From Acidovorax sp. Root219 (GTDB taxonomy: Bacteria > Pseudomonadota > Gammaproteobacteria > Burkholderiales > Burkholderiaceae_C): a stretch of DNA of 64,000 nt. Each line of letters starts with the position of its first letter. The first letter of the stretch is position 1. Location: assembly GCF_001428665.1 (NCBI RefSeq), contig NZ_LMIJ01000010.1:287731-351730 (forward strand), read 5' to 3'. A model generated the notes under the pieces. The model was given only the letters and a program-made list of their open reading frames with translations, was not told the origin of the DNA and made no database searches. Below are positions 1 through 64,000 of this stretch, one piece after another. Position numbers and translations under genes: made by a program.

Positions 1-97
1 GCTCTGCCGCAGCATGGGCGGCCAGGGGCAGCGTAGCCACCAGAGTCAACAGGCACAGGGCCCTGAAGAAAAAGTACAAAAAAGACGACGACCGCAT
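1..97 (-). CDS. Exported protein, N-terminal fragment only
   Basis: The window begins inside this gene, so only the first 32 codons are visible. Reading the minus strand from the ATG at 97 gives a short N-region (MRSSSF), a hydrophobic stretch rich in Leu, Val and Phe, and a probable signal peptidase site after Ala-His-Ala. This is a classic Sec signal peptide, so the product is probably periplasmic or secreted. Nothing of the mature protein is seen and no function can be given. It is transcribed divergently from the GST gene that starts at 311. Confidence 0.55.
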   Translation of the reverse strand, partial: MRSSSFLYFFFRALCLLTLVATLPLAAHAAAE

Positions 98-310
98 CAC
101 CCGCGCCGATCCGGATGGATCGAAAGAGAAAACTGCCCGCAAAGCGGCTAATTGTGCCGCCCCCCCCGTTGCTATATGCACAAAAAAGAGGGGCAAGACT
201 GGCTTTGATGCACGAATCGCATCAAAAGCCCCTGTATCAGTCATTGATGCGGGCGCCTGCGCAGGGTTAGCATGGAAGTCTTGCCCCTATTGCCACCACC
301 TGAGGCCACC
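98..310. other. Intergenic region with nested inverted repeats
   Basis: This gap separates two divergent genes and has no convincing reading frame. It contains an 11-bp perfect inverted repeat, GGGGCAAGACT at 190-200 and its complement at 277-287. Between the arms is a second hairpin, GGCTTTGATGC (201-211) pairing with GCATCAAAAGCC (219-230) with one bulge. The right arm lies only 23 bases before the GST start codon, so a folded RNA leader or a protein-binding site is possible. No run of T follows, so it is not a simple terminator. Confidence 0.5.
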
Positions 311-997
311 ATGCCCAAGCTCTACATCGGTAACAAGAATTACTCCTCGTGGTCAATGCGCCCCTGGGTGCTGCTGCGCCAGGCCGGCATCGACTTCGAA
401 GAAATCCGCGTGCGCTTCGACAGTTTCGACGCCGATTCGGAGTTCAAGCGGGCCATCGGCGCCGTGAGCCCCACGGGCAAGGTGCCGGTGCTGGTGGACG
501 GCGACCTGCTCATCTGGGACACCCTGGCCATTGCCGAGTACGTGGCCGAAACCCATCCCGACAAAAAGCTCTGGCCCACGGATGCGAAGGCGCGTGCCCG
601 CGCGCGCAGCGTGTGCGCCGAGATGCACAGCGGCTTCACTGCCCTGCGCGGCAACTGCCCCATGAACATCGAGGCCGATCTGGCCGAGACCGGGGCCCTG
701 ATCTGGCGCGACAAGGCCGGCGTGCGTGCCGACGTGCAGCGCCTGATGGACATGTGGAGCGCGCTGCTGCAGGAGCATGGCGGCCCGCTGCTTTTCGGCG
801 AGTTCACCATTGCCGACGCCTACTTTGCCCCGGTGTGCATGCGCCTGCACAGCTACGCCCTTCCACTGCCCCCGCAGATCGCCGCCTATGTGCAGCGCGT
901 GCGCGCCCTGCCCGGCGTCAAGGCCTGGATCGACGACGCCCTGGCCGAGAAGGATTTCCTCGATTTCGAGGAGCCCTACCGCCTGCGCCACGTTTGA
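311..997 (+). CDS. Glutathione S-transferase family protein
   Basis: A 228-residue protein that starts with a thioredoxin-like GST N-domain (MPKLYIGNKNYSSW); the Ser-Ser pair at about residues 11-12 is where the catalytic hydroxyl residue usually lies in this class. A cis-Pro loop (SPTGKVPVL) and the glutathione-binding segment (WDTLAIAEYV) follow, then a helical C-domain. Length is normal for cytosolic GSTs. An in-frame ATG at 272 would add 13 residues that do not match the family, and 272 lies inside an inverted repeat, so 311 is preferred; GAGG lies just upstream. The NIPSNAP gene follows after 10 bases and is probably co-transcribed. The substrate is unknown. Confidence 0.85.
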   Translation: MPKLYIGNKNYSSWSMRPWVLLRQAGIDFEEIRVRFDSFDADSEFKRAIGAVSPTGKVPVLVDGDLLIWDTLAIAEYVAETHPDKKLWPTDAKARARARSVCAEMHSGFTALRGNCPMNIEADLAETGALIWRDKAGVRADVQRLMDMWSALLQEHGGPLLFGEFTIADAYFAPVCMRLHSYALPLPPQIAAYVQRVRALPGVKAWIDDALAEKDFLDFEEPYRLRHV

Positions 998-1007
998 GGA
1001 GCAGCGC

Positions 1008-1316
1008 ATGGCCGTCACCATCTACCTGCGCTACGTGCTCGACACCCGCAAGCTCAAGGAATTCGAGCACTACGGCAAGCTGTGGATCCCGCTGGTCGAG
1101 AAGTTCGGCGGACAGCACCACGGCTACTTCATGCCCAGCGAGGGCGCGAACAACATCGCGCTGGCGTTGTTCACCTTCGACAGCCTGGCCTCCTACGAGG
1201 TCTATCGCCAGCGGTCCATGGAGGATGCCGAATGCCAGGCAGCCTTCCGCTATGCCGAGGAAACGGGCTGCATCATGAGCTACGAGCGCAGCTTTTTCCG
1301 GCCGGTGTTTTCCTAG
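1008..1316 (+). CDS. NIPSNAP family protein
   Basis: A 102-residue single-domain protein of the NIPSNAP family, a small dimeric alpha/beta-barrel fold. It opens with a beta strand (VTIYLRYVLDT), has the characteristic G-Y-F-M-P segment near residue 41 and ends in YERSFFRPVF. The biochemical role of bacterial NIPSNAP proteins is not settled. A good ribosome binding site (GAGGAG) overlaps the end of the GST gene 10 bases upstream, so the two form one operon. Its 3' end overlaps the convergent gene at 1313 by 4 bases. Confidence 0.8.
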   Translation: MAVTIYLRYVLDTRKLKEFEHYGKLWIPLVEKFGGQHHGYFMPSEGANNIALALFTFDSLASYEVYRQRSMEDAECQAAFRYAEETGCIMSYERSFFRPVFS

Positions 1317-1768
1317 CGGAACTGCTTGCGCAACAGGGCCCGGTGCCGCGCAATATGCGCCAACTGGGCCTCGGCGATGGTGCCGCCCAGGTTCTCGCCA
1401 TCGCCATTGAGCACGTCGGTGGCATGGCGCATGGCGCGGGCCACCACCTCCTCCTCGCTCACGCCCTGCTGTGCAGCCAGGTCCAGCGCCACGCGCTTCA
1501 TGGCGCGCTGGGACAGCATCCACATGGCGCCGAAGGAGTCCCAGGCGGCAGCGGCGTCCTTGAACTTCTCGCGGTCGGCCAGGATTTCGGTGAGCGGCTT
1601 GGCCAGGATTTCCTGCAACTCCTCCACCTGGGTCTGCAGGGCCTCGAACTGCGCCTCGCGCTGCAAGGCCTCTGCGGCCGCATTGGCTGCCGCGTCGGGC
1701 GGCGTGGGCACCGGCACGCTGCCGTCGGGATTGAGCTGGGCGATGGAGAGGGAGGAGGAGATGGACAT
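1313..1768 (-). CDS. Conserved hypothetical protein, helical
   Basis: A 151-residue soluble protein that I do not recognise. The N-terminus is low complexity (Ser, Pro, Ala). A heptad-like helix (about residues 35-65, ALQTQVEELQEILAKPLTEI) and further amphipathic helices suggest a coiled coil. There are no cysteines, no signal peptide and no membrane segment. Codon use matches the neighbours, so it looks like a real gene and not a shadow. It converges on the NIPSNAP gene with a 4-base overlap and is divergent from cca. Confidence 0.65.
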   Translation of the reverse strand: MSISSSLSIAQLNPDGSVPVPTPPDAAANAAAEALQREAQFEALQTQVEELQEILAKPLTEILADREKFKDAAAAWDSFGAMWMLSQRAMKRVALDLAAQQGVSEEEVVARAMRHATDVLNGDGENLGGTIAEAQLAHIARHRALLRKQFR

Positions 1769-1853
1769 GGTGCGGGCGCCGGGCGGGTGAGGGGCGCACT
1801 ATACGGCGTGGCGCGCCGTCTTCACAATGCCGGGCCCCGCTAAACTCCGGCGC

Positions 1854-3095
1854 ATGCAAATCTATATGGTGGGCGGCGCCGTGCGCGATGCCTTGCTCGG
1901 ACGCTCCGTGAACGACCACGACTGGGTGGTGGTGGGCGCCACGCCCGAACAGATGCTGGCCGAAGGCTACCTGGCCGTGGGGCGGGATTTCCCGGTCTTC
2001 CTGCACCCCACGACGCGCGAGGAGTATGCGCTGGCGCGCACCGAGCGCAAGAGCGGGCGCGGCTACCGTGGCTTCGTGGTGGAAAGCTCGCCCGAGGTGA
2101 CGCTGGAGGAAGACCTCTCGCGCCGCGACCTGACCATCAATGCCATCGCCCAGAGCCCCGAAGATCCGCACACGCTGATCGACCCGTACGGCGGACGCAA
2201 GGACCTGCAGGCGCGCCTGCTGCGCCATGTGACCGAGGCCTTTCGCGAAGACCCGGTGCGTATCCTGCGGCTGGCGCGTTTTGCGGCGCGCTTTACCGAC
2301 TTCACAGTGGCGCCCGAGACCCTGGAGCTGATGCGCCAGATGGTGGCAGACGGCGAGGTGGACCACCTAGTGCCCGAGCGCGTGTGGCAGGAGCTCGCGC
2401 GCGGGCTGATGGAGGAAAAACCCTCGCGCATGTTCGAGGTGCTGCGCGACTGCGGCGCCTTGCAGGTGCTGCTGCCCGAGGTCGCGCGCCTGTGGGGCGT
2501 GCCCCAGCGCGCCGAGCACCATCCCGAGGTGGACACCGGCATCCACCTGATGATGGTGCTGGACATGGCGGCGCGGCTCGATGCCCCTCTCACCGTGCGC
2601 TTTGCCTGCCTGGCGCACGACCTGGGCAAGGGCACGACGCCGGCCGACATGCTGCCGCGCCACATCGACCATGAGCGGCGCAGCGCCGAGCTGTTGCACG
2701 ACGTGGCCGAGCGCCTGCGCGTGCCCGTGGACTGCCGCGAGATCGCCGACGTGGTGGCGCGCGAGCACGGCAACATCCACCGCAGCGGCGAGCTGACCGC
2801 CGCCCCGCTGGTGCGCCTGCTGGAGCGCTGCGACGCGCTGCGCAAGCCGGGCCGGCTGCCCGACATTTTGCAGGCCTGCGAATGCGACGCGCGCGGCCGG
2901 CTGGGCATGGAAGAAAACCCCTATCCCCAGCGCCCGCGCCTGCTGGCGGTGCTGGCCGCAGCCCAATCGGTGGTCACGCGCGACATTGCAGCGAAAGCCG
3001 CAGCGAAGGGCCTTGCCGGCCCGCAGGTCGGCGACCTGATCCACCAGGCCCGGGTACAAGCCGTGGCGCAGTGGCTGGCCGCCAACCCCGCCTGA
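1854..3095 (+). CDS. cca: CCA tRNA nucleotidyltransferase
   Basis: This enzyme adds or repairs the 3' CCA of tRNAs using CTP and ATP. The 413-residue product has the class II nucleotidyltransferase head (MVGGAVRDALLGR, residues 4-16), a metal-binding Asp segment (NDHDWVVVG) and the RRDLTINAIA motif. A C-terminal HD domain follows (HDLGKG near residue 259), as in the gamma/beta-proteobacterial multifunctional form with phosphohydrolase activity. ATG 1854 puts the conserved motif immediately after the start; the frame is open upstream but those residues do not fit the family. A working CCA enzyme matters here because the tRNA-Gln gene at 27059 does not encode its CCA. Confidence 0.93.
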   Translation: MQIYMVGGAVRDALLGRSVNDHDWVVVGATPEQMLAEGYLAVGRDFPVFLHPTTREEYALARTERKSGRGYRGFVVESSPEVTLEEDLSRRDLTINAIAQSPEDPHTLIDPYGGRKDLQARLLRHVTEAFREDPVRILRLARFAARFTDFTVAPETLELMRQMVADGEVDHLVPERVWQELARGLMEEKPSRMFEVLRDCGALQVLLPEVARLWGVPQRAEHHPEVDTGIHLMMVLDMAARLDAPLTVRFACLAHDLGKGTTPADMLPRHIDHERRSAELLHDVAERLRVPVDCREIADVVAREHGNIHRSGELTAAPLVRLLERCDALRKPGRLPDILQACECDARGRLGMEENPYPQRPRLLAVLAAAQSVVTRDIAAKAAAKGLAGPQVGDLIHQARVQAVAQWLAANPA

Positions 3096-3104
3096 GGGCT
3101 TGCG

Positions 3105-3746
3105 CTACCAGCGCAGCAGGCGGGGGCCGAGCACGGCGCCCAGCGCCGTGGGCAGGGCCATGCCGGCCAGGTACCACACGGCGAGGAAGGGGCTGGCCAT
3201 CTCGGGGCAGTGCAATGCATAGACCAGCGCCCCGAGCGCCCCGGACAGCAGGCCGGCCCCCGCACCGGCCCAGGCCAGGCGCGTGGGGGCCGCCCCTTTC
3301 AGGGCCCAGAAGCTGGCGATGAAAGCCGGCACCGACAGCAGTGCGATGTTGAACGGGCAACTGCGCCAGGTGCTGCCCAGGATCAGCGCCATGCGCTCGG
3401 CCGGCTCGGCCTGCGATAGGGTGCCCGCCGCCATGGCCCACAGCACCAACGGCGGTACGGCCAGCAACGCGGCCGCATGGCCCACCGCCATGCCCGGCCG
3501 CGCCATGCGCCGCAGCAGCGCCATGCCGGCGGCCGCCAGCGCGGCGGCAAACACCAGCTTGCCCCAGAACATGGGCAGGCCCATGGTCTGCACCAAATCG
3601 TGGCGCACGCCGAACACCGCAGCCATCAGCACGCCGGCCCCTGCGATGCCGGCCAGCGACGCCAGCGCAAAGCGCTGCTCTATGTCCCGTGCAGGCACAG
3701 GGCCGGCATCCGTGGCCAGCAACTGGATCAATTCTTCGGTTCTCAT
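3105..3746 (-). CDS. nrsF: NrsF-like anti-sigma factor (DUF1109)
   Basis: A 213-residue inner-membrane protein with about six hydrophobic segments, of the DUF1109/NrsF family. In Caulobacter and relatives, NrsF holds the ECF sigma factor SigF at the membrane and releases it under metal or oxidative stress through conserved cysteines. Two cysteines fit that role: one in WRSCPFN and one in ALHCPEM. The N-terminus ([17 protein letters not shown]) is the short cytoplasmic part. It overlaps the upstream sigma gene by 4 bases (ATGA), so the pair is translationally coupled. The function is inferred from family and context. Confidence 0.85.
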
Positions 3747-4288
3747 GCCATTCCCCTGATCTTGGCGGCCAGGGCCTTGAGTCCCCGGTGTACGCCGATT
3801 TTGACTGCCGACTCCGACAGCCCCGTGAGTTGTGCGGTCTCCACCACCGACAGGCCCTCCAGCTTCACGTGCAGGATGGGCAGGCGCTGGCGGTCGGGCA
3901 GCGTCTCCAGCAGTTTCCCCAGGTCGCGCCGGGCTTCGGCCGCCTCGCTGTCGCTGGTGGAGAAGAGTTCGCCCGCCTCCTCGTCCAGCGTGTCATTCAA
4001 CGCACCCTTCACCCGGTGCGAGCGCAGCCAGTCGATGAGCTTGTAGCGCGCGATCGCATGCGCCCAGGCCGTTACCGGCATGTCGGGCCGGTAGGTATGG
4101 CGCTGGTTGTGCACGGCCAGCAAGGTCTCTTGCACTAGGTCTTCCACCTCGTCGGGCCGCTGCGACAGCCGCCTGCGCAGAAAAGCCCGCAGGTGCGCGC
4201 TCAGCTCTTTCAAAAATCGCTGGTAGGCGACCGCGTCGGCATCCAGGCCCAGCAGCAGCAACCCACGCAGCCTCTCTTCGATCTCCAT
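3743..4288 (-). CDS. sigF: ECF RNA polymerase sigma factor, SigF type
   Basis: A 181-residue group IV (ECF) sigma factor. Region 2 is seen as [19 protein letters not shown] with the downstream W-A-H-A-I-A-R segment that contacts the -10 element; region 4 carries the helix-turn-helix ([20 protein letters not shown]). The linker is acidic. It is co-transcribed with the anti-sigma gene, and its own upstream DNA (4308-4333) carries the same promoter motif as the divergent bufferin operon, which indicates autoregulation. Family knowledge links SigF-NrsF to excess copper or other metals and to chromate or cadmium stress; the inducer in this organism is not known. Confidence 0.9.
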
Positions 4289-4307
4289 GTTTTCTCCCTC
4301 ACAGGTA

Positions 4308-4333
4308 TTCGCAATGCCAGACCTACGGGTTAC
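4308..4333 (-). promoter_or_regulatory. SigF-type promoter for sigF-nrsF
   Basis: On the minus strand the sequence reads GTAACC (4333-4328), 16 bases, then CGAA (4311-4308). This is the -35/-10 pattern described for SigF-dependent promoters in Caulobacter. The expected start site is about 10 bases upstream of the sigF ATG, giving a very short leader. It predicts that the sigma factor drives its own operon. Confidence 0.8.
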
Positions 4334-4376
4334 AGCGGGTGCAAAAAAACTTTTTTTGATTTCTGATGCAGTTGGT

Positions 4377-4402
4377 GTAACCCGGCCGCCAGACAGCGCG
4401 AA
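4377..4402 (+). promoter_or_regulatory. SigF-type promoter for the bufferin operon
   Basis: The plus strand reads GTAACC (4377-4382), 16 bases, CGAA (4399-4402), identical in motif and spacing to the minus-strand element at 4308-4333. The two -35 boxes are back to back, 43 bases apart. The predicted start is near 4410, leaving a leader of about 85 bases before bufA1. This ties the operon directly to the neighbouring sigma factor. Confidence 0.85.
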
Positions 4403-4493
4403 TTACAACGCAGATCGGTAGCCACGGCGCATCCGCACCCGGCGATCCATCCGGTCTGTTCCACAAACCCTTCAGCTTTACGGAGATTCCGAC

Positions 4494-4781
4494 ATGACCT
4501 CACGCACCCTCAGCCTTGGCGCCCTGGCCCTTGCCGCACTCGCATCCGGCGCAGCCATTGCACAGACCAAGCCCGCAGAAGCGGCCAAGCCCGCCATGGA
4601 GAAGTGCTATGGCGTGTCCATGGCCGGCAAGAACGATTGCGCCGCCGGCGCCGGCACCACCTGTGCTGGCACCTCCAAGGTGGACTACCAGGCCAATGCC
4701 TGGAAGTTCGTGCCCGCCGGCACCTGCGCCTCGATCAAGACGCCCAAGGGCATGGGCACGCTGACGCCCATGAAGAGCTGA
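4494..4781 (+). CDS. bufA1: Bufferin precursor BufA1 (DUF2282)
   Basis: A 95-residue exported peptide of the DUF2282 family, now described as bufferins: ribosomally made, post-translationally modified copper-binding peptides. An N-terminal signal peptide ([19 protein letters not shown], cleavage near AIAQ) precedes a short Ala/Lys/Pro linker and a core with four cysteines (MEKCYG, KNDCAA, TTCAG, GTCASI), the residues converted to thiooxazole-type groups in the family. A GGAG ribosome binding site lies 8 bases upstream of the ATG. It is the first gene of bufA1-bufB-bufC-doxX and sits behind a SigF promoter. The expected role is metal buffering in the periplasm. Confidence 0.9.
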
Positions 4782-4808
4782 TCTTCGTTCACCACCAGAC
4801 CCGCCGCC

Positions 4809-5648
4809 ATGGCAGCCGCACACCTCACCGCCGGCCTGGGGCTCAAGCCCCAGCACTACGCGCAGGCCGTGCAGTGCACGGACCCGGGGCTGTGGTGGGA
4901 GGTGCACCCCGAGAACTACCTGGCCGACGGCGGACCGCGCCTGGCCTGGCTCGAAGCCATCCGTGCGCGGCACCCGGTGGCGCTGCACGGGGTATCGCTG
5001 TCGCTGGCAGCCGATGCGCCGCCCGACGAATCGCACCTGGCACGGCTGGCGGCGCTGGCAAGGCGCATCGAGCCGGCCATCGTCTCCGAGCACCTGGCCT
5101 GGTCCGCATGGCGCGGGCACTACCTGCCCGACCTGCTGCCCTTTCCGCGCACCCATGCGGCGCTGGCGCGCATTGCCGCCAACATCGCCCGCACGCAGGA
5201 CGTGCTGCAGCGCCCCATCGCCGTCGAGAACCCCACGCACTACCTGCACATCGATGGCCATGACTGGGCCGAGACCGACTTTCTGGCCGAGCTGGTGCAG
5301 CGCACCGGCTGCCAGTTGCTGCTGGACGTGAACAACGTCTACATCAGCGCCCACAACCTGGGCACCCGTGCCGAGGATTACCTCGGCGCCTTTCCCCTGC
5401 ACGCCGTGGCCGAGATCCACCTGGCGGGCCACCATGCCGACCCCGAGTTGGGCGAGGCCCTGTTGATCGACAGCCACGATGCCCCGGTGGCCGATGCCGT
5501 GTGGGCCCTGTACCAGCGCGTGATTGCCGCCACCGGCCCGCTGCCCACCCTGATCGAGCGCGACGACCAATTGCCAGCGCTCGAGGTGCTGCTCGCCGAG
5601 CGCGGCCGCGCCCACGCGGCGCTCACCGAGGCCCTGCCATGCAGCTGA
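4809..5648 (+). CDS. bufB: MNIO-family bufferin maturase BufB (DUF692)
   Basis: A 279-residue TIM-barrel enzyme of the multinuclear non-heme iron oxidase (MNIO, DUF692) family that modifies cysteines of the BufA precursor. Metal-binding and active-site segments are visible in order: WWEVHPENY (about 32-40), HGVSLSLA (59-66), SEHLAWS (95-101), VENPTHYL (139-146), LLDVNNVYISAHN (175-187), EIHLAGHH (203-210) and SHDAPV (222-227). It has no signal peptide, so modification takes place in the cytoplasm before export. It lies 27 bases after bufA1 and overlaps bufC by 10 bases, which indicates translational coupling. Confidence 0.92.
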   Translation: MAAAHLTAGLGLKPQHYAQAVQCTDPGLWWEVHPENYLADGGPRLAWLEAIRARHPVALHGVSLSLAADAPPDESHLARLAALARRIEPAIVSEHLAWSAWRGHYLPDLLPFPRTHAALARIAANIARTQDVLQRPIAVENPTHYLHIDGHDWAETDFLAELVQRTGCQLLLDVNNVYISAHNLGTRAEDYLGAFPLHAVAEIHLAGHHADPELGEALLIDSHDAPVADAVWALYQRVIAATGPLPTLIERDDQLPALEVLLAERGRAHAALTEALPCS

Positions 5649-6421
5649 GCACCTTCCAGGATGGCCTGGCCGCCGCACTGATGCCCCAGGGCGCCCACCC
5701 AGCGGACACCGCACCCTGGCTGTCCGCCCTGCGGTCCCAGCCCGGCTTCGCCGTGTACCGCAATACCGTGCACAAGGCCTGCATCGATGCGCTGCAGGCC
5801 AACTACCCCACCGTCTGCGCGCTGGTGGGCGAAGAATGGTTCCGCGCGGCCGCAGGCCTGTTCGTTCAGGCCCGGCCGCCGACGGATGGCCGGCTCATGG
5901 CCTATGGCGAAGGCTTTGCACACTTTCTGCAAGGCTTCGAAGCGGCCGCCGGCCTGCCCTACCTGCCTGCCGTGGCACGGCTGGACCGCTGCTGGACCGA
6001 AAGCCACCTGGCGGCCGATGCCCCCCTGCTGGACGCCGCCTGGCTGGCCCGGCAGTCCCCCGAAGCCCTGTCCGGCCTGTGCCTGGCCCCACATCCCGCC
6101 GCGCGCTGGGCCTGGAGCGAGGAGCACCCGGCCAGCACCCTGTGGCAGCGCCAGCGCGAGGGCACACCCCTGGATGCCGAACTGCCGTGGCAGGGCGACG
6201 GCGCCCTGCTCACCCGCCCCGAGGGGGGCGTGCAGTGGATGCCACTGGCACGCGCGGGCATCGCCTTCCTGGACGCCTGCGCTGCGGCACTGCCCCTGGA
6301 GCTGGCTGCAGCCCATGCCCAGCAGGCAGAACCCGGCGCCGACCTGGGCGCGCTGATGGCGCAGTTGCTGCAGGCCGGCGCGCTGTGCGCCCCACCCCAC
6401 CTTGACGAGGACACCCCATGA
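5639..6421 (+). CDS. bufC: BufC, DUF2063 partner of the maturase
   Basis: A 260-residue protein with an N-terminal DUF2063 domain (about residues 3-95) bearing the family's F-A-V-Y-R-N-T-V segment near residue 35 and the [14 protein letters not shown] helix near 54-67. Family members work with MNIO enzymes as the precursor-recognition and delivery subunit. The C-terminal half is a less conserved alpha/beta domain rich in Ala and Leu. The ATG at 5639 lies inside the end of bufB, and the stop codon overlaps the doxX start (ATGA at 6418-6421), so the four genes form one tightly packed operon. Confidence 0.88.
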
Positions 6422-6900
6422 ACACCACCCCCTTCCCCCAGGTCACGCCCACCGTATCCGCGACCGGGCCGCGCCACTGGCTGGGCCGGCTGGCCGATGC
6501 GCTGGCCTGGCTCACGCCCCACAGCCTGCTGGCCCTGGTGAACCGGGTGGGCATCGCAGCGATCTTCTGGATGTCGGCACGCACCAAGGTGGAGGGCTGG
6601 TTCACCATTTCGGACAGCGCCTACCTGCTGTTCCGCGAGGAGTACAAGCTGCCCCTGCTGCCGCCCGAGCTGGCGGCACAGATGGCCACGGTGGCCGAAC
6701 ATGTGTTCCCGGTGCTGCTGGTGCTGGGGCTGTGCACACGGCTGTCGGCCCTTGCGCTGCTGGGCATGACACTGGTGATCCAGGTCTTTGTCTATCCCGA
6801 TGCCTGGCCTACCCACCTGTCGTGGGCGGGGCTGCTGCTGTACATCGCAGGGCGCGGCGCGGGCAACATCTCGCTGGACCGGGTGCTCGGCATCCGCTGA
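6418..6900 (+). CDS. DoxX family membrane protein
   Basis: A 160-residue integral membrane protein of the DoxX family with four predicted hydrophobic segments (for example [18 protein letters not shown] near residue 40 and [15 protein letters not shown] near 115). The [13 protein letters not shown] stretch between segments 1 and 2 is typical of DoxX proteins found beside DUF692 genes. Its job in bufferin loci is unknown; a quinone-linked redox or export role has been supposed. It is the last gene of the operon and converges on trxC, 26 bases away, with no clear terminator between them. Confidence 0.85.
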
Positions 6901-6926
6901 TGTCGCGCCCCCCCGGCAGGGCAGGG

Positions 6927-7364
6927 TCAGCTGACGCTGCGCACCCAACGCGCAATGTCGCTGGCGTTCATCGCGCCGGAAATGCGTGCCGCCTCGCGGC
7001 CCTCCTTGAACACTATCATGGTGGGAATGCTGCGGATGCCGAAGCGGCCCGCAATCGCCTGGTGGACCTCGGTGTCGAGCTTGGCCAGTTGCACCTGGGG
7101 CTCCAGGTCACGTGCTGCCTGGGCGAAGGCCGGCGCCATCTGCAGGCAAGGGCCGCACCAGGGGGCCCAGAAATCCACCACCACGGGCAGGTGGCTGCGG
7201 CCCACATGCCTGTCGAACGAAGCCGCATCCAGCGCCACGGGCGCTCCGGCGAAGAGGGGCTGGTGGCAGCTGCCGCAATCGGGGGCACTGCCAAGGTCTG
7301 CGCGCAGGACGCGGTTGGTGGTGTGGCAGTGGGGGCAGACGATGTGGGGGGCTTCTTCGGTCAC
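6927..7364 (-). CDS. trxC: Thioredoxin TrxC (thioredoxin 2)
   Basis: A 145-residue cytoplasmic thioredoxin with an N-terminal zinc finger made of two Cys pairs (CPHC near residue 8 and CGSC near 31), followed by the thioredoxin fold with the active site WAPWCGPC (about 67-74) and the cis-Pro loop (IRSIPTMIVF). This architecture is specific to thioredoxin 2. It reduces protein disulfides using thioredoxin reductase and is often induced by oxidative stress. It converges on the bufferin operon, but nothing in the sequence shows shared control. Confidence 0.93.
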   Translation of the reverse strand: MTEEAPHIVCPHCHTTNRVLRADLGSAPDCGSCHQPLFAGAPVALDAASFDRHVGRSHLPVVVDFWAPWCGPCLQMAPAFAQAARDLEPQVQLAKLDTEVHQAIAGRFGIRSIPTMIVFKEGREAARISGAMNASDIARWVRSVS

Positions 7365-7600
7365 GCAAAATCTCCATGGGTACGCTCAGCGTGCGCTGGC
7401 AACGGGGCACTTGCTTGTAAGACAAACACCCTTTTCATCTTGTGACAATGGGGCCCGAAAGCTCTCATTTCAAGCCCCTGGCAGCTGAACACCCCAATGC
7501 TGGCGCGGGTTTTCGGGCACTCTCCCAGGCCATCAGGTCCCTGCACACGCCACCCCCACGCGCTGGCAGGCCACCCAGCTGTCTGCTAAGGTGCCGCCAC

Positions 7601-8338
7601 ATGCAGCTGCTTCCCTTTTTGACAACGGCCCATGCGCTCTTTCTGGATTTCGATGGCACGCTCACCGAGATGGCACCCCGGCCCGAGGCCGTGCGCATCT
7701 CTGCGGGGCTGGTTCCCACCCTCGCTTCCCTGAGCACCCACCTGGATGGCGCATTGGCCATCGTGACGGGGCGGCGCGAGACCGACATCGACCACTTTCT
7801 CGACCCTCTGGTGCTGCCCCTGGCCTCCGAGCATGGCTCTCAGTACCGTCTGGCCGACGGCTCGCGCCCTGCCGTGGTGCCGCCGGACCTGGCGCCCGTG
7901 CTGCAGGCGGCCACCCAACTGGCCGTGCAGCACGCCGGCCTGCTGGTGGAGCCCAAGCGCGCCAGCGTGGCACTGCACTATCGCCTGGCACCGCATCTGG
8001 AGGACCTGTGCCGCGGCACCTTGCTGGCCGCCATGCAGCAGGTGCACGGCGTGGAGATGATGGACGGCAAGTTCGTGCTCGAGGTCAAACCGCGCGGCGT
8101 GCACAAGGGCCAGGCCATCACCGATTTCATGACGCTGCCGCCGTTCGCAGGGCGGATCCCGGTATTCGCCGGCGACGACGTGACCGACGAATCCGGCTTT
8201 GCCGCCGTGACCGCCCTGGGCGGCTGGGGCATCAAGGTGGGCGAGGGCCCGACGCTGGCACAACACCGCTGCATGACACCGGCCGCATTGCGTGGCTGGC
8301 TGTCGGCGGCACGAACCTCCTGGGAACGCGCACGATGA
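7601..8338 (+). CDS. otsB: Trehalose-6-phosphate phosphatase
   Basis: This enzyme removes phosphate from trehalose 6-phosphate to give trehalose. The 245-residue product is a HAD-superfamily phosphatase: motif I LFLDFDGTLTE (about 13-23) with the nucleophilic Asp, the IVTGR segment of motif II near 56-60, the Lys-containing VKPRGVHKG near 163-171 and the acidic motif IV GDDVTDE near 188-194. The frame is open upstream to 7442, but those residues do not resemble OtsB, and ATG 7601 gives the family length. The stop codon overlaps the next start (ATGA). It is the first gene of otsB-GH15-otsA. Confidence 0.92.
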   Translation: MQLLPFLTTAHALFLDFDGTLTEMAPRPEAVRISAGLVPTLASLSTHLDGALAIVTGRRETDIDHFLDPLVLPLASEHGSQYRLADGSRPAVVPPDLAPVLQAATQLAVQHAGLLVEPKRASVALHYRLAPHLEDLCRGTLLAAMQQVHGVEMMDGKFVLEVKPRGVHKGQAITDFMTLPPFAGRIPVFAGDDVTDESGFAAVTALGGWGIKVGEGPTLAQHRCMTPAALRGWLSAARTSWERAR

Positions 8339-10155
8339 CCACCGAACACCCCAACACCTCCGCCGTGGACCCGCAACAGGGCTCGCTCAACCTGGGCATG
8401 ATCGGCAATTGCGCCATCAGCGCCCTCATCGACAACCATGCGCGCATGGTGTGGTGCTGCCTGCCGCGCTTTGACGGCGACCCGGTCTTCAACGCCCTGC
8501 TGCAGCCGGGGGACGAAGGCAGCCACTTCGCCATCGAGATCGAGGACATGGCCTCGGCCCACCAGTGGTACGAACCCAACACCGCCATCCTGCGCACGCA
8601 GCTGTTCGACAAGGCCGGGCATGGGGTCGAGATCACCGACTTCGCCCCGCGTTTTTACAGCCGCTCGCGCTACTTCAGGCCCATGACGCTGGTGCGCCGG
8701 GTGCGCCCCATCCAGGGCTCGCCGCGCATCCGCGTGGCCGTGAAGGTGAAGTACGACTGGGGCCAGACCGAGCCCCACATCACGCGCGGCAGCAACCACA
8801 TCCGCTACGTGGGCGGCAGCATGGCGCTGCGCCTGTCCACCGACGCACCGGTGTCGCATGTGCTCTCGGGCCAGCCCTTCGTGCTCACGCGCGAGCACAA
8901 CTTCATCCTGGGAGCCGACGAGAGCCTGCTCGACGGCATTGCCGACACGGCGCGCCTGTTCGAGCAGGAGACCACCGCCTACTGGCGCGGCTGGAGCCGG
9001 GCCCTGGCCGTGCCGCTGGAGTGGCAGGACGCGGTGATCCGCGCTGCCATCACCCTCAAGCTTTCGCTGTACGAAGACACGGGCGCCATTGTGGCGGCCA
9101 TGACCACCAGCATCCCCGAATCGGCCCACAGCGGGCGCAACTGGGACTACCGCTACTGCTGGCTGCGCGATGCCTTCTTCGTGGTGCGCGCGCTCAACAG
9201 CATCTCCGAAGTGGGCACCATGGAGGACTACCTGCGCTGGCTGAGCAACGTGGTGGTGGATGCGGGCAGCGGCCACATCCAGCCGCTGTACGGCATCGGC
9301 CTGGAGCGCGAGCTGCCCGAATCGATGATGCCGCAGCTGGCGGGCTACCGCGGCATGGGCCCGGTGCGCGTGGGCAACCAGGCGGCCGAGCATTTCCAGC
9401 ACGACGTGTACGGCAACATCGTGCTGGGTGCGGCCCAGGCCTTCCACGACCACCGGCTGCTGCACCGCGCAGGCCTGGGCGAGTTCACCCGGCTTGAACA
9501 GGTGGGCGAGAACGCGGTGCGCGTCTACGGCCAGCCCGATGCGGGCATGTGGGAGCTGCGCACGCGGGCGCGGGTGCACACCTCCTCGGCCCTCATGAGC
9601 TGGGCCGCCTGCGACCGCCTGGCCAAGATCGCCACCGCCCTCAGCCTGCCCGACCGGGCCGCCTACTGGCACGGCCATGCCCAACGCATGCGCGAGGAGA
9701 TCCTCGCCAAGTCCTGGAGCGAATCGCGCCAGGCCTTTGCCGAGAGCTTTGGCGGCAACGAGCTCGACGCCAGCGTGCTGCTGATGGCCGAGGTGGGCCT
9801 GATCGACCCCAGGGACCCGCGCTTCGTGAGCACGGTGGAGGCCATGGAAAAGAGCCTGTGCGATGGTCCCTACATGCGCCGCTACGAAGCGGCCGACGAC
9901 TTCGGCAAGCCCGAAACGGCCTTCAACATCTGCACCTTCTGGCGCATCGATGCGCTCGCGCGCATCGGCCGCAAGGACGAGGCGCGCGCCATCTTCGAGA
10001 CCATGCTGGCAGCGCGCAACCCGCTGGGCCTGCTCTCGGAAGACACCCACCCCGAGACCCAGGAGATGTGGGGCAACTTCCCGCAGACCTACTCGATGGT
10101 GGGCGTGATCAACGCCGCCGTGCGCCTGTCGGCCCCATGGGACAGCGTGATTTGA
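8335..10155 (+). CDS. Glycoside hydrolase family 15 protein
   Basis: A 606-residue cytoplasmic protein of GH15 (glucoamylase/trehalase-like). The N-terminal half (about residues 15-230) is the beta-rich domain found in the trehalase-like branch; the C-terminal (alpha/alpha)6 barrel starts near 260 with the signature GRNWDYRYCWLRDAFF. The ETAFNICTFWRIDALARIG segment near 525 is typical of the family. It has no signal peptide. It sits between otsB and otsA with a 4-base overlap to otsB, so a role in trehalose turnover or oligosaccharide trimming is likely. Whether it hydrolyses trehalose or an alpha-glucan cannot be decided from sequence alone. Confidence 0.88.
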   Translation: MTTEHPNTSAVDPQQGSLNLGMIGNCAISALIDNHARMVWCCLPRFDGDPVFNALLQPGDEGSHFAIEIEDMASAHQWYEPNTAILRTQLFDKAGHGVEITDFAPRFYSRSRYFRPMTLVRRVRPIQGSPRIRVAVKVKYDWGQTEPHITRGSNHIRYVGGSMALRLSTDAPVSHVLSGQPFVLTREHNFILGADESLLDGIADTARLFEQETTAYWRGWSRALAVPLEWQDAVIRAAITLKLSLYEDTGAIVAAMTTSIPESAHSGRNWDYRYCWLRDAFFVVRALNSISEVGTMEDYLRWLSNVVVDAGSGHIQPLYGIGLERELPESMMPQLAGYRGMGPVRVGNQAAEHFQHDVYGNIVLGAAQAFHDHRLLHRAGLGEFTRLEQVGENAVRVYGQPDAGMWELRTRARVHTSSALMSWAACDRLAKIATALSLPDRAAYWHGHAQRMREEILAKSWSESRQAFAESFGGNELDASVLLMAEVGLIDPRDPRFVSTVEAMEKSLCDGPYMRRYEAADDFGKPETAFNICTFWRIDALARIGRKDEARAIFETMLAARNPLGLLSEDTHPETQEMWGNFPQTYSMVGVINAAVRLSAPWDSVI

Positions 10156-10216
10156 CGCACCAGTTCGCGGCCCTGTCCGACACGGCCCGCCGGCGATCTG
10201 CACGGATCATCGGGTG

Positions 10217-11596
10217 ATGAGCCGTCTTGTTGTCATTTCCAACCGCCTTGCCGATCCCCGCAAACCCGCCGCCGGAGGCCTCGCGGTCGCCCTGGGCGAA
10301 GCCCTGAACCAGACCGGAGGGCTCTGGTTCGGCTGGAGCGGCACCGTGGTCGAGGGGGGCACGCCTGGCGAGGGCGAGATGCACACCCGCAGCGCCGGTG
10401 CCGTGACCCTGGCCACCGTGGATCTGTGCCGCGAAGACCACGATGCCTACTACCAGGGCTACAGCAACAGCGTGCTGTGGCCGGTGTTCCACTACCGGCT
10501 GGACCTGGCCGACTTCAACGCCAGCTACATCGCCGGCTACCGCCGCGTGAACCAGATGTTCGCGCGCAAGCTGCTGCCGCTCTTGCGCGACGACGACGTT
10601 ATCTGGGTGCATGACTACCACCTGATCCCGCTGGCCGCAGAGCTGCGCGCCATGGGTTGCTGCCAGCGCATCGGCTTCTTCCTGCACATTCCCATGCCGC
10701 CTCCGCTGATCATGGCGGCGATACCGCAGCACGAGTGGCTGATGCGTTCGCTGTTCGCCTATGACCTGGTGGGGCTGCAGAGTGAGGCCGATGTGGCGCA
10801 TTTCACGCGCTATGTACGCAACGAGGGCAGTGCCGAGGAAGTGGGCGCCCAGCGACTTCGTGCGTTTGGCGCCACGGTGCAGGTGCAGGCCTTCCCCATC
10901 GGCATCGACGTGGACGAGTTCACGCGCCTCGCGCAGGCCCCCGACGCCGTGGAAACCTACGAGAACATCCGCGACGAGTATTCGCGCCGCCGCCTGCTTC
11001 TGGGCATCGACCGGCTCGACTACTCCAAGGGCATACCGCACCGCGTGCGCGCCTACCGCGAACTGCTGGACCGCTATCCCGAAAACCGCAACAGCGCCAC
11101 GATGATCATGATCGCCTCGCCCTCGCGCGATGACGTGCATGCCTATTCGGATTTGCGCCAGGAGCTCGAAGGGCTGTGCGGCTCGGTCAACGGCGACTAC
11201 GGCGAGCTCGACTGGATGCCGGTGCGCTACATCCACCGCACCGTGGCACGCAAGCGCGTGCCCGGCCTGTGCCGCGCCGCCGCCGTGGGCCTGGTGACCC
11301 CGCTGCGCGATGGCATGAACCTGGTGGCCAAGGAATATGTGGTGGCGCAGGACCCCGAGGACCCCGGCGTGCTGGTGCTCTCGCGCTTTGCCGGCGCGGC
11401 CGAGCAGCTCAAGGAAGCGCTGCTGGTGAACCCCTACGACACCCAGGGCACGGCCGACAGCATCCAGCATGCCCTGCAGATGCCGCTGCCCGAACGGCAG
11501 GCACGGCACCAGAAGCTCATGGCGCGCATCCGCGAGCATGACGTGCATTGGTGGCGCAAGGCCTTCCTTCAAGCCCTGCAGGAGGCAGGGGACTGA
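10217..11596 (+). CDS. otsA: Alpha,alpha-trehalose-phosphate synthase (OtsA)
   Basis: This GT20 glycosyltransferase joins UDP-glucose and glucose 6-phosphate to make trehalose 6-phosphate. The 459-residue product has the N-terminal [13 protein letters not shown], the glycine loop ([13 protein letters not shown]), the [11 protein letters not shown] motif near 131, the [12 protein letters not shown] motif near 262 and the acceptor/donor site [14 protein letters not shown] near 361. All catalytic segments are intact. The preceding in-frame GTG (10214) is less likely than the ATG. It starts 61 bases after the GH15 gene and completes the trehalose operon. Confidence 0.95.
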
Positions 11597-11602
11597 GGGC
11601 AA

Positions 11603-11797
11603 TCAGATGAATTTGGCGATCAGGCTGACGATGAAGCTCAGCAGCAGGGTCGACGCAAGAGGTATGTCCCACTCCCGTCCCCGCCATGTGAAGCGCAGGT
11701 CGCCCGGCAGCCTGCCGAAGCCGATGCGCCGCAGCATGGGCGACAGCCAGCTGATGCACATCAGCGCGAGAAAGACGACGAGGAACCAGCGGAGCAT
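11603..11797 (-). CDS. DUF2905 family small membrane protein
   Basis: A 64-residue protein with two hydrophobic segments (residues 3-19 and 47-63) around a short basic loop (RRIGFGRLPGDLRF). The GRLPGD motif and size identify DUF2905, a widespread family of unknown function. It converges on otsA, 6 bases away. It lies 30 bases downstream of the ABC permease gene on the same strand, so it may be the last gene of that operon. No function can be proposed. Confidence 0.75.
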   Translation of the reverse strand: MLRWFLVVFLALMCISWLSPMLRRIGFGRLPGDLRFTWRGREWDIPLASTLLLSFIVSLIAKFI

Positions 11798-11827
11798 GCC
11801 CCGAGTGTAGGGTGGCCGGCGCTAACT

Positions 11828-12703
11828 TCAGCGCTGTACACCCCAGCGGCGCACGGTCAGGCGTTCGAGCGTATGAAAGCCCAGGCTCTCCACCGCCAGG
11901 CCGATCAGGATCACCAGCACCAGGCCCGCAAACACCTTGTCGGTATAGAGCTCGTTGCGGTTCTGGAAGATGTACCAGCCCAGCCCTCCCTTGCCCGACG
12001 ACGCGCCGAACACCAGCTCGGCCGCGATCAGCGTGCGCCAGGCAAAGGCCCAGCCGATCTTCAGGCCCGACAGGATGGACGGCAACGCGGCGGGCACCAG
12101 GATCTGCAGCACGTAGCGGATGCCCGTGAGGCCATAGTTGCGCCCGGCCATGCGCAGCGTCTCGGGCACGGACTGAAAGCCCGCGTAGGTGTTGAGCGCC
12201 AGCGGCCACAGCACCGAGTGGATCAGCACGAACACCAGGCTGCCCTGTCCCAGGCCGAACCACAGCAGCGCCAGCGGCAGCAATGCGATGGCCGGCAGCG
12301 GGTTGAACATGGAGGTCAGCGTGGACAGCAGGTCGCGCCCGAACTGGGTGGACACGGCCAGCGTGGTGAGCACGAAGGCCCCGAAGATGCCTGCGAGGTA
12401 GCCCTTGAGCAGCACCGACAGCGAGATCGCCGTCTTGGCGACCAGCTCACCCGAGGCCAGGCCTTCCACCAGCGCCTTGGCGGTCTGCAAAAAGGTGGGC
12501 AGCAGCAGGTCGTTGTCCTGCCAGCGGGCCACCACCTCCCACAGCGCGGCCAGCACCGCCAGGATCGCCAGCTTGCGCACCCATGCCTGTTGCCAGATGC
12601 GCGCGGCCAGCGGCAAGGGTTGCACGGGTGCGATGCCGCCCAGCGGCTCCAGGCTGCGCTCAAACTCGGGGCGCACGGGAGGGGTCAGCAGGGAGGCGCT
12701 CAT
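11828..12703 (-). CDS. ABC transporter permease, sulfonate/nitrate type
   Basis: A 291-residue inner-membrane permease of the SsuC/TauC/NrtB group (BPD_transp_1 domain, about residues 95-280). It has six hydrophobic segments; the coupling segment follows the usual EAA-loop position (LRMAGRNYGLTGIRYVLQI, near 165). The N-terminal 40 residues are a cytoplasmic extension rich in Pro. It works with the ATPase at 12700 and the binding protein at 13736. The start overlaps the end of the ATPase gene by 4 bases. Substrate class is inferred from the adjacent TauD oxygenase: an alkyl sulfonate such as taurine is the best guess. Confidence 0.85.
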   Translation of the reverse strand: MSASLLTPPVRPEFERSLEPLGGIAPVQPLPLAARIWQQAWVRKLAILAVLAALWEVVARWQDNDLLLPTFLQTAKALVEGLASGELVAKTAISLSVLLKGYLAGIFGAFVLTTLAVSTQFGRDLLSTLTSMFNPLPAIALLPLALLWFGLGQGSLVFVLIHSVLWPLALNTYAGFQSVPETLRMAGRNYGLTGIRYVLQILVPAALPSILSGLKIGWAFAWRTLIAAELVFGASSGKGGLGWYIFQNRNELYTDKVFAGLVLVILIGLAVESLGFHTLERLTVRRWGVQR

Positions 12704-13722
12704 ACGGAAATCTGGAAAGGCAGCGAACCCACGGCCCGCTGTGGGGGGATGAGCGCCACCCCACCACGGCGGCCGGGTGCCAGGGCCTCGGCATCGGCCT
12801 GCACCGATCCCGGCACGGCGCCGGCAGCGGGTTCGTCGAACAGCAGGCGGTGGATGCGCTGCGCCGTGGCCTGGAACTCAGCACTGCCCAGGCTGTGCAG
12901 CCCGAACTGGTGGCTGTTGAGCTCGGCGCGCAGCCGCCCCGGATGCGGCGAGAGGATGGCGATGCGGTTGCCCACCACCAGCGCCTCTTCGATGGAATGG
13001 GTGACGAAGATCAGCGTGAAGCGAAACTCGTCCCACAGCGAGAGCAGTTCCTCCTGCATGCGCCGGCGCGTGAGGGCGTCGAGCGCGGCAAAGGGCTCGT
13101 CCATCAGCAGCACCTGGGGCTGCATGGCCAGCGCGCGCGCAATGGCCACGCGCTGCTTCATGCCGCCCGACAGCTGGTGCGGGTGCACGTCGGCAAACTT
13201 CGACAGCCCCACCTTGTCGATGTAGAGCGCGGCGCGTTCGGCCGCTTCCTTGCGGCCCACGCTGCGCGAGGCCAGCAAAGGGAACATCACGTTGTCGCGC
13301 ACGGTCTTCCAGGGCGGCAACTGGTCGAACTCCTGGAACACCACCACCCGGTCGGGCCCGGGCCGCGTGACGGCGCGTCCGCCCAGCAGGATTTGTCCCT
13401 CACTGGGCGCGATGAAGCCGGCAATCGACTTGAGCAGCGTGGATTTGCCGCAACCCGAGGCACCGAGCAGCACGAAGCGGTCGCCCGCATGCACGTCGAA
13501 GCCCACGCGGTGCGTGGCGCGCACCACGCGCTCGCGCGTGCGGTAGTCGATGCTGACGCCCTGCACCTGCAGCAGGGCGGCGGGTGCAGGGCCGGGCACC
13601 ACGCGGGCATCAACACCCGCCGCCGGATGGCCCGGGGCTCGCGCCTCGTCGTCCTGCAGCGCCGCACGCTCGCTTTGCAGCGGCGGCGAGAAGGGCCCCA
13701 TGCGGATGGTGTGCTCGCTCAT
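12700..13722 (-). CDS. ABC transporter ATP-binding protein, SsuB/TauB type
   Basis: A 340-residue ATPase with Walker A LLGASGCGKSTLL (about residue 85), Q-loop VVFQEFDQLPPW, signature LSGGMKQRVAIARAL and Walker B QVLLMDEPFAALD followed by the switch His in THSIEEAL. It is about 80 residues longer than typical SsuB: a Pro/Ala-rich N-terminal extension of about 45 residues precedes the nucleotide-binding domain, and a C-terminal tail of about 70 residues follows it. The start at 13722 is 13 bases after the binding-protein gene; the frame is open further upstream into that gene, but those residues are artefactual. Confidence 0.87.
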   Translation of the reverse strand: MSEHTIRMGPFSPPLQSERAALQDDEARAPGHPAAGVDARVVPGPAPAALLQVQGVSIDYRTRERVVRATHRVGFDVHAGDRFVLLGASGCGKSTLLKSIAGFIAPSEGQILLGGRAVTRPGPDRVVVFQEFDQLPPWKTVRDNVMFPLLASRSVGRKEAAERAALYIDKVGLSKFADVHPHQLSGGMKQRVAIARALAMQPQVLLMDEPFAALDALTRRRMQEELLSLWDEFRFTLIFVTHSIEEALVVGNRIAILSPHPGRLRAELNSHQFGLHSLGSAEFQATAQRIHRLLFDEPAAGAVPGSVQADAEALAPGRRGGVALIPPQRAVGSLPFQISV

Positions 13723-13735
13723 GCCCGGAACTCGC

Positions 13736-14782
13736 TCAGTTGCCCGACGCCGTGTGCGCGTCTTCGAAGAAATAGTCCTTGAGCGCAGTCGGCTGGTTCT
13801 TGATGGCTCCGACGCGGTGCAGGAACTGGCCCATGCCCAGTGTGTTCTCGGGGCGCACCTTGAACTGCACCTCGGGGTTCTGGATGATCTTGAGCAGCAG
13901 GCCGCGGTCGGTGTTGCCGCCCGATACCTTGAGGTAGATGTCGGCCGCCTTCTCGGGGTTGGCCGCGACGAACCTGGCGGCTTCGTCGAGCGCGTCGACG
14001 AAGGCCTTGTAGGTCTTGGGGCTCTCGGCACGGAATTTCTCGGTGGCGTAGAGCACGGTGGCCGATGCCGGGCCGCCGAGCACGTCGTACGAGTTCAGCA
14101 CGATCTTCGCCTTGGGGTTGCCGGCCAGTTCCTGCTCCTGGAAGGGCGGGTTGCCGAAGTGGCCCGTGATCTCGGTGCCGCCCTTGATGATGGCCGCCGC
14201 CGCGTCAGGGTGCGGCAATGCCACCTGGTTCTTGTCCAGGCGGTTGAACTCCTTCTCGCCCCAGAGCTTGGCCGACGCCATCTGCAGCACGCGCGACTGC
14301 ACCGACACACCGACGGCAGGAAGCGCAATGCGGTCCTTGTCGGTGAAGTCGGCAATGGTCTTCACCGAAGGGTTGTTGCTCACCAGGTAGTACGGGAAGT
14401 TGCCCAGCGATGCCACGCCCTTGACGTTCTGGCGGCCCTTGGTCCGGTCCCACAGCGTGAACAGCGGGCCCACGCCGGCACCGGCGATATCGATGTTGCC
14501 CGACAGCAGCGCGTCGTTGACGGCCGAGCCGCCCGACAGCTGCAGGAACTCGACCTTGATGTCCACGCCCGCGGCCTTGCCGTGCTTTTCAATGAGCTTG
14601 TTCTCCTGCGCCACGTTGAGCAGCAGGTAGACGATGCCGAACTGCTGCGCAATGCGCAACTGGCCTTCGGCCGCGTGCACCCTGGTGGTCAAGCCCAACC
14701 CTCCAGCCAGCAGCCCAGCGGTGGCCAGGGCGGCGATGGTCTTGCGCACGATGCGGCGGCGGGTGGTCTGGAACATGGTCAT
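13736..14782 (-). CDS. ABC transporter substrate-binding protein, SsuA/TauA-like
   Basis: A 348-residue periplasmic binding protein. It begins with a signal sequence (cleavage near RVHA|AEGQ); the paired arginines in TTRRRIVRKT hint at Tat export, though Sec is possible. The mature part has the NMT1/SsuA-like fold: an FGIVYLLLNVAQ opening strand, a GGSAVNDALLSGNIDIAGAG segment where the ligand cleft begins, and the paired lobes. It is the second gene of tauD-like, SBP, ATPase, permease on the minus strand. Ligand identity is inferred from context only. Confidence 0.86.
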   Translation of the reverse strand: MTMFQTTRRRIVRKTIAALATAGLLAGGLGLTTRVHAAEGQLRIAQQFGIVYLLLNVAQENKLIEKHGKAAGVDIKVEFLQLSGGSAVNDALLSGNIDIAGAGVGPLFTLWDRTKGRQNVKGVASLGNFPYYLVSNNPSVKTIADFTDKDRIALPAVGVSVQSRVLQMASAKLWGEKEFNRLDKNQVALPHPDAAAAIIKGGTEITGHFGNPPFQEQELAGNPKAKIVLNSYDVLGGPASATVLYATEKFRAESPKTYKAFVDALDEAARFVAANPEKAADIYLKVSGGNTDRGLLLKIIQNPEVQFKVRPENTLGMGQFLHRVGAIKNQPTALKDYFFEDAHTASGN

Positions 14783-14828
14783 GGGTCCTGTGCAGTCAAA
14801 AGTGAAGAATGAAAAAGCGCCAAGGCGG

Positions 14829-14913
14829 CTCAAAAAGCTCTGCGAAGCGGTTCTGTTCAGTACGGCAAGACGCAGCAACGGCGCCAGAAACGCTTTTTGA
14901 AACGCTTTTTGAG
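14829..14913. repeat. Intercistronic direct and inverted repeats
   Basis: Between the TauD-like gene and the binding-protein gene lies a tandem copy of GAAACGCTTTTT (14887-14898 and 14899-14910). In addition CTCAAAAAGC (14829-14838) is the exact complement of GCTTTTTGAG (14904-14913), so the transcript can fold into a long stem-loop. Such structures between an oxygenase and a binding-protein cistron could stabilise the downstream mRNA, but that is inference. Confidence 0.5.
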
Positions 14914-14923
14914 TCGCCCGCCA

Positions 14924-15853
14924 TCAAAAAGGCAGGTCGCCTTCGATGGTGGTGCGGTACAGCTTTCGGCGCTCGGTATCGGGCGTCCCGGCAGCCAGAT
15001 GGGTGACCGAACGGTTGTCCCAGAACACCATGTCGTGCGGCTGCCACTGGTGGCGCAAGGTGAACTCGGGGCGCACGCTGGCGGCGAACAACTCGGCCAG
15101 CAGGGCCTGGCCCTCGTCCTCGGGCAGGCCGACGATGCGCGTGGTGAAGTGCTCGCTCACGAACAGTGCCTTGCGCCCGGTCTCGGGGTGGGTGCGCACG
15201 ACGGGGTGGATGGAGGGCGCCACCTCGTCGATCTGCGCCTGGGTGAGTTGGGGACGCCAGGGGCTGCGGGCGCGCAGCTCTTCGTACTTGGCCAGGTAGC
15301 TGTGCTCGGCCTTGAGCGGCGCGATACGCGCCTTGAGCGTCTCGGGCAGGGCGTCGTAGGCGGCGTGCTGATCGGCGAACAGGGTGTCGCCGCCTTCGCC
15401 CGGCAGTTCCTGCGCGTGCAGCAGCGAGCCCAGGCTGGGCTTGTCCTTGTACGACAGGTCCGAGTGCCAGTAGTGGCCTGCATCGCCCAGACCGATGGGC
15501 TGGCCAGCGGCGTCCTTGATGTTGGAGACGATCAGGATTTCGGGATGGCCCACCAGCTGAAAATTCTTGAGCACGTGGATCTGCAGCGGCCCGAAGCGGC
15601 GGCTGAACTCGACATGCTGCTGCGGCGTGATGCGCTGGTCGCGGAACACCAGCACGTGGTGGTCGAGGTGCGCGCGGTGGATGCGTGCGAAGTCCTCATG
15701 GCCCAGCGGGCGCGACAGGTCCAGGCCCAGCACCTCAGCGCCCAGCGGGCCGGCGGCGCCTGCCACGGGGCGGATCACCAGGCCTTGCGGCGGTGCGTCG
15801 CCAGAGGCTAGTGCGGACGGGGGAATGGAAGCAGGTGACAGAACAGCCGACAT
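14924..15853 (-). CDS. TauD/TfdA family Fe(II)/2-oxoglutarate dioxygenase
   Basis: A 309-residue non-heme iron oxygenase. The first iron ligands are in HYWHSDLSYKDKP (HxD near residue 127), the distal His in FWDNRSVTHLAAG near 290, and the 2-oxoglutarate-binding Arg lies in the C-terminal RRKLYRTTIEGD. Family members hydroxylate the carbon next to a leaving group: taurine, alkyl sulfonates, or phenoxyacetates. The ATG at 15853 sits just before the conserved N-terminus; an earlier in-frame ATG at 15901 is less likely. It heads the minus-strand operon with a sulfonate-type ABC transporter and is divergent from eutB. Confidence 0.88.
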   Translation of the reverse strand: MSAVLSPASIPPSALASGDAPPQGLVIRPVAGAAGPLGAEVLGLDLSRPLGHEDFARIHRAHLDHHVLVFRDQRITPQQHVEFSRRFGPLQIHVLKNFQLVGHPEILIVSNIKDAAGQPIGLGDAGHYWHSDLSYKDKPSLGSLLHAQELPGEGGDTLFADQHAAYDALPETLKARIAPLKAEHSYLAKYEELRARSPWRPQLTQAQIDEVAPSIHPVVRTHPETGRKALFVSEHFTTRIVGLPEDEGQALLAELFAASVRPEFTLRHQWQPHDMVFWDNRSVTHLAAGTPDTERRKLYRTTIEGDLPF

Positions 15854-15991
15854 AGGGACCTCGTGGGAATCTTTTGGGGCCATGTGCCCTGATGCCTTCA
15901 CTCTAGGTTGCGCGGCTTATTCTGGGAACGAATGTTTTCTCAGTTATTAACAACAAAAACAGCTAAGACCGTGTTTTTCACTTTTCACGGG

Positions 15992-16007
15992 TGGCACATC
16001 GCTTGCA
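15992..16007 (+). promoter_or_regulatory. Sigma-54 promoter upstream of eutBC
   Basis: The sequence TGGCACATCGCTTGCA matches the sigma-54 consensus TGGCAC-N5-TTGCA at every fixed base, with GG (15993-15994) and GC (16005-16006) in exact -24/-12 spacing. The expected start site is about 16018, 33 bases before the eutB ATG. This implies that eutBC needs RpoN and an activator, consistent with nitrogen control of ethanolamine use. Confidence 0.8.
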
Positions 16008-16050
16008 AGGGCATGCCATCATTGCCCACGGCCCATCCACCTCCTTACCG

Positions 16051-17445
16051 ATGTCGGCGACCTACCACCACACCATCCATGGCCACCGCTGGCTGTTCGA
16101 CGATCTGCGCGAAGTGATGGCCAAGGCCACGCCTGCGCGATCCGGAGACACGCTGGCCGGCATCGCGGCCGGCTCGGCGGTGGAGCGCATGGCCGCGCGC
16201 ATGTGCCTGGCGGATCTGCCGCTGACACGCTTCCTGAACGAAACGCTGGTGCCCTACGAAAGCGACGAGGTCACCCGCCTGATCATCGACACACACCATG
16301 CTGCGGCCTTTGCCCCCATTGCCCACCTCACCGTGGGCGGGCTGCGCGAGTGGCTGCTGGCGGCCGACACGGCAGCGCTTGTCGCCGTGGCCCCTGGCCT
16401 CACCCCCGAAATGGCGGCCGCCGTGAGCAAGCTCATGCGCAACCAGGACCTGGTGGCCGTTGCGCGCAACTGCCGGGTGGTCACACGCTTTCGCAACACC
16501 ATCGGCCTGCCGGGCCACCTGGCCGTGCGCCTGCAGCCCAACCACCCGACCGACGACTTGCGCGGCATCGCGGCGTCGATGGTGGACGGCTTGCTCTACG
16601 GTGCGGGGGACGCGGTGATCGGCATCAACCCCGCCACGGACAGCATCTCCGCCCTCACCGGCCTGGTGCATATGCTGGACGAAGTCATCACCAGGCTGCA
16701 GATCCCCACGCAATCGTGCGTGCTGACCCACGTGACCAACACCGTGCAGATGATCGAGCAGGGCGCGCCGGTGGACCTGGTGTTCCAGTCCATCGCCGGC
16801 ACTGAAAAGGCCAATGCCGGCTTCGGCATCAACTTGGCGCTGCTGCGCGAGGCACGCGAGGCGGCCCTGTCCCTCAAGCGCGGCACGCTGGGCGACAACG
16901 TGATGTATTTCGAGACCGGCCAGGGCAGCGCCCTGTCGGCCAACGCCCACCACGGCGTGGACCAGCAGACCTGCGAGGCGCGGGCCTACGGCGTGGCGCG
17001 CGCTTTCTCGCCGCTTCTCACCAACACGGTGGTCGGCTTCATCGGGCCGGAGTACCTGTACGACGGCAAGCAGATCATCCGCGCCGGCCTGGAAGACCAT
17101 TTCTGCGGCAAGCTGCTCGGGGTGCCGCTGGGCTGCGACGTCTGCTACACCAACCATGCCGAGGCCGATTCGGACGACATGGACACGCTGATGACGCTGC
17201 TCGGCGTGGCGGGCCTGACCTTCATCATGGGCGTACCCGGCGCCGACGACATCATGCTCAACTACCAGAGCACCTCGTTCCACGACGCGCTGTACCTGCG
17301 CGAGGTGCTGGGCCTCCAGCGCGCACCCGAGTTCGAGGCCTGGCTGCAGCGCATGCAACTGGCCGACGGCGCGGGGCGGCTGCTGCCCGCCGCACAACAG
17401 CAGGCCGCCATCGCGCAGCTGCGGCAGATCGGTATGCGGGCATGA
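16051..17445 (+). CDS. eutB: Ethanolamine ammonia-lyase large subunit
   Basis: EutB is the catalytic subunit of the adenosylcobalamin-dependent enzyme that splits ethanolamine into acetaldehyde and ammonia. The 464-residue protein matches the TIM-barrel family over its full length: DLPLTRFLNETLVPYE near 50, the NTIGLPGHLAVRLQPNHP stretch near 149, QSIAGTEKANAGFGINL near 248 and the C-terminal GVPGADDIMLNYQSTSFHDA. Start ATG 16051 is chosen because the upstream GTG (15991) lies in the promoter. The stop overlaps eutC (ATGA). No eutA reactivase or carboxysome genes are nearby, so this is the short eutBC form. Confidence 0.95.
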   Translation: MSATYHHTIHGHRWLFDDLREVMAKATPARSGDTLAGIAAGSAVERMAARMCLADLPLTRFLNETLVPYESDEVTRLIIDTHHAAAFAPIAHLTVGGLREWLLAADTAALVAVAPGLTPEMAAAVSKLMRNQDLVAVARNCRVVTRFRNTIGLPGHLAVRLQPNHPTDDLRGIAASMVDGLLYGAGDAVIGINPATDSISALTGLVHMLDEVITRLQIPTQSCVLTHVTNTVQMIEQGAPVDLVFQSIAGTEKANAGFGINLALLREAREAALSLKRGTLGDNVMYFETGQGSALSANAHHGVDQQTCEARAYGVARAFSPLLTNTVVGFIGPEYLYDGKQIIRAGLEDHFCGKLLGVPLGCDVCYTNHAEADSDDMDTLMTLLGVAGLTFIMGVPGADDIMLNYQSTSFHDALYLREVLGLQRAPEFEAWLQRMQLADGAGRLLPAAQQQAAIAQLRQIGMRA

Positions 17446-18257
17446 GCGACCCAACGCCCTTCACCGGCCCGCCGCCCGACCCCTGGAGCGACCTGCGCGC
17501 CCACACTGCCGCGCGGCTCGCCTTGGGTCGCGCTGGCACGGCCATCCCCACGCGCGAACTGCTCGACTTCGGCCTGGCCCATGCCCAGGCGCGCGATGCC
17601 GTGCACCTGCCGCTCGACGCCGACGCGCTGGCGGTACAGCTCACCGGGCTGGGCTGCACCACGCTGCGGGTGGCCAGCGCCGCGCCCGACCGTGCCACCT
17701 ACCTGCTGCGCCCCGACCTGGGCCGGCGCCTGGGCGGTGCCGATGCGCAGCGGCTGCGCGGCCAAGCGGATGGCGACGCGCCAGAAGCAGGCTGCGACCT
17801 GCTGCTGGTGGTGGCCGACGGCCTTTCGGCCCTGGCCACCGAGCGCAATGCCGTGCCGCTGGTACAAGCCATCGTGCGCACGGCACCGCCGGGCTGGCGC
17901 ATCGGCCCGGTGGTGATCGCCACACAGGCGCGCGTGGCGCTGGGCGACGAGGTGGGCGCGCTGCTGGGTGCGCGCATGGTGGCGGTGCTGATCGGCGAAC
18001 GCCCGGGCCTGAGCTCGCCCGACAGCCTGGGCATCTACCTCACCTGGCACCCGCAAGCAGGCCGCAGCGATGCCGAGCGCAACTGCATCTCCAACGTGCG
18101 CCCCGAGGGCCTGGCGCCAGCCGCTGCGGCGGCCCGCCTGTGGTGGCTGTGCGCCGAGGCGAGGCGCCTGGGGCTGACGGGCATCGGGCTCAAGGACCGC
18201 AGCGATGCGGTCACCTTGCAGGCCGGGACGGCAAAGGGCACGCTTGCCACGGACTGA
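17442..18257 (+). CDS. eutC: Ethanolamine ammonia-lyase small subunit
   Basis: EutC is the B12-binding partner of EutB. The 271-residue protein has the expected N-terminal TAARLALGRAG segment, the DLLLVVADGLSALA core and the conserved C-terminal ERNCISNVRPEGL, which contributes to cobalamin binding. It is translationally coupled to eutB by a 4-base overlap. The next gene starts about 160 bases downstream behind its own probable control region. Cobalamin must be taken up or made elsewhere; no B12 gene or cobalamin riboswitch is visible here. Confidence 0.95.
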   Translation: MSDPTPFTGPPPDPWSDLRAHTAARLALGRAGTAIPTRELLDFGLAHAQARDAVHLPLDADALAVQLTGLGCTTLRVASAAPDRATYLLRPDLGRRLGGADAQRLRGQADGDAPEAGCDLLLVVADGLSALATERNAVPLVQAIVRTAPPGWRIGPVVIATQARVALGDEVGALLGARMVAVLIGERPGLSSPDSLGIYLTWHPQAGRSDAERNCISNVRPEGLAPAAAAARLWWLCAEARRLGLTGIGLKDRSDAVTLQAGTAKGTLATD

Positions 18258-18418
18258 CGACCCGCCCAGGGGCCTTGCGCTGAGGCAGGCGCCTTCCAAC
18301 TTTTGCCGCTTTCGATATTGCCGATTGTTCCGGTAGCTTGGATATCGGTTTTCCTTGCTTCGCAGGCACGGCCCGCATCCGCAGAATCCAGCGCTCCCCC
18401 CACAGTTGGAGCCTGCCC

Positions 18419-19378
18419 GTGAGCGAAACGCCGTCCCCATCGAATATCGATACCTCCTTCGGAAACCTGCGCATCCGCCGCGTAGCGGGCACCCTGGGCG
18501 GTGAAGTCCTCGGCCTCAAGCTGTCGGGCGAGCTGGACGACGCGACCGTCGCCGACCTCACGGCCGCGCTGGTGCGCCACAAGGTGCTGTTCTTTCGCGG
18601 CCAGGCGCACCTGGACGACGCCAGCCACCAGGCCTTTGGCGCTCGCTTGGGCAAGACCGTGGCCCACCCCACGGTACCCTCGCCCACGGGCACGCGCATC
18701 TTCGAGCTCGACGCCTCCAAGGGTGGCGGGCGGGCCGACTCGTGGCACACCGACGTGACTTTTCTCGATGCCTTCCCCAAGTACGGCATCCTGCGCGGCG
18801 TGACGATCCCGGCCTATGGTGGCGACACAGTGTGGGCCAACACGGCCGCCGCCTATGCCCGCCTGCCCGACGACCTCAAGCGCCTGGCCGACGGCCTGTG
18901 GGCCGTGCACAGCAACGACTACGACTACGGCGCCGAGCGCGTGGTGGTCGAGGAGGAGCGCCTGAACCACCACCGCAAGGTCTTCGTGTCGGCCGTGTAC
19001 GAGGCCGAGCACCCCGTGGTGCACGTGCACCCGGTGTCGGGCGAGCGCGCTCTGCTGCTGGGGCACTTCGTCAAGAAGATCGCAGGGTTTTCGAGCACTG
19101 AATCGGCGCGCATCTTCGAGATTCTGCAGAACCGCGTGGTCCGCCTGGAGAACACGGTGCGTTGGCAATGGCAGCAGGACGACGTGGCGATCTGGGACAA
19201 CCGCGCCACGCAGCATTTCGCCATCAACGATTACGGCAACCAGGCGCGACTGGTGCGCCGGGTCACCGTGCACGGCGAGCCGGCCGTGGCCGTGGACGGC
19301 CGCAGGAGCCGCACCCGCACTCGCCCCGAAGCCACCAACGACGCGCAGATCGACAGCGTCATCACCACCACGGCCTGA
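18419..19378 (+). CDS. TauD/TfdA family dioxygenase, second copy
   Basis: A 319-residue Fe(II)/2-oxoglutarate oxygenase of the TauD family. Iron ligands are in SWHTDVTF (HxD, about residue 107) and in the distal DNRATQHFAINDYG near 265; the C-terminal Arg for 2-oxoglutarate is in RLVRRVTVHG. It is quite different in sequence from the TauD-like protein at 14924. I place the start at GTG 18419, with GGAG 7 bases upstream; ATG 18338 would add 27 residues that do not fit. It precedes by 18 bases a complete ABC importer of the sugar/polyol class, an unusual pairing. Confidence 0.83.
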   Translation: MSETPSPSNIDTSFGNLRIRRVAGTLGGEVLGLKLSGELDDATVADLTAALVRHKVLFFRGQAHLDDASHQAFGARLGKTVAHPTVPSPTGTRIFELDASKGGGRADSWHTDVTFLDAFPKYGILRGVTIPAYGGDTVWANTAAAYARLPDDLKRLADGLWAVHSNDYDYGAERVVVEEERLNHHRKVFVSAVYEAEHPVVHVHPVSGERALLLGHFVKKIAGFSSTESARIFEILQNRVVRLENTVRWQWQQDDVAIWDNRATQHFAINDYGNQARLVRRVTVHGEPAVAVDGRRSRTRTRPEATNDAQIDSVITTTA

Positions 19379-19396
19379 CGCCACGAAGCCATTGCC

Positions 19397-20728
19397 ATGA
19401 CCCAACGACGCCAATTGCTCCAGGCCGCATCGGCCCTGGGCGCCACCGCCCTGCTGCCCGGCTTTGCCCATGCCCAGAGCGGCGCCAAGAAGTTCCAGGG
19501 CGTGACCCTGAACGTGTCGACCTTCAGCGCGGCCTACCCCAAGCTGCTGCAGCAGTACCTGCCCGAGTTCGAGGCGCTCACGGGCGCCAAGGTGAATTTC
19601 GACGCGCCCTCGTTCCCGGTCTACAACCAGCGTGCCGACCTGGAGCTGTCCACCAAGGGCTCGGCCTACGACGTGGTCAACGTGACCTTCATCTACTCGA
19701 GTCGCTGGATCAACTCGGGCTGGCTCACGCCACTCGATGACTTCATCAAGAACCCCAACCTCACGCCCGCCGACTGGGATGTGAACGACTTCCTGCCCGG
19801 CGCCCGTGCGCCCGAGACCGGCAAGGACGGCAAGCTCTACGGCATTCCATGGACGGCGGAGGCGCTGCTGTCCGCATCGTCGCGCTTCGACCTGGTGCAG
19901 CAGGCGGGCCTGGCCTACCCCGACACCACGGACGACCTGGTGAAGGTGCTGCGCGCCGTGAACAAAAAGGAGCGCGTGGCGGGCTTCGTCTCCGACAGCC
20001 ACTACGGCTGGACCTTCGTGCCCTACCTGCATGCCTTTGGCGGCGACGTGTTTCGCAAGGCACCCGACGACCTGTACCCCACGCTCGACACGCCCGAGGC
20101 GATTGCCGCAGCCGAGTACTACGCCAGCCTGCTGCGCGAGTTCGGACCCGACGGTGCCATCACCTACACGCCCGACCAGGTGACCCAGGCGCTCAAGCTC
20201 GGCCGCGTGAACTTCACCGACGCGGGCCAGTTGCACCTGGCGCAGCTCGGCGATGCGGCCACCAGCAAGACCATCAAGACGCTGAAGTTCGGCCAGGTGC
20301 CCAAGGGGCCTGCCGGGCGCTTCCCGGGCACGGCCGTGCATGGCCTGGGCATTCCGACAGGTTCGAAGAACAAGGAAGCCGCCTGGGCCTTCATCCAGTG
20401 GGCGCTGTCCAAGCAGACCACGCGCAAGGCCGTCGCAGCCGGCTACGGCTCGCCGGCCCGCCGCTCGGACATCGACTCCAAGGAGTTCCGTTCCAAGCAG
20501 GTCATCAATGGCAACGACCTGGCCCAGCTGGCACTGGACTCGATCGAGCTGGCCTCCAAGACCGGGCACATGAAGTACCGCACGGTGTCGGTCTACCCAC
20601 AGGTGGACCAGCAACTCAACAAGGCGATCGCCCTGATCGCCTCGGGCCAGGCGAGCGCCAAGCAGGCGCTGCAGCAGGCCCAGGCGCAGTCGATCACCGA
20701 GCTCAAGCGCGCAGGGCAGAACCTGTGA
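19397..20728 (+). CDS. Extracellular solute-binding protein, family 1
   Basis: A 443-residue binding protein of the UgpB/MalE-like family 1. A signal sequence with paired arginines (MTQRRQLLQAASALGA) ends near FAHA|QSGA and may use the Tat route. The mature part opens with a beta-alpha unit (VTLNVSTFSAAYPKLL) and contains the YGIPWTAEALL segment near 150 that lines the sugar-binding cleft in relatives. It is the first gene of a complete importer (binding protein, two permeases, ATPase). The ligand is unknown; the adjacent TauD oxygenase suggests something other than a plain sugar. Confidence 0.85.
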   Translation: MTQRRQLLQAASALGATALLPGFAHAQSGAKKFQGVTLNVSTFSAAYPKLLQQYLPEFEALTGAKVNFDAPSFPVYNQRADLELSTKGSAYDVVNVTFIYSSRWINSGWLTPLDDFIKNPNLTPADWDVNDFLPGARAPETGKDGKLYGIPWTAEALLSASSRFDLVQQAGLAYPDTTDDLVKVLRAVNKKERVAGFVSDSHYGWTFVPYLHAFGGDVFRKAPDDLYPTLDTPEAIAAAEYYASLLREFGPDGAITYTPDQVTQALKLGRVNFTDAGQLHLAQLGDAATSKTIKTLKFGQVPKGPAGRFPGTAVHGLGIPTGSKNKEAAWAFIQWALSKQTTRKAVAAGYGSPARRSDIDSKEFRSKQVINGNDLAQLALDSIELASKTGHMKYRTVSVYPQVDQQLNKAIALIASGQASAKQALQQAQAQSITELKRAGQNL

Positions 20729-20738
20729 CGGGCCTGCC

Positions 20739-21653
20739 GTGAGCACCCTGACCGCGCAATCGGGCCTGGGCTGGGAGGCTGCGCGCAGGCGCGCCTTCCT
20801 CTGGGGCCTGCTGCCCTCGCTGGCGGTGCTGCTGGTCATCACGCTGGTGCCCGCACTGGCACTGCTGGTGGCCAGCTTCACGCCGCTGAGCCTGACCGAC
20901 GCGGCCGCCACCTTCCACTTCAAGGACCCGCTGGTCAACTACCGCCACTTGCTGGAGGACGAGCGCTTTTTGCGCTCCATCGCCACGCAGCTCAAGCTGT
21001 CGGCATCCAGCGTGGCGCTGCAGCTGGCGGTGGGCCTGGGTTTGGCACTGCTGCTCAACGGGCGCTCGAAGTTGCTGGGCGCCACGCGCACGGTGTTCCT
21101 GATCCCCATGGTGCTGCCGCCCATTGTGGTGGCGCTGATCTGGAAGATCATGTACACGCCCGACGTGAGCCCGCTGCACCGCGCGCTGGAGGCCGTGGGC
21201 CTGCCGGTGCGCTCGCTCATCGCCAACCCCGATACCGCCTTGTGGGCTGTTTCCATCGCCGACACCTGGCAGTGGTTTCCCTTCACCATGCTGATGGTGC
21301 TGGCCACGCTGCAGATGGTGCCCGACGACCCGCTGGAAGCTGCCAGCCTGGACGGTGCCAACCGCTGGCAGCTGTTCCGCTACATCGTCTTTCCCTACAT
21401 CCGGCCGGTGCTGGTGGTGTGTGGGCTGTTCAGGCTGATCGACAGCTTCAAGGCCTTTCCGCTGATCTACGTGCTCACCGACGGCGGCCCGGGCACGGTG
21501 ACCGAAGTGACCAACTACTACGGCTTCATCCAGGCCTTCAATTTCTCCTACTGGGGCTATGCCAGCGCCATTGCGATGGTGATGCTGGCGGGCGTGTTCG
21601 CGCTCAGTTGGCTGGTGGGCCGACTCGGATGGAACGACCATGACAAGCGCTGA
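20739..21653 (+). CDS. ABC transporter permease, sugar type (MalF/UgpA-like)
   Basis: A 304-residue inner-membrane protein starting with GTG 10 bases after the binding-protein gene. Six hydrophobic segments are visible, the first at about residues 22-48 (LLPSLAVLLVITLVPALAL). The EAA coupling loop is seen as DDPLEAASLDGANRWQLFRY near 200. It forms the membrane pore with the permease at 21640, with which it overlaps by 14 bases. Substrate cannot be read from the sequence. Confidence 0.87.
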   Translation: MSTLTAQSGLGWEAARRRAFLWGLLPSLAVLLVITLVPALALLVASFTPLSLTDAAATFHFKDPLVNYRHLLEDERFLRSIATQLKLSASSVALQLAVGLGLALLLNGRSKLLGATRTVFLIPMVLPPIVVALIWKIMYTPDVSPLHRALEAVGLPVRSLIANPDTALWAVSIADTWQWFPFTMLMVLATLQMVPDDPLEAASLDGANRWQLFRYIVFPYIRPVLVVCGLFRLIDSFKAFPLIYVLTDGGPGTVTEVTNYYGFIQAFNFSYWGYASAIAMVMLAGVFALSWLVGRLGWNDHDKR

Positions 21654-22533
21654 CGCCACCCTGACCCTGCCGGCATCGCTCAACGCGCCCGCCGCTGCAC
21701 TGCCCGTACCTAGTGCGCGCCGCGCCGGCTGGCTGCGCCGCCATGCCCGGGGCCTGGTGGCCATCGCCTTGCTGCTGGTGGTGATGTTTCCCTTCCTGTG
21801 GCTGGTGCAGCTGGCCTTCAAGCCCGGAGCGGAGATCTTCGAGGACAGCCTGCTCTTCGTGCCCACGCTGGAAGGCTTTCGCAGCCTGCTGCAGGGCAAT
21901 TTCCTCAAGTCGTTCTGGAACAGCCTGGCGGTGAGCACCCTGTCCACCGCGCTGTCGCTGCTGATCGGGGTGCCGGCGGCCTATGCACTCACGCGCTGGC
22001 AGTTCAGGGGGCGGCGCCATGTGGCGCTGTGGATCCTGGTGACACGCATGGCGCCGCCGATCGCCTTCACCATCCCGTTCTTCCTGGCCTACCGCTGGCT
22101 GGGCCTGCAGGACACGATTGCCGGCCTGGCCATCGTCTACCTCACGTTCAACCTGGCCATCGTGATCTGGCTCATGCAGACCTTCTTCGAGGCCGTGCCC
22201 ACGGCCCTCGAAGAGGCGGCCTACATCGACGGCTGCGGCGTATGGCAGGCGTTCTGGCGCATCACGCTGCCGCTGGCGTCGCCCGGGTTGGCGGCCACGG
22301 CCGTGCTGTGCTTCATCTTCTCGTGGAACGATTTCTTCTACGCCCTCATCCTCACGCGCACCAACGCCATCACCGCACCCGTGGCCATCGTCAACTTCCT
22401 GCAGTACGAAGGCTGGGAGTGGACCAAGATCGCCGCCAGCGGCACGCTGGTGATGTTTCCGGTGGTGATCTTCACGGTGCTGGTGCGCACCTACCTCGTC
22501 CGCGGCCTCACGGCCGGCGGCGTGAAAGACTGA
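21640..22533 (+). CDS. ABC transporter permease, sugar type (MalG/UgpE-like)
   Basis: A 297-residue inner-membrane permease with six hydrophobic segments and an EAA loop (TALEEAAYIDGCGVWQAFWR, about residues 188-207). The N-terminus carries a cytoplasmic extension of some 25 residues. It overlaps the preceding permease gene by 14 bases and is followed 5 bases later by the ATPase gene, so all four transport genes are in one operon. It is the second half of the heterodimeric pore. Confidence 0.88.
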   Translation: MTSADATLTLPASLNAPAAALPVPSARRAGWLRRHARGLVAIALLLVVMFPFLWLVQLAFKPGAEIFEDSLLFVPTLEGFRSLLQGNFLKSFWNSLAVSTLSTALSLLIGVPAAYALTRWQFRGRRHVALWILVTRMAPPIAFTIPFFLAYRWLGLQDTIAGLAIVYLTFNLAIVIWLMQTFFEAVPTALEEAAYIDGCGVWQAFWRITLPLASPGLAATAVLCFIFSWNDFFYALILTRTNAITAPVAIVNFLQYEGWEWTKIAASGTLVMFPVVIFTVLVRTYLVRGLTAGGVKD

Positions 22534-22538
22534 CTGAC

Positions 22539-23612
<1,074 letters not shown>

Positions 23613-23621
23613 GCCGCCTTC

Positions 23622-24737
23622 TCAGAGACGGTGTGAACGGTCCCCGTGTGAGAAGCCCACAGGCTCCCAGGCCTCGCCAGCACCCAGGGCGATGACCTTG
23701 AACAGCTCGCCCATCTCATGCTCCATGATGAGCTTGGCGGCGGTGGCGCGCTCCAGCGGGGGCAACTCCACCATGCGCTGGGCCAGCCCGCAGTTGATGA
23801 GGAAGTGCGCCTGCGTGGTGTAGCCCAGCACCTGCAGGCCGGCCTCCTGCGCGGCCAGCGCCATGGCGGTGAAGTTGACGTGGGCGGTGATGTCCTTGCG
23901 GCCGACCTCCACCAGCGGGTCGCTGTCGGACAGATGGCCCTGGTGGCACATCACGGTGCCCATGTGGCGCTGCGGGTGGTAGTACTCACTCTCGCCAAAA
24001 CCATAGTCCAGCAGGAAGGCCGCGCCGCGCTGCAGGCGGTCGGCCAGCATGCGGATGAATCCCTCGCCCTGGGGGTGGATCTCGGTCAGGTAGTCCTGCG
24101 GGCCCTCCACCTCCACCGGCGGGCGCAGGTCGGTGGCCTGGTCGGCCCAGGTGAAGGCGCCGTCGTGCAGCGCCACGCCGCGCTCGTGCCACACGCCCCC
24201 ATGCTGGCCGCCATGGCGGGCCAGAAGCTTGACGGGCATGGCGTCAAGCACCTCGTTGCCCACCACCACGCCCTCAAAGCGGTCGGGCAGCGCATCGACC
24301 CACTGCACCTTGTGCGCGTGTGCTGCCAGCAAGGTCTGCTGGCGCGCACGCAGGCTGCCCGAAAGATCGACGATGGTGTAGCGCTGCACCCGCTCGCCAA
24401 GGGCATCAAGCAGCTGCAGCGCCAGCGCACCCGAGCCGGCCCCGAACTCCCAGACCTGGCTGGTGCCGGTGCGCTCGAAGGCCTCGCCCACCTGCACGGC
24501 CAGGGTCTGACCGAACAGGGGCGTGAGCTCGGGCGCGGTCACGAAGTCGCTGCCTGATTCGGGCAGCAGGCCGAACTTGGCGGAGTCGTTGGCGTAGTAG
24601 CCGAGGCCGGGCGTGTAGAGGGCCAGCGCCATGAATTGGTCGAAGCCGATCCAGCCGCCAGCGGCGGCAATGGCATCGGCAATGTGCGCCGTGAGGGCGG
24701 TCGTTAAACTGTCGGGTGTTTTCTTCACGGCCCGCAT
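23622..24737 (-). CDS. MidA/NDUFAF7-like SAM-dependent methyltransferase
   Basis: A 371-residue class I methyltransferase of the MidA/NDUFAF7 family; the mitochondrial member dimethylates an arginine of complex I subunit NDUFS2. The N-terminal GGWIGFDQFMALALYTPGLG and SDFVTAPELTPLFG motifs (about 28-75), the glycine-rich SAM loop EFGAGSGALALQLL near 94 and the YGFGESEYYHPQRHMGT block near 250 are diagnostic. It converges on the ABC transporter operon and is divergent from the SDR gene at 24746, with start codons only 8 bases apart, so the two promoters must overlap each other's coding regions. Confidence 0.85.
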   Translation of the reverse strand: MRAVKKTPDSLTTALTAHIADAIAAAGGWIGFDQFMALALYTPGLGYYANDSAKFGLLPESGSDFVTAPELTPLFGQTLAVQVGEAFERTGTSQVWEFGAGSGALALQLLDALGERVQRYTIVDLSGSLRARQQTLLAAHAHKVQWVDALPDRFEGVVVGNEVLDAMPVKLLARHGGQHGGVWHERGVALHDGAFTWADQATDLRPPVEVEGPQDYLTEIHPQGEGFIRMLADRLQRGAAFLLDYGFGESEYYHPQRHMGTVMCHQGHLSDSDPLVEVGRKDITAHVNFTAMALAAQEAGLQVLGYTTQAHFLINCGLAQRMVELPPLERATAAKLIMEHEMGELFKVIALGAGEAWEPVGFSHGDRSHRL

Positions 24738-24745
24738 TGTCCCTC

Positions 24746-25534
24746 ATGCCTTCTTCACCCCGCCCACGTACCGTGCTCGTCACCGGCGCCGCCAGGCGCC
24801 TGGGCCGCAGCATTGCGCTGGCGCTGGCGGCCGGCGGCTGGCAGGTGGCCGTGCACTACCGCAGCTCCGAGCAGGAGGCGATCGACACGGCGGCCGAGTG
24901 CGCACGCCTGTCCTCGGGCCAGAGCGCGCATTTCGATGGCGACTTCGATGATGAGGCCGCCGTGCGCGCCTTGGTGCCGAGCGTGGTCGAGCGCTTCGGC
25001 GCGCTCGATGCCGTGGTCAACAACGCCTCGCTGTTCGAGCACGACAACGCCGCCACGCTGGGCTTTGCCAGCCTGGAGAAGCATCTTCGCAGCAATGCAG
25101 GCGCCCCGGTGCTGCTGGCCCAGGCCCTGCACGAGCACCTGCAGGCCCGCGCGGCGGCCGGCGATGCCGATGCGCAGGGCGCCGTGGTCAACCTGCTCGA
25201 CCAGAAGCTGTGGAACCAGAACCCCGACTTCATGAGCTACACGCTGTCCAAGGCGGCGCTGGAAGCCGCCGGCACCATGCTGGCGCTGGCGCTGGCGCCA
25301 CGGGTGCGGGTGGTGGGCGTGGCCCCGGGCCTCACGCTCACGAGCCACATGCTCAGCGACGAGAAATTCTCCCAGTTGCACGCCCTGAGCCCGCTGGGCC
25401 GCTCTTCCACCCCCGAGGACGTGGCCGCCACCGTGCGCTTTGCGCTGGAGAACCGCTCCATCACCGGCACCACGCTGATGGTGGACGGCGGCCAGCACCT
25501 GATGAAATTCGAGCGCGATTTCTCGTTGATGTGA
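24746..25534 (+). CDS. SDR oxidoreductase, FolM/pteridine reductase-like
   Basis: A 262-residue short-chain dehydrogenase. The cofactor loop is TGAARRLGRS, the TGxxxRxG variant that marks pteridine reductases and FolM rather than ordinary SDRs (TGxxxGxG). The Asn segment VVNNASLFE, the YTLSKAAL catalytic Tyr-Lys pair near 172-176 and the C-terminal TLMVDGGQHL are intact. FolM makes tetrahydromonapterin or reduces dihydrofolate with NADPH. The folB gene lies 28 bases downstream, which supports a pterin role. ATG 24746 is chosen because residues upstream overlap the divergent methyltransferase and do not fit. Confidence 0.8.
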   Translation: MPSSPRPRTVLVTGAARRLGRSIALALAAGGWQVAVHYRSSEQEAIDTAAECARLSSGQSAHFDGDFDDEAAVRALVPSVVERFGALDAVVNNASLFEHDNAATLGFASLEKHLRSNAGAPVLLAQALHEHLQARAAAGDADAQGAVVNLLDQKLWNQNPDFMSYTLSKAALEAAGTMLALALAPRVRVVGVAPGLTLTSHMLSDEKFSQLHALSPLGRSSTPEDVAATVRFALENRSITGTTLMVDGGQHLMKFERDFSLM

Positions 25535-25562
25535 GCACCCACCCGCTCACACAGGAAACACC

Positions 25563-25940
25563 ATGACGACCACCCACGCCACAGGCACCCAGATCCTCAC
25601 GCTCAGCGGTTTGCGCTTCGACGCCAACCTGGGCATCCTCTCGCACGAGAAGACCGACCCCCAGCCCATCCAGGTGGACGCCGAACTGAGCCTGGGCGCC
25701 CAGCCGCTGTCGCCGCGCGACGACGACATCCTGCACGTGCTGGACTACCGCAAAGTGCGCCAGATCATCATCGACGAGTGCCGCGCCGAGCACGTGAACC
25801 TGCTCGAAAGCCTGATCGGCAAGCTCGCCAACCGGCTGATGCAATTGCCCGGCGTGCTGGGCGTGCGCGTCAAGATCGCCAAGCTGGAGATCTTCGACGA
25901 CTGCGAAGTGGCGATCCGCATCGAAACCGGGCAGTGGTGA
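25563..25940 (+). CDS. folB: Dihydroneopterin aldolase (FolB)
   Basis: A 125-residue member of the tunnelling-fold pterin enzymes. It has the substrate-binding opening strand (LTLSGLRFDANLGILSHEK), the VLDYRKVRQIIIDECR segment near 60 and the catalytic VNLLESLIGKLANRL near 78 (family position of the Glu that binds the pterin). It converts dihydroneopterin to hydroxymethyl-dihydropterin in folate synthesis. RBS AGGAAA is 5 bases before the ATG. A strong bidirectional terminator follows 35 bases after the stop. Confidence 0.9.
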   Translation: MTTTHATGTQILTLSGLRFDANLGILSHEKTDPQPIQVDAELSLGAQPLSPRDDDILHVLDYRKVRQIIIDECRAEHVNLLESLIGKLANRLMQLPGVLGVRVKIAKLEIFDDCEVAIRIETGQW

Positions 25941-25975
25941 GCGCCTGCCACCGCTGAAAACCGGGGAAGAAAAAA

Positions 25976-26000
25976 GGGCCGTGGTCACTGACCACGGCCC
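25976..26000. terminator. Bidirectional intrinsic terminator
   Basis: A near-perfect 12-bp inverted repeat (GGGCCGTGGTCA at 25976-25987 and its complement at 25989-26000). An A-rich tract lies on its left (aagaaaaaa) and TTTC on its right. It lies between convergent folB and the HNH nuclease gene. The left A-tract gives a good U-tract for minus-strand transcripts; the plus-strand U-tract is short. Confidence 0.85.
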
Positions 26001-26032
26001 TTTCACATTCGGTTTGCAAACCCCAGGCGTTC

Positions 26033-26647
26033 TCAATGAAGCCTGGAGCCCTTGGGCAGCCTCTTGGCCAGCCACTCGTGCACATCCGCGCGCACGTTGC
26101 GCCCGTCCAGCAGGAAGGACTCGTAGCGGCTGGGCACGTAGGGCAGGTACAAGAGGCGCATGCCGGCCTCCTCGGGCAGGCGGTCGGCCTTGTAGCCGTT
26201 GCAACCGGCGCAGGCCGCCACGAGGTTGGTCCACGAGGTGGCACCACCGCGCGACTGCGGCACGATGTGCTCGCACTGCAGCAGCTCTTCGCCGAAGACG
26301 CCGCCGCAGTAGGCACAGGTGTGGCGGTCACGGCGCAGCAGACGGCGCTTGGTGAGCCCAGGCACCACGTCAAAGAGGTTGATCCGGGACACACCGCGCA
26401 GGGCGATGATGGGCGCGATCTGAAGCACAGACTGCCGGCCGGTCGCTGCGTTGTGCCCGCCACGCAATGTGGCCAGGGCATCGAGGCCGGCATCCCAGGC
26501 GACGGCACCGCTGGCGTAGTGCACGGCGGCTTGCTCCAGCGGCATCCAGGATTGGGGCGTGCCGTGCAGATCCAACTGCAGCACGCGGGGCGTGGGCGTG
26601 GGTGCCAGGCGCTTTCGGTAGAGGGTTTCGGGTTCGGTGCGGGGCAT
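26033..26647 (-). CDS. HNH endonuclease family protein
   Basis: A 204-residue protein with an HNH nuclease domain in its central part. The zinc-binding pairs are CAYCG (about 109-113) and CAGCNGYK (about 148-155); between them lies the catalytic LLQCEHIVPQSRGG with the Glu-His. The N-terminal 90 residues form an unassigned domain. Such stand-alone HNH proteins are common in beta-proteobacteria at conserved positions and their role is not known; nothing suggests a restriction system or mobile element. The start at 26647 avoids 23 residues that do not match the family. It lies downstream of the tRNA cluster on the same strand. Confidence 0.8.
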   Translation of the reverse strand: MPRTEPETLYRKRLAPTPTPRVLQLDLHGTPQSWMPLEQAAVHYASGAVAWDAGLDALATLRGGHNAATGRQSVLQIAPIIALRGVSRINLFDVVPGLTKRRLLRRDRHTCAYCGGVFGEELLQCEHIVPQSRGGATSWTNLVAACAGCNGYKADRLPEEAGMRLLYLPYVPSRYESFLLDGRNVRADVHEWLAKRLPKGSRLH

Positions 26648-26813
26648 GGGGCGTCCTTTCTTGCTTGGCAATGGAGGGCGCAGCCGCCCAGCCAAGCGCA
26701 CGCCCCGTTTCAACAACAGTCAGTCAATGGCAAAAGCGGGCATCCATCGGCAATCGATGGAGGCCCTGGTGGATGCGGTGAGGCTGGCAGCGGGCGCACG
26801 AACGCACACGCCG

Positions 26814-26999
26814 CTACCACTCGCCGACCTCGCGCACGCGCTGGTCGAGGTCCAAGTGCTCAAGCCTGCGGGCGGCAGGAGCAGCGCGGACGGCCGTACG
26901 GGGCAGGCGGGCGCGCACGGATACCAGGCGGGCCAGCCAGCCGGCGAAGCCGGAACGGCGCCGCTGGGCGCCAAGAAAGAAGGATTGCTGAATGGCCAC
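26814..26999 (-). CDS. Possible small arginine-rich protein (DUF1127-like?)
   Basis: A 61-codon frame beginning with GTG at 26999, preceded by a good ribosome binding site (AGGAG, 6 bases upstream). It encodes a basic N-terminus (QQSFFLGAQRRRSGFAGW), a helix rich in Arg/Ala and an ending ARRLEHLDLDQRVREVGEW. The pattern of basic helix followed by a short L-x-x-L-D-x-x-V-R-E-V-G motif resembles DUF1127-type small proteins, but the match is loose. It lies 60 bases downstream of tRNA-Gln on the same strand, so it could be read from the same transcript. The rest of the 26648-27058 gap shows no gene. Confidence 0.4.
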   Translation of the reverse strand: MAIQQSFFLGAQRRRSGFAGWLARLVSVRARLPRTAVRAAPAARRLEHLDLDQRVREVGEW

Positions 27000-27058
27000 A
27001 GTGGTCTCCTGAAGGGTGATTGGATAAATGGACGAGGTGGGTGGGTTGAAAAATTGGG

Positions 27059-27130
27059 CAGACCGGGGAGGGATCGAACCTCCGAATGGCGGAATCAAAA
27101 TCCGCTGCCTTACCACTTGGCGACCGGTCA
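27059..27130 (-). tRNA. tRNA-Gln (UUG)
   Basis: The minus strand folds into a full cloverleaf: D-arm GCC-AAGTGGTAA-GGC, anticodon arm GCGGA-TTTTGAT-TCCGC with anticodon TTG, T-arm GGAGG-TTCGATC-CCTCC and acceptor TGACCGG/CCGGTCT. The first acceptor pair is U1 with U72, a mismatch where tRNA-Gln normally has a weak U1-A72. G73 is followed by CCCA, so the CCA end is not encoded and must be added by the cca product. It is the last and only canonical tRNA of a three-member cluster. Confidence 0.9.
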
Positions 27131-27159
27131 ACAAAAGGGAAAAGGGGGAAAAGGGAAGG

Positions 27160-27234
27160 AGCCGCAGACAGGAGTCGAACCTGCAATCCCCGGCACGAAG
27201 ACCAGGCGCCCCAATCCGACAGGGCTGCTACGGC
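27160..27234 (-). pseudogene. Degenerate tRNA-like sequence, identity unclear
   Basis: The minus strand shows a good 7-bp acceptor (GCCGTAG/CTGCGGC) and a T-arm (GCAGG-TTCGACT-CCTGT), but position 8 is C rather than the near-universal U. The anticodon arm folds in two ways: CCTGG/CCGGG with an 8-base loop or GGCGC/GTGCC with a 9-base loop, neither giving a normal 7-base loop. The discriminator is U and no CCA is encoded. No amino acid can be assigned. It may be a tRNA relic or an odd structured RNA in the tRNA transcript. Confidence 0.45.
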
Positions 27235-27261
27235 ATGCCTGGCCATGGCCAGGAAAAAGAT

Positions 27262-27337
27262 TGGCACGCGCGTAAGGAGTCGAACCCTCAAGCGTCGGAT
27301 TTGGAGGCCGGTGCTCTGCCAGTTGAGCTACACGCGT
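27262..27337 (-). pseudogene. Degenerate tRNA-Trp-like sequence (anticodon CCA)
   Basis: The minus strand has an intact acceptor (ACGCGTG/CGCGCGT, all seven positions pair), a perfect D-arm (GCTC-AACTGGCA-GAGC), anticodon loop CTCCAAA as in tRNA-Trp, and an encoded GCCA end. However the anticodon stem CCGGC/TCCGA pairs at only three of five positions, and the T-stem GAGGG/CCTTA has one mismatch and one G-U. It looks like a diverged tRNA-Trp copy. A T-run (CTTTTT) follows soon after the CCA. Confidence 0.5.
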
Positions 27338-27730
27338 AGAAAGCAAAAAAAAGCGAAATATCGGGCACTCCTGCCGGAGCGCATCTCCATTTCGGTTGTG
27401 TCTTCACGCGACCGCGGTTCCGATGAAACCGCGCATGCACGTCGCTGCACTGGGTGATCAATCCCAGCACATCCCGCCGGGCCGCGCATGCGGCCGGTTC
27501 CGGCGGTGAAAAGCAAAGGCACACCCGAAATGGAGAGGGGTTGGGTGGGGCGCGGTGCGCCCCTTCCCTCTGATTTCGATAAGCAGGCCGGCCATTGCTC
27601 CCGTGGAGCCAAGCCGCCTGCAGCAAACTGTTAAAGAACCGAGGTCCCCGGCGGGTCGATGCCTGCGGGGGCAGCGGCTGGCGCTGCGGGAAAAGAAGGG
27701 GAATTGAGAAAAACAGCCGGCAATGAAAAA
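27338..27730. other. Leader region of the tRNA cluster, no gene seen
   Basis: About 390 bases upstream (minus strand) of the tRNA-like sequences. A long frame on the minus strand (27288-27767) runs through here, but it begins inside a terminator and ends inside a tRNA-like sequence, so it is not a gene. The region holds a boxA-like element (27628-27640) and a perfect 7-bp hairpin CGCGGTT/AACCGCG (27413-27419 with 27427-27433). I see no clear -35/-10 pair. Confidence 0.5.
27628..27640 (-). promoter_or_regulatory. boxA-like antitermination element
   Basis: The minus strand reads GGTTCTTTAACAG, close to the rRNA boxA consensus TGCTCTTTAACA bound by the NusB-NusE antitermination complex. It lies about 290 bases upstream of the first tRNA-like sequence, in the transcribed direction, which fits a stable-RNA leader. 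Confidence 0.55.
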
Positions 27731-27757
27731 GGCCCGGAACCACCTGGTTGCCGGGCC
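27731..27757 (-). terminator. Intrinsic terminator for a minus-strand transcript
   Basis: GGCCCGG-AACCA-CC-TGGTT-G-CCGGGCC folds into a 12-bp stem with one bulged G. On the minus strand it is followed by TTTTTCATT. It would end a transcript coming from the promoter at 28096-28124, separating it from the tRNA leader. Confidence 0.75.
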
Positions 27758-27794
27758 TCTTGATCAAGAGATCGGGAGGGAGAGCGCCTGTGGG

Positions 27795-28025
27795 CTACCG
27801 CCCTGCGCTGCAACCTCCGCCCGGTGGTGGAGCGGTATCCTCGAAACCATTGCCCAGCCACTGCGGCTGGCTGCCATTGCCCTGCAAATACGCTGTGCGC
27901 TGCTGCGATGGCAGTCGCTTTGCATGGGATGGCATGGACGACAACGTGCGCGCAATCAACGCCCCGCGCACGGCCACGGCACCCTGGCGGGAGCGGTGGA
28001 GGATGGCGGTGCGGCAGGCGTTCAC
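27795..28025 (-). CDS. Possible small protein of unknown function
   Basis: A 76-codon frame from GTG 28025 with a weak ribosome binding site (GAAAG). The product is basic at the N-terminus (MNACRTAILHRSRQGAVAVR) and ends in a Gly/Pro-rich tail (DTAPPPGGGCSAGR). Third positions are G/C-rich in the first 30 codons only. It is enclosed by a sigma-70-like promoter (28096-28124) and a strong terminator (27731-27757) on the same strand, so this stretch is probably transcribed. It may equally be a small RNA without a protein. Confidence 0.3.
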   Translation of the reverse strand: MNACRTAILHRSRQGAVAVRGALIARTLSSMPSHAKRLPSQQRTAYLQGNGSQPQWLGNGFEDTAPPPGGGCSAGR

Positions 28026-28095
28026 GGTGGTCTTTCGGCGGTAGGTCGGTTCGGTGGTGAATTCAGGGAGGACAGGCAGTCCTGATGAAAATGGA

Positions 28096-28124
28096 CTGTA
28101 AATAGTCTTTACTTACCCGTCAAC
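28096..28124 (-). promoter_or_regulatory. Sigma-70-like promoter, minus strand
   Basis: The minus strand reads TTGACG (28124-28119), 17 bases, TACAGT (28101-28096): a near-consensus -35 and a fair -10 at ideal spacing. A small inverted repeat GACT-GTAAAT-AGTC (28095-28108) covers the -10 box and could be an operator. It would drive the short transcript ending at 27731. The gene at 28166 starts in the opposite direction 42 bases away. Confidence 0.6.
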
Positions 28125-28165
28125 ACCCTGCACAATCTTTTTTCTGCGTTTGTTGTTTTTCTTCT

Positions 28166-28588
28166 GTGACTCCGCCTCCCCTCACCGTCATCCGCCGCAC
28201 CAACGTGCTGGCGCTGCACCGCCTGTTCCTCGAAAAAGAGATCGCTGCCGGCAAGCCGGCCAAGGGGCTGGACCAGGCCTTTGCCGCCTCGCTGGAGATA
28301 TCGCCCAGCATGTGGAGCCAGATCAAAAGCTCGCGCCCCATCGGCGACACGCTGGCGCGCCAGATTGAGCGCCATGCGCGCGTGGACGTCGGCTGGCTCG
28401 ACGCCGAGCACGCCACGCAGCACCCCGACCCCGCCGAGGAGCGCTTCCTGGCGCTGGCACGCGAGGCCTGGCGCCGGGCCAATGCCAAGGGCAAGCGCGA
28501 CATGCGGCTGTGGGCTGCAGAGCGGGCCGCCCCCCTGCAGCAAGCCGTTGCGGCCCCTGGCGGCGAGCCCCCAGAAACGGAAAAATAG
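28166..28588 (+). CDS. Probable DNA-binding protein, Cro/C1-like fold
   Basis: A 140-residue protein that starts with GTG. The first 85 residues look like a small helical DNA-binding domain: [20 protein letters not shown], then a likely helix-turn-helix ([20 protein letters not shown]) in which a helix ending in Ser-Pro-Ser is followed by a W-S-Q-I-K recognition helix, and [17 protein letters not shown], a layout seen in XRE-like regulators. The C-terminus is charged and ends in a Pro/Ala tail. No ligand domain is present. The inverted repeat at 28095-28108 could be its operator. The regulator role is inference. Confidence 0.65.
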
Positions 28589-28752
28589 CACTTTGGGCGG
28601 GCATCGCCCCCACTGGAGAGCCCGCTCCAGTCCATGGGCGGGCGGTTTCACCGACAATTGGGGGATATCTCCGTCTTTTTGGCCCCAGCGCGAGCGCACC
28701 CTGTCCGGGCGCCCGGTGGGCCCCGCTTTCACCAGACCCCAGAGCCCCTTCC

Positions 28753-29739
28753 ATGAGCGCAGTGATGAACGAAACCCAACGGGCCGGCTGGACCGCCGAG
28801 CCCCCCGAAGTGGCAGACACCGGCGCCGATGCGGCCGCGGCTGCATCGGGCACTGCGCGCCTGAAGATCGAACGCGAGGCGCACAAGCTCGAAAAGCGCC
28901 TGTGCCGCGAGGTCGGCAAGGCCATCGTCGACTTCAACATGATCGAAGAGGGCGACAAGGTCATGGTCTGCATGTCCGGCGGCAAGGACAGCTATGCCCT
29001 GCTGGACATTCTGCAGAAGCTCAAGGCGCGCGCGCCCATCCATTTCGACCTGGTGGCCGTGAACCTGGACCAGAAGCAGCCCGGCTTTCCCGAGCATGTG
29101 CTGCCCGAGTACCTGGCCAGCACAGGCGTGCCCTTCCACATCGAGAACGAAGACACCTACAGCATCGTCAAGCGCCTGATCCCCGAGGGCAAGACCACCT
29201 GCAGCCTGTGCAGCCGTCTGCGCCGGGGCATCCTGTACCGCGTGGCCGACGAGCTGGGCTGCACCAAGATCGCGCTGGGCCACCACCGCGACGACATTTT
29301 GCAGACGCTGCTGCTCAACATGTTCTTCGGCGGAAAGATGAAGAGCATGCCCCCGAAGCTGGTCAGCGACGATGGCCGCCACGTGGTGATCCGCCCGCTG
29401 GCCTACGTGACCGAGAAGGACACCACGCGCTGGGCCGCGCAGCGCAATTTCCCCATCATCCCCTGCAACCTGTGCGGCAGCCAGGAGAACCTGCAGCGCA
29501 AGCAGGTGGGCGAGATGCTGCGCGAGTGGGAGAAGAAATTCCCCGGCCGCGTGGAGAACATGTTCAACGCGCTGCAGAACGTGGTGCCATCGCACCTGCT
29601 GGACGGCAGCCAGTACGATTTCAAGAACGCGCGCGCCACCGGCGTGGCCAGCGAAGACGGCGACAAGGCCTTCGACAAGGAAGAGTTTTCAGCCCCAAGC
29701 CCGTCGTTACCAGGTGTGCAGGTGGTGCAGCTGTCGTGA
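28753..29739 (+). CDS. ttcA: tRNA 2-thiocytidine biosynthesis protein TtcA
   Basis: This enzyme thiolates cytidine 32 in certain tRNAs using an iron-sulfur cluster and ATP. The 328-residue product has the PP-loop [13 protein letters not shown] (about residues 74-86), the first cluster-binding pair [12 protein letters not shown] near 151, [18 protein letters not shown] near 177 and the second pair [13 protein letters not shown] near 238. The N-terminal 40 residues are a poorly conserved extension. Start ATG 28753 follows the previous gene by about 160 bases, in which a small hairpin (CTGGAG/CTCCAG, 28613-28630) without a T-run is seen. Confidence 0.94.
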
Positions 29740-29795
29740 ACCTCGGCGGCAGGAGCACACTCCAAGGTGGATTGACCCCATCCCTGGAGACAACC

Positions 29796-30419
29796 ATGAC
29801 CCGTCGCTGGATTCCCGCCCTGCTGCTGTGCGCAGCAGTGGCCACCCTGGCCGGCTGCAGCACCACCCGCGTGGTGGAAGGCCAGGTGCAGAGCTTCTCC
29901 ACCCTGGCCGCCGTGCCCAGCCCGGCGACCTACCGCATCGACCGCCTGCCCTCGCAGCAGACCCCGGCGTTCGACGCCATTGCCGCGCTGGCCGAGCAGT
30001 CGCTGGGCCGCATTGGCCTGCAGCGCGACGATGCCGCGCCGAAGCTGCTGGTGCAGATCGGCGTACAGGCCGGCACGGTGCCGCGCTATGACCCCTACTG
30101 GCCCTATGGCCCCCATGGTTTCTACGGCCCTTACCGCGCCTACGGCGGCTGGTATGGCCGCAGCTGGCATGGTGGTTGGGGCGGGGGCGGTCTGTGGCGC
30201 ATGGGCGAGCCCACACCACTGCACCGCCGCGCGGTGAGCCTAGTGATGCGCGATGCGGCCACGCAGGCCAGCGTCTACGAAACCTCGGCCGTGCACGAGG
30301 ACGTGTGGGTGGCCGACCCCGCCGTGTTCGGCATCCTGTTCGATGCGGCACTTACCGGCTTCCCCAAGCCCTCCGGCGGCCCACGCCAGGTGCGCATTCC
30401 CTTCGCGCCCCCACCCTGA
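29796..30419 (+). CDS. DUF4136-like lipoprotein
   Basis: A 207-residue lipoprotein: an N-terminal signal ends in the lipobox LAGC (Cys about residue 20). The mature part follows the DUF4136 pattern: a beta strand with FSTLAAVPSPATYRIDRLP, a helix FDAIAALAEQSLGRIGL, then a flexible Gly/Tyr/Trp-rich loop (about residues 92-128, YWPYGPHGFYGPYRAYGG) and the closing strands. Such proteins sit in the outer membrane or periplasm; their role is unknown. RBS GGAG is 7 bases upstream. It follows ttcA by 56 bases and is followed 10 bases later by a phosphatase gene. Confidence 0.8.
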   Translation: MTRRWIPALLLCAAVATLAGCSTTRVVEGQVQSFSTLAAVPSPATYRIDRLPSQQTPAFDAIAALAEQSLGRIGLQRDDAAPKLLVQIGVQAGTVPRYDPYWPYGPHGFYGPYRAYGGWYGRSWHGGWGGGGLWRMGEPTPLHRRAVSLVMRDAATQASVYETSAVHEDVWVADPAVFGILFDAALTGFPKPSGGPRQVRIPFAPPP

Positions 30420-30429
30420 TCCCACCTGA

Positions 30430-31068
30430 ATGCAAGCCACCCGAATCATTGCCGTACGCCATGGCGAAACCGCCTGGAACGTAGACACCCGCATCCAGGG
30501 CCACCTGGACATTCCCCTGAACGAGACCGGCCAGTGGCAGGCGCAGCAGTTGGCGCAGGCGCTGGCCGACGAGCCCATCGACGCCATCTACGCCAGCGAC
30601 CTGCAACGCGCCTATGCCACGGCCCAGGCCGTGGCCGATGCCACGGGCGCACCCATCACGCCCGAAACCGGCCTGCGCGAGCGCAGCTTCGGCCATTTCC
30701 AGGGACGCACCTTTGCCGAGATCGAGGCCGAGATGCCCGAGGACGCGCGGCGCTGGCGCAAGCGTGACCCCGAGTACGTGCCCGAGGGCGGCGAATCGCT
30801 GGTCATGCTGCGTGAGCGCATCGAACGCACGGTGTTCGCGCTGGCCGAAAAGCACCCCGGCGAGCAGGTGCTGATGGTGGCCCACGGCGGCGTGCTCGAC
30901 GTGCTGTACCGCATGGCCACGCGCCAGGAGATCCAGGCACCGCGCACCTGGCAGCTGTCCAACGCGGCCATCAACCGCCTGCTGTGGACACCCGACGGCC
31001 TCACGCTGGTCGGCTGGGCCGATACCCAACACCTGGACAACGCGGCCCGCGATGAAACCCTTACCTGA
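30430..31068 (+). CDS. Histidine phosphatase family protein (phosphoglycerate mutase-like)
   Basis: A 212-residue member of the histidine phosphatase superfamily. The phosphate pocket is RHGETAWN (residues 9-16) with the catalytic His10; the second Arg is in SDLQRAYATAQAV, the acid/base Glu in LRERSFGHFQG and the late His in VAHGGVLDVL. These match cofactor-independent-type GpmB/CobC phosphatases. The substrate is not predictable. It overlaps the next gene by 17 bases and so belongs to a small operon with the PLP enzyme. Confidence 0.87.
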   Translation: MQATRIIAVRHGETAWNVDTRIQGHLDIPLNETGQWQAQQLAQALADEPIDAIYASDLQRAYATAQAVADATGAPITPETGLRERSFGHFQGRTFAEIEAEMPEDARRWRKRDPEYVPEGGESLVMLRERIERTVFALAEKHPGEQVLMVAHGGVLDVLYRMATRQEIQAPRTWQLSNAAINRLLWTPDGLTLVGWADTQHLDNAARDETLT

Positions 31069-32224
31069 AGCCCTGCGCGCCAGCATCGGCGCGCGGGTGG
31101 ACCTGATCGACACGCCCGCGCTGGTGGTGGACCTCGATGCCATGGAACGCAACATCCAGCGCATGGCCGACTTCGCCCGCAAGCACCGGGTGCGCTGGCG
31201 CCCCCATGCCAAGCTGCACAAGAGCGCCGAGCTGGCACTCCTGATGCAGCAGGCCGGCGCCCAGGGCGTGTGCGTGCAGAAGGTGGCCGAGGCCGAGGCC
31301 CTGGCCGCCGGCGGCGTGACCGACATCTACATCAGCAACCAGGTCGTGGCCGGCCCCAAGCTGCTGCGCGTGGCGCGGCTGGCGGCTCAGTTGGCCGCGC
31401 GCGGCGGGCGCCTGGCGCTGGCGGTGGACCACCCCGAAGGCATCGAACGCCTGGCCGAGGCCATGGCGCTGGCCGGCAGCGATGCCGGCATCGACGTGTT
31501 CGTGGAGATCGACGTGGGCCAGGGCCGCTGCGGCGTGCCCCCGGGCGAAGATGCGGTGCCGCTGGCCCAGGCCATCGTGCGCCACGCCCAGCGCCTGCGC
31601 TTTGCCGGGCTGCAGGCCTACCACGGCCGCGCCCAGCACCTGACGGGCACGGCCGAGCGGCGCGAGACCATTGCTGGCGTGGTGCGCGCAGCGGCCTACA
31701 CCCGCCACTGCATCGAGGCCGCAGGCATTCCGGTGCCCCTGATCACGGGTTCAGGCACGGGCACCCTGGTGCACGAAGCGGCCAGCGGCGTCTACGGCGA
31801 GCTGCAGGCCGGCTCCTTTCTGTTCATGGATGCCGACTACGCGCGCAACGAGCGCGAGCCGGCGCAACCCACGTTCGAGCACTCCCTGTTCATCAAGACG
31901 CAGGTGATCTCCGTGCGCGACACCCATGCAGTGTGCGATGCCGGCCACAAGAGCCATGCCATCGACTCGGGCCTGCCCCTGGTGGCCATGCTGCCGCCCG
32001 AGCGCGCGCTGCGCTACGGCAATGGCGGCGATGAACACGGCCTGCTGTACACCGAGAGCCCCAAGGCCCGGCTGCCCGCCCTGGGCCGCATGCTGTGGCT
32101 GATTCCCGGCCACTGCGACCCCACGGTGAACCTGCACGACCACCTGATCGGCGTGCGCGGCGGGCTGGCGCTGGGCACGGTGGAGCGCATCATCAGGGTT
32201 GATGCCAGAGGCGCGCTGACCTGA
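31052..32224 (+). CDS. DSD1 family PLP-dependent enzyme (D-threonine aldolase-like)
   Basis: A 390-residue fold-type III PLP enzyme of the alanine-racemase-like group that includes D-threonine aldolase and D-serine dehydratase DSD1. The PLP lysine is in RPHAKLHKS (about 50-58), in the early barrel position. The N-terminal IDTPALVVDLDAMERNIQRM is typical, as are TGSGTGTL near 233 (phosphate loop) and the C-terminal metal-binding HxxxxxxC pattern, seen as WLIPGHCDPTVNLHD. The preferred substrate is probably a 3-hydroxy D-amino acid; it may also act on related C2/C3 amines. It is coupled to the phosphatase gene by overlap. Confidence 0.85.
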   Translation: MKPLPEALRASIGARVDLIDTPALVVDLDAMERNIQRMADFARKHRVRWRPHAKLHKSAELALLMQQAGAQGVCVQKVAEAEALAAGGVTDIYISNQVVAGPKLLRVARLAAQLAARGGRLALAVDHPEGIERLAEAMALAGSDAGIDVFVEIDVGQGRCGVPPGEDAVPLAQAIVRHAQRLRFAGLQAYHGRAQHLTGTAERRETIAGVVRAAAYTRHCIEAAGIPVPLITGSGTGTLVHEAASGVYGELQAGSFLFMDADYARNEREPAQPTFEHSLFIKTQVISVRDTHAVCDAGHKSHAIDSGLPLVAMLPPERALRYGNGGDEHGLLYTESPKARLPALGRMLWLIPGHCDPTVNLHDHLIGVRGGLALGTVERIIRVDARGALT

Positions 32225-32261
32225 TTGGGGCAAGAATCGGCGAAACACTGCATTCGCCCCA

Positions 32262-34076
32262 ATGAGCCCCAGCCAGATCATCGTCCTTGCCACACCCGTC
32301 TTCTTTTTGCTGATCGCCATCGAACTGGCGGTGGGCTACAAGCGCCAGCGCGTGACCTACCGCATGGCCGATGCCATCAGCAGCATCAGCCTCGGGATGC
32401 TGAGCCAGACCAGCGCGGTGTTCACCCGGCTCTTGCGCGTGGGCATCTACACCGCCGTGTTCGAGCACTTGGCGCTGTGGCGCAATGACGCCTTCTGGCT
32501 CAGCGTGCCGGGCTGGCTGCTGGCGCTGGTGTTCTACGATTTTTGCTACTACTGGCTGCACCGCATGGGCCACGAATCGGCCGTGCTCTGGGCCGCGCAC
32601 GCGGTGCACCACCAGAGCCAGGACTACAACCTCTCGACCGCGCTGCGCCAGACCAGCTCCGGCGCACTGCTGGGCTGGGTGTTCTACGTGCCCATGGCGC
32701 TGGCCGGCGTGCCGCCGCTGGTGTTCGCCATCGTGGCGCTGGTGGACCTGCTCTACCAGTTCTGGGTGCACACCGAGCAAGTGGGGCGCCTGGGCTGGTT
32801 CGACCGCTGGTTCTGCAGCCCCAGCAACCACCGCGTGCACCACGCGGTGAATGACGTCTACCTGGACAAGAACTACGGCGGCATCCTGATCCTGTGGGAC
32901 CGGATGTTCGGCACCTTCAAGGACGAGGACGACCAGGAAAAGTGCGTCTACGGCACGCGTGGCTTGCTCAACAGTTGGGACCCGCTGTGGGCCAATGCCC
33001 AGGTGTATGCCGGCCTGGCGCACGACAGCTGGCATGCACGCAATTGGGCAGACAAGCTACGGGTCTGGATCAAGCCCCCGGGCTGGCGGCCGGCCGACGT
33101 GGCCGAGCGCTTTCCCAAGCCGGCCTTCGACATTGCCCGGATGCCGCTGTACCACCCGCCCATGTCGCGCGCGCTGCAGTGGTTTGCCGGCGTGCAGTTT
33201 GCGCTGATGCTGGCCGGGGTGGCGGCCTTTCTGTGGCAGGCCGATGCCGCGCCGCTGGCCCACAACGCCATCTGGTTCACCACGCTGCTGGCCGCGCAGT
33301 GGGCGCTGGGCGCGGCGGTGCAGGGGCGCATCGGCATGGGCATGGCGCTCTTGATCGAGTCGGCGGCGCTGGCCACGGCGACCAGCGCGCTCGGTCTGCA
33401 GGAGTGGCACTGGCTCTTCAAGCCGCTGACCATGGTGATCGCCATGGCGGTGGTCGCGGGGCATCTGCGTGCGGCGGCACCGGAGTCCCGCCTCGGCACG
33501 CGCCAGGGCCGCTGGCTGATGGCGGCGCTGGCCGGCTCGCTCGCGGGCGATGTGTTCCTGATGTTCAACGGCTTCTTCATCCCCGGCCTGGTGAGCTTTC
33601 TGCTGGCCCACCTGTGCTTCATCGCACTGTTTCGCATCGGCGTGCCGTGGTTTGCCCGGCGCGGCGCGCTGCTGGCCACGCTGGCCGTCGGCGTGGGCAT
33701 GTATGCCTTCCTGTGGCAGGGCGGGCTGCCGGCCGCCCTGCGCGGGCCGGTGGCGGCCTATGTGCTGGTGATCGCACTCATGGCGGCCCAGGCGATTGGC
33801 CGCGCTGCGGTGCTGGGCGGGCGCGGCGCCTGGCTGGTGGCCATCGGGGCCGGTTTCTTCATGCTCAGCGATGCCACGCTGGCCACCAACCGCTTTGTGC
33901 AGCCGCTGCCGCTGGCGCAGTTGTGGGTGCTGGCCACCTACTACATCGCGCAAGTGCTGATCGTGGCGGGCATGCTGGACGGTGCCCGCAGCCAGCGCCG
34001 CACTCCGGTCATGGGCGAAGTTTCTGCCGCGAACGCAGCAGCTCCGCCAGCGGGGTATGCAACGCCCCAGCCATGA
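32262..34076 (+). CDS. Fusion: sterol desaturase-type hydroxylase + YhhN lysoplasmalogenase
   Basis: A 604-residue polytopic membrane protein with two domains. Residues 1-290 are a fatty acid hydroxylase/sterol desaturase-type di-iron domain with three histidine boxes: HRMGHE (about 100), HAVHHQ (113) and HRVHH (190), the arrangement found in alkylglycerol monooxygenase. After a link, residues 380-590 have the eight-helix, Gly/Ala-rich pattern of YhhN/TMEM86 lysoplasmalogenases (LAGSLAGDVFLMFNGFFIPG near 425, and IGAGFFMLSDATLATNRF near 528, with its acidic residues). Both human counterparts cleave ether lipids. Its 3' end overlaps the convergent gene by 68 bases. Confidence 0.83.
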   Translation: MSPSQIIVLATPVFFLLIAIELAVGYKRQRVTYRMADAISSISLGMLSQTSAVFTRLLRVGIYTAVFEHLALWRNDAFWLSVPGWLLALVFYDFCYYWLHRMGHESAVLWAAHAVHHQSQDYNLSTALRQTSSGALLGWVFYVPMALAGVPPLVFAIVALVDLLYQFWVHTEQVGRLGWFDRWFCSPSNHRVHHAVNDVYLDKNYGGILILWDRMFGTFKDEDDQEKCVYGTRGLLNSWDPLWANAQVYAGLAHDSWHARNWADKLRVWIKPPGWRPADVAERFPKPAFDIARMPLYHPPMSRALQWFAGVQFALMLAGVAAFLWQADAAPLAHNAIWFTTLLAAQWALGAAVQGRIGMGMALLIESAALATATSALGLQEWHWLFKPLTMVIAMAVVAGHLRAAAPESRLGTRQGRWLMAALAGSLAGDVFLMFNGFFIPGLVSFLLAHLCFIALFRIGVPWFARRGALLATLAVGVGMYAFLWQGGLPAALRGPVAAYVLVIALMAAQAIGRAAVLGGRGAWLVAIGAGFFMLSDATLATNRFVQPLPLAQLWVLATYYIAQVLIVAGMLDGARSQRRTPVMGEVSAANAAAPPAGYATPQP

Positions 34077-34917
34077 GCAGGCCCCCCAGGGCGAGCAGGA
34101 ACCAGGCGCACAGCAGCTGCAGGAAGGTATCGGCATTGCGTTGGCCCGGGTGGGACTGCAGGTTCAGCGCTGCCACCTCCTCGACGACCCCGGCGAGCCC
34201 CCGGCTTGCCACATAGTGGTAGGCCGCGCCGCCCAGCGCCCACAGGCCGATGGCAATCAGCGCCAGGGCCATGCAGGCCAGCCCGGCACGCGGCCGCCGG
34301 CCCACGAAAAGCAACCATGCCGACAGGCCGCCCACCACCACCGCCCCGCACAGCCACCACAGCTGCAGGTCATCGCGTGCGGCGGGCAGCACCCATTCCC
34401 ACGCCCAGGGCAGCGGGGCCAGCAGCCACTCTGATTGCGGCGCAAGCCCGGGCCAGGCACCCAGGGCGCCCCACATGCCCGGCGCGCTCAGCAGCCACAG
34501 CAGCAAGGTGATAGCCGCCAGCACGGCCGTAGCCGCGTAGGCCCGCAACCGCCAGCGTTCACAACGATCGGACCCCATGGCAGGCCAGTGGCGCGCCACC
34601 AGGTAGGCGGCCCACCCTGCCGCCAGGCACCACACGCTGGCCGCGCCACACACAGCCACCCAGCCGGGCAGGTCCTCGAAGCCCTCGAACATGAACACCG
34701 TGAGCTGGCCATAGACCACCCCGCCCAGTCCGTGCAGCAGCATGGTGCCCACGACCAGGGCCTGGCCGCAGGAACCCAAGAACCGCCGCTCGGGCGCGAG
34801 GGCATCCCATTGGGCCCGCAAGGCCGGCGGCCAGTTCACTCCAGGGCTCCGCCGCACGGGCGCCGCCTTGGTGGCGCTCTCGCGCGGGTTCTTCTTGCGG
34901 CGGCTGGAGCGTGCCAT
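34009..34917 (-). CDS. Hypothetical membrane protein
   Basis: A 302-residue protein that I do not recognise. It starts with a very basic region (MARSSRRKKNPRESATK) and contains about six hydrophobic segments rich in Trp, Leu, Gly and Ala (for example LVVGTMLLHGLGGVVYG near residue 54, ALALIAIGLWALGGAAYHY near 222). A soluble loop lies between segments 3 and 4. It has no cysteine-rich or catalytic motif. It ends 68 bases inside the convergent fusion gene. It is transcribed just after ruvB on the same strand, but nothing ties it to recombination. Confidence 0.6.
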   Translation of the reverse strand: MARSSRRKKNPRESATKAAPVRRSPGVNWPPALRAQWDALAPERRFLGSCGQALVVGTMLLHGLGGVVYGQLTVFMFEGFEDLPGWVAVCGAASVWCLAAGWAAYLVARHWPAMGSDRCERWRLRAYAATAVLAAITLLLWLLSAPGMWGALGAWPGLAPQSEWLLAPLPWAWEWVLPAARDDLQLWWLCGAVVVGGLSAWLLFVGRRPRAGLACMALALIAIGLWALGGAAYHYVASRGLAGVVEEVAALNLQSHPGQRNADTFLQLLCAWFLLALGGLLMAGALHTPLAELLRSRQKLRP

Positions 34918-34936
34918 GGGATGGCTCCCTTGCGGT

Positions 34937-35998
<1,062 letters not shown>

Positions 35999-36102
35999 GG
36001 TGGTTCTGTCCGGGGTCGAATACCCGCGCGGGCGGGCCGACTGGAACTATATAGCCCGGGCGACCCCCCAGGGGGTAAAGTAAGTGGGTACTGTGCCGAT
36101 AC

Positions 36103-37254
36103 ATGAAGCACACCATGAAACAGATGCTGCCCGCGCCCACCCGCCTGCCACGGCCGCTGCAATTGCTGGCCGCACTGGCCGCCAGTGGCGCAGCCGCCCT
36201 GACCGCGACTGCCCAGACCGCGCCCCCGCCCGCCCGCACCGCCAGCGGCGCCATCCGCATCGAGAACCCGCAGGACAAGGCCACCCTGGCCACCCGGATC
36301 GACGAGGCCATCCAGCGCGCCAAGGACAAGAACGCCACGCCGGCCAAACCCGGTGCGCGCAAGAACGCCGGCCCTATCCCCAGCGTGGAAGTGCGCGTGC
36401 CACCCGACCGCCCGCGCAAGCCGGCCCAGGCTGAAGCCCTCCCGCCGGCACCGCCCCGGCAGACCGTGCGGGACCCTGAGGCCAGCCGCCGCTACATCCA
36501 GTCGCGTGCAGCCGAACTGGCCGCCGCAGCACCGCCTGCACCCCTACCACCGCCAGCCGACCCGCGCACGGTGCGCTGGGACCATGCCAGCGGCGACAAG
36601 GGACCCGAGGCCTGGGGCAGCCTGCACCCGGATTTTTCGGCCTGCAGCCAGGGCACGCGCCAGTCGCCCATCCACATCACCACGCAGGACGTGGCGCTCG
36701 GCCCGGCCGACCCCTTGCCGTTCGGCAACCAGTTCTTCGGCGGCACGGTGTGGAACACGGGGCATGGCCTCGCGCTGGAGGTGGAAGGCACCAGCATCCT
36801 GCCCCTGCGCGGAGCCCCCTGGCGGCTCATGCGCCTGCAGTTCCGCCACCCCGCAGAGGAGCGCGTGCACCTGCAGAGCTACCCCATGGCCACCGAGCTG
36901 GTGTACCAGGGCCCGAGCGGCCAGATGGCCGTGGTCAGCGTGCCCATGCAACTGGGCAGCCCCAATGCCTTCATCACCCGCCTCTGGACGCACATGCCCC
37001 TGGACGCACAGGACCGCGTGCGCCTGCCGCAGCCGGTGCTCTCGGTGGGCGAGCTGCTGCCGCAGGACCGGCACTACTACCAGTACGCGGGCTCGCTGAC
37101 CTCGCCGCCCTGCACCGAGGGCGTGCTGCGCATCGTGATGAAGACCCCGGTGAGCGTGGGCCTGGAGCAGCTGCGCCTGCTGGCGCGCATCTCGCCGCCC
37201 AATGCGCGGCCGGTGCAGCCGACCAATGGCCGCCTGGTGCGCGAGGCCCAGTAG
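36103..37254 (+). CDS. Alpha-carbonic anhydrase-fold protein lacking zinc ligands
   Basis: A 383-residue exported protein. The signal peptide (cleavage near TATAQ|TAPP) is followed by a Pro/Ala/Arg-rich linker to about residue 158, then an alpha-type carbonic anhydrase domain (159-383) with GSLHPDFSACSQGTRQSPIHI and the family's GSLTSPPCTEGVLRIVM. However the zinc sites are lost: where active enzymes read FHFH, this protein reads LQFRH (residues near 246), and the third His position (ELHLVH in the family) is ATELVY. Gln, Arg and Glu replace all three ligands. It is therefore unlikely to hydrate CO2. It sits alone between ruvB and ruvA, on the opposite strand. Confidence 0.82.
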   Translation: MKHTMKQMLPAPTRLPRPLQLLAALAASGAAALTATAQTAPPPARTASGAIRIENPQDKATLATRIDEAIQRAKDKNATPAKPGARKNAGPIPSVEVRVPPDRPRKPAQAEALPPAPPRQTVRDPEASRRYIQSRAAELAAAAPPAPLPPPADPRTVRWDHASGDKGPEAWGSLHPDFSACSQGTRQSPIHITTQDVALGPADPLPFGNQFFGGTVWNTGHGLALEVEGTSILPLRGAPWRLMRLQFRHPAEERVHLQSYPMATELVYQGPSGQMAVVSVPMQLGSPNAFITRLWTHMPLDAQDRVRLPQPVLSVGELLPQDRHYYQYAGSLTSPPCTEGVLRIVMKTPVSVGLEQLRLLARISPPNARPVQPTNGRLVREAQ

Positions 37255-37268
37255 GCGCCCGTTCGGAC

Positions 37269-37844
37269 CTACCTGGCCAGCGACTTGAGCGCGAGCTTGA
37301 TGCCGTCGCTCACGCCCACGTCGGCCGGCAGGGCCTTGAGGGCAGCGGCCGCTTCCTTGTCGTTGTAGCCCAGGGCCAGCAGGGCCTGCAGGATGTCGGC
37401 CTGTGCATCACTGGTGGCGTGGCTGCGCGCCCCCCCCATGTCGGCGCCCAGCTTGCCCTTGAGCTCCAGCAGCAGGCGCTCGGCGGTCTTCTTGCCGATG
37501 CCGGGCACCTTGACCAGGCGCCCCGCCTCCTGCAGCGTGATGGCCTGTGCCAGGTCGCCCACGCCCATACCGCTCAGGATGGACAGCGCCGTGCGCGGGC
37601 CCACGCCCGAGATCTTGATCAGCTCGCGAAAGGCCTGGCGCTCCTCGGCCGTGCCAAAGCCGTAGAGCAGCTGCGCATCCTCGCGCACAATGAACTGCGT
37701 AAGCAGGCTCACGCGCTCCCCCACGGAGGGCAGGTTGTAGAAGGTGCTCATGGGCACATTCACCTCGTAGCCCACCCCGTGGCAGTCCAAAAGCACCTCG
37801 GGGGGATTCTTCTCCAGCAGGGTGCCGGTCAATTTGCCTATCAT
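37269..37844 (-). CDS. ruvA: Holliday junction branch-migration protein RuvA
   Basis: RuvA binds the four-way DNA junction and loads RuvB. The 191-residue protein begins [20 protein letters not shown] (OB-fold domain, 1-65), then the two helix-hairpin-helix motifs ([15 protein letters not shown] near 78-92 and [20 protein letters not shown] near 112-131), and a C-terminal helical domain ([20 protein letters not shown]). Length is normal. It is divergent from phoH and converges on the carbonic anhydrase-like gene. Confidence 0.96.
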
Positions 37845-37926
37845 TGATGTCCTTTGCCGTCGCTGGCGTGACAAGCAGCGCCGTCGCTCTTGCGTTCTTT
37901 TCCATTGCCTGACGGGAATTATCAGC

Positions 37927-38883
37927 GTGATCCTGCGCCACACCTTCACTCCCCACAACAACACCCGGCTCACGCATCTGTGCGGCCCGGCCGATGCGCA
38001 CCTGCGCACCATCGAGGTGGCGCTGCAGGTGAGCATCGCGCACCGGCACGAACAGTTCAAGGTGGACGGCCCCAAGGCCAAGGCCACCCAGGCCATGGAG
38101 CTGCTGCAGGCCCTGTACGAGATGGCCGAGCGCCCGATCCCCGAGGACCACATCCAGCTCATGCTGGCGGGCGACAGCGAGCTGCTGGAGGCACCCGACG
38201 ACGCCATCGTGCTCAGCACGCGCCGCCCGGACCTGCGTGGGCGCACGCCCACGCAGAACCTGTACCTGCAGAACATCGCCACGCACGACATCACCTTCGG
38301 CATCGGCCCGGCCGGCACCGGCAAGACCTACCTGGCCGTTGCCTGTGCGGTGGATGCCCTGGAGCGCAGCAACGTGCAGCGCATCGTGCTGACGCGCCCG
38401 GCGGTGGAGGCCGGCGAGCGCCTGGGCTTCCTCCCCGGCGACCTGGCGCAGAAGGTCGACCCCTACCTGCGCCCTCTGTACGACGCGCTGTACGAACTGA
38501 TGGGCAACGACAAGGTGCAGAAGGCCTTCGAGCGCAACGCCATCGAGATCGCGCCGCTGGCCTTCATGCGCGGGCGCACGCTGAACAATGCCTTCGTAAT
38601 CCTCGATGAAGCGCAGAACACCACGCCCGAGCAGATGAAGATGTTCCTCACCCGCATCGGCTTCGGCGCTCGCGCCGTGGTCACGGGTGACGTGAGCCAG
38701 GTCGACCTGCCCAAGGGTGCCATGAGCGGCCTGGTCGATGCCGAGCGCGTTCTCAAGCGCGTCAAGGGCATCGCCGTCACCCACTTCACCAGCGCCGACG
38801 TGGTGCGCCACCCGTTGGTGGCGCGCATCGTGGACGCCTACGACGCACCCCGCCGTGCGGTAGCCACGCGCACCCGCGCGTGA
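37927..38883 (+). CDS. PhoH family protein (PhoL-type ATPase)
   Basis: A 318-residue cytoplasmic ATPase of the PhoH/PhoL group, linked to RNA metabolism because it commonly precedes ybeY. It has an N-terminal RNA-binding-like region (residues 1-95), Walker [19 protein letters not shown] (about 127) and the Walker B region [19 protein letters not shown] near 222, followed by [12 protein letters not shown] place the start at GTG 37927, which gives the family's N-terminus; the frame is open further upstream but overlaps ruvA. It is followed by ybeY after 31 bases. Confidence 0.88.
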
Positions 38884-38914
38884 GCGGACAGTCCTCTGAC
38901 AAGACACCCCACCC

Positions 38915-39412
38915 ATGCCCTTGAACCAACTTTCCCTGTCGCTGCAGTTCGGCCGTTTCGACGGCGCTGCTGCGCACCGCGCCGTGCTGCAGCGCCACAA
39001 GGTCACGCGCTGGATACGCCACGCCCTGGCCACCGACGCCGAGATAACCGTGCGCATCGTGGACGCCGAGGAAGGCCGGCAGCTCAACAACGACTACCGC
39101 CGCAAGGACTATGCGACCAACGTGCTGACCTTCGACTACACGCAGGAACCCCTGGTCACGGCCGACCTGGTGCTGTGCGCCCCAGTGATCGAGCGCGAAG
39201 CGAAGGAGCAGAACAAGAGCCTGGAGGAACACTACGCCCACATGCTGGTGCACGGTGCCCTGCATGCCCAGGGCTGGGACCACGAGACCAGCGCGGCCGA
39301 TGCCGACGAGATGGAGGCCTACGAGACCGCCATCCTGCAGGAGCTGGGCTTTGCCGATCCGTACGACGCCAAGCCGGTGGCACCGAAGCCCGCCAGGGCA
39401 CGCAAACGTTAG
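38915..39412 (+). CDS. ybeY: rRNA maturation endoribonuclease YbeY
   Basis: YbeY is a zinc RNase needed for 16S rRNA 3' maturation and ribosome quality control. The 165-residue protein has the metal site MLVHGALHAQGWDHE (about residues 110-124) with the H-x3-H-x5-H pattern, and the RKDYATNVLTF strand near 57 typical of the family. The C-terminus carries a short Lys/Arg tail (KPARARKR). It follows phoH closely, the usual order. The stop overlaps the convergent phosphatase gene by 4 bases. Confidence 0.94.
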   Translation: MPLNQLSLSLQFGRFDGAAAHRAVLQRHKVTRWIRHALATDAEITVRIVDAEEGRQLNNDYRRKDYATNVLTFDYTQEPLVTADLVLCAPVIEREAKEQNKSLEEHYAHMLVHGALHAQGWDHETSAADADEMEAYETAILQELGFADPYDAKPVAPKPARARKR

Positions 39413-40005
39413 GGAGAGGGCCCGACTCCATCGACCGGCAGCCACCACGACAACGCGCGGGGCTCTGGCCCCCACTGGATGCTGAAGTAGTTGCCACCGC
39501 CATTGGCGGGCTGGTCCCATTGCCGCGAGATGGGTTGCCCGGTGAGGTGGCAGTACAGCAGCGTACCCACCGCCCCATGCGACACGATGGCCAGTGCCCC
39601 GGCAGAGGTATCGGCTGCGGCGATGGATGCCACGGCCTCCACGATGCGCGCCTGGGCGTGCGCGGCCGTCTCCCACCCGCGCACGGACTGCTCCGGTTTC
39701 GCAAAGAAGGCGTCGGCCACGGTCTCGAACTCCGCCAGTGGCAGGTAGCCGGTGGCCGAGCGGTCGTTCTCGCCGAGCGCTGCCACCTGCGTAGGCGCCA
39801 ATCCCCGGCGCTCCGCCAGTATCTGCGCACCATCGATGGCCTTTTGCTCGGTGCTGCAGTAGACAGCCGTGATCTCTGGCACCCAGGGCTGCGACAGGGC
39901 CGCCGCCATGCGCACACGCCCCCGCTCGGACAAGGGCCAGCGCGTGATCGGGACAAGGGGGCTGATCACCACGTCGGGGTGGCTGATGAAGTAGGTGGTG
40001 CGCAT
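39409..40005 (-). CDS. Histidine phosphatase family protein, atypical
   Basis: A 198-residue protein related to the histidine phosphatases, but with an altered first motif: where the family has RHG-E, this one begins TTYFISHPDVVISPLVPITRW. The His is kept in SHP but the Arg before it is not. Other elements are present (ALVSHGAVGTL-like segment seen as AIVSHGAVGTLLYCH near 148; the C-terminal W-region). It may be a modified phosphatase with a different substrate. It converges on ybeY and is transcribed alone. Confidence 0.75.
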   Translation of the reverse strand: MRTTYFISHPDVVISPLVPITRWPLSERGRVRMAAALSQPWVPEITAVYCSTEQKAIDGAQILAERRGLAPTQVAALGENDRSATGYLPLAEFETVADAFFAKPEQSVRGWETAAHAQARIVEAVASIAAADTSAGALAIVSHGAVGTLLYCHLTGQPISRQWDQPANGGGNYFSIQWGPEPRALSWWLPVDGVGPSP

Positions 40006-40139
40006 GGGCTCCGTGCGGGTGTGGACAGGGCAGCGCGGGCAGGGGCCTCGCTGTCGCTGTTTTAACGCAAAACGCCTTTGATCCGGCGCGAAGGCTGACG
40101 CATCCTCTTACAACATCGCGCCACACGACACACGCCGGG

Positions 40140-40153
40140 GTGATCCGCGTCAC
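40140..40153. promoter_or_regulatory. CRP-like binding site
   Basis: GTGA-TCCGCG-TCAC at 40140-40153 matches the core of the CRP consensus (GTGA-N6-TCAC) exactly. It lies 64 bases before the RCC1-repeat gene and 135 bases from the divergent phosphatase start. Control by a CRP/FNR-type regulator is possible; a chance match cannot be excluded. Confidence 0.4.
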
Positions 40154-40216
40154 GCTGTCCGGCACGTGCGTTCCCCACAATGGAACGCATAAATGCACAG
40201 AGAGGAGAAACCAGAC

Positions 40217-42769
40217 ATGACGCGCCCCATATTCCAACGATTCACCGCCAGCGCACTGCTGCTGGCCCTGGTCTGCGCCAGCAGCGCACAGGCCCAATCC
40301 ATCAGCAGCGGCAACCGCCACGTGCTGGCCTTGACAAAGGATGGCAGCGTGCTGGCCTGGGGTGACAACCGGGATGGGCAGTTGGGACTGGGGCCCATTC
40401 GGTCCGGTGCTACCGCCATCACCATCCCGCTGCCCGCACGCATCGTGAGCGTTCGCGCTTCTGCCAGAGACGTATTTGCACTGGACACCTACGGCAATCT
40501 GTGGAGCTGGGGCCGCAATACCTATGGCCAGCTCGGCGATGGGACGCGAACGGATCGCAGCGAACCACGCATCGTGCTGCGCAATGTCGTCCACTTCCCC
40601 GATGCCGACCAAAGCGAGCCCCTGGCGGTGGATTCCCAAGGAAAGGTGTGGTCATGGGGACTGATGTTCAGCTCTGACGCACCCAAGGTAATCGTGGAAT
40701 ACCCGGTGCGCATCGTCAAGGCATTTCGACAGGGATACAACGTCATCGCCATCGATGAAGGCGGCGGTGTTTGGGGTCAAGGCCAGGGCGGCCCTTGTGT
40801 ATTTTCAGAGGTAGCGCGTCCCAACAGCACAAGCCTTCCCGTCAAGATCCAGGGACTGCCACCCATTCGCGATCTGCAACTGGGCCGGCCTTACGTGGTA
40901 TTTCCCATGTTCAATGGTATCGGCACGGTGACAGCAGTTGACACCACAGGCGTTTCCTGGACCTGGGGATCGCTCAACAACACCTTACCCATCTGCCAGC
41001 CGCGCAAGGGGCTGGCGATCAAGCCGTTTGCCCCCGGTTATGCACTCACGCAAGCCGGTGGCGTGGTCAACCAATATGACATCAACAGCGATGCACCAGC
41101 CCCCCTGCAGCCTCGTCTGCTGGCCAGTCTTCCGCCAGCGCGGGATTTGTCCATCGGGGAGATCTATGGCTATGCTTTGACGGCAGGTGGCGATCTCTGG
41201 CAATGGCAAAGAGCGTCAGAATCCCAGGCCGACGATGGCTCCGGCAGCTTGCTCCGGAAGGTCGCATCGGGCGTGGCCAGCATGTCGACCTATAGCAGCA
41301 CCGGCGGACAAAGCGTGCTGTATTCCACCACGGATGGGCAACTCCTTGCGCTGGGAAGCGACTTCGATCTGCAGTTGGGTCTGGCCACAGACTCTTCTGC
41401 GCGCTCCAGCCCGGCGAGAGTGGTTGGCCTGTCCTCGATCACCAGCATCCAGGCGACGGGCGACACCGCCCTGGCCCTCACGCAGGATGGCAAGGTCTAC
41501 GCCTGGGGCTGGGCGCCTATCTGGAATCCCGGTATCTACACACTCGAGGCCACCCGGCAGCCCAAGCCTCTTCCCATCCCACTGCCCGTACGCTCGATCG
41601 GGATGCACGGCTTCACCATGCTGGTCATCGGCAGCGACGGCACCACCTGGCATTGGGGCACCCCAGTAGGTGTCAACACACTATCGGACGCTGATTTCCG
41701 CCCGGCTACCAAGATTGCGCTCGGTAACGCCGAGGCCAAGACTTCGTCCATCTCGAAAGACAACGCACTCATCCTGGACGCCGACGGCAACATCTGGGGC
41801 CTGGGCACGTTCAGTACATCCAGCGGACTGGTCAAGTACACCCAGCCCTTCCAGCAGCCCAGCCTGCCCCCCGCCCAGCAGGTCGTCGCGCTCGGCACAG
41901 CCTCGCTGGCGCTGGACAACTCAGGCACCGTATGGGCCTGGGGAACCGATCCCGCAGGCTCGCTGTGGGACAACACGTCCACCGGTCAATACACTGCGCC
42001 CAAGCGCATCTTGGTGGGACAGACTGCAACCTCCATCCATGGCGGTGATGGGCATTTCTGTGCCGTACTGGCCGACGGCTCTGCGCAGTGCCATGGCAGC
42101 AAGCTGGGAGGCTCTGCGGGCAAAATCTTCCGCCTGCATGCTGCGATCAAGGAAGCCGCGCTGAGCAAGGGCAGTCCGTCGCAGCAACCCGGCAACGTGC
42201 ACTTCAGGCTGGCAGACGGCACTGTGTGGGCCTACGGTGAAGGCCACAAGGGCCAGCTTGGCGTGGGAACCTACGGCAGCGTGCTGGAACCGACACCCGT
42301 CAACGCTCCTGCCGGCACGGCGGACCTCGACCTGGACCCTGACACCCCTACGGCCGTTGCCCCAGCCATGCGGCCACCCTTCCGGGTGCAGGCCACTTAC
42401 TCAGGCGGCCTGGGCCAGTTGACGCTGTCTGGCGCGGTGTTCGGCAGCCCGACCAGCGCCAGCGCGCCGGACGGCAAGTACAACGTCTATGTGGTGGCCA
42501 TCGCCAGCGACGGCCCCGACGGCCCCCCCACCACCTGGTTCCAGCGCGACGACAAGGGCCAATGGAGCCCCGTGCAGTGGCCCATGCCCGCCTACGCCAT
42601 CAAGGCCGACCTGGGCAGCGCCAACCTGTCCGTGCCGCTCGACATCTTCCGCAACTTCCCGGCGCAGGGCCTGCAGAACTCGCGCGTGTACGTGGGCTAT
42701 GGCATCGACGCCTACGAGATGCTCGGCGCAGGCCGCTTGCGCGAAGTGCTGGTGATGGCCGACGACTGA
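40217..42769 (+). CDS. Exported RCC1-repeat protein
   Basis: An 850-residue secreted protein. A signal peptide (cleavage near AQAQ|SISS, residue 29) is followed by a beta-propeller-type array of RCC1-like repeats: VLAWGDNRDGQLGLG (about 44), LWSWGRNTYGQLGDG (95), VWSWG, SWTWGS, VYAWGW, TWHWGT, VWAWGTDP and VWAYGEGHKGQLGVG (about 673). Residues 700-850 form a different, more GC-rich C-terminal domain. The repeats look less GC-rich than neighbouring genes, which suggests a different origin. ATG 40217 is chosen over an upstream ATG (40193) because AGAGGAGAAA lies at the right distance. Function unknown; RCC1 repeats often bind proteins. Confidence 0.82.
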   Translation: MTRPIFQRFTASALLLALVCASSAQAQSISSGNRHVLALTKDGSVLAWGDNRDGQLGLGPIRSGATAITIPLPARIVSVRASARDVFALDTYGNLWSWGRNTYGQLGDGTRTDRSEPRIVLRNVVHFPDADQSEPLAVDSQGKVWSWGLMFSSDAPKVIVEYPVRIVKAFRQGYNVIAIDEGGGVWGQGQGGPCVFSEVARPNSTSLPVKIQGLPPIRDLQLGRPYVVFPMFNGIGTVTAVDTTGVSWTWGSLNNTLPICQPRKGLAIKPFAPGYALTQAGGVVNQYDINSDAPAPLQPRLLASLPPARDLSIGEIYGYALTAGGDLWQWQRASESQADDGSGSLLRKVASGVASMSTYSSTGGQSVLYSTTDGQLLALGSDFDLQLGLATDSSARSSPARVVGLSSITSIQATGDTALALTQDGKVYAWGWAPIWNPGIYTLEATRQPKPLPIPLPVRSIGMHGFTMLVIGSDGTTWHWGTPVGVNTLSDADFRPATKIALGNAEAKTSSISKDNALILDADGNIWGLGTFSTSSGLVKYTQPFQQPSLPPAQQVVALGTASLALDNSGTVWAWGTDPAGSLWDNTSTGQYTAPKRILVGQTATSIHGGDGHFCAVLADGSAQCHGSKLGGSAGKIFRLHAAIKEAALSKGSPSQQPGNVHFRLADGTVWAYGEGHKGQLGVGTYGSVLEPTPVNAPAGTADLDLDPDTPTAVAPAMRPPFRVQATYSGGLGQLTLSGAVFGSPTSASAPDGKYNVYVVAIASDGPDGPPTTWFQRDDKGQWSPVQWPMPAYAIKADLGSANLSVPLDIFRNFPAQGLQNSRVYVGYGIDAYEMLGAGRLREVLVMADD

Positions 42770-42847
42770 GGCCACGGCGGCCGGCCCCCGCCAGGGTCGA
42801 CGCCGGCAGTGCCTTAAGCTCGGCGGGGTCGTCCTTCACGCCCCACC

Positions 42848-43723
42848 ATGCTGCTGCGCATCCTCTCCATCCTGTTTCCCCTTTTTGCCATTGCAGCCCT
42901 GGGCTATGCCGTCGGGCGGCGCATGAAGCCCGATCTATCGACCGCGAACCAGCTCAACCTGGCAGTGTTCGTGCCCGCGCTGGTGTTCGGTGCCATGGCG
43001 GGCAAGGATTTCCGCGTGCAGGACCACCTGCCGCTGCTGCTGGCCACGTTGCTGCTGATCGCCGGCACAGGCGTGGTGGGCTGGCTCGTGGCGCGCGCGC
43101 TGGGCATGCAGCCCAAGACGCTGGTGCCGCCGATGATGTTCAACAACTGCGGCAACCTGGGCCTGCCGCTGGCGGTGCTCGCCTTTGGCCAGGAGGCACT
43201 GGCACCGGCCATCGCCATGTTCGTGGTGTCCAACGCGCTGCAGTTCTCGTTCGGCATCTGGCTGCTGGACCACCAGGCCCGGCTGCGCACGGTGTGGACC
43301 TCGCCTTCCATCCTGGCAGCCATCGCGGGGCTGGTGGTGGGCATGGCGGACCTGGCGCTGTGGCCGCCGCTGCTCACCGCCATCCGCATGGTGGGCGATG
43401 TGTCCATTCCGCTGATGCTGTTCGCTCTGGGCGCACGCCTGGCGGATTCGCGCATCCAGTCCATCGGCTTTGGCCTCTTCGGCGCCGTGCTGCGCCCCGT
43501 GGCGGGCATGGCCATTGCCTGGGCCGTGGCCTGGGGCGTGGGCCTGGCACCGCGCGAGCAGGGCCTGCTGCTGGTGTTCGGCGCCCTGCCCCCGGCGGTG
43601 ATCAACTTCATCTTTGCCGAGCGCTACCGGCAGGAACCCGAGAAGGTGGCCTCGATGGTGCTGATCGGCAACCTGGCAGCCCTGGTGTTCCTGCCCATCG
43701 CACTGGCGCTGACGCTGCAATAG
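42848..43723 (+). CDS. AEC family transporter
   Basis: A 291-residue inner-membrane protein of the auxin efflux carrier family, with ten hydrophobic segments in two halves. The opening LRILSILFPLFAIAALGYAVG and the NNCGNLGLPLAVLAFG segment (about 99-113) with its conserved Asn-Asn and Gly-Pro kinks are characteristic. Members export organic acids or other small anions, for example malate or malonate. The substrate is unknown. It stands alone, 78 bases after the RCC1 gene, with its own start. Confidence 0.86.
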   Translation: MLLRILSILFPLFAIAALGYAVGRRMKPDLSTANQLNLAVFVPALVFGAMAGKDFRVQDHLPLLLATLLLIAGTGVVGWLVARALGMQPKTLVPPMMFNNCGNLGLPLAVLAFGQEALAPAIAMFVVSNALQFSFGIWLLDHQARLRTVWTSPSILAAIAGLVVGMADLALWPPLLTAIRMVGDVSIPLMLFALGARLADSRIQSIGFGLFGAVLRPVAGMAIAWAVAWGVGLAPREQGLLLVFGALPPAVINFIFAERYRQEPEKVASMVLIGNLAALVFLPIALALTLQ

Positions 43724-43873
43724 CCGCAGCCGACCGCGCCACGAAAAGCGCAGACCGCGCAGGCCTGCGCCGCCTTGCCCCTCGAAGGCCCGGGGGAAAT
43801 GTCATGAAGGCGCCACGGACGTCGCCGACAGTTGAATCAAATTGTTACATTGGTTCAGCAGCCAGTCCCTCCC

Positions 43874-46243
43874 ATGACCGTTCGCCTGCGCATCATCCTG
43901 CTCATCACCCTCACCTTCCTGGCGCTGTGCGCCATCGGTGGCTTCGCGCTCTACCAGTCGTCCCGCGGTGCGCAGCAAGTCAAGGCCGTGACCGAGGGGG
44001 TGGTGCCCAGCACCATCCAGTCGGTGGAAATGATGGGGCAGCTCAAGGACGTGCACATAGCCACCATGGCCATGGTGTCGGCACCCGACGGGGAGAGCGC
44101 CAAGACCACCTACGAGGCGCTGAGCTCGCGCAAAAGCGAACTCAAGGCAGCCCTGGCTTCGCAGATGCGCCAGGCCGACAGCGATGCGCAGCGCGGCCTG
44201 ATCAAGGAGGCAGAGATGAGCTTGGAGAACTACTTCCAGGCCATCGACGACACGGCCCAATTCAAGCTCGCCGGCCAGCAGGAGGCCGCGGAGGCCACCA
44301 TGGCCGCCACCGTGGACCAGTACCTGCGCGAGCAGGGCCAGATGATCGAGGCCGTGCAGGTCGAGAAGCGCCGCGGCAAGGACCAGGCCATCGCCTCGCT
44401 GAACGCCAACCTGACCCAGACCACGACGACGCTCACCACGATCACGGTCATCGCCGTGCTGGGCATGGCGGGCATCGGCTTCATGCTGTACCGCCAGATC
44501 GTGCGCCCCATCGGCGAGATGGAGCACAAGATGACCGAGATCGCCACCAGCCAGGACTTCTCGCACCGAGTGCCGGTCACCCGAATGGACGAGATCGGGC
44601 GCTCGCTCACGGCCTTCAACCTGATGGTGGAGAAGATCCAGGAAAGCACGGAACTCGTGCGCCAGAAGACGGCCGACATCCAGGTCATGCTGCACACCAT
44701 CCCGCAGGGCATCATGACCCTGCAGGCCGGCGGCGTGATCCACCCCGAATACTCGGACCACCTGGCCAGCATCGTGGAAACCAGCGATCTCGCGGGGCGC
44801 AGTGTGACCGATGTGCTGCTGGCCCATACCGACCTGGGCGCGGATGCACTGTCGCAAGCGACGACGGCCATCGATGCCTGCATCGGCGAAGACGCCATGA
44901 ACTTCGATTTCAATGCCCACCTGCTGCCGGGCGAGGTGAGCGTGCGCTTCGCGGATGGCAAGACCAAGGTGCTGGACCTCACCTGGTCGCCCATCGCCTC
45001 GGGCGACGGCAGCACCGAGCGCCTGATGCTGTGCGTGCGCGACGTGACCGAACTGCGCGAGCTGGCACGCTCCGCGCAGGCGCAAAAGCAGGAGCTGGCA
45101 ATGATCGGCGAGGTGCTCGCCGTGCAACAGGAAAAGTTCCACGACTTCGTGGACAGCTCGGCCTCCTTCGTGCTGCACAACCAGCGCCTGCTGGATGGCT
45201 CGGCCACCGATGCGGCAGCCCGCGCGGCCGCCGTGGCAGAGCTGTTTCGCAACATGCACACCATCAAGGGCAATGCCCGCACCTACGGCCTGCTGCAGCT
45301 GGCCGACTTGGCGCACGCGGCCGAGCAGCGCTACGACGCGCTGCGCCAGGACCTCTCTGGCTGGGACAGCGCGGCACTGGATGCCGAGCTGCAGGCGGTG
45401 CGCGCATCGCTGGACAGCTACGCGCACATCAACGATACCAAGCTGGGCCGCAAGGGCCCCGGGCGCCGCGGCAGCGTGGAGAAGTACCTGATGGTGCCGC
45501 GCGAACGCATCGACGAACTGCTGCACGCGGCGGGCAGTGCCCTGCACGGCAGCAAGGACCTGCATGCCACGCGTGCCATGCTGGAACAGGTACAGCACGC
45601 CTTGCAGCTGCTGGGCACCCACACGCTGCACGACGTGCTGGAGACGGTGGTGGACTCGCTGCCCGACCTGGCGCTGGAACTGGGCAAGCAGGTGCCCAGG
45701 GTCGTCATCGCCGATGGCGGCATCGTGCTGCGCACCCAGGTGACCGACGTGCTGCGCAACGCCTTCATGCACCTGCTGCGCAACGCGCTCGACCACGGGA
45801 TCGAAGCCCCGCCGGGCCGGGCCGCGCAAGGCAAGGCGCCACAGGGCCGGATCGAGATCGCCATGGGCCAGGCGGATGGCCAGATCACGCTGCGGCTTTC
45901 CGATGACGGCCGGGGCCTGGACCTGGACCGCATCCGCGCAAAAGCCATTGCATCGGGCCTCGTGCAGGAAGACAGCGCTTTGGCTCCGGCAGAGACCGCG
46001 CAGTTGATCTTTGCACCCGGTTTTTCCACGGCCAGCGAAGTGACCGCCATCTCGGGACGCGGGGTGGGCATGGACGCGGTGAAGGCCTTCATCGAATCCG
46101 TGGGCGGCAGCATCGCGCTGGAACTCCAGCCGGCCGATGGGCAAGCAGGCCAAGCACCGTTCCACACCGTGATCCACCTGCCCGCCCAGTACGGCGTGGC
46201 ACGCCGCGCCCCGGCGGAACATGCCGAGAAGGAAGCGCAATGA
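43874..46243 (+). CDS. Membrane sensor fused to a CheA-like histidine kinase
   Basis: A 789-residue hybrid. Residues 1-220 look like a chemoreceptor sensor: a membrane helix (about 8-30), a four-helix periplasmic domain (to 185) and a second membrane helix (TLTTITVIAVLGMAGIGFML). A HAMP-like linker follows, then a PAS-like region (about 265-400). The HPt domain has the phosphate-accepting His462 in NMHTIKGNA. The CheA-type ATPase follows with HLLRNALDHGIE (about 635) and RGVGMDAVKAFIESVGGSIAL. It has no CheW-like domain, so it cannot couple to receptors the usual way. First gene of a four-gene chemosensory module. Confidence 0.82.
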   Translation: MTVRLRIILLITLTFLALCAIGGFALYQSSRGAQQVKAVTEGVVPSTIQSVEMMGQLKDVHIATMAMVSAPDGESAKTTYEALSSRKSELKAALASQMRQADSDAQRGLIKEAEMSLENYFQAIDDTAQFKLAGQQEAAEATMAATVDQYLREQGQMIEAVQVEKRRGKDQAIASLNANLTQTTTTLTTITVIAVLGMAGIGFMLYRQIVRPIGEMEHKMTEIATSQDFSHRVPVTRMDEIGRSLTAFNLMVEKIQESTELVRQKTADIQVMLHTIPQGIMTLQAGGVIHPEYSDHLASIVETSDLAGRSVTDVLLAHTDLGADALSQATTAIDACIGEDAMNFDFNAHLLPGEVSVRFADGKTKVLDLTWSPIASGDGSTERLMLCVRDVTELRELARSAQAQKQELAMIGEVLAVQQEKFHDFVDSSASFVLHNQRLLDGSATDAAARAAAVAELFRNMHTIKGNARTYGLLQLADLAHAAEQRYDALRQDLSGWDSAALDAELQAVRASLDSYAHINDTKLGRKGPGRRGSVEKYLMVPRERIDELLHAAGSALHGSKDLHATRAMLEQVQHALQLLGTHTLHDVLETVVDSLPDLALELGKQVPRVVIADGGIVLRTQVTDVLRNAFMHLLRNALDHGIEAPPGRAAQGKAPQGRIEIAMGQADGQITLRLSDDGRGLDLDRIRAKAIASGLVQEDSALAPAETAQLIFAPGFSTASEVTAISGRGVGMDAVKAFIESVGGSIALELQPADGQAGQAPFHTVIHLPAQYGVARRAPAEHAEKEAQ

Positions 46244-46965
46244 TGGAAGTGCTGATTCTGCTGTGCGGCTGCGCGCTGGGCGCCGTGGTCGGCTGGTGGC
46301 TGTGCGGCCGCACGCTGCGCAACGCAGCCTTGCAGACCGAGGACGTCGGCAAGGATGCGCAATGGGAAGTGGAGAACGAGAATGCCCGGCTCCAATCCCA
46401 GGTCGATCACTTGCACAGCTCGCTGCAGCAGGCACAGGCCAGCATGCAGAACGCCATTGGGCAGTGGGAGCAGGAACAGCGCCAGATCGAGCACAGTGCC
46501 GGCCAGCAGACGCAAGCCGTGGTGCGGGCCGTGGTGCAGGGTGCCATGGGCCACAGCCAGACGCTGGCCAAGGCACTGGCCGATCTGCAGGGCATCAGCA
46601 AGACCTTCGAGCGCTGGCATGCCGACATGAGCAAGCTCGTGACCCACAACAAGGACATGCACGAGAAGAACGACGAGTTCGCACGCATCGTGCGCCAAAT
46701 GGTGATCGTGGCGCTCAACGCATCGATCGAGGCAGCCCGCGCGGGCGGCGCGGGCCGCGGCTTCGCCGTGGTGGCCAACGAGATGCGCACACTGTCGGTG
46801 AATGCCGAGGCCCTGTCCAAGCACTACCGGGACAACCTCTACAAGAACGACCTGATCGCCACCACCACCTTCCAGGACATGCAGGCCGGCGGCAAGATGA
46901 TCATCAATGCGTCCATGGGGCTCGCGCTGACCAATCGCAAGATCCAGGCCGCCCTGTCTGCCTGA
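46240..46965 (+). CDS. Chemoreceptor-like protein, shortened signalling domain
   Basis: A 241-residue protein: one N-terminal membrane segment (EVLILLCGCALGAVVGWWL), a coiled-coil region rich in Gln/Glu (35-90) and a fragment of the MCP cytoplasmic tip, seen as VIVALNASIEAARAGGAGRG followed by FAVVANEMRTLS (about 150-182). That tip normally binds CheA and CheW. The long helical arms and a periplasmic domain are missing. It overlaps the previous gene (ATG inside its stop) and is followed 10 bases later by the CheX-like gene. It may be a scaffold for the CheA-like kinase. Confidence 0.75.
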   Translation: MMEVLILLCGCALGAVVGWWLCGRTLRNAALQTEDVGKDAQWEVENENARLQSQVDHLHSSLQQAQASMQNAIGQWEQEQRQIEHSAGQQTQAVVRAVVQGAMGHSQTLAKALADLQGISKTFERWHADMSKLVTHNKDMHEKNDEFARIVRQMVIVALNASIEAARAGGAGRGFAVVANEMRTLSVNAEALSKHYRDNLYKNDLIATTTFQDMQAGGKMIINASMGLALTNRKIQAALSA

Positions 46966-46975
46966 GCCAGCCGCC

Positions 46976-47530
46976 ATGACGTTGAGCCAACGCGCCAGGG
47001 ACAGCCTGGACAGCATGATGATCGCAGGCCTGCGCCAGGGCATGGGGCCGCAGCATTCGAAGATGCAGATCCGCACCGTGCCTGCGGTGGAGCAGGACTC
47101 GCTCACCCACATGGCGGTGCTGTCGATCGCCTCCTATTCGTTTCGCGTCATCGCGGCACTGCACTTTGCGCACGATGCGCGCACGCGTGCATGGATTGCG
47201 GGCGTGGTCGGGCAGGACGAGCGCGAGATGGGCCCGCAGCCATTCATCGACGCCATCTGCGAGATCGGCAACATGTGTTGCGGCGCGATGAACCGCGAGT
47301 TGGGCGCCTTCTACGACTGCCTAGGGCTGTCGACCCCGCAGATCCTGGATATCCGCAGCCTGCCGCACATGGCGCAGATCGGCACCGACCATCTTCAGCA
47401 TTTCCGCATTGACCTGCCCGGCGCCCTGCCGCTGCATGCCACCCTGTGCGCCCGTGCCTACACCCCCATGGACTTCCACTGGAAGCCGCCCGAGGTAGAA
47501 CAGGTCGCGGGCGAACTGGAATTTTTCTGA
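46976..47530 (+). CDS. CheX/CheC-like phosphatase
   Basis: A 184-residue cytoplasmic protein. The motif CEIGNMCCGAMNREL near residues 96-110 matches the CheC/CheX/FliY phosphatase helix (E-x2-N pattern), whose Glu and Asn remove phosphate from CheY-P. There is a single such helix, as in CheX. The N-terminal helix and the C-terminal LHATLCARAYTPMDFHW strands fit the fold. Its position before a CheY gene supports the phosphatase role. Confidence 0.72.
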   Translation: MTLSQRARDSLDSMMIAGLRQGMGPQHSKMQIRTVPAVEQDSLTHMAVLSIASYSFRVIAALHFAHDARTRAWIAGVVGQDEREMGPQPFIDAICEIGNMCCGAMNRELGAFYDCLGLSTPQILDIRSLPHMAQIGTDHLQHFRIDLPGALPLHATLCARAYTPMDFHWKPPEVEQVAGELEFF

Positions 47531-47552
47531 CCACTTTTGAAGGACTCGCACC

Positions 47553-47921
47553 ATGGCCAACATCCTCGTCGTCGACGACTCCAGCACCGTGCGCAACGAA
47601 GTCGGCGGCTTCCTGGGCAAGAACGGTTTCGACGTCGCTTTCGCAGTGGACGGCCGCGACGGCCTGACCCAGCTGCAGCAGGACCCGCGCATCAAGCTCG
47701 TGGTCTGCGACGTGAACATGCCCCACATGGACGGCCTGACCATGGCCGAAAAAGTGCGCAGCGAACTCAGGAACACCGGGGTCAACATCGTGATGCTGAC
47801 CACCGAGAACTCGCCCGCGATGAAGGAGCGCGGCAAGGCCGCCGGCATCCGCGGCTGGATCGTCAAGCCGTTCAACGGCCCGGCCGTGCTTGGCTCGTTC
47901 CAGAAACTGGTCGGTGCCTGA
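47553..47921 (+). CDS. CheY-like single-domain response regulator
   Basis: A 122-residue receiver with no output domain. The acidic pocket (LVVDDSS), phosphoacceptor Asp in LVVCDVNMPHMDGL (about residue 53), the conserved Thr in VMLTTENS and Lys in WIVKPFNG are all present. It follows the CheX-like gene by 22 bases and closes the chemosensory module. The output is unknown: motor binding, or control of another system such as twitching. Confidence 0.88.
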   Translation: MANILVVDDSSTVRNEVGGFLGKNGFDVAFAVDGRDGLTQLQQDPRIKLVVCDVNMPHMDGLTMAEKVRSELRNTGVNIVMLTTENSPAMKERGKAAGIRGWIVKPFNGPAVLGSFQKLVGA

Positions 47922-47930
47922 ACGCCTGCG

Positions 47931-48389
47931 CTATGGCGTCGGTGCGGCCGGCGCAATGCGCAGCGGTATGGTGATCGGCCCATCGTTGACCAGGTGCACC
48001 TGCATCTCGGTGGCGAAGCGGCCGGTGGCCACCACCGGGTGCAGCGCACGCGCCTGCTGCACCACGTAGTCGAACAGGCGCCGCCCATCGTCGGGTGCTG
48101 CCGCCTGGGTAAAGCTCGGGCGGTTGCCGCCCGTCGTGTCGGCGGCCAGCGTGAACTGGCTCACCAGCAGCAGCCCGCCGGCCACGTCCTGCAGGCTGCG
48201 GTTCATCTTGCCGGCGTCGTCGGCAAAGATGCGCAGCTTGAGCAGCTTGGCCAGCAGTTTGTCGGCCTCGGCCTCGGTATCGCCGCGCTCGGCGCACACC
48301 AGCACCAGCAGGCCGGCGCCGATAGCGCCCACGGTGGTTCCATCCACATCCACGCGGGCTTCGCGCACGCGTTGCAAGACACTGATCAC
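47931..48389 (-). CDS. dtd: D-aminoacyl-tRNA deacylase
   Basis: Dtd removes D-amino acids from tRNAs and so guards translation. The 152-residue protein has [17 protein letters not shown], the [17 protein letters not shown] block (about 78-94) with the catalytic SQFTL element, and the C-terminal [11 protein letters not shown]. The Gly-Pro cis motif of the chiral pocket is present. It ends 10 bases from the convergent CheY gene and is followed by the cation efflux gene on the same strand with a 4-base overlap. Confidence 0.93.
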
Positions 48390-49321
48390 GTCACGTCCTT
48401 GGGGTCGTCAAAATGGGCTTCCACATCGGTGGGCAGCAGTTCGATGGTCGCACGCAGGCCAGGCACGGCGGCCATCAGCGCCCGCTCCACCTGGCCACGC
48501 AACTCGGCGGCCTGGCCCAGGGTCCAAATGGCTGGCACATGCAGATGCAGATCGACGAATTGGCGCTGGCCGGCCCGGCGTGTGGACACATGGTCAAAGC
48601 GCAGCCCCCCCGGTGCCTGCCCTTGCACGAACTGCTGCAGGGTGGCTTCAATGCGGGCCTGCACCGCGGGCGGGGCGGCCTCGTCCATCAACCCCTGGGA
48701 TGAGCGCCAGACCAGCGACACGCCTTCCTTGAGGATGTTGATCGCCACGGCGATGGCGGCCACGGCATCGAGCCAGAGCCAGCCAGTGAGCGCGGCACCG
48801 GCAATGCCGACCAGCACCCCGGCCGAAGTCCACACGTCGGTGACAAGGTGGCGGGCATCGGCTTCCAGCGCAACCGAGCGGTACGCACGGGCGGACCGGA
48901 ACATGAACCAGGCCAGCAGGCCGTTGAGGCCGGAACTCACCGCCGAGAGCACCAGGCCCCAACCCACCTGCTCCAGGGGTTGCGGGTCGAACAGCCGATG
49001 CCCGGCCGCCCAGAAGATGCCCAACGACACGCCAACGATCAGGATGCCTTCGAAGCCGGATGAAAAATACTCGGCCTTGTGGTGGCCGTACGGGTGGTTG
49101 TCGTCCGCCGGGCGTTGCGCCACGGTGACCATGGCCAGGGCAAAAATGGCGCTGGCCAGGTTGACGAAGGACTCCAGGGCGTCCGACAGCAGCCCCACCG
49201 AGCCGGTCACGTACCAGGCCAGCGTCTTGAGAACGATGGTGACCAGCGCCACGGCCACGGACGCCCACAGCAGGTTGCGCGGCGTGAACCAGGGGTGCAG
49301 GGTGGAGGCAGTGGGGGGCAT
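48386..49321 (-). CDS. Cation diffusion facilitator family transporter
   Basis: A 311-residue CDF exporter, likely for Zn, Co, Cd or Fe. Six membrane segments are seen; the binding site is formed by [10 protein letters not shown] in segment 2 (about 45-54) and [14 protein letters not shown] in segment 5 (H-x3-D). The [17 protein letters not shown] loop near 76 is a further family marker. A C-terminal cytoplasmic domain (about 200-311) is present. The product overlaps the dtd start by 4 bases. It is divergent from the sensor kinase at 49382, and the 60 bases between the two starts must hold both promoters. Confidence 0.87.
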
Positions 49322-49381
49322 GGGCGGGTGGAGGCGTTCGGACAGGATTACAACAGACCCGGCCGTGCCAGAATCCGCCCC

Positions 49382-50926
49382 ATGACCAAGGCATGGCGCC
49401 ATCGCCTCGCAGGATTGCTGTTGTGGGCCCTCGTGGCGGCTGCCGGTGCCGGCTGGCTGGCGCACGCGCGCGTGGAACAGCTGCGCGCGGCCTTCGATAC
49501 GGATGCGCGCATCGTGCACCGGCTGCTGAGCCAGCGCGTGGTGCAGCACGATGCGGTGATGGCCACGCTGGCGCTGCTGCAGCCCCCGGTGCCGGGCGCT
49601 GTGGCCGACACGGCGGCGGCGTCGACCCTGCCACGCCTGCCGTCCGTCTACCCCCAGATCCTGGCCGTGCTGCAGCGCCCGGCTGCGGGTGCCTGGCCCG
49701 CTGCGCAGAAGGCCGCGCTGGATGCAGCCGAGGCGGCCTCGCGCCGCTCCAGCCGCGCCGAGATGGCCCTGGCAGACCTGGCCGCCGGCCGCTACCACCT
49801 GGTGCTGGCCGGCACACCGGCCAGCTATGCGCTGCAGATCGACCTGGCGGCCACCGTGCCGCTGGACGAATGGCCCATGAACCCGGTGACCAGCCCGGTG
49901 CGCGTGGCGCTGGAGCGGGCCGGCCAGTCCTTCGTCGTGCAGCCAGGGCGCCGGCTGGACCGCATGGGCTGGCACTTCAGCGTGCGCAAGCTGCTGGCAT
50001 CGCCGAGCCAGCCCCTGGACGTAGTGGCCGAGCGCACCGTGACCCCGGCCGAACTGCCCTGGTGGGCCATGCTGGGCTGGTGCGTGCTCACGGCAGCGCT
50101 CTGGGCCGGCGCGCTGGCCTGGTGGCGCCAGCGCGTGGCACGCCAGCGGGCCGAAGAGCTGCTGCGCCTGGGCCAGGTGGCCCGGCTCAATACCCTGGGC
50201 GAGCTGGCAGCCGGCATGGCGCACGAGCTCAACCAACCCCTCACGGCCTTGCTGGCCAGCACCCAGGCCGCCAAGCGCCTGCTGGGCGAATCGCCACCCG
50301 ACCTGGACACCGCCTTCGACGCCATGGGCCGCGCCGTGGAGCAGGCGCGTCGCGCATCGGCCGTGGTGGGCCGGCTGCGCCGCCTGGTCGAGCGCCCCGA
50401 CCTGGCCGGGCAGGCCCATCCGCTGGCCCTGCCCGCCGCCGTGCAGGACGTACTGCACCTGGTGGAGCCCGAACTGCAGCAGCGCGGCGTGGCACTGGTC
50501 CTGGAGGCGGAACCCGACCTGCCTGCGGTGCTGGCCGAACCCGTGGCCCTGCAGCAGATCGTGCACAACCTGGTGATGAATGCCCTGCAGGCCATGGAGC
50601 AGGTGCCGGCCGCCGAGCGCCGGCTGGAGCTGCACCTGGCCCGGCAGGACACGGGCCAGGTGGCACTGACGGTGCGCGACCATGGCCCGGGCATACCGGC
50701 CGAGGCGCGCGAGCGCCTGTTCGAGCCCTTCTACACCACGCGCGAAGGCGGCCTGGGCCTGGGGCTCACGCTGTGCGAAAGCCTGGCCCAGGCCATGGGT
50801 GCGCAGCTGTGGCTGGCACCCGCTGCAGGCCGGGGCGCGGCCTTCGTGCTGGTGCTGCCGGTCACGGCGCAGGCCCCCGCTGCAGCCCACCCGACAGCCC
50901 CCCTCCACACCCCGGTGCTTCCATGA
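49382..50926 (+). CDS. Sensor histidine kinase
   Basis: A 514-residue inner-membrane kinase: an N-terminal membrane helix (residues 8-28), a periplasmic sensor region of about 190 residues, a second helix (WAMLGWCVLTAALWAGALAW near 228), then the kinase. The phosphorylated His is in GMAHELNQPL (about 283), the N-box in VHNLVMNALQAM and the G-boxes in DHGPGIP and GGLGLGLTL. No HAMP domain is clear. The stop overlaps the next gene (ATGA), so kinase and regulator are coupled. Signal unknown; a nearby exported GlcG/HbpS-like protein may report it. Confidence 0.88.
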   Translation: MTKAWRHRLAGLLLWALVAAAGAGWLAHARVEQLRAAFDTDARIVHRLLSQRVVQHDAVMATLALLQPPVPGAVADTAAASTLPRLPSVYPQILAVLQRPAAGAWPAAQKAALDAAEAASRRSSRAEMALADLAAGRYHLVLAGTPASYALQIDLAATVPLDEWPMNPVTSPVRVALERAGQSFVVQPGRRLDRMGWHFSVRKLLASPSQPLDVVAERTVTPAELPWWAMLGWCVLTAALWAGALAWWRQRVARQRAEELLRLGQVARLNTLGELAAGMAHELNQPLTALLASTQAAKRLLGESPPDLDTAFDAMGRAVEQARRASAVVGRLRRLVERPDLAGQAHPLALPAAVQDVLHLVEPELQQRGVALVLEAEPDLPAVLAEPVALQQIVHNLVMNALQAMEQVPAAERRLELHLARQDTGQVALTVRDHGPGIPAEARERLFEPFYTTREGGLGLGLTLCESLAQAMGAQLWLAPAAGRGAAFVLVLPVTAQAPAAAHPTAPLHTPVLP

Positions 50927-51555
50927 CCGACCACGCCACGCCCCTGTCCCCGCTGATCCACCTGGTGGACGACGATGCCGCCGTGCGTGAGGGCCTCTCC
51001 CTGCTGATCGGCACCGTGGGCCTGCGCGTGCAGGCCTGGGCCGACCCGCTGGCCTTTGCCGCAGGCTTTGACCGCGCCAGCATCGGTGCCATCGTGCTCG
51101 ACATGCGCATGCCGGGAACCAGCGGCCTGGCCCTGCTGGAGCAACTGCTCAAGCAGGGCGTGGACCAGCCGGTGATCATGCTCACCGGCCATGGCACGGT
51201 GGACATGTGCCGCCGCGCCTTCAAGGCCGGGGCCGCCGAGTTCCTCGAAAAACCGGTGGACGACGAGGTGCTGCTCGAAGCGCTGCAGAACGCGGTGCGC
51301 CAGCACGTGCGCTCGCGCGAGCGCCACCAGGCCGACCAGCAGGCACGCGAGCGCCATGCCCAGCTCTCGGCGCGCGAGCGCGAGGTGCTGGGCCTGATCG
51401 TCGAAGGCCTGACCAACAAGGAGATCGGCCGTGCGCTGGAGCTCTCGCCGCGCACCGTGGAAACCCACCGCGCCAACCTGTTCGCCAAGCTCGGGGCCGA
51501 GTCGCTGGCCCAGTTGATAAGGCGCTACGCCGCGCTGGTGGACGGCGCTCCGTAG
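50923..51555 (+). CDS. Response regulator, FixJ/NarL type
   Basis: A 210-residue regulator with an N-terminal receiver (LVDDDAAVREGLS, phospho-Asp in VLDMRMPGTSG near 56, Thr in LTGHGTVDM, Lys in FLEKPVDD) and a C-terminal LuxR-type helix-turn-helix (LSAREREVLGLIVEGLTNKE, near 150, then ELSPRTVETHRANL). It is the partner of the kinase at 49382. The 117-base gap to the next gene contains a GTAGTTCTACGGAG stretch right after the stop that could be a regulator-binding site, not proven. Confidence 0.9.
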   Translation: MTDHATPLSPLIHLVDDDAAVREGLSLLIGTVGLRVQAWADPLAFAAGFDRASIGAIVLDMRMPGTSGLALLEQLLKQGVDQPVIMLTGHGTVDMCRRAFKAGAAEFLEKPVDDEVLLEALQNAVRQHVRSRERHQADQQARERHAQLSAREREVLGLIVEGLTNKEIGRALELSPRTVETHRANLFAKLGAESLAQLIRRYAALVDGAP

Positions 51556-51672
51556 TTCTACGGAGGCCCGCGCGTAGCCGCACGAATGGCGCCGGCGGCC
51601 TGCATTTTTTACAGTTCTCCCACGGCCTGACGACCTGCCAGGCCGGCCTTCCAAACCACCGGAGAACACACC

Positions 51673-52164
51673 ATGCAACGCCACTTCAAGACCGCCGCCA
51701 TCGCCCTCGCTTTCGTCGCCACCGCTGCCAGCGCCGAAGGCGTGCGCACCGAAAAGAACATCTCGCTGGACCTGGCCACACAGATCGCCGCCCAGACCGT
51801 GGCCACCTGCACCGCCAACGGCTATGCCGTGACCGCCACCGTGGTGGACCGCGCCGGCACCGTGCGCGCCGTGCACCGCGCCGACAACGCCGGCCCGCAC
51901 ACACTGGAAGCCAGCCGCCTGAAGGCCTACACCTCGGCATCGGCCAAGAACACCACGCTGGCCATGATGGAAGGCGCCCAGAAGAACCCCGCTGCCGCCA
52001 ATCTGGTCAACATCCCCGGCTACCTGCTGCTGGGCGGCGGCGTGCCCGTGAAGGTGGGCAACGAAGTGATCGGCGCCGTGGGCGTGGGCGGTGCGCCCGG
52101 CGGCCACCTGGACGAGCAGTGCGCTGTGGCCGGCATCGCCAAGGTGCAGGACCTGCTCAAGTAA
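51673..52164 (+). CDS. Exported GlcG/HbpS-family heme-binding-like protein
   Basis: A 163-residue protein of the DUF336 family (GlcG, HbpS). It has a signal peptide (cleavage near ATAASA|EGVR) and the family's LATQIAAQTVATCTANGYAV, then VVDRAGTVRAVHRADNAGPH and a Gly-rich loop (VGVGGAPGGHLDEQCA). HbpS in Streptomyces is an exported heme and iron sensor that acts on the SenS-SenR two-component system, and here the gene follows a kinase-regulator pair directly. Whether it binds heme is not shown by the sequence. RBS GGAGA lies 7 bases upstream. Confidence 0.82.
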   Translation: MQRHFKTAAIALAFVATAASAEGVRTEKNISLDLATQIAAQTVATCTANGYAVTATVVDRAGTVRAVHRADNAGPHTLEASRLKAYTSASAKNTTLAMMEGAQKNPAAANLVNIPGYLLLGGGVPVKVGNEVIGAVGVGGAPGGHLDEQCAVAGIAKVQDLLK

Positions 52165-52192
52165 GCCACACCTGACCGACCAGGAAAGAGCC

Positions 52193-52915
52193 ATGGCCCA
52201 CCGCACCGCCCCTTCTTTTTCGAGCACGGCGCGTGCGCTGTGCGCCATTGCCGCCACCCTGGCCTTCGCTGCCCTGCAGCCGGCCCAGGCCCAGGTTCCG
52301 CCCAACCCGGCGGAACTGGCGGCCTACCAGGGCGTGCATGCCGCTGCGGCACAGGGCGACACTGCCGCCCTGCAGCGCCTGCTCGCAGGCCCGAGTGCCG
52401 CAGCACAGCTCAATGCCCGCGACGCCCACGGCCGCACGCCCCTGCACGTGGCCGCCTTCGCGCGCCAGCGCGAGGCCATCCGCTTGCTGGCCAGGGCCGG
52501 TGCTGGGCTGGATCTGCTGGAAAACGACCGCTACGACGCGGTGACGATTGCCGCCGTGGCCGACGACGAGGACACCCTGGCCCTGCTGCTCTCGCTGGGT
52601 GCCAGCGCGAAGCAGGTGACCAGCCGCTACGACGGCACGGCCCTGATCGCCGCCGCCCACCTGGGGCATGACGGCGTAGTGCGCCAGCTGATCGCGGCCG
52701 GCGCACCGCTGGACCATGTGAACAACCTGCACTGGACAGCGCTGATCGAGTCCATCGTGCTGGGCAACGGCGGGCCACGCCACCAGGCCACGCTCAAGGC
52801 CCTCGTCAAGGCGGGGGCCAGCCAGGCACTGACCGACCGGCTGGGCAACACGCCGCTGCAACTGGCAAAGCAGCGGGGCTACGATGCCATGGTGCAGATG
52901 CTGGTCAGTCGGTGA
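52193..52915 (+). CDS. Exported ankyrin-repeat protein
   Basis: A 240-residue protein with a signal peptide (cleavage near AQAQ|VPPN, residue 34) and about five ankyrin repeats: AHGRTPLHVAAFARQREAIR (about 82), the segment with DAVTIAAVADDEDTLALLL, DGTALIAAAHLGHDGVVRQL, a weaker WTALIESIVLGNGG and NTPLQLAKQRGYDAMVQML. RBS AGGAAAG is 6 bases before the start. It follows the GlcG-like gene by 28 bases. Ankyrin proteins in the periplasm often protect catalase-like enzymes from oxidation; no such partner lies beside it. Confidence 0.83.
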   Translation: MAHRTAPSFSSTARALCAIAATLAFAALQPAQAQVPPNPAELAAYQGVHAAAAQGDTAALQRLLAGPSAAAQLNARDAHGRTPLHVAAFARQREAIRLLARAGAGLDLLENDRYDAVTIAAVADDEDTLALLLSLGASAKQVTSRYDGTALIAAAHLGHDGVVRQLIAAGAPLDHVNNLHWTALIESIVLGNGGPRHQATLKALVKAGASQALTDRLGNTPLQLAKQRGYDAMVQMLVSR

Positions 52916-54308
52916 CCAGGCGGGCCTTCACGGACTTGCCTTTGACCTTGCCGCTGTTGAGGCGGTCGGCCACCTGGCGGCCCACGGTGCGGTCCACCGC
53001 CACGTAGGTGGAGAACTCGTTGACGTTGATCTTGCCGATCTGCTCGCGCGTGAAGCCCATCTCGCCGGTGAGCGCACCCAGCACGTCGCCGGCGCGGATC
53101 TTCTCTTTGCGGCCCCCGATGATCTGGATGGTGGCCATGGGCGGCACCAGCGGCCCGTCGCCGGTGGGCGTGAGTTCGGCCAATGGGTAAAAACGCGATT
53201 CGCGGCCCTGCAGCTGCTCGATCTTGCCCACGCTGCCCATCTCGTCCATGCTGGACAGGTTGAGCGCCAGGCCCTCGGCGTCGCCCCGGCCGGTGCGGCC
53301 GATGCGGTGGATGTGCACCTCGGCGTCGGGCGTCACGTCCACGTTGACCACCGCTGCCAGGTTGGCGATATCGAGACCGCGCGCGGCCACGTCGGTGGCC
53401 ACCAGCACCGAGCAGCTGCGGTTGGCGAACTGCACCAGCACCTGGTCGCGCTCGCGCTGCTCCAGCTCACCATACAGCGCCAGGGCGCTGAAGCCCTGGG
53501 CCTGCAGCACGGCCACCAGGTCGCGGCACTGCTGCTTGGTGTTGCAAAAGGCCAGCGAGGACTCGGGCCGGAAGTGGTCCAGGATCTGCGACACGGCGTG
53601 CAGGCGCTCGGAATTCTTCACCTCGTACCAGCGCTGCTCGATCTTGCCCTCGGCATGCTGGGCCTGCACCGTGATCTGCTCGGGCGCCTTCATGAACTGC
53701 TGGCTCAGCTTGGCGATGCCCTCGGGGTAGGTGGCCGAGAACAGCAGGGTCTGTCGTTCCTTGGGGCACTGGCGCGCCACGGTGGCGATGTCGTCGAAGA
53801 AACCCATGTCCAGCATGCGGTCGGCCTCGTCGAGCACCAGGGTGTTGAGCGCTTCCAGCGACAGGTGCTGGCGCTCCAGGTGGTCCATCACGCGGCCGGG
53901 CGTGCCGACCACGATGTGGGCGCCGTGCTCCAGGCTCACCGTCTGGCCGCGCAGCGGCACGCCGCCGCACAGGGTGACGACCTTGATGTTCTCCTCGGCC
54001 CGCGCCAGGCGGCGGATCTCGGTGGTCACCTGGTCGGCCAGCTCGCGCGTGGGGCACAGCACCAGCGCCTGCACGGCAAAGCGGCGCGGGTTGAGGTTGG
54101 CCAGCAGGGCCAGGGCGAAGGCCGCCGTCTTGCCGCTACCGGTGCTGGCCTGGGCGATCAGGTCCTTGCCCAGCAGGGCGGGCGGCAGGCTGGCGGCCTG
54201 GATAGGGGTCATCTGCGTGTAGCCCAGCTGCTGCAGATTGGCCAGCGTGGCGGGGCTCAGGGCCAGCGTGCTGAAGTCAGTGCCGGCTTGGTTTTCTTTG
54301 GAGGTCAT
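52905..54308 (-). CDS. dbpA: ATP-dependent RNA helicase DbpA
   Basis: A 467-residue DEAD-box helicase: Walker A STGSGKTAAFAL (about 48), DEAD at about 162-165, SAT (about 197), and HRIGRTGR (about 333). The C-terminal DbpA RNA-binding domain (about 398-467) is seen as TIQIIGGRKEKIRAGDVLGA and INVNEFSTYVAVDR, which targets hairpin 92 of 23S rRNA. It acts in 50S ribosome assembly. It converges on the ankyrin gene with an 11-base overlap and is divergent from the GGDEF-EAL gene. Confidence 0.94.
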   Translation of the reverse strand: MTSKENQAGTDFSTLALSPATLANLQQLGYTQMTPIQAASLPPALLGKDLIAQASTGSGKTAAFALALLANLNPRRFAVQALVLCPTRELADQVTTEIRRLARAEENIKVVTLCGGVPLRGQTVSLEHGAHIVVGTPGRVMDHLERQHLSLEALNTLVLDEADRMLDMGFFDDIATVARQCPKERQTLLFSATYPEGIAKLSQQFMKAPEQITVQAQHAEGKIEQRWYEVKNSERLHAVSQILDHFRPESSLAFCNTKQQCRDLVAVLQAQGFSALALYGELEQRERDQVLVQFANRSCSVLVATDVAARGLDIANLAAVVNVDVTPDAEVHIHRIGRTGRGDAEGLALNLSSMDEMGSVGKIEQLQGRESRFYPLAELTPTGDGPLVPPMATIQIIGGRKEKIRAGDVLGALTGEMGFTREQIGKINVNEFSTYVAVDRTVGRQVADRLNSGKVKGKSVKARLVTD

Positions 54309-54435
54309 GGCCCCGATTATCCGGGGCGCGCCGGAAAAGACCTATTTGCCCTGCCACGTGCATAGGGAGAACTACCTTACGCCGGCGTCAGGTGAATCGG
54401 CTATAACGGAATACAGCGCAGGAACCGGGTGGTAC

Positions 54436-56517
54436 ATGCCAGAAACGATCAACGCAGCCAGCACCGCCGAGCAGGGCCGCTCCAGCGACCTGCTGCTGCG
54501 CCTGATCGCGGACTCCGTGCCCGCGCTGATGGCCTATTTCGACCTGCCCGGCCTGCACTGCCTGTTCGCCAACCAGGGCTATGCGGCCTACAACGGCCAT
54601 TCCACCGAATCCATCCTCGGCCTCACGGTGCAGCAGGCCATCGGCGACAAGGCCTGGCAGGCCATACAGCCCCATGTGGAGCGCTCCACCCGGGGCGAGC
54701 ACGTCAAGTACGCGCGCGAGCAGACCCTGCCCAATGGCGAAGTGCGCATGATCGAAGTGAATCTCATCCCGCACTTCGAAGGCGCGCAGAAGGACCGGCA
54801 ACTGGGCTCCTTCGTGCTGATCACCGACATCACCGAGCGCTGGCGTGCCGAGCGCTCCGTGCGCGAGAGCGAAGAGCGCATGCGCAAGTTCACCGAAGCC
54901 ACGGACGAGGCCATCGTGTTCCACCGCGACGGCCTGATCTCCGACGGCAACGAGGCACTCTACCGGCTCACAGGCTATGCGCTGCACGAAGTGGTGGGCC
55001 TGTCCATCTTCAACTTCATCAGCCCCGAATGGCGCGCCGTGGCGCTCGACTACACGCGCAGCGGCCGCGAAGACCCCTACGAGGTCACCATACGCCACAA
55101 GGATGGCCATGCCATCCCGGTGGAGGTGGTGGGCAAGACCATGCCGTTCCACCATGCGGACTACCGCATCGTGGTGGTGCGCGACATCACGGCGCGCAAG
55201 CAGGCGCAGGAGCGCGAAGCCTTCAACGCCCTGCACGACTCGCTCACACAGTTGCCCAACCGCCGCCACCTGATGGACCAGTTGGCCAAGGCGCTGGCCC
55301 GCCGCCAGGGCCAGATGGCGGTGCTGTTCGTGAACCTGGACCATTTCAAGACCGTGAACGATTCGCTCGGCCACCACGCCGGCGACCAGTTGCTGCGCGA
55401 AGTGGCCGACCGGCTGCGCCACGCTGTGGGCGAAGCCGACGTGGTGGCCCGCCTGGGCAGCGACGAGTTCGTGCTGGTGCTCACCAGCATCCACGCGCCC
55501 GAGGATGCGGCCCGGGTGGCCGACGCCGTGCTGCAGGCCATGCGCACTGTCTTCACGGTAGGCCACCTGCCGCTGACCATGTCGCCGTCCATCGGCATCA
55601 GCCTGTTCCCGGACGATGGAGCCACCGGCGACGCGCTGCTGCGCTGCGCCGACGCGGCCATGCAGCAGGCCAAGGACAGCGGCCGCGGCAACCGCCAGTT
55701 CTACCAGCCCGGCATGGACCTGCGCGCCATGGAGGTGCTGCAGCAGGAGCGCCTGCTGCGCGAGGCCATCGCGGACAGTGCCTTCGTGCTGCACTACCAG
55801 CCGCAGATCTGCCTGAAGGACGGCACGCTCCGGGGCTTCGAGGCCCTGGTGCGCTGGCGCCACCCGGTGCGCGGCCTGGTGGGCCCCATCGATTTCATCG
55901 CCTTCGCCGAGTCGCGCGGGCTCATCACGCCGATTGGCCGCTGGGTGCTGCACGAGGCCTGCCGCCAGCTCAAGGCCTGGCAGGACGAGGGGCTGGCCCT
56001 GGTGCCGGTGGCCGTGAATTTGTCGGCCCTGGAGTTTCGCCAGCGCGATGTAGCCGGCGAGATTGCCGCGGCCCTCACGGCCACGGGCCTGGCACCGCAG
56101 TACCTGGAAATCGAGCTGACCGAATCGGTGCTGATGCACCAGACCGGCCAGGTGCTCGGTACGCTGCAAGCGCTCAAGGACCTGGGCGTGGGCATCTCCA
56201 TCGATGATTTCGGCACCGGCTACTCATCGCTGGCCTACCTCAAGCGCTACCCCATCGACAAGCTCAAGATCGACCGCTCCTTCGTGATGGACACCCCGGG
56301 CAGCGCCGACGACGTGGCCATCGTCACCGCCATCGTGCAGATGGGACGCAGCCTGCAGCTCAAGACCGTGGCCGAGGGGGTAGAGACGGCCGAGCAGATG
56401 GCCCTGCTGCGCAGCCTGGGCTGCGACCTGATCCAGGGACACCTGATCTCCGTGCCCCTGGACGCCCCTGCCATCCGCCAGTGGCTGCTGGGCCAGGGCG
56501 CGCAAACTGCGGCCTGA
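54436..56517 (+). CDS. PAS-PAS-GGDEF-EAL cyclic-di-GMP phosphodiesterase
   Basis: A 693-residue cytoplasmic protein. Two PAS domains (about 20-140 and 150-265) precede a GGDEF domain with the degenerate active site GSDEF and no RxxD inhibition site, so it probably does not make c-di-GMP. The EAL domain (about 440-690) is complete: FEALVRWRHP, IELTESVLM, IDDFGTGYSSLAYLKRYP and KTVAEGVET all match active enzymes. It is therefore likely a phosphodiesterase controlled by PAS sensing, with the GGDEF part acting as a GTP-binding regulator. Start ATG 54436. Confidence 0.88.
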   Translation: MPETINAASTAEQGRSSDLLLRLIADSVPALMAYFDLPGLHCLFANQGYAAYNGHSTESILGLTVQQAIGDKAWQAIQPHVERSTRGEHVKYAREQTLPNGEVRMIEVNLIPHFEGAQKDRQLGSFVLITDITERWRAERSVRESEERMRKFTEATDEAIVFHRDGLISDGNEALYRLTGYALHEVVGLSIFNFISPEWRAVALDYTRSGREDPYEVTIRHKDGHAIPVEVVGKTMPFHHADYRIVVVRDITARKQAQEREAFNALHDSLTQLPNRRHLMDQLAKALARRQGQMAVLFVNLDHFKTVNDSLGHHAGDQLLREVADRLRHAVGEADVVARLGSDEFVLVLTSIHAPEDAARVADAVLQAMRTVFTVGHLPLTMSPSIGISLFPDDGATGDALLRCADAAMQQAKDSGRGNRQFYQPGMDLRAMEVLQQERLLREAIADSAFVLHYQPQICLKDGTLRGFEALVRWRHPVRGLVGPIDFIAFAESRGLITPIGRWVLHEACRQLKAWQDEGLALVPVAVNLSALEFRQRDVAGEIAAALTATGLAPQYLEIELTESVLMHQTGQVLGTLQALKDLGVGISIDDFGTGYSSLAYLKRYPIDKLKIDRSFVMDTPGSADDVAIVTAIVQMGRSLQLKTVAEGVETAEQMALLRSLGCDLIQGHLISVPLDAPAIRQWLLGQGAQTAA

Positions 56518-56628
56518 ACGCCACACCGGCCCCGGGAGAGGGTCCGACAGGGCGGTTTCCCGCGAATTTCTGGTGCAGGGCAGGTGGCTGTCACCCCCAC
56601 CACCCCGCCGCATGTGGACAATAGGGCC

Positions 56629-58110
56629 ATGCCCCTGATTCCCGACTTCATCGCCCCCACCCGCCACACCGACCCGGCCGAGGCCCTGGCCCAGGTGCAG
56701 CGCATCTACCAGCAGCAGATAGGCCACCTGCGCGAGGCCATGCACCAGTTCGTGTCCGGCGATACGCCGGCGGGGCATGTACGCGCCTTCTACCCCTTCG
56801 TGCGCATCCACACCACCACGGTGGCACGGGCGGACACCAAGCTGGCCTATGGCTTCGTGGAAGGCCCCGGCCGCTACGAGACCACGCTGACCCGCCCGGA
56901 CCTGTTTGCACGGTACTATGCCGAGCAGTTCCGCCTGCTGCGAAAGAGCCACAACGTGGAACTGGAAGTGGGCACCAGCGCACAACCCATTCCGATCCAC
57001 TTCTCGTTCGCCGAGCACGACCACATTGAAGGCACACTGACGCAGGAGCGCCGCATGCTGATGCGCGACGTGTTCGACCTGCCCGATCTGGCCGCCATGG
57101 ACGATGGCATCGCCAACGGCACCTGGGCGCCGCGCCAGGGCGAGGCACAGCCGCTGTCGCTGTTCACCGCGCCACGTGTGGACTACTCGCTGCACCGCCT
57201 GCGCCACTACACGGGCACGGCACCCGAGTGGTTCCAGAACTTCGTGCTGTTCACCAACTACCAGTTCTACATCGACGAGTTCGTGCGCCTGGGCCATGCC
57301 GAGATGGCCAAACCCGACAGCGAGTACGTGGCCTTCATCGAGCCGGGCAACGTGATCACGCGCCGCGTCGGCCTGCCGGCGGCGGAGGCCGACGCCCTGG
57401 GCGTGGCCCCGCCGCGCCTGCCGCAGATGCCCGCCTACCACCTGGTGCGCCAGGACCGCAGCGGCATCACCATGGTCAACATCGGCGTGGGCCCGGCCAA
57501 TGCCAAGACCATCACCGACCACATCGCCGTGCTGCGCCCGCATGCCTGGATGATGCTGGGCCACTGCGCTGGCCTGCGCAACAGCCAGCAACTGGGCGAC
57601 TATGTGCTGGCGCATGCCTACGTGCGCGAAGACCACGTGCTCGACGAGGAGTTGCCGCTGTGGGTGCCGATCCCGGCGCTGGCCGAGATCCAGGTGGCGC
57701 TGGAGCAGGCCGTGGCCGACGTGACCCAGATCGCCGAAGCCGACCTCAAGCGCATCATGCGCACCGGCACCGTGGCCAGCACCGACAACCGCAACTGGGA
57801 GCTCTTGCCCGACAACATGCCCCAGCGCCGCTTCAGCCAGAGCCGCGCCGTGGCGCTGGACATGGAAAGCGCCACCATCGCGGCCAACGGTTTCCGCTTT
57901 CGCGTGCCCTACGGCACCCTGCTGTGCGTGAGCGACAAGCCGCTGCACGGCGAGATCAAGCTGCCCGGCATGGCCAACCACTTCTACCGCGAGCGGGTGG
58001 ACCAGCACCTGCGCATCGGCATGCGCGCCATCGAGATCCTGCGCGAGGGCGGCATTCACCGCCTGCACAGCCGCAAGCTGCGCAGCTTTGCCGAGGTGGC
58101 ATTCCAGTAA
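56629..58110 (+). CDS. amn: AMP nucleosidase
   Basis: Amn splits AMP into adenine and ribose 5-phosphate and regulates nucleotide pools. The 493-residue protein has the N-terminal amn domain (FYPFVRIHTTTVARADTKLA near 48, FSFAEHDHIEGTL near 125) and the C-terminal phosphorylase-like catalytic domain (MVNIGVGPANAKTITDHIAV near 281, MLGHCAGLR near 307, and VALDMESATIAANGF near 407). Length fits the family. A GTG at 56584 is in frame but ATG 56629 gives the usual MPLIPDF start. It lies between two c-di-GMP genes. Confidence 0.94.
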   Translation: MPLIPDFIAPTRHTDPAEALAQVQRIYQQQIGHLREAMHQFVSGDTPAGHVRAFYPFVRIHTTTVARADTKLAYGFVEGPGRYETTLTRPDLFARYYAEQFRLLRKSHNVELEVGTSAQPIPIHFSFAEHDHIEGTLTQERRMLMRDVFDLPDLAAMDDGIANGTWAPRQGEAQPLSLFTAPRVDYSLHRLRHYTGTAPEWFQNFVLFTNYQFYIDEFVRLGHAEMAKPDSEYVAFIEPGNVITRRVGLPAAEADALGVAPPRLPQMPAYHLVRQDRSGITMVNIGVGPANAKTITDHIAVLRPHAWMMLGHCAGLRNSQQLGDYVLAHAYVREDHVLDEELPLWVPIPALAEIQVALEQAVADVTQIAEADLKRIMRTGTVASTDNRNWELLPDNMPQRRFSQSRAVALDMESATIAANGFRFRVPYGTLLCVSDKPLHGEIKLPGMANHFYRERVDQHLRIGMRAIEILREGGIHRLHSRKLRSFAEVAFQ

Positions 58111-58143
58111 TACCATCCCCGCCACACGGCGGCGCACCCATCC

Positions 58144-59277
58144 ATGCCACTGGACTTTCTGACACTGATGGCGGTGATGGCCGCCAACCTGTTCATGATC
58201 TCGGCCGCCCTGCCGCTGATCATGGGCCCCGGGGTGAGCCCGGCGGCCCGCTGCGTGCAGGCCAGCATGCTGCTGCAGGCCACGGCCTGGGCCGCCATCA
58301 TCGCGGCTGGCTACTGGTGGGACCAGGCCCTGTCCACCCTGTCGGTGGCCTGCAACGCGCTGGCGCAGTGGATGCTGTACCGCGCCCTGGGCGAATGGCT
58401 GGGCGAGCGGCCCTTGAAGTCCCTGCTGCGGGTGCTGGTGGTGATCACCCCGCTGGGCTACACGCTCGCCTTTGACGACTATGCCTGGCGCGTGGGCTGG
58501 GCCAACCTGCTGATGGCCGCCATCCTGCTCATCGTGGCACGCGCCACGCTCTACCCTGCACGCTATGCCGACCCGCGCTGGCGGCGCCTGCTGATGGCCT
58601 GCCTGGTCACCTCGGCGGCGTTCACCCTGGCGCGCGGCATGCTGGGCGCCTTCACCGACCAGTACCCGAGCTTTCGCACCCCCCACCCCGTGAACCTGGC
58701 GGCGGCCGTGGCCACCAATGTCTGCCTGGTGCTGGGCACCGTGGCCCTGCTGGTGGCCTGGCGTGCCGAGGCCGAGCAGAAGCTGCGCGCGCTGGCCATG
58801 ACCGATGGGCTCACCGGCGTGCTCAACCGGCGCGGCTTCACCAAGCAGGCCGAGAACATGCTCTCGCACGCCTGGCGCCACCACCTGCCGCTCACAGCAC
58901 TGGTGCTGGACCTGGACTATTTCAAGCAGATCAACGACACCCACGGCCATGAGAGGGGCGACCGGGCGCTGAAGCTGTTTGCCCGCCTGCTCGAGGAAAC
59001 CTGCCGCACCGGCGACCTGGTCGGGCGGCTCGGCGGCGAGGAATTCGGTGTGCTGCTGCTGCACAACAGCGCGCCTGCGGGACTTGCCTTCGACCGCCGC
59101 CTGCGCACGCGCCTGCACGACGCCAGCGCCGCCGAACTGGGTTTCACGCTTGACTACAGCGCCGGCATGGCCGTGCTGCTGCCTGCGGAAACGCGCCTGC
59201 CCGACCTGATGGCCCGGGCCGATGCCGCGCTCTACCTGGCCAAGGCCCAAGGCCGCGGCCGCATGGTCGAAGCCTGA
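58144..59277 (+). CDS. Membrane-bound diguanylate cyclase
   Basis: A 377-residue protein with an N-terminal domain of six hydrophobic segments (residues 1-210) and a C-terminal GGDEF domain. The active site is GGEEF, in RLGGEEFGVLL, and an RxxD inhibition site lies five residues earlier (CRTGDLVGRL), so product feedback is expected. The DGLTGVLNRRGF segment marks the start of the cyclase domain. It makes c-di-GMP from GTP. It stands 34 bases after amn and may be in the same transcript. Confidence 0.9.
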   Translation: MPLDFLTLMAVMAANLFMISAALPLIMGPGVSPAARCVQASMLLQATAWAAIIAAGYWWDQALSTLSVACNALAQWMLYRALGEWLGERPLKSLLRVLVVITPLGYTLAFDDYAWRVGWANLLMAAILLIVARATLYPARYADPRWRRLLMACLVTSAAFTLARGMLGAFTDQYPSFRTPHPVNLAAAVATNVCLVLGTVALLVAWRAEAEQKLRALAMTDGLTGVLNRRGFTKQAENMLSHAWRHHLPLTALVLDLDYFKQINDTHGHERGDRALKLFARLLEETCRTGDLVGRLGGEEFGVLLLHNSAPAGLAFDRRLRTRLHDASAAELGFTLDYSAGMAVLLPAETRLPDLMARADAALYLAKAQGRGRMVEA

Positions 59278-59338
59278 GAGGCTGAGAGTCTTTCGTCCAT
59301 GCCCGCCTTGCACGCCAAAACACCCCGGCTCGTCGAAA

Positions 59339-59378
59339 GCAAATGCTCGCCATAGCACGAGCTATGGCTGTGCTTTGC
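59339..59378. repeat. Intergenic hairpin element
   Basis: GCCATAG (59349-59355) pairs with CTATGGC around a CACGAG loop, and the outer GCAAA and TTTGC extend the stem, so the whole unit spans 59339-59378. No T-run follows, so it is not a plain terminator. It lies between the cyclase gene and the NodI-like gene and resembles dispersed REP-like hairpins seen in this bacterial group. That resemblance is from memory, not from a search. Confidence 0.45.
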
Positions 59379-59477
59379 GCCTAGATCCAGGGCGTTCTGG
59401 CGCGCCCCTCGGACACGGCCAAAAAACTCCCAGCCTATGAGCGCACCCCGGATTCCGGTATCGCACACAATCGGTGC

Positions 59478-60419
59478 ATGAAGGATCTATTCGAAGTGCG
59501 CGATCTGCGCAAAAGCTATGGCGAGACCACGGTGGTCAACGATGTCTCGTTTGCCATTGCCCCCGGCGAATGCCTGGGTGTGATCGGCCCCAACGGCGCG
59601 GGCAAGACCACTACCATCCGCATGTGTCTGGGCCTGGCCAACCCCGACAGCGGCAGCGTGCGCTTTTACCCCAGCGCTGGCGCTGCGCCCCTGCACATGC
59701 CGCACGACGCCCTGACCATCAAGGCGCAGATCGGGGTGGTGACGCAGTTCGACACGCTGGACCCGGACTTCACCTGCTACGAAAATCTGCGCGTGTTCGG
59801 CCGCTACTTCGGCATCAAGGGCCCGGCCATGGACGAGCGCGTGCCCAAACTGCTCGAATTCGCGGCCCTCACGCACAAGGCGAACGCCAAACCCGGTGAA
59901 TTGTCGGGCGGCATGAAGCGGCGGCTGAGCCTGGCGCGCGCCCTGGTCAATGACCCGCGCCTGCTGCTGCTGGACGAACCCACCACGGGCCTCGACCCCC
60001 AGGCCCGCCACCTGATGTGGGAGCGGCTGCAACTGCTGCTCCAGCAGGGCAAGTCCATCCTGCTCACCACCCACTTCATGGACGAGGCCGAGCGCCTGTG
60101 CTCGCGCCTGCTGGTGCTCGACCATGGCAAGAAGATCGCCGAAGGCCGCCCGCGCGAACTCATCGCCCAGCACCTGGAGCCAGACGTGGTGGAAGTCTTC
60201 GGCGTGGGCGCCGTGGCCCTGGCCGAAGATGCCGCGCTGCGCCCCCTGGCGGCGCGCGTGGAGGTCAGCGGCGAAACGGTGTTCTTCTACACCCAGAACG
60301 CCCAGCCCCTGCTGCACGCGCTGGGCGCACACCCACACCTGCGCACACTGCACCGGCCTGCCAATCTGGAGGACCTGTTCCTCAAGCTCACAGGGCGCCA
60401 GATCCGCGAGGACGGTTGA
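59478..60419 (+). CDS. NodI-like ABC transporter ATP-binding protein
   Basis: A 313-residue ATPase close to NodI, which with NodJ exports lipo-oligosaccharides in rhizobia and related products elsewhere. Walker A GPNGAGKTTTIRMCLG (about 38), signature LSGGMKRRLSLARALV (about 143), Walker B LLLLDEPTTGLDPQ and switch LLTTHFMDEAERL are intact, and the C-terminal tail ends in LEDLFLKLTGRQIR as in NodI. The NodJ-type permease that normally follows is absent: the next gene is purT on the other strand, 7 bases away. Its membrane partner must be elsewhere. Confidence 0.87.
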   Translation: MKDLFEVRDLRKSYGETTVVNDVSFAIAPGECLGVIGPNGAGKTTTIRMCLGLANPDSGSVRFYPSAGAAPLHMPHDALTIKAQIGVVTQFDTLDPDFTCYENLRVFGRYFGIKGPAMDERVPKLLEFAALTHKANAKPGELSGGMKRRLSLARALVNDPRLLLLDEPTTGLDPQARHLMWERLQLLLQQGKSILLTTHFMDEAERLCSRLLVLDHGKKIAEGRPRELIAQHLEPDVVEVFGVGAVALAEDAALRPLAARVEVSGETVFFYTQNAQPLLHALGAHPHLRTLHRPANLEDLFLKLTGRQIREDG

Positions 60420-60425
60420 ACAGAA

Positions 60426-61628
60426 TCAGGCCTTGCGCGGTTTCACCTTGCTGGCGGCCAGCTTGGCGTTGTCGCGCGCGGTGTGCACGTCCGCAGCGCG
60501 GGCCAGGGCCACGCCCATGCGGCGCTTGGTGAAGCTCTCTGGCTTGCCGAAGAGGCGCAGGTCGGTGTCAGGAACGCGCAGGGCGTCCTCCACACCATCG
60601 AAGACGATGCCCACGGCGTCCACGCCGCCGTAGATCACGGCGCTCGCGCCGGGGTTGCGCAGGCTGGTGTCCACCGGCAGGCCCAGGATGGCGCGGGCGT
60701 GCAGCTCGAACTCGCTCTGGTTCTGGGTGCACAGGGTGACCAGGCCGGTGTCGTGCGGGCGGGGGCTCACTTCGCTGAACCAGACGTCCTGGCCCTTGAC
60801 GAACAGCTCCACCCCGAACAGGCCCTGGCCGCCCAGGTTGTCGGTCACGGCTTTGGCGATCTGGCGCGATTTTTCGAGCGCTGCCGGGTGCATGGGGTGG
60901 GGCTGCCAGCTTTCCACGTAGTCACCGCTGACCTGCACGTGGCCGATGGGGTCGCAGAAATGGGTCTCGATCTGGCCATCGGCGCCCACGGCGCGCACGG
61001 TGAGCTGGGTGATCTCGTAGTCGAAGTCGATGAAGCCCTCGACGATGACGCGGCCGTGGCTCACCCGCCCGCCAGCCATGGCGTAGTCCCAGGCGGTCTT
61101 CACGTCGCCGGGGCCGTCGATCTTGCTCTGGCCCTTGCCCGAGCTGCTCATCACCGGCTTGACGATGCAGGGGTAGCCGATGCCGCCATCGATGGCAGCC
61201 TGCAGTTCTTCCAGCGAGTTACAGAATTGGTAGGGGCTGGTGGGCAGGGCCAGGGTCTCGGCGGCCAGCACGCGGATGCCTTCGCGGTCCATGGTCAGGC
61301 GCGCGGCGCGTGCGGTGGGGATCACGCGCACGGTACCGGCGGCTTCCAGCTCTTCGAGCATGGGGGTGGCGATGGCCTCGATCTCGGGCACCACCAGGTG
61401 CGGGCGCTCGGCCTCGATCAGCGCCTTGAGCTGGGCCGGATCGCTCATGGTGATGGTGCGGCGGTGGTGGGCCACCTGCTGGCCGGGTGCGTTCTCGTAG
61501 CGGTCGACGGCAATGGTTTCCACGCCCAGACGCTGCAGCGCGATCAGCACCTCCTTGCCGAGCTCGCCCGAGCCCAACAGCATGACTTTGGTGGCATGGG
61601 GGGACAGGGGGGTTCCGAAGGTGGTCAT
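60426..61628 (-). CDS. purT: Formate-dependent phosphoribosylglycinamide formyltransferase PurT
   Basis: PurT transfers formate to GAR in purine synthesis using ATP. The 400-residue ATP-grasp protein has the N-terminal [20 protein letters not shown] near 14, the glycine-rich [17 protein letters not shown] loop (about 152), and [20 protein letters not shown] near 267, followed by [12 protein letters not shown]. All elements of the active family are present. It converges on the NodI-like gene and is divergent from the sigma-54 activator, 138 bases away. Confidence 0.95.
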
Positions 61629-61766
61629 GGCGGTGCTTTCGACAGGATGGGAGGGGTGGAGAAAAGGAATCGGGCAGGCGGCTGCCCGCTCCGGGTAGCG
61701 ACTTTAATGCACCGGACCGCCCGGACACCCATCGCGGCGGGCGCAAAACTTGCAAGAAGCATCCAC

Positions 61767-63380
<1,614 letters not shown>

Positions 63381-63400
63381 GGCTGGTGGCAGGCCCGCCA

Positions 63401-63425
63401 CTGTGTCGACAATTTGTCGACACAG
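63401..63425. promoter_or_regulatory. 25-bp palindrome, probable activator site (UAS)
   Basis: CTGTGTCGACAA at 63401-63412 is the exact complement of TTGTCGACACAG at 63414-63425, with one central base. It lies 21 bases after the activator's stop codon and 128-152 bases upstream of a sigma-54 promoter. The form and distance fit an upstream activating sequence for a sigma-54 activator. Confidence 0.7.
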
Positions 63426-63551
63426 TGTTCAGGGCAGTCGCCAACAGTCCCTGCAATCGAGGCCATGAAGCCCATTTTTGCTATCCATTGAGTAGCACCC
63501 GAAATAGCATGGGAAACGATTTCATGGGATTTCACGCTGAATCGGCCGCGC

Positions 63552-63567
63552 TGGCACACCTGTTGCA
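63552..63567 (+). promoter_or_regulatory. Sigma-54 promoter of the sulfurtransferase gene
   Basis: TGGCACACCTGTTGCA matches TGGCAC-N5-TTGCA at all fixed positions; GG (63553-63554) and GC (63565-63566) are in exact -24/-12 spacing. The start site should be about 63578, some 38 bases before the ATG at 63616. It pairs with the palindrome at 63401-63425 and the activator gene at 61767. Confidence 0.8.
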
Positions 63568-63615
63568 GTAAGGGAAGCAGGCCATCCTGCCCACCACCGC
63601 ATCGAAAGGTTTCCC

Positions 63616-64000
63616 ATGAGCACCGATTCCGACGCCGTCCTGATCTCGCCCACCCAATTGCAGGCCCTGCAGGCCGCAGAGCCCGTCGTCCTGATCGACA
63701 CCCGCGACGCCGACACCTATGCCCTGGGCCACATCCCGGGTGCGGTGAACCTGCGCGAGACCTTCACCTTCCTGGCCACCTCCAGCCCCGAAGGCCTGCA
63801 GGAACTCAAGGACACCTTTGCCGCGCACCTGGGGGCCATCGGCCTGTCGGGCGCCGAGACTGCGGTGTTCTACGAAGACGCCCTGAACAGCGGCTACGGC
63901 CAGTCCTGCCGCGGCTACTACCTGCTGACCTGGCTGGGCTACCCCAAGGTCAAGGTGCTCAATGGCGGCTACTCGGCCTGGAAGGCGGCCGAGCTGCCCG
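63616..64000 (+). CDS. Rhodanese-type sulfurtransferase, 3' end outside the window
   Basis: The first 128 codons of a rhodanese-domain protein. VVLIDTRDADTYALGHIPGA (about residues 24-43) is the family's first motif, and YGQSCRGYYLLTWLGYPKVK (about 95-114) follows, with the LNGGYSAWKAA motif (about 116-126). The loop that would carry the catalytic Cys of the C-terminal domain lies beyond the window. Two-domain thiosulfate sulfurtransferases move sulfur to cyanide or thiols. Control by sigma-54 and the adjacent activator is likely. Confidence 0.8.
   Translation, partial: MSTDSDAVLISPTQLQALQAAEPVVLIDTRDADTYALGHIPGAVNLRETFTFLATSSPEGLQELKDTFAAHLGAIGLSGAETAVFYEDALNSGYGQSCRGYYLLTWLGYPKVKVLNGGYSAWKAAELP

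Follow-up and report, generated by a model that had tools for sequence, protein, structure and literature searches.

Which promoters serve the two gene groups that diverge from the 205-base gap at positions 4289-4493, and which sigma factor reads them, is the question raised by this locus. In the window, by which we mean the whole 64,000-nucleotide stretch of Acidovorax sp. Root219 DNA that was analysed, sigF and nrsF lie on the minus strand on one side of the gap and a bufferin operon lies on the plus strand on the other (Table 1). Bufferins are copper-binding peptides whose recognition is recent, and the way in which they are switched on outside Caulobacter has mostly been assumed. We consider it very probable that two divergent promoters lie in the gap and are read by the ECF16-type SigF of the locus itself, one serving sigF-nrsF and the other the bufferin-1 operon, and that the regulon extends to bufA2 and msrP.

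The assignment of the genes is as follows. SigF contains sigma regions 2 and 4 only, within 181 aa (Pfam), which makes it an ECF sigma factor; it matches the NCBIfam subfamily PRK12536 (302 bits, cut-off 250) and, among the best 80 of a longer series of named loci, it is 99% identical to the protein of the nearest one, from Acidovorax. The product of the adjacent nrsF matches PF06532 over its full length (243 bits) and has exactly two cysteines, as in the six-helix DUF1109/NrsF anti-sigma factors, and it scored 137 bits against the narrower NCBIfam equivalog NF042994, under the cut-off of 300. On the other side of the gap, a DUF2282 precursor with four cysteines, an MNIO, a DUF2063 protein and a DoxX protein constitute a Buf1 cluster, in which the signal peptide was judged by eye; a search of the bufA1 and bufC products against NCBIfam gave no match. 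DUF2282 and NrsF are each present in one copy in the genome to which the window belongs.

Table 1. Position of the features of the locus and of related loci, with the evidence for each.
Feature	Position or locus	Strand	Evidence or detail
nrsF, membrane anti-sigma factor, two cysteines (C130 and C180)	3105..3746	-	PF06532, E=3.2e-72
sigF, ECF sigma factor of ECF16 type	3743..4288	-	Pfam Sigma70_r2 and Sigma70_r4_2
Predicted SigF-type promoter of sigF-nrsF	4308..4333	-	GTAACC-CGTAGGTCTGGCATTG-CGAA; -35 GTAACC 4333-4328, -10 CGAA 4311-4308, spacer 16
AT-richer stretch separating both -35 boxes; possible shared upstream element	4334..4376		AT content
Predicted SigF-type promoter of the bufA1BC-doxX operon	4377..4402	+	GTAACC-CGGCCGCCAGACAGCG-CGAA; -35 GTAACC 4377-4382, -10 CGAA 4399-4402, spacer 16
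Possible stem at the extreme 5' end of the bufA1 mRNA, 5' arm, CAGATCGG	4411..4418	+	Conserved block, pairing counts; weak covariation
3' arm of the possible bufA1 stem, CCGGTCTG	4451..4458	+	Folding, pairing counts; weak covariation
bufA1, bufferin precursor (DUF2282), four cysteines	4494..4781	+	PF10048, E=1.1e-25
bufB, MNIO bufferin maturase	4809..5648	+	PF05114 (MbnB_TglH_ChrH); NF050167, 361 bits, cut-off 310
bufC, DUF2063 partner protein	5639..6421	+	PF09836
doxX-like membrane protein gene, end of the bufferin operon	6418..6900	+	PF07681
Loci with a divergent cytochrome-b-like gene	L259, L263, L265, L266, L276, L284, L286, L289, L292, L296, L301, L307		Identity by eye

The initial annotation had described two sites GTAACC-N16-CGAA of identical spacing on both strands of the gap, and this is what the sequence contains: the minus-strand site at 4308-4333 and the plus-strand site at 4377-4402 are the only exact matches in the 64-kb window, where 0.01 would be expected, and none of 100 shuffled windows had two. 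It had also recognised in them the Caulobacter SigF sequence, which holds, as GTAACC-N16-CGAA is the sequence given in PMC3511200 and also the ECF16 consensus in PMC3420878, where it is credited to an earlier ECF classification (throughout, papers are cited for the available excerpts of their text). The form (t)GTAACc-N16-CGAA of that consensus (PMC3420878) is both present and conserved here as a sequence, and autoregulation would be predicted from it. The betaproteobacterial setting had been considered notable as well; the motif is found there, but this is less of a surprise than had been suggested, since PMC3420878 lists the group in Proteobacteria and the divergent arrangement has been mapped in Sinorhizobium meliloti. 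ECF16 factors are described as particularly alphaproteobacterial (PMC8315932). The ATG of sigF begins 19 nt past the CGAA box of its site, and the same 19 nt were found in the near-identical locus L236.

To follow the two sites among relatives, 99 genomes were searched, that of the window included; 47 of them belong to the genus, 37 being NrsF-positive and 10 NrsF-negative. All 37 sigF-nrsF loci of the genus were looked at, and 36 carry both exact divergent sites; the remaining one, in genome G019, has the exact site on the bufferin side only. When 36 distinct gaps were aligned with the motif left out of account, invariant positions made up 19 of the 20 box bases versus 11 of the 185 other bases of the gap, with a mean identity of 0.998 for the box bases and 0.70 for the others, and the spacers vary where the boxes are constant. 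On the bufferin side all ten box bases are invariant, and on the sigF side nine, the tenth (4328) being kept in 97%. In the 35 distinct gaps that have both sites, the median AT content is 53% for the stretch between the -35 boxes and 41% for the remainder. The sites on both sides are conserved in the genus and in many other betaproteobacteria.

A different reading of the sigF side is that a housekeeping promoter gives the basal expression of sigF-nrsF, so that the GTAACC/CGAA site adds little there and SigF mainly drives the bufferin side. In Caulobacter, sigF is only weakly autoregulated, without strong autoregulation under metal stress according to the excerpt, and a second regulator participates (PMC3511200); furthermore, the rpoQ-rsqA region of Cupriavidus metallidurans has been assigned to RpoD (PMC10304878). 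Against this, the boxes on the sigF side are as invariant as those on the bufferin side, except for one base in one of the 36 gaps, and a simple consensus scan of 4200-4560 found no sigma-70-like site, for which reason sigma-70 promoters in the gap were rejected as candidates. We regard this reading as somewhat unlikely.

If SigF reads the two sites of the gap, the same sequence may precede other genes, and the motif had been put forward as a search pattern for the regulon. The proposed genome scan was carried out with the exact pattern, its reverse and a relaxed TGTAAC-N17-CGAA. In the 6,820,941 bases of the genome (6.82 Mb), the exact pattern occurs four times and the pattern read backwards 11 times. 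The number of matches is unremarkable and, therefore, the significance comes from the location of the four: every one precedes a fitting gene, namely sigF-nrsF, bufA1BC-doxX, msrP or the bufA2 operon. The third match lies 59 nt before msrP (NF003767, 473 bits, cut-off 207), which is followed by a ferric-reductase-like msrQ. The fourth lies 80 nt before the gene for a BufA2 precursor of 97 aa with six cysteines (NF050166, 99 bits, cut-off 60), and next to it is encoded a 559-aa fusion of a bufferin maturase (NF050167, 359 bits, cut-off 310) with DUF2063; a six-cysteine BufA2 precursor beside a bufferin maturase is the composition of a Buf2 cluster. The relaxed pattern added two matches; a 517-aa reading frame encloses one of them, and downstream of the other no reading frame was found. 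Being of no evident use, they led us to claim no further targets. This second bufferin operon, composed of bufA2 and the fused MNIO-DUF2063 gene (559 aa), occupies positions 2107-4227 of locus L113.

As regards bufA2, 35 matches were obtained, and the 30 that had loci were inspected. The gene was found in 15 members of the genus, all of them NrsF-positive, and in the 15 the exact site stands 77-107 nt upstream. None of the 10 NrsF-negative congeners has bufA2 and none has bufA1; thus, in this part of the genus the bufferins and the sigma factor are absent together. At 15 bufA2-like loci of NrsF-negative genomes outside the genus, several with unreliable starts, no exact site was present in the scanned stretch. 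Because of unreliable starts elsewhere, the Fisher test on bufA2 drew only on the family members G058, G052 and G048 among the distant NrsF-negative genomes.

As for msrP, matches were found in 78 of the 99 genomes, 73 of which were taken; nine had no usable BLAST start (among them the NrsF-positive G096), and 64 were scored. The exact site is present upstream of msrP in 35 of 38 NrsF-positive genomes and in 5 of 26 NrsF-negative ones. Within the genus, the corresponding numbers are 34/34 and 5/8 of the congeners with msrP (Fisher p=0.005, uncorrected for kinship); outside it, G049 has the site and the NrsF-positive G055, G057 and G061 do not. The three NrsF-negative congeners without the exact site show it damaged in two cases (GTGACC and two extra bases) and nothing left of it in one. 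The congeners G030, G033, G038, G042 and G043 carry a perfect msrP site despite having no close SigF, NrsF or bufferin genes.

In the NrsF-negative congeners that keep the exact msrP site, the best SigF-like proteins are about 27-34% identical to SigF. The retention of the site in five of these eight genomes means that another sigma factor may read it, or that the loss may be recent. It could then be proposed that the sites are real and conserved but shared by at least two ECF sigma factors, with SigF acting at the gap between sigF and the bufferin genes and a different ECF factor at msrP, and perhaps also at other genes. This would agree with the several other ECF factors of the genus (about 24-34% identity), with the spacer of the msrP site, which by eye is rather conserved too, and with Caulobacter, where the induction of msrP depends on SigF only in part (PMC3511200). 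However, the exact msrP site is missing in 3 of 8 NrsF-negative versus 0 of 34 NrsF-positive congeners, and no second sigma factor has been shown to track it; a division of the sites between two factors is, in our opinion, unlikely.

The reading in which SigF serves the whole set can also be followed outside the genus. In Variovorax paradoxus NBRC 15149, the three exact matches of the genome precede sigF-nrsF, bufA1-bufB-bufC-doxX and msrP on three different contigs; as these genes lie apart, a shared position cannot explain the shared site. The same three targets follow three of the four exact matches of Variovorax sp. Root318D1, and in Variovorax sp. J22R187, whose genome yielded no DUF2282 gene, sigF and msrP follow two of the three matches. 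As a search pattern, then, the motif recovers target sets in the genome of the window and in Variovorax. A total of 30 loci from Variovorax and other named genomes were searched for known targets, matches without a locus being left unclassified. Among the loci examined from Polaromonas, Dechloromonas, Paraburkholderia, Sterolibacterium and two Herbaspirillum, sigF or bufferin sites are present and no exact site was found before msrP, not every match having a locus.

A genome scan with a SigF alignment provided a wider set; the best 80 of its longer list of named loci were used, some of them from the same strains as the 99 genomes. An exact site lies within 250 nt of sigF in 63 of these 80 loci and is missing in 17; five of the 63 stand at 180-248 nt and are doubtful. 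Among the best 80, bufA1 is divergent within 1.8 kb in 38, of which 31 have both sites (including two of the five doubtful ones, at 208 nt), 35 the one on the bufferin side and 34 the one on the sigF side. Most sigF genes lie 18-26 nt from their site, and bufA1 in most cases 57-133 nt from its own. The reversed pattern did not occur in the 80 gap regions, and outside them the true pattern was counted 23 times in 417,569 bases, these matches being unclassified. That the pair is a repeat arisen by chance, or serves a DNA-binding repressor as its operator and does not consist of promoters, is hardly conceivable: genome-wide the exact pattern is neither rarer nor commoner than chance, but the expectation for the window, the 36 of 37 loci with both sites, the constancy of boxes and not of spacers, the counts in the named loci, the way in which each site points at its gene at the distances given and the coherent targets of all four genomic matches argue against it, and a chance origin was rejected.

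Several other exact matches in congeners, among those listed, were set aside for being located inside long reading frames. In addition, GTAACCCATAGGTATTCACCACCGAA recurs, spacer included, in six genomes of the genus among the matches listed (L115, L063, L048 and others). In the three loci read, it stands 47 nt before a gene for an ABC-transporter binding protein, and it is absent from the matches of the window's genome. As the spacer is identical in the six listed copies, they are uninformative on recognition by a sigma factor, and this site was set aside as a target.

Taking SigF as the factor that reads the set, the locus could work in the following way. RNA polymerase holoenzyme with SigF would read both promoters of the gap; the one at 4308-4333 would drive sigF-nrsF, providing positive feedback together with resupply of the anti-sigma factor, and the one at 4377-4402 would drive the bufferin-1 operon. 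In the resting state, the membrane protein NrsF would hold SigF. A periplasmic metal or oxidative stress, probably sensed via the two conserved cysteines of NrsF, would release SigF, and the free factor would act at both gap sites and at two more, before bufA2-bufB/C and msrP(Q). The outcome would be that both periplasmic copper-buffering peptides and the periplasmic repair of methionine sulfoxide are switched on together. We infer recognition by SigF, and with it the control of both gap sites, from Caulobacter and Sinorhizobium, which are also the models for the presumed inducing signals, the release from NrsF and copper as the main signal. Since in Bradyrhizobium the distance from the -10 box to an ECF16 start is 6 bp (PMC3420878), transcription would be expected to start near 4302 on the minus strand, with a sigF leader of about 14 nt, and near 4408 on the plus strand, with a bufA1 leader of about 85 nt.

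The closest known system is the ECF16 prototype SigF-NrsF of Caulobacter, an organism of a different class. There, the starts of two bufferin operons were determined by 5' RACE and that of sigF by primer extension at GTAACC-N16-CGAA, and the regulon comprises sigF-nrsF, two DUF2282 operons and msrPQ (PMC3511200); it is induced by copper, to which a sigF mutant is sensitive (PMC3511200; PMC8224329). Both organisms share the promoter, the position of sigF-nrsF beside DUF2282/MNIO/DUF2063/DoxX genes, a second bufferin operon and msrPQ (PMC3511200, PMC8224329). C130 and C180 of the window's NrsF resemble C131 and C181 of the Caulobacter protein, whose change to serine unsettles it (PMC3511200). 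In contrast, the second bufferin operon of Caulobacter is of the DUF2282 (Buf1) type, whereas here it encodes BufA2 and a fused MNIO-DUF2063, and the msrP site of Caulobacter came from a search in which two substitutions were permitted (PMC3511200), whereas here it is exact. In S. meliloti, RpoE7-EcfR7 (ECF16) shows a sigma/anti-sigma pair divergent from a DUF692-DUF2063 operon, with promoters for both and CGAA at the same spacing; RpoE7 drives this divergent pair via GTAACA-N16-CGAA (PMC6180224). It differs from the present case in having GTAACA and not GTAACC as its -35 box and in its seven direct or indirect targets, none of which is msrP or bufA2 in the excerpt of that paper; according to the same excerpt, its promoters were not induced by H2O2, Cd or chromate (PMC6180224). 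Two further systems, SigF-NrsF with mrpX-yedYZ in perchlorate reducers (PMC4623255) and the Brucella ECF16 locus with a Met-rich peptide operon (PMC8315932), also combine an ECF16-type sigma factor, an NrsF-type anti-sigma factor and methionine-sulfoxide repair genes, in Brucella with a GTAAC/CGAA promoter. In both, the linked output consists of a methionine-rich peptide and repair genes and not of a bufferin, and the stress is hypochlorite.

Special mention should be made of C. metallidurans CH34, a metal-resistance model. Its rpoQ-rsqA/gigPABT locus has the same gene layout as that of the window, and in the rpoQ/gigP gap we found the same exact pair of sites (L233, 3693-3718 on the minus strand and 3753-3778 on the plus strand). 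According to the excerpt of PMC10304878, no gig promoter had been identified, expression being low, and control of gig by RpoQ was assumed; deletion of rpoQ raises gig expression in metal-treated cells (PMC10304878). By a term search, the main text of a start-site study of this strain mentions neither RpoQ nor gig (PMC9045368). The site on the gigP side supplies a candidate for the missing gig promoter. Our literature search, which covered few subscription journals, found among the papers listed none that placed a BufA2 cluster under SigF or reported such a site before gig.

The promoter and the link between SigF, NrsF and bufferins are already known (ECF16/SigF promoter). What is new is the regulon map for Burkholderiales, the bufA2 operon, which is probably controlled in trans, and the candidate gig promoter for RpoQ. 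For Burkholderiales, it seems reasonably probable that SigF (RpoQ in C. metallidurans) is a common switch of both bufferin families and of periplasmic methionine-sulfoxide repair, and that it reaches the sigma-less BufA2 cluster in trans. A 2025 cluster survey reported sigma genes next to clusters of the Buf1 type and none next to those of the Buf2 type, in the excerpt available (PMC12452194); control in trans, if true, would explain how SigF could regulate a Buf2 cluster without an adjacent sigma gene. The other perfect copies of the site in the genome precede genes with related protective roles, which allows the switch and the genes that it probably controls to be deduced from the sequence. 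The set of four sites in the genome of the window, which is retained in the genus, and the unlinked three-site set of Variovorax lead to concrete predictions, and this set of promoters ties copper buffering to the repair of oxidised methionine.

Another aspect to mention is the leader of bufA1. Its first predicted transcribed bases (within 4403-4417) show unusual conservation and are able to form pairs with 4451-4458. In an alignment of 30 hand-chosen leaders out of 60 distinct ones, four of them trimmed of coding bases, 84.6% of the cells of the stem can pair versus 81.0% in shuffles and 16-48% when the arms are slid. Both sides have changed in three pairs; shuffles give at least as many further pair types, and of the nine pairs two do not hold throughout, being broken in 12 and in 17 sequences. 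RNAalifold by itself predicted only five pairs with little covariation, and the region 3000-7500 gave no Rfam match up to E=1. The mean folding z-score was -1.2 for the 60 bufA1 leaders, -0.5 for 14 of bufA2 and +0.3 for 28 of msrP. As the bufA2 and msrP leaders have no excess of folding, the stem stands outside the regulon proposed for Burkholderiales; as a lead only, with moderate support from the pairing counts and weak covariation, a conserved 5'-terminal stem of bufA1 may add a post-transcriptional layer to the target message, and not to sigF.

Finally, 18 of the named loci without bufA1 were inspected. By eye, a cytochrome-b-like membrane gene stands behind the divergent exact site in 12 of them, and one encodes a short, repetitive peptide with much Met, Lys, Asp and Ser. 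It thus seems that the promoter stays and the output module changes. On the Stenotrophomonas plasmid CP031732, a SigF site with one mismatch (L235, 3895-3920) overlaps the start that is annotated for the sigma gene, and for this reason the start codon has probably been set too far upstream.
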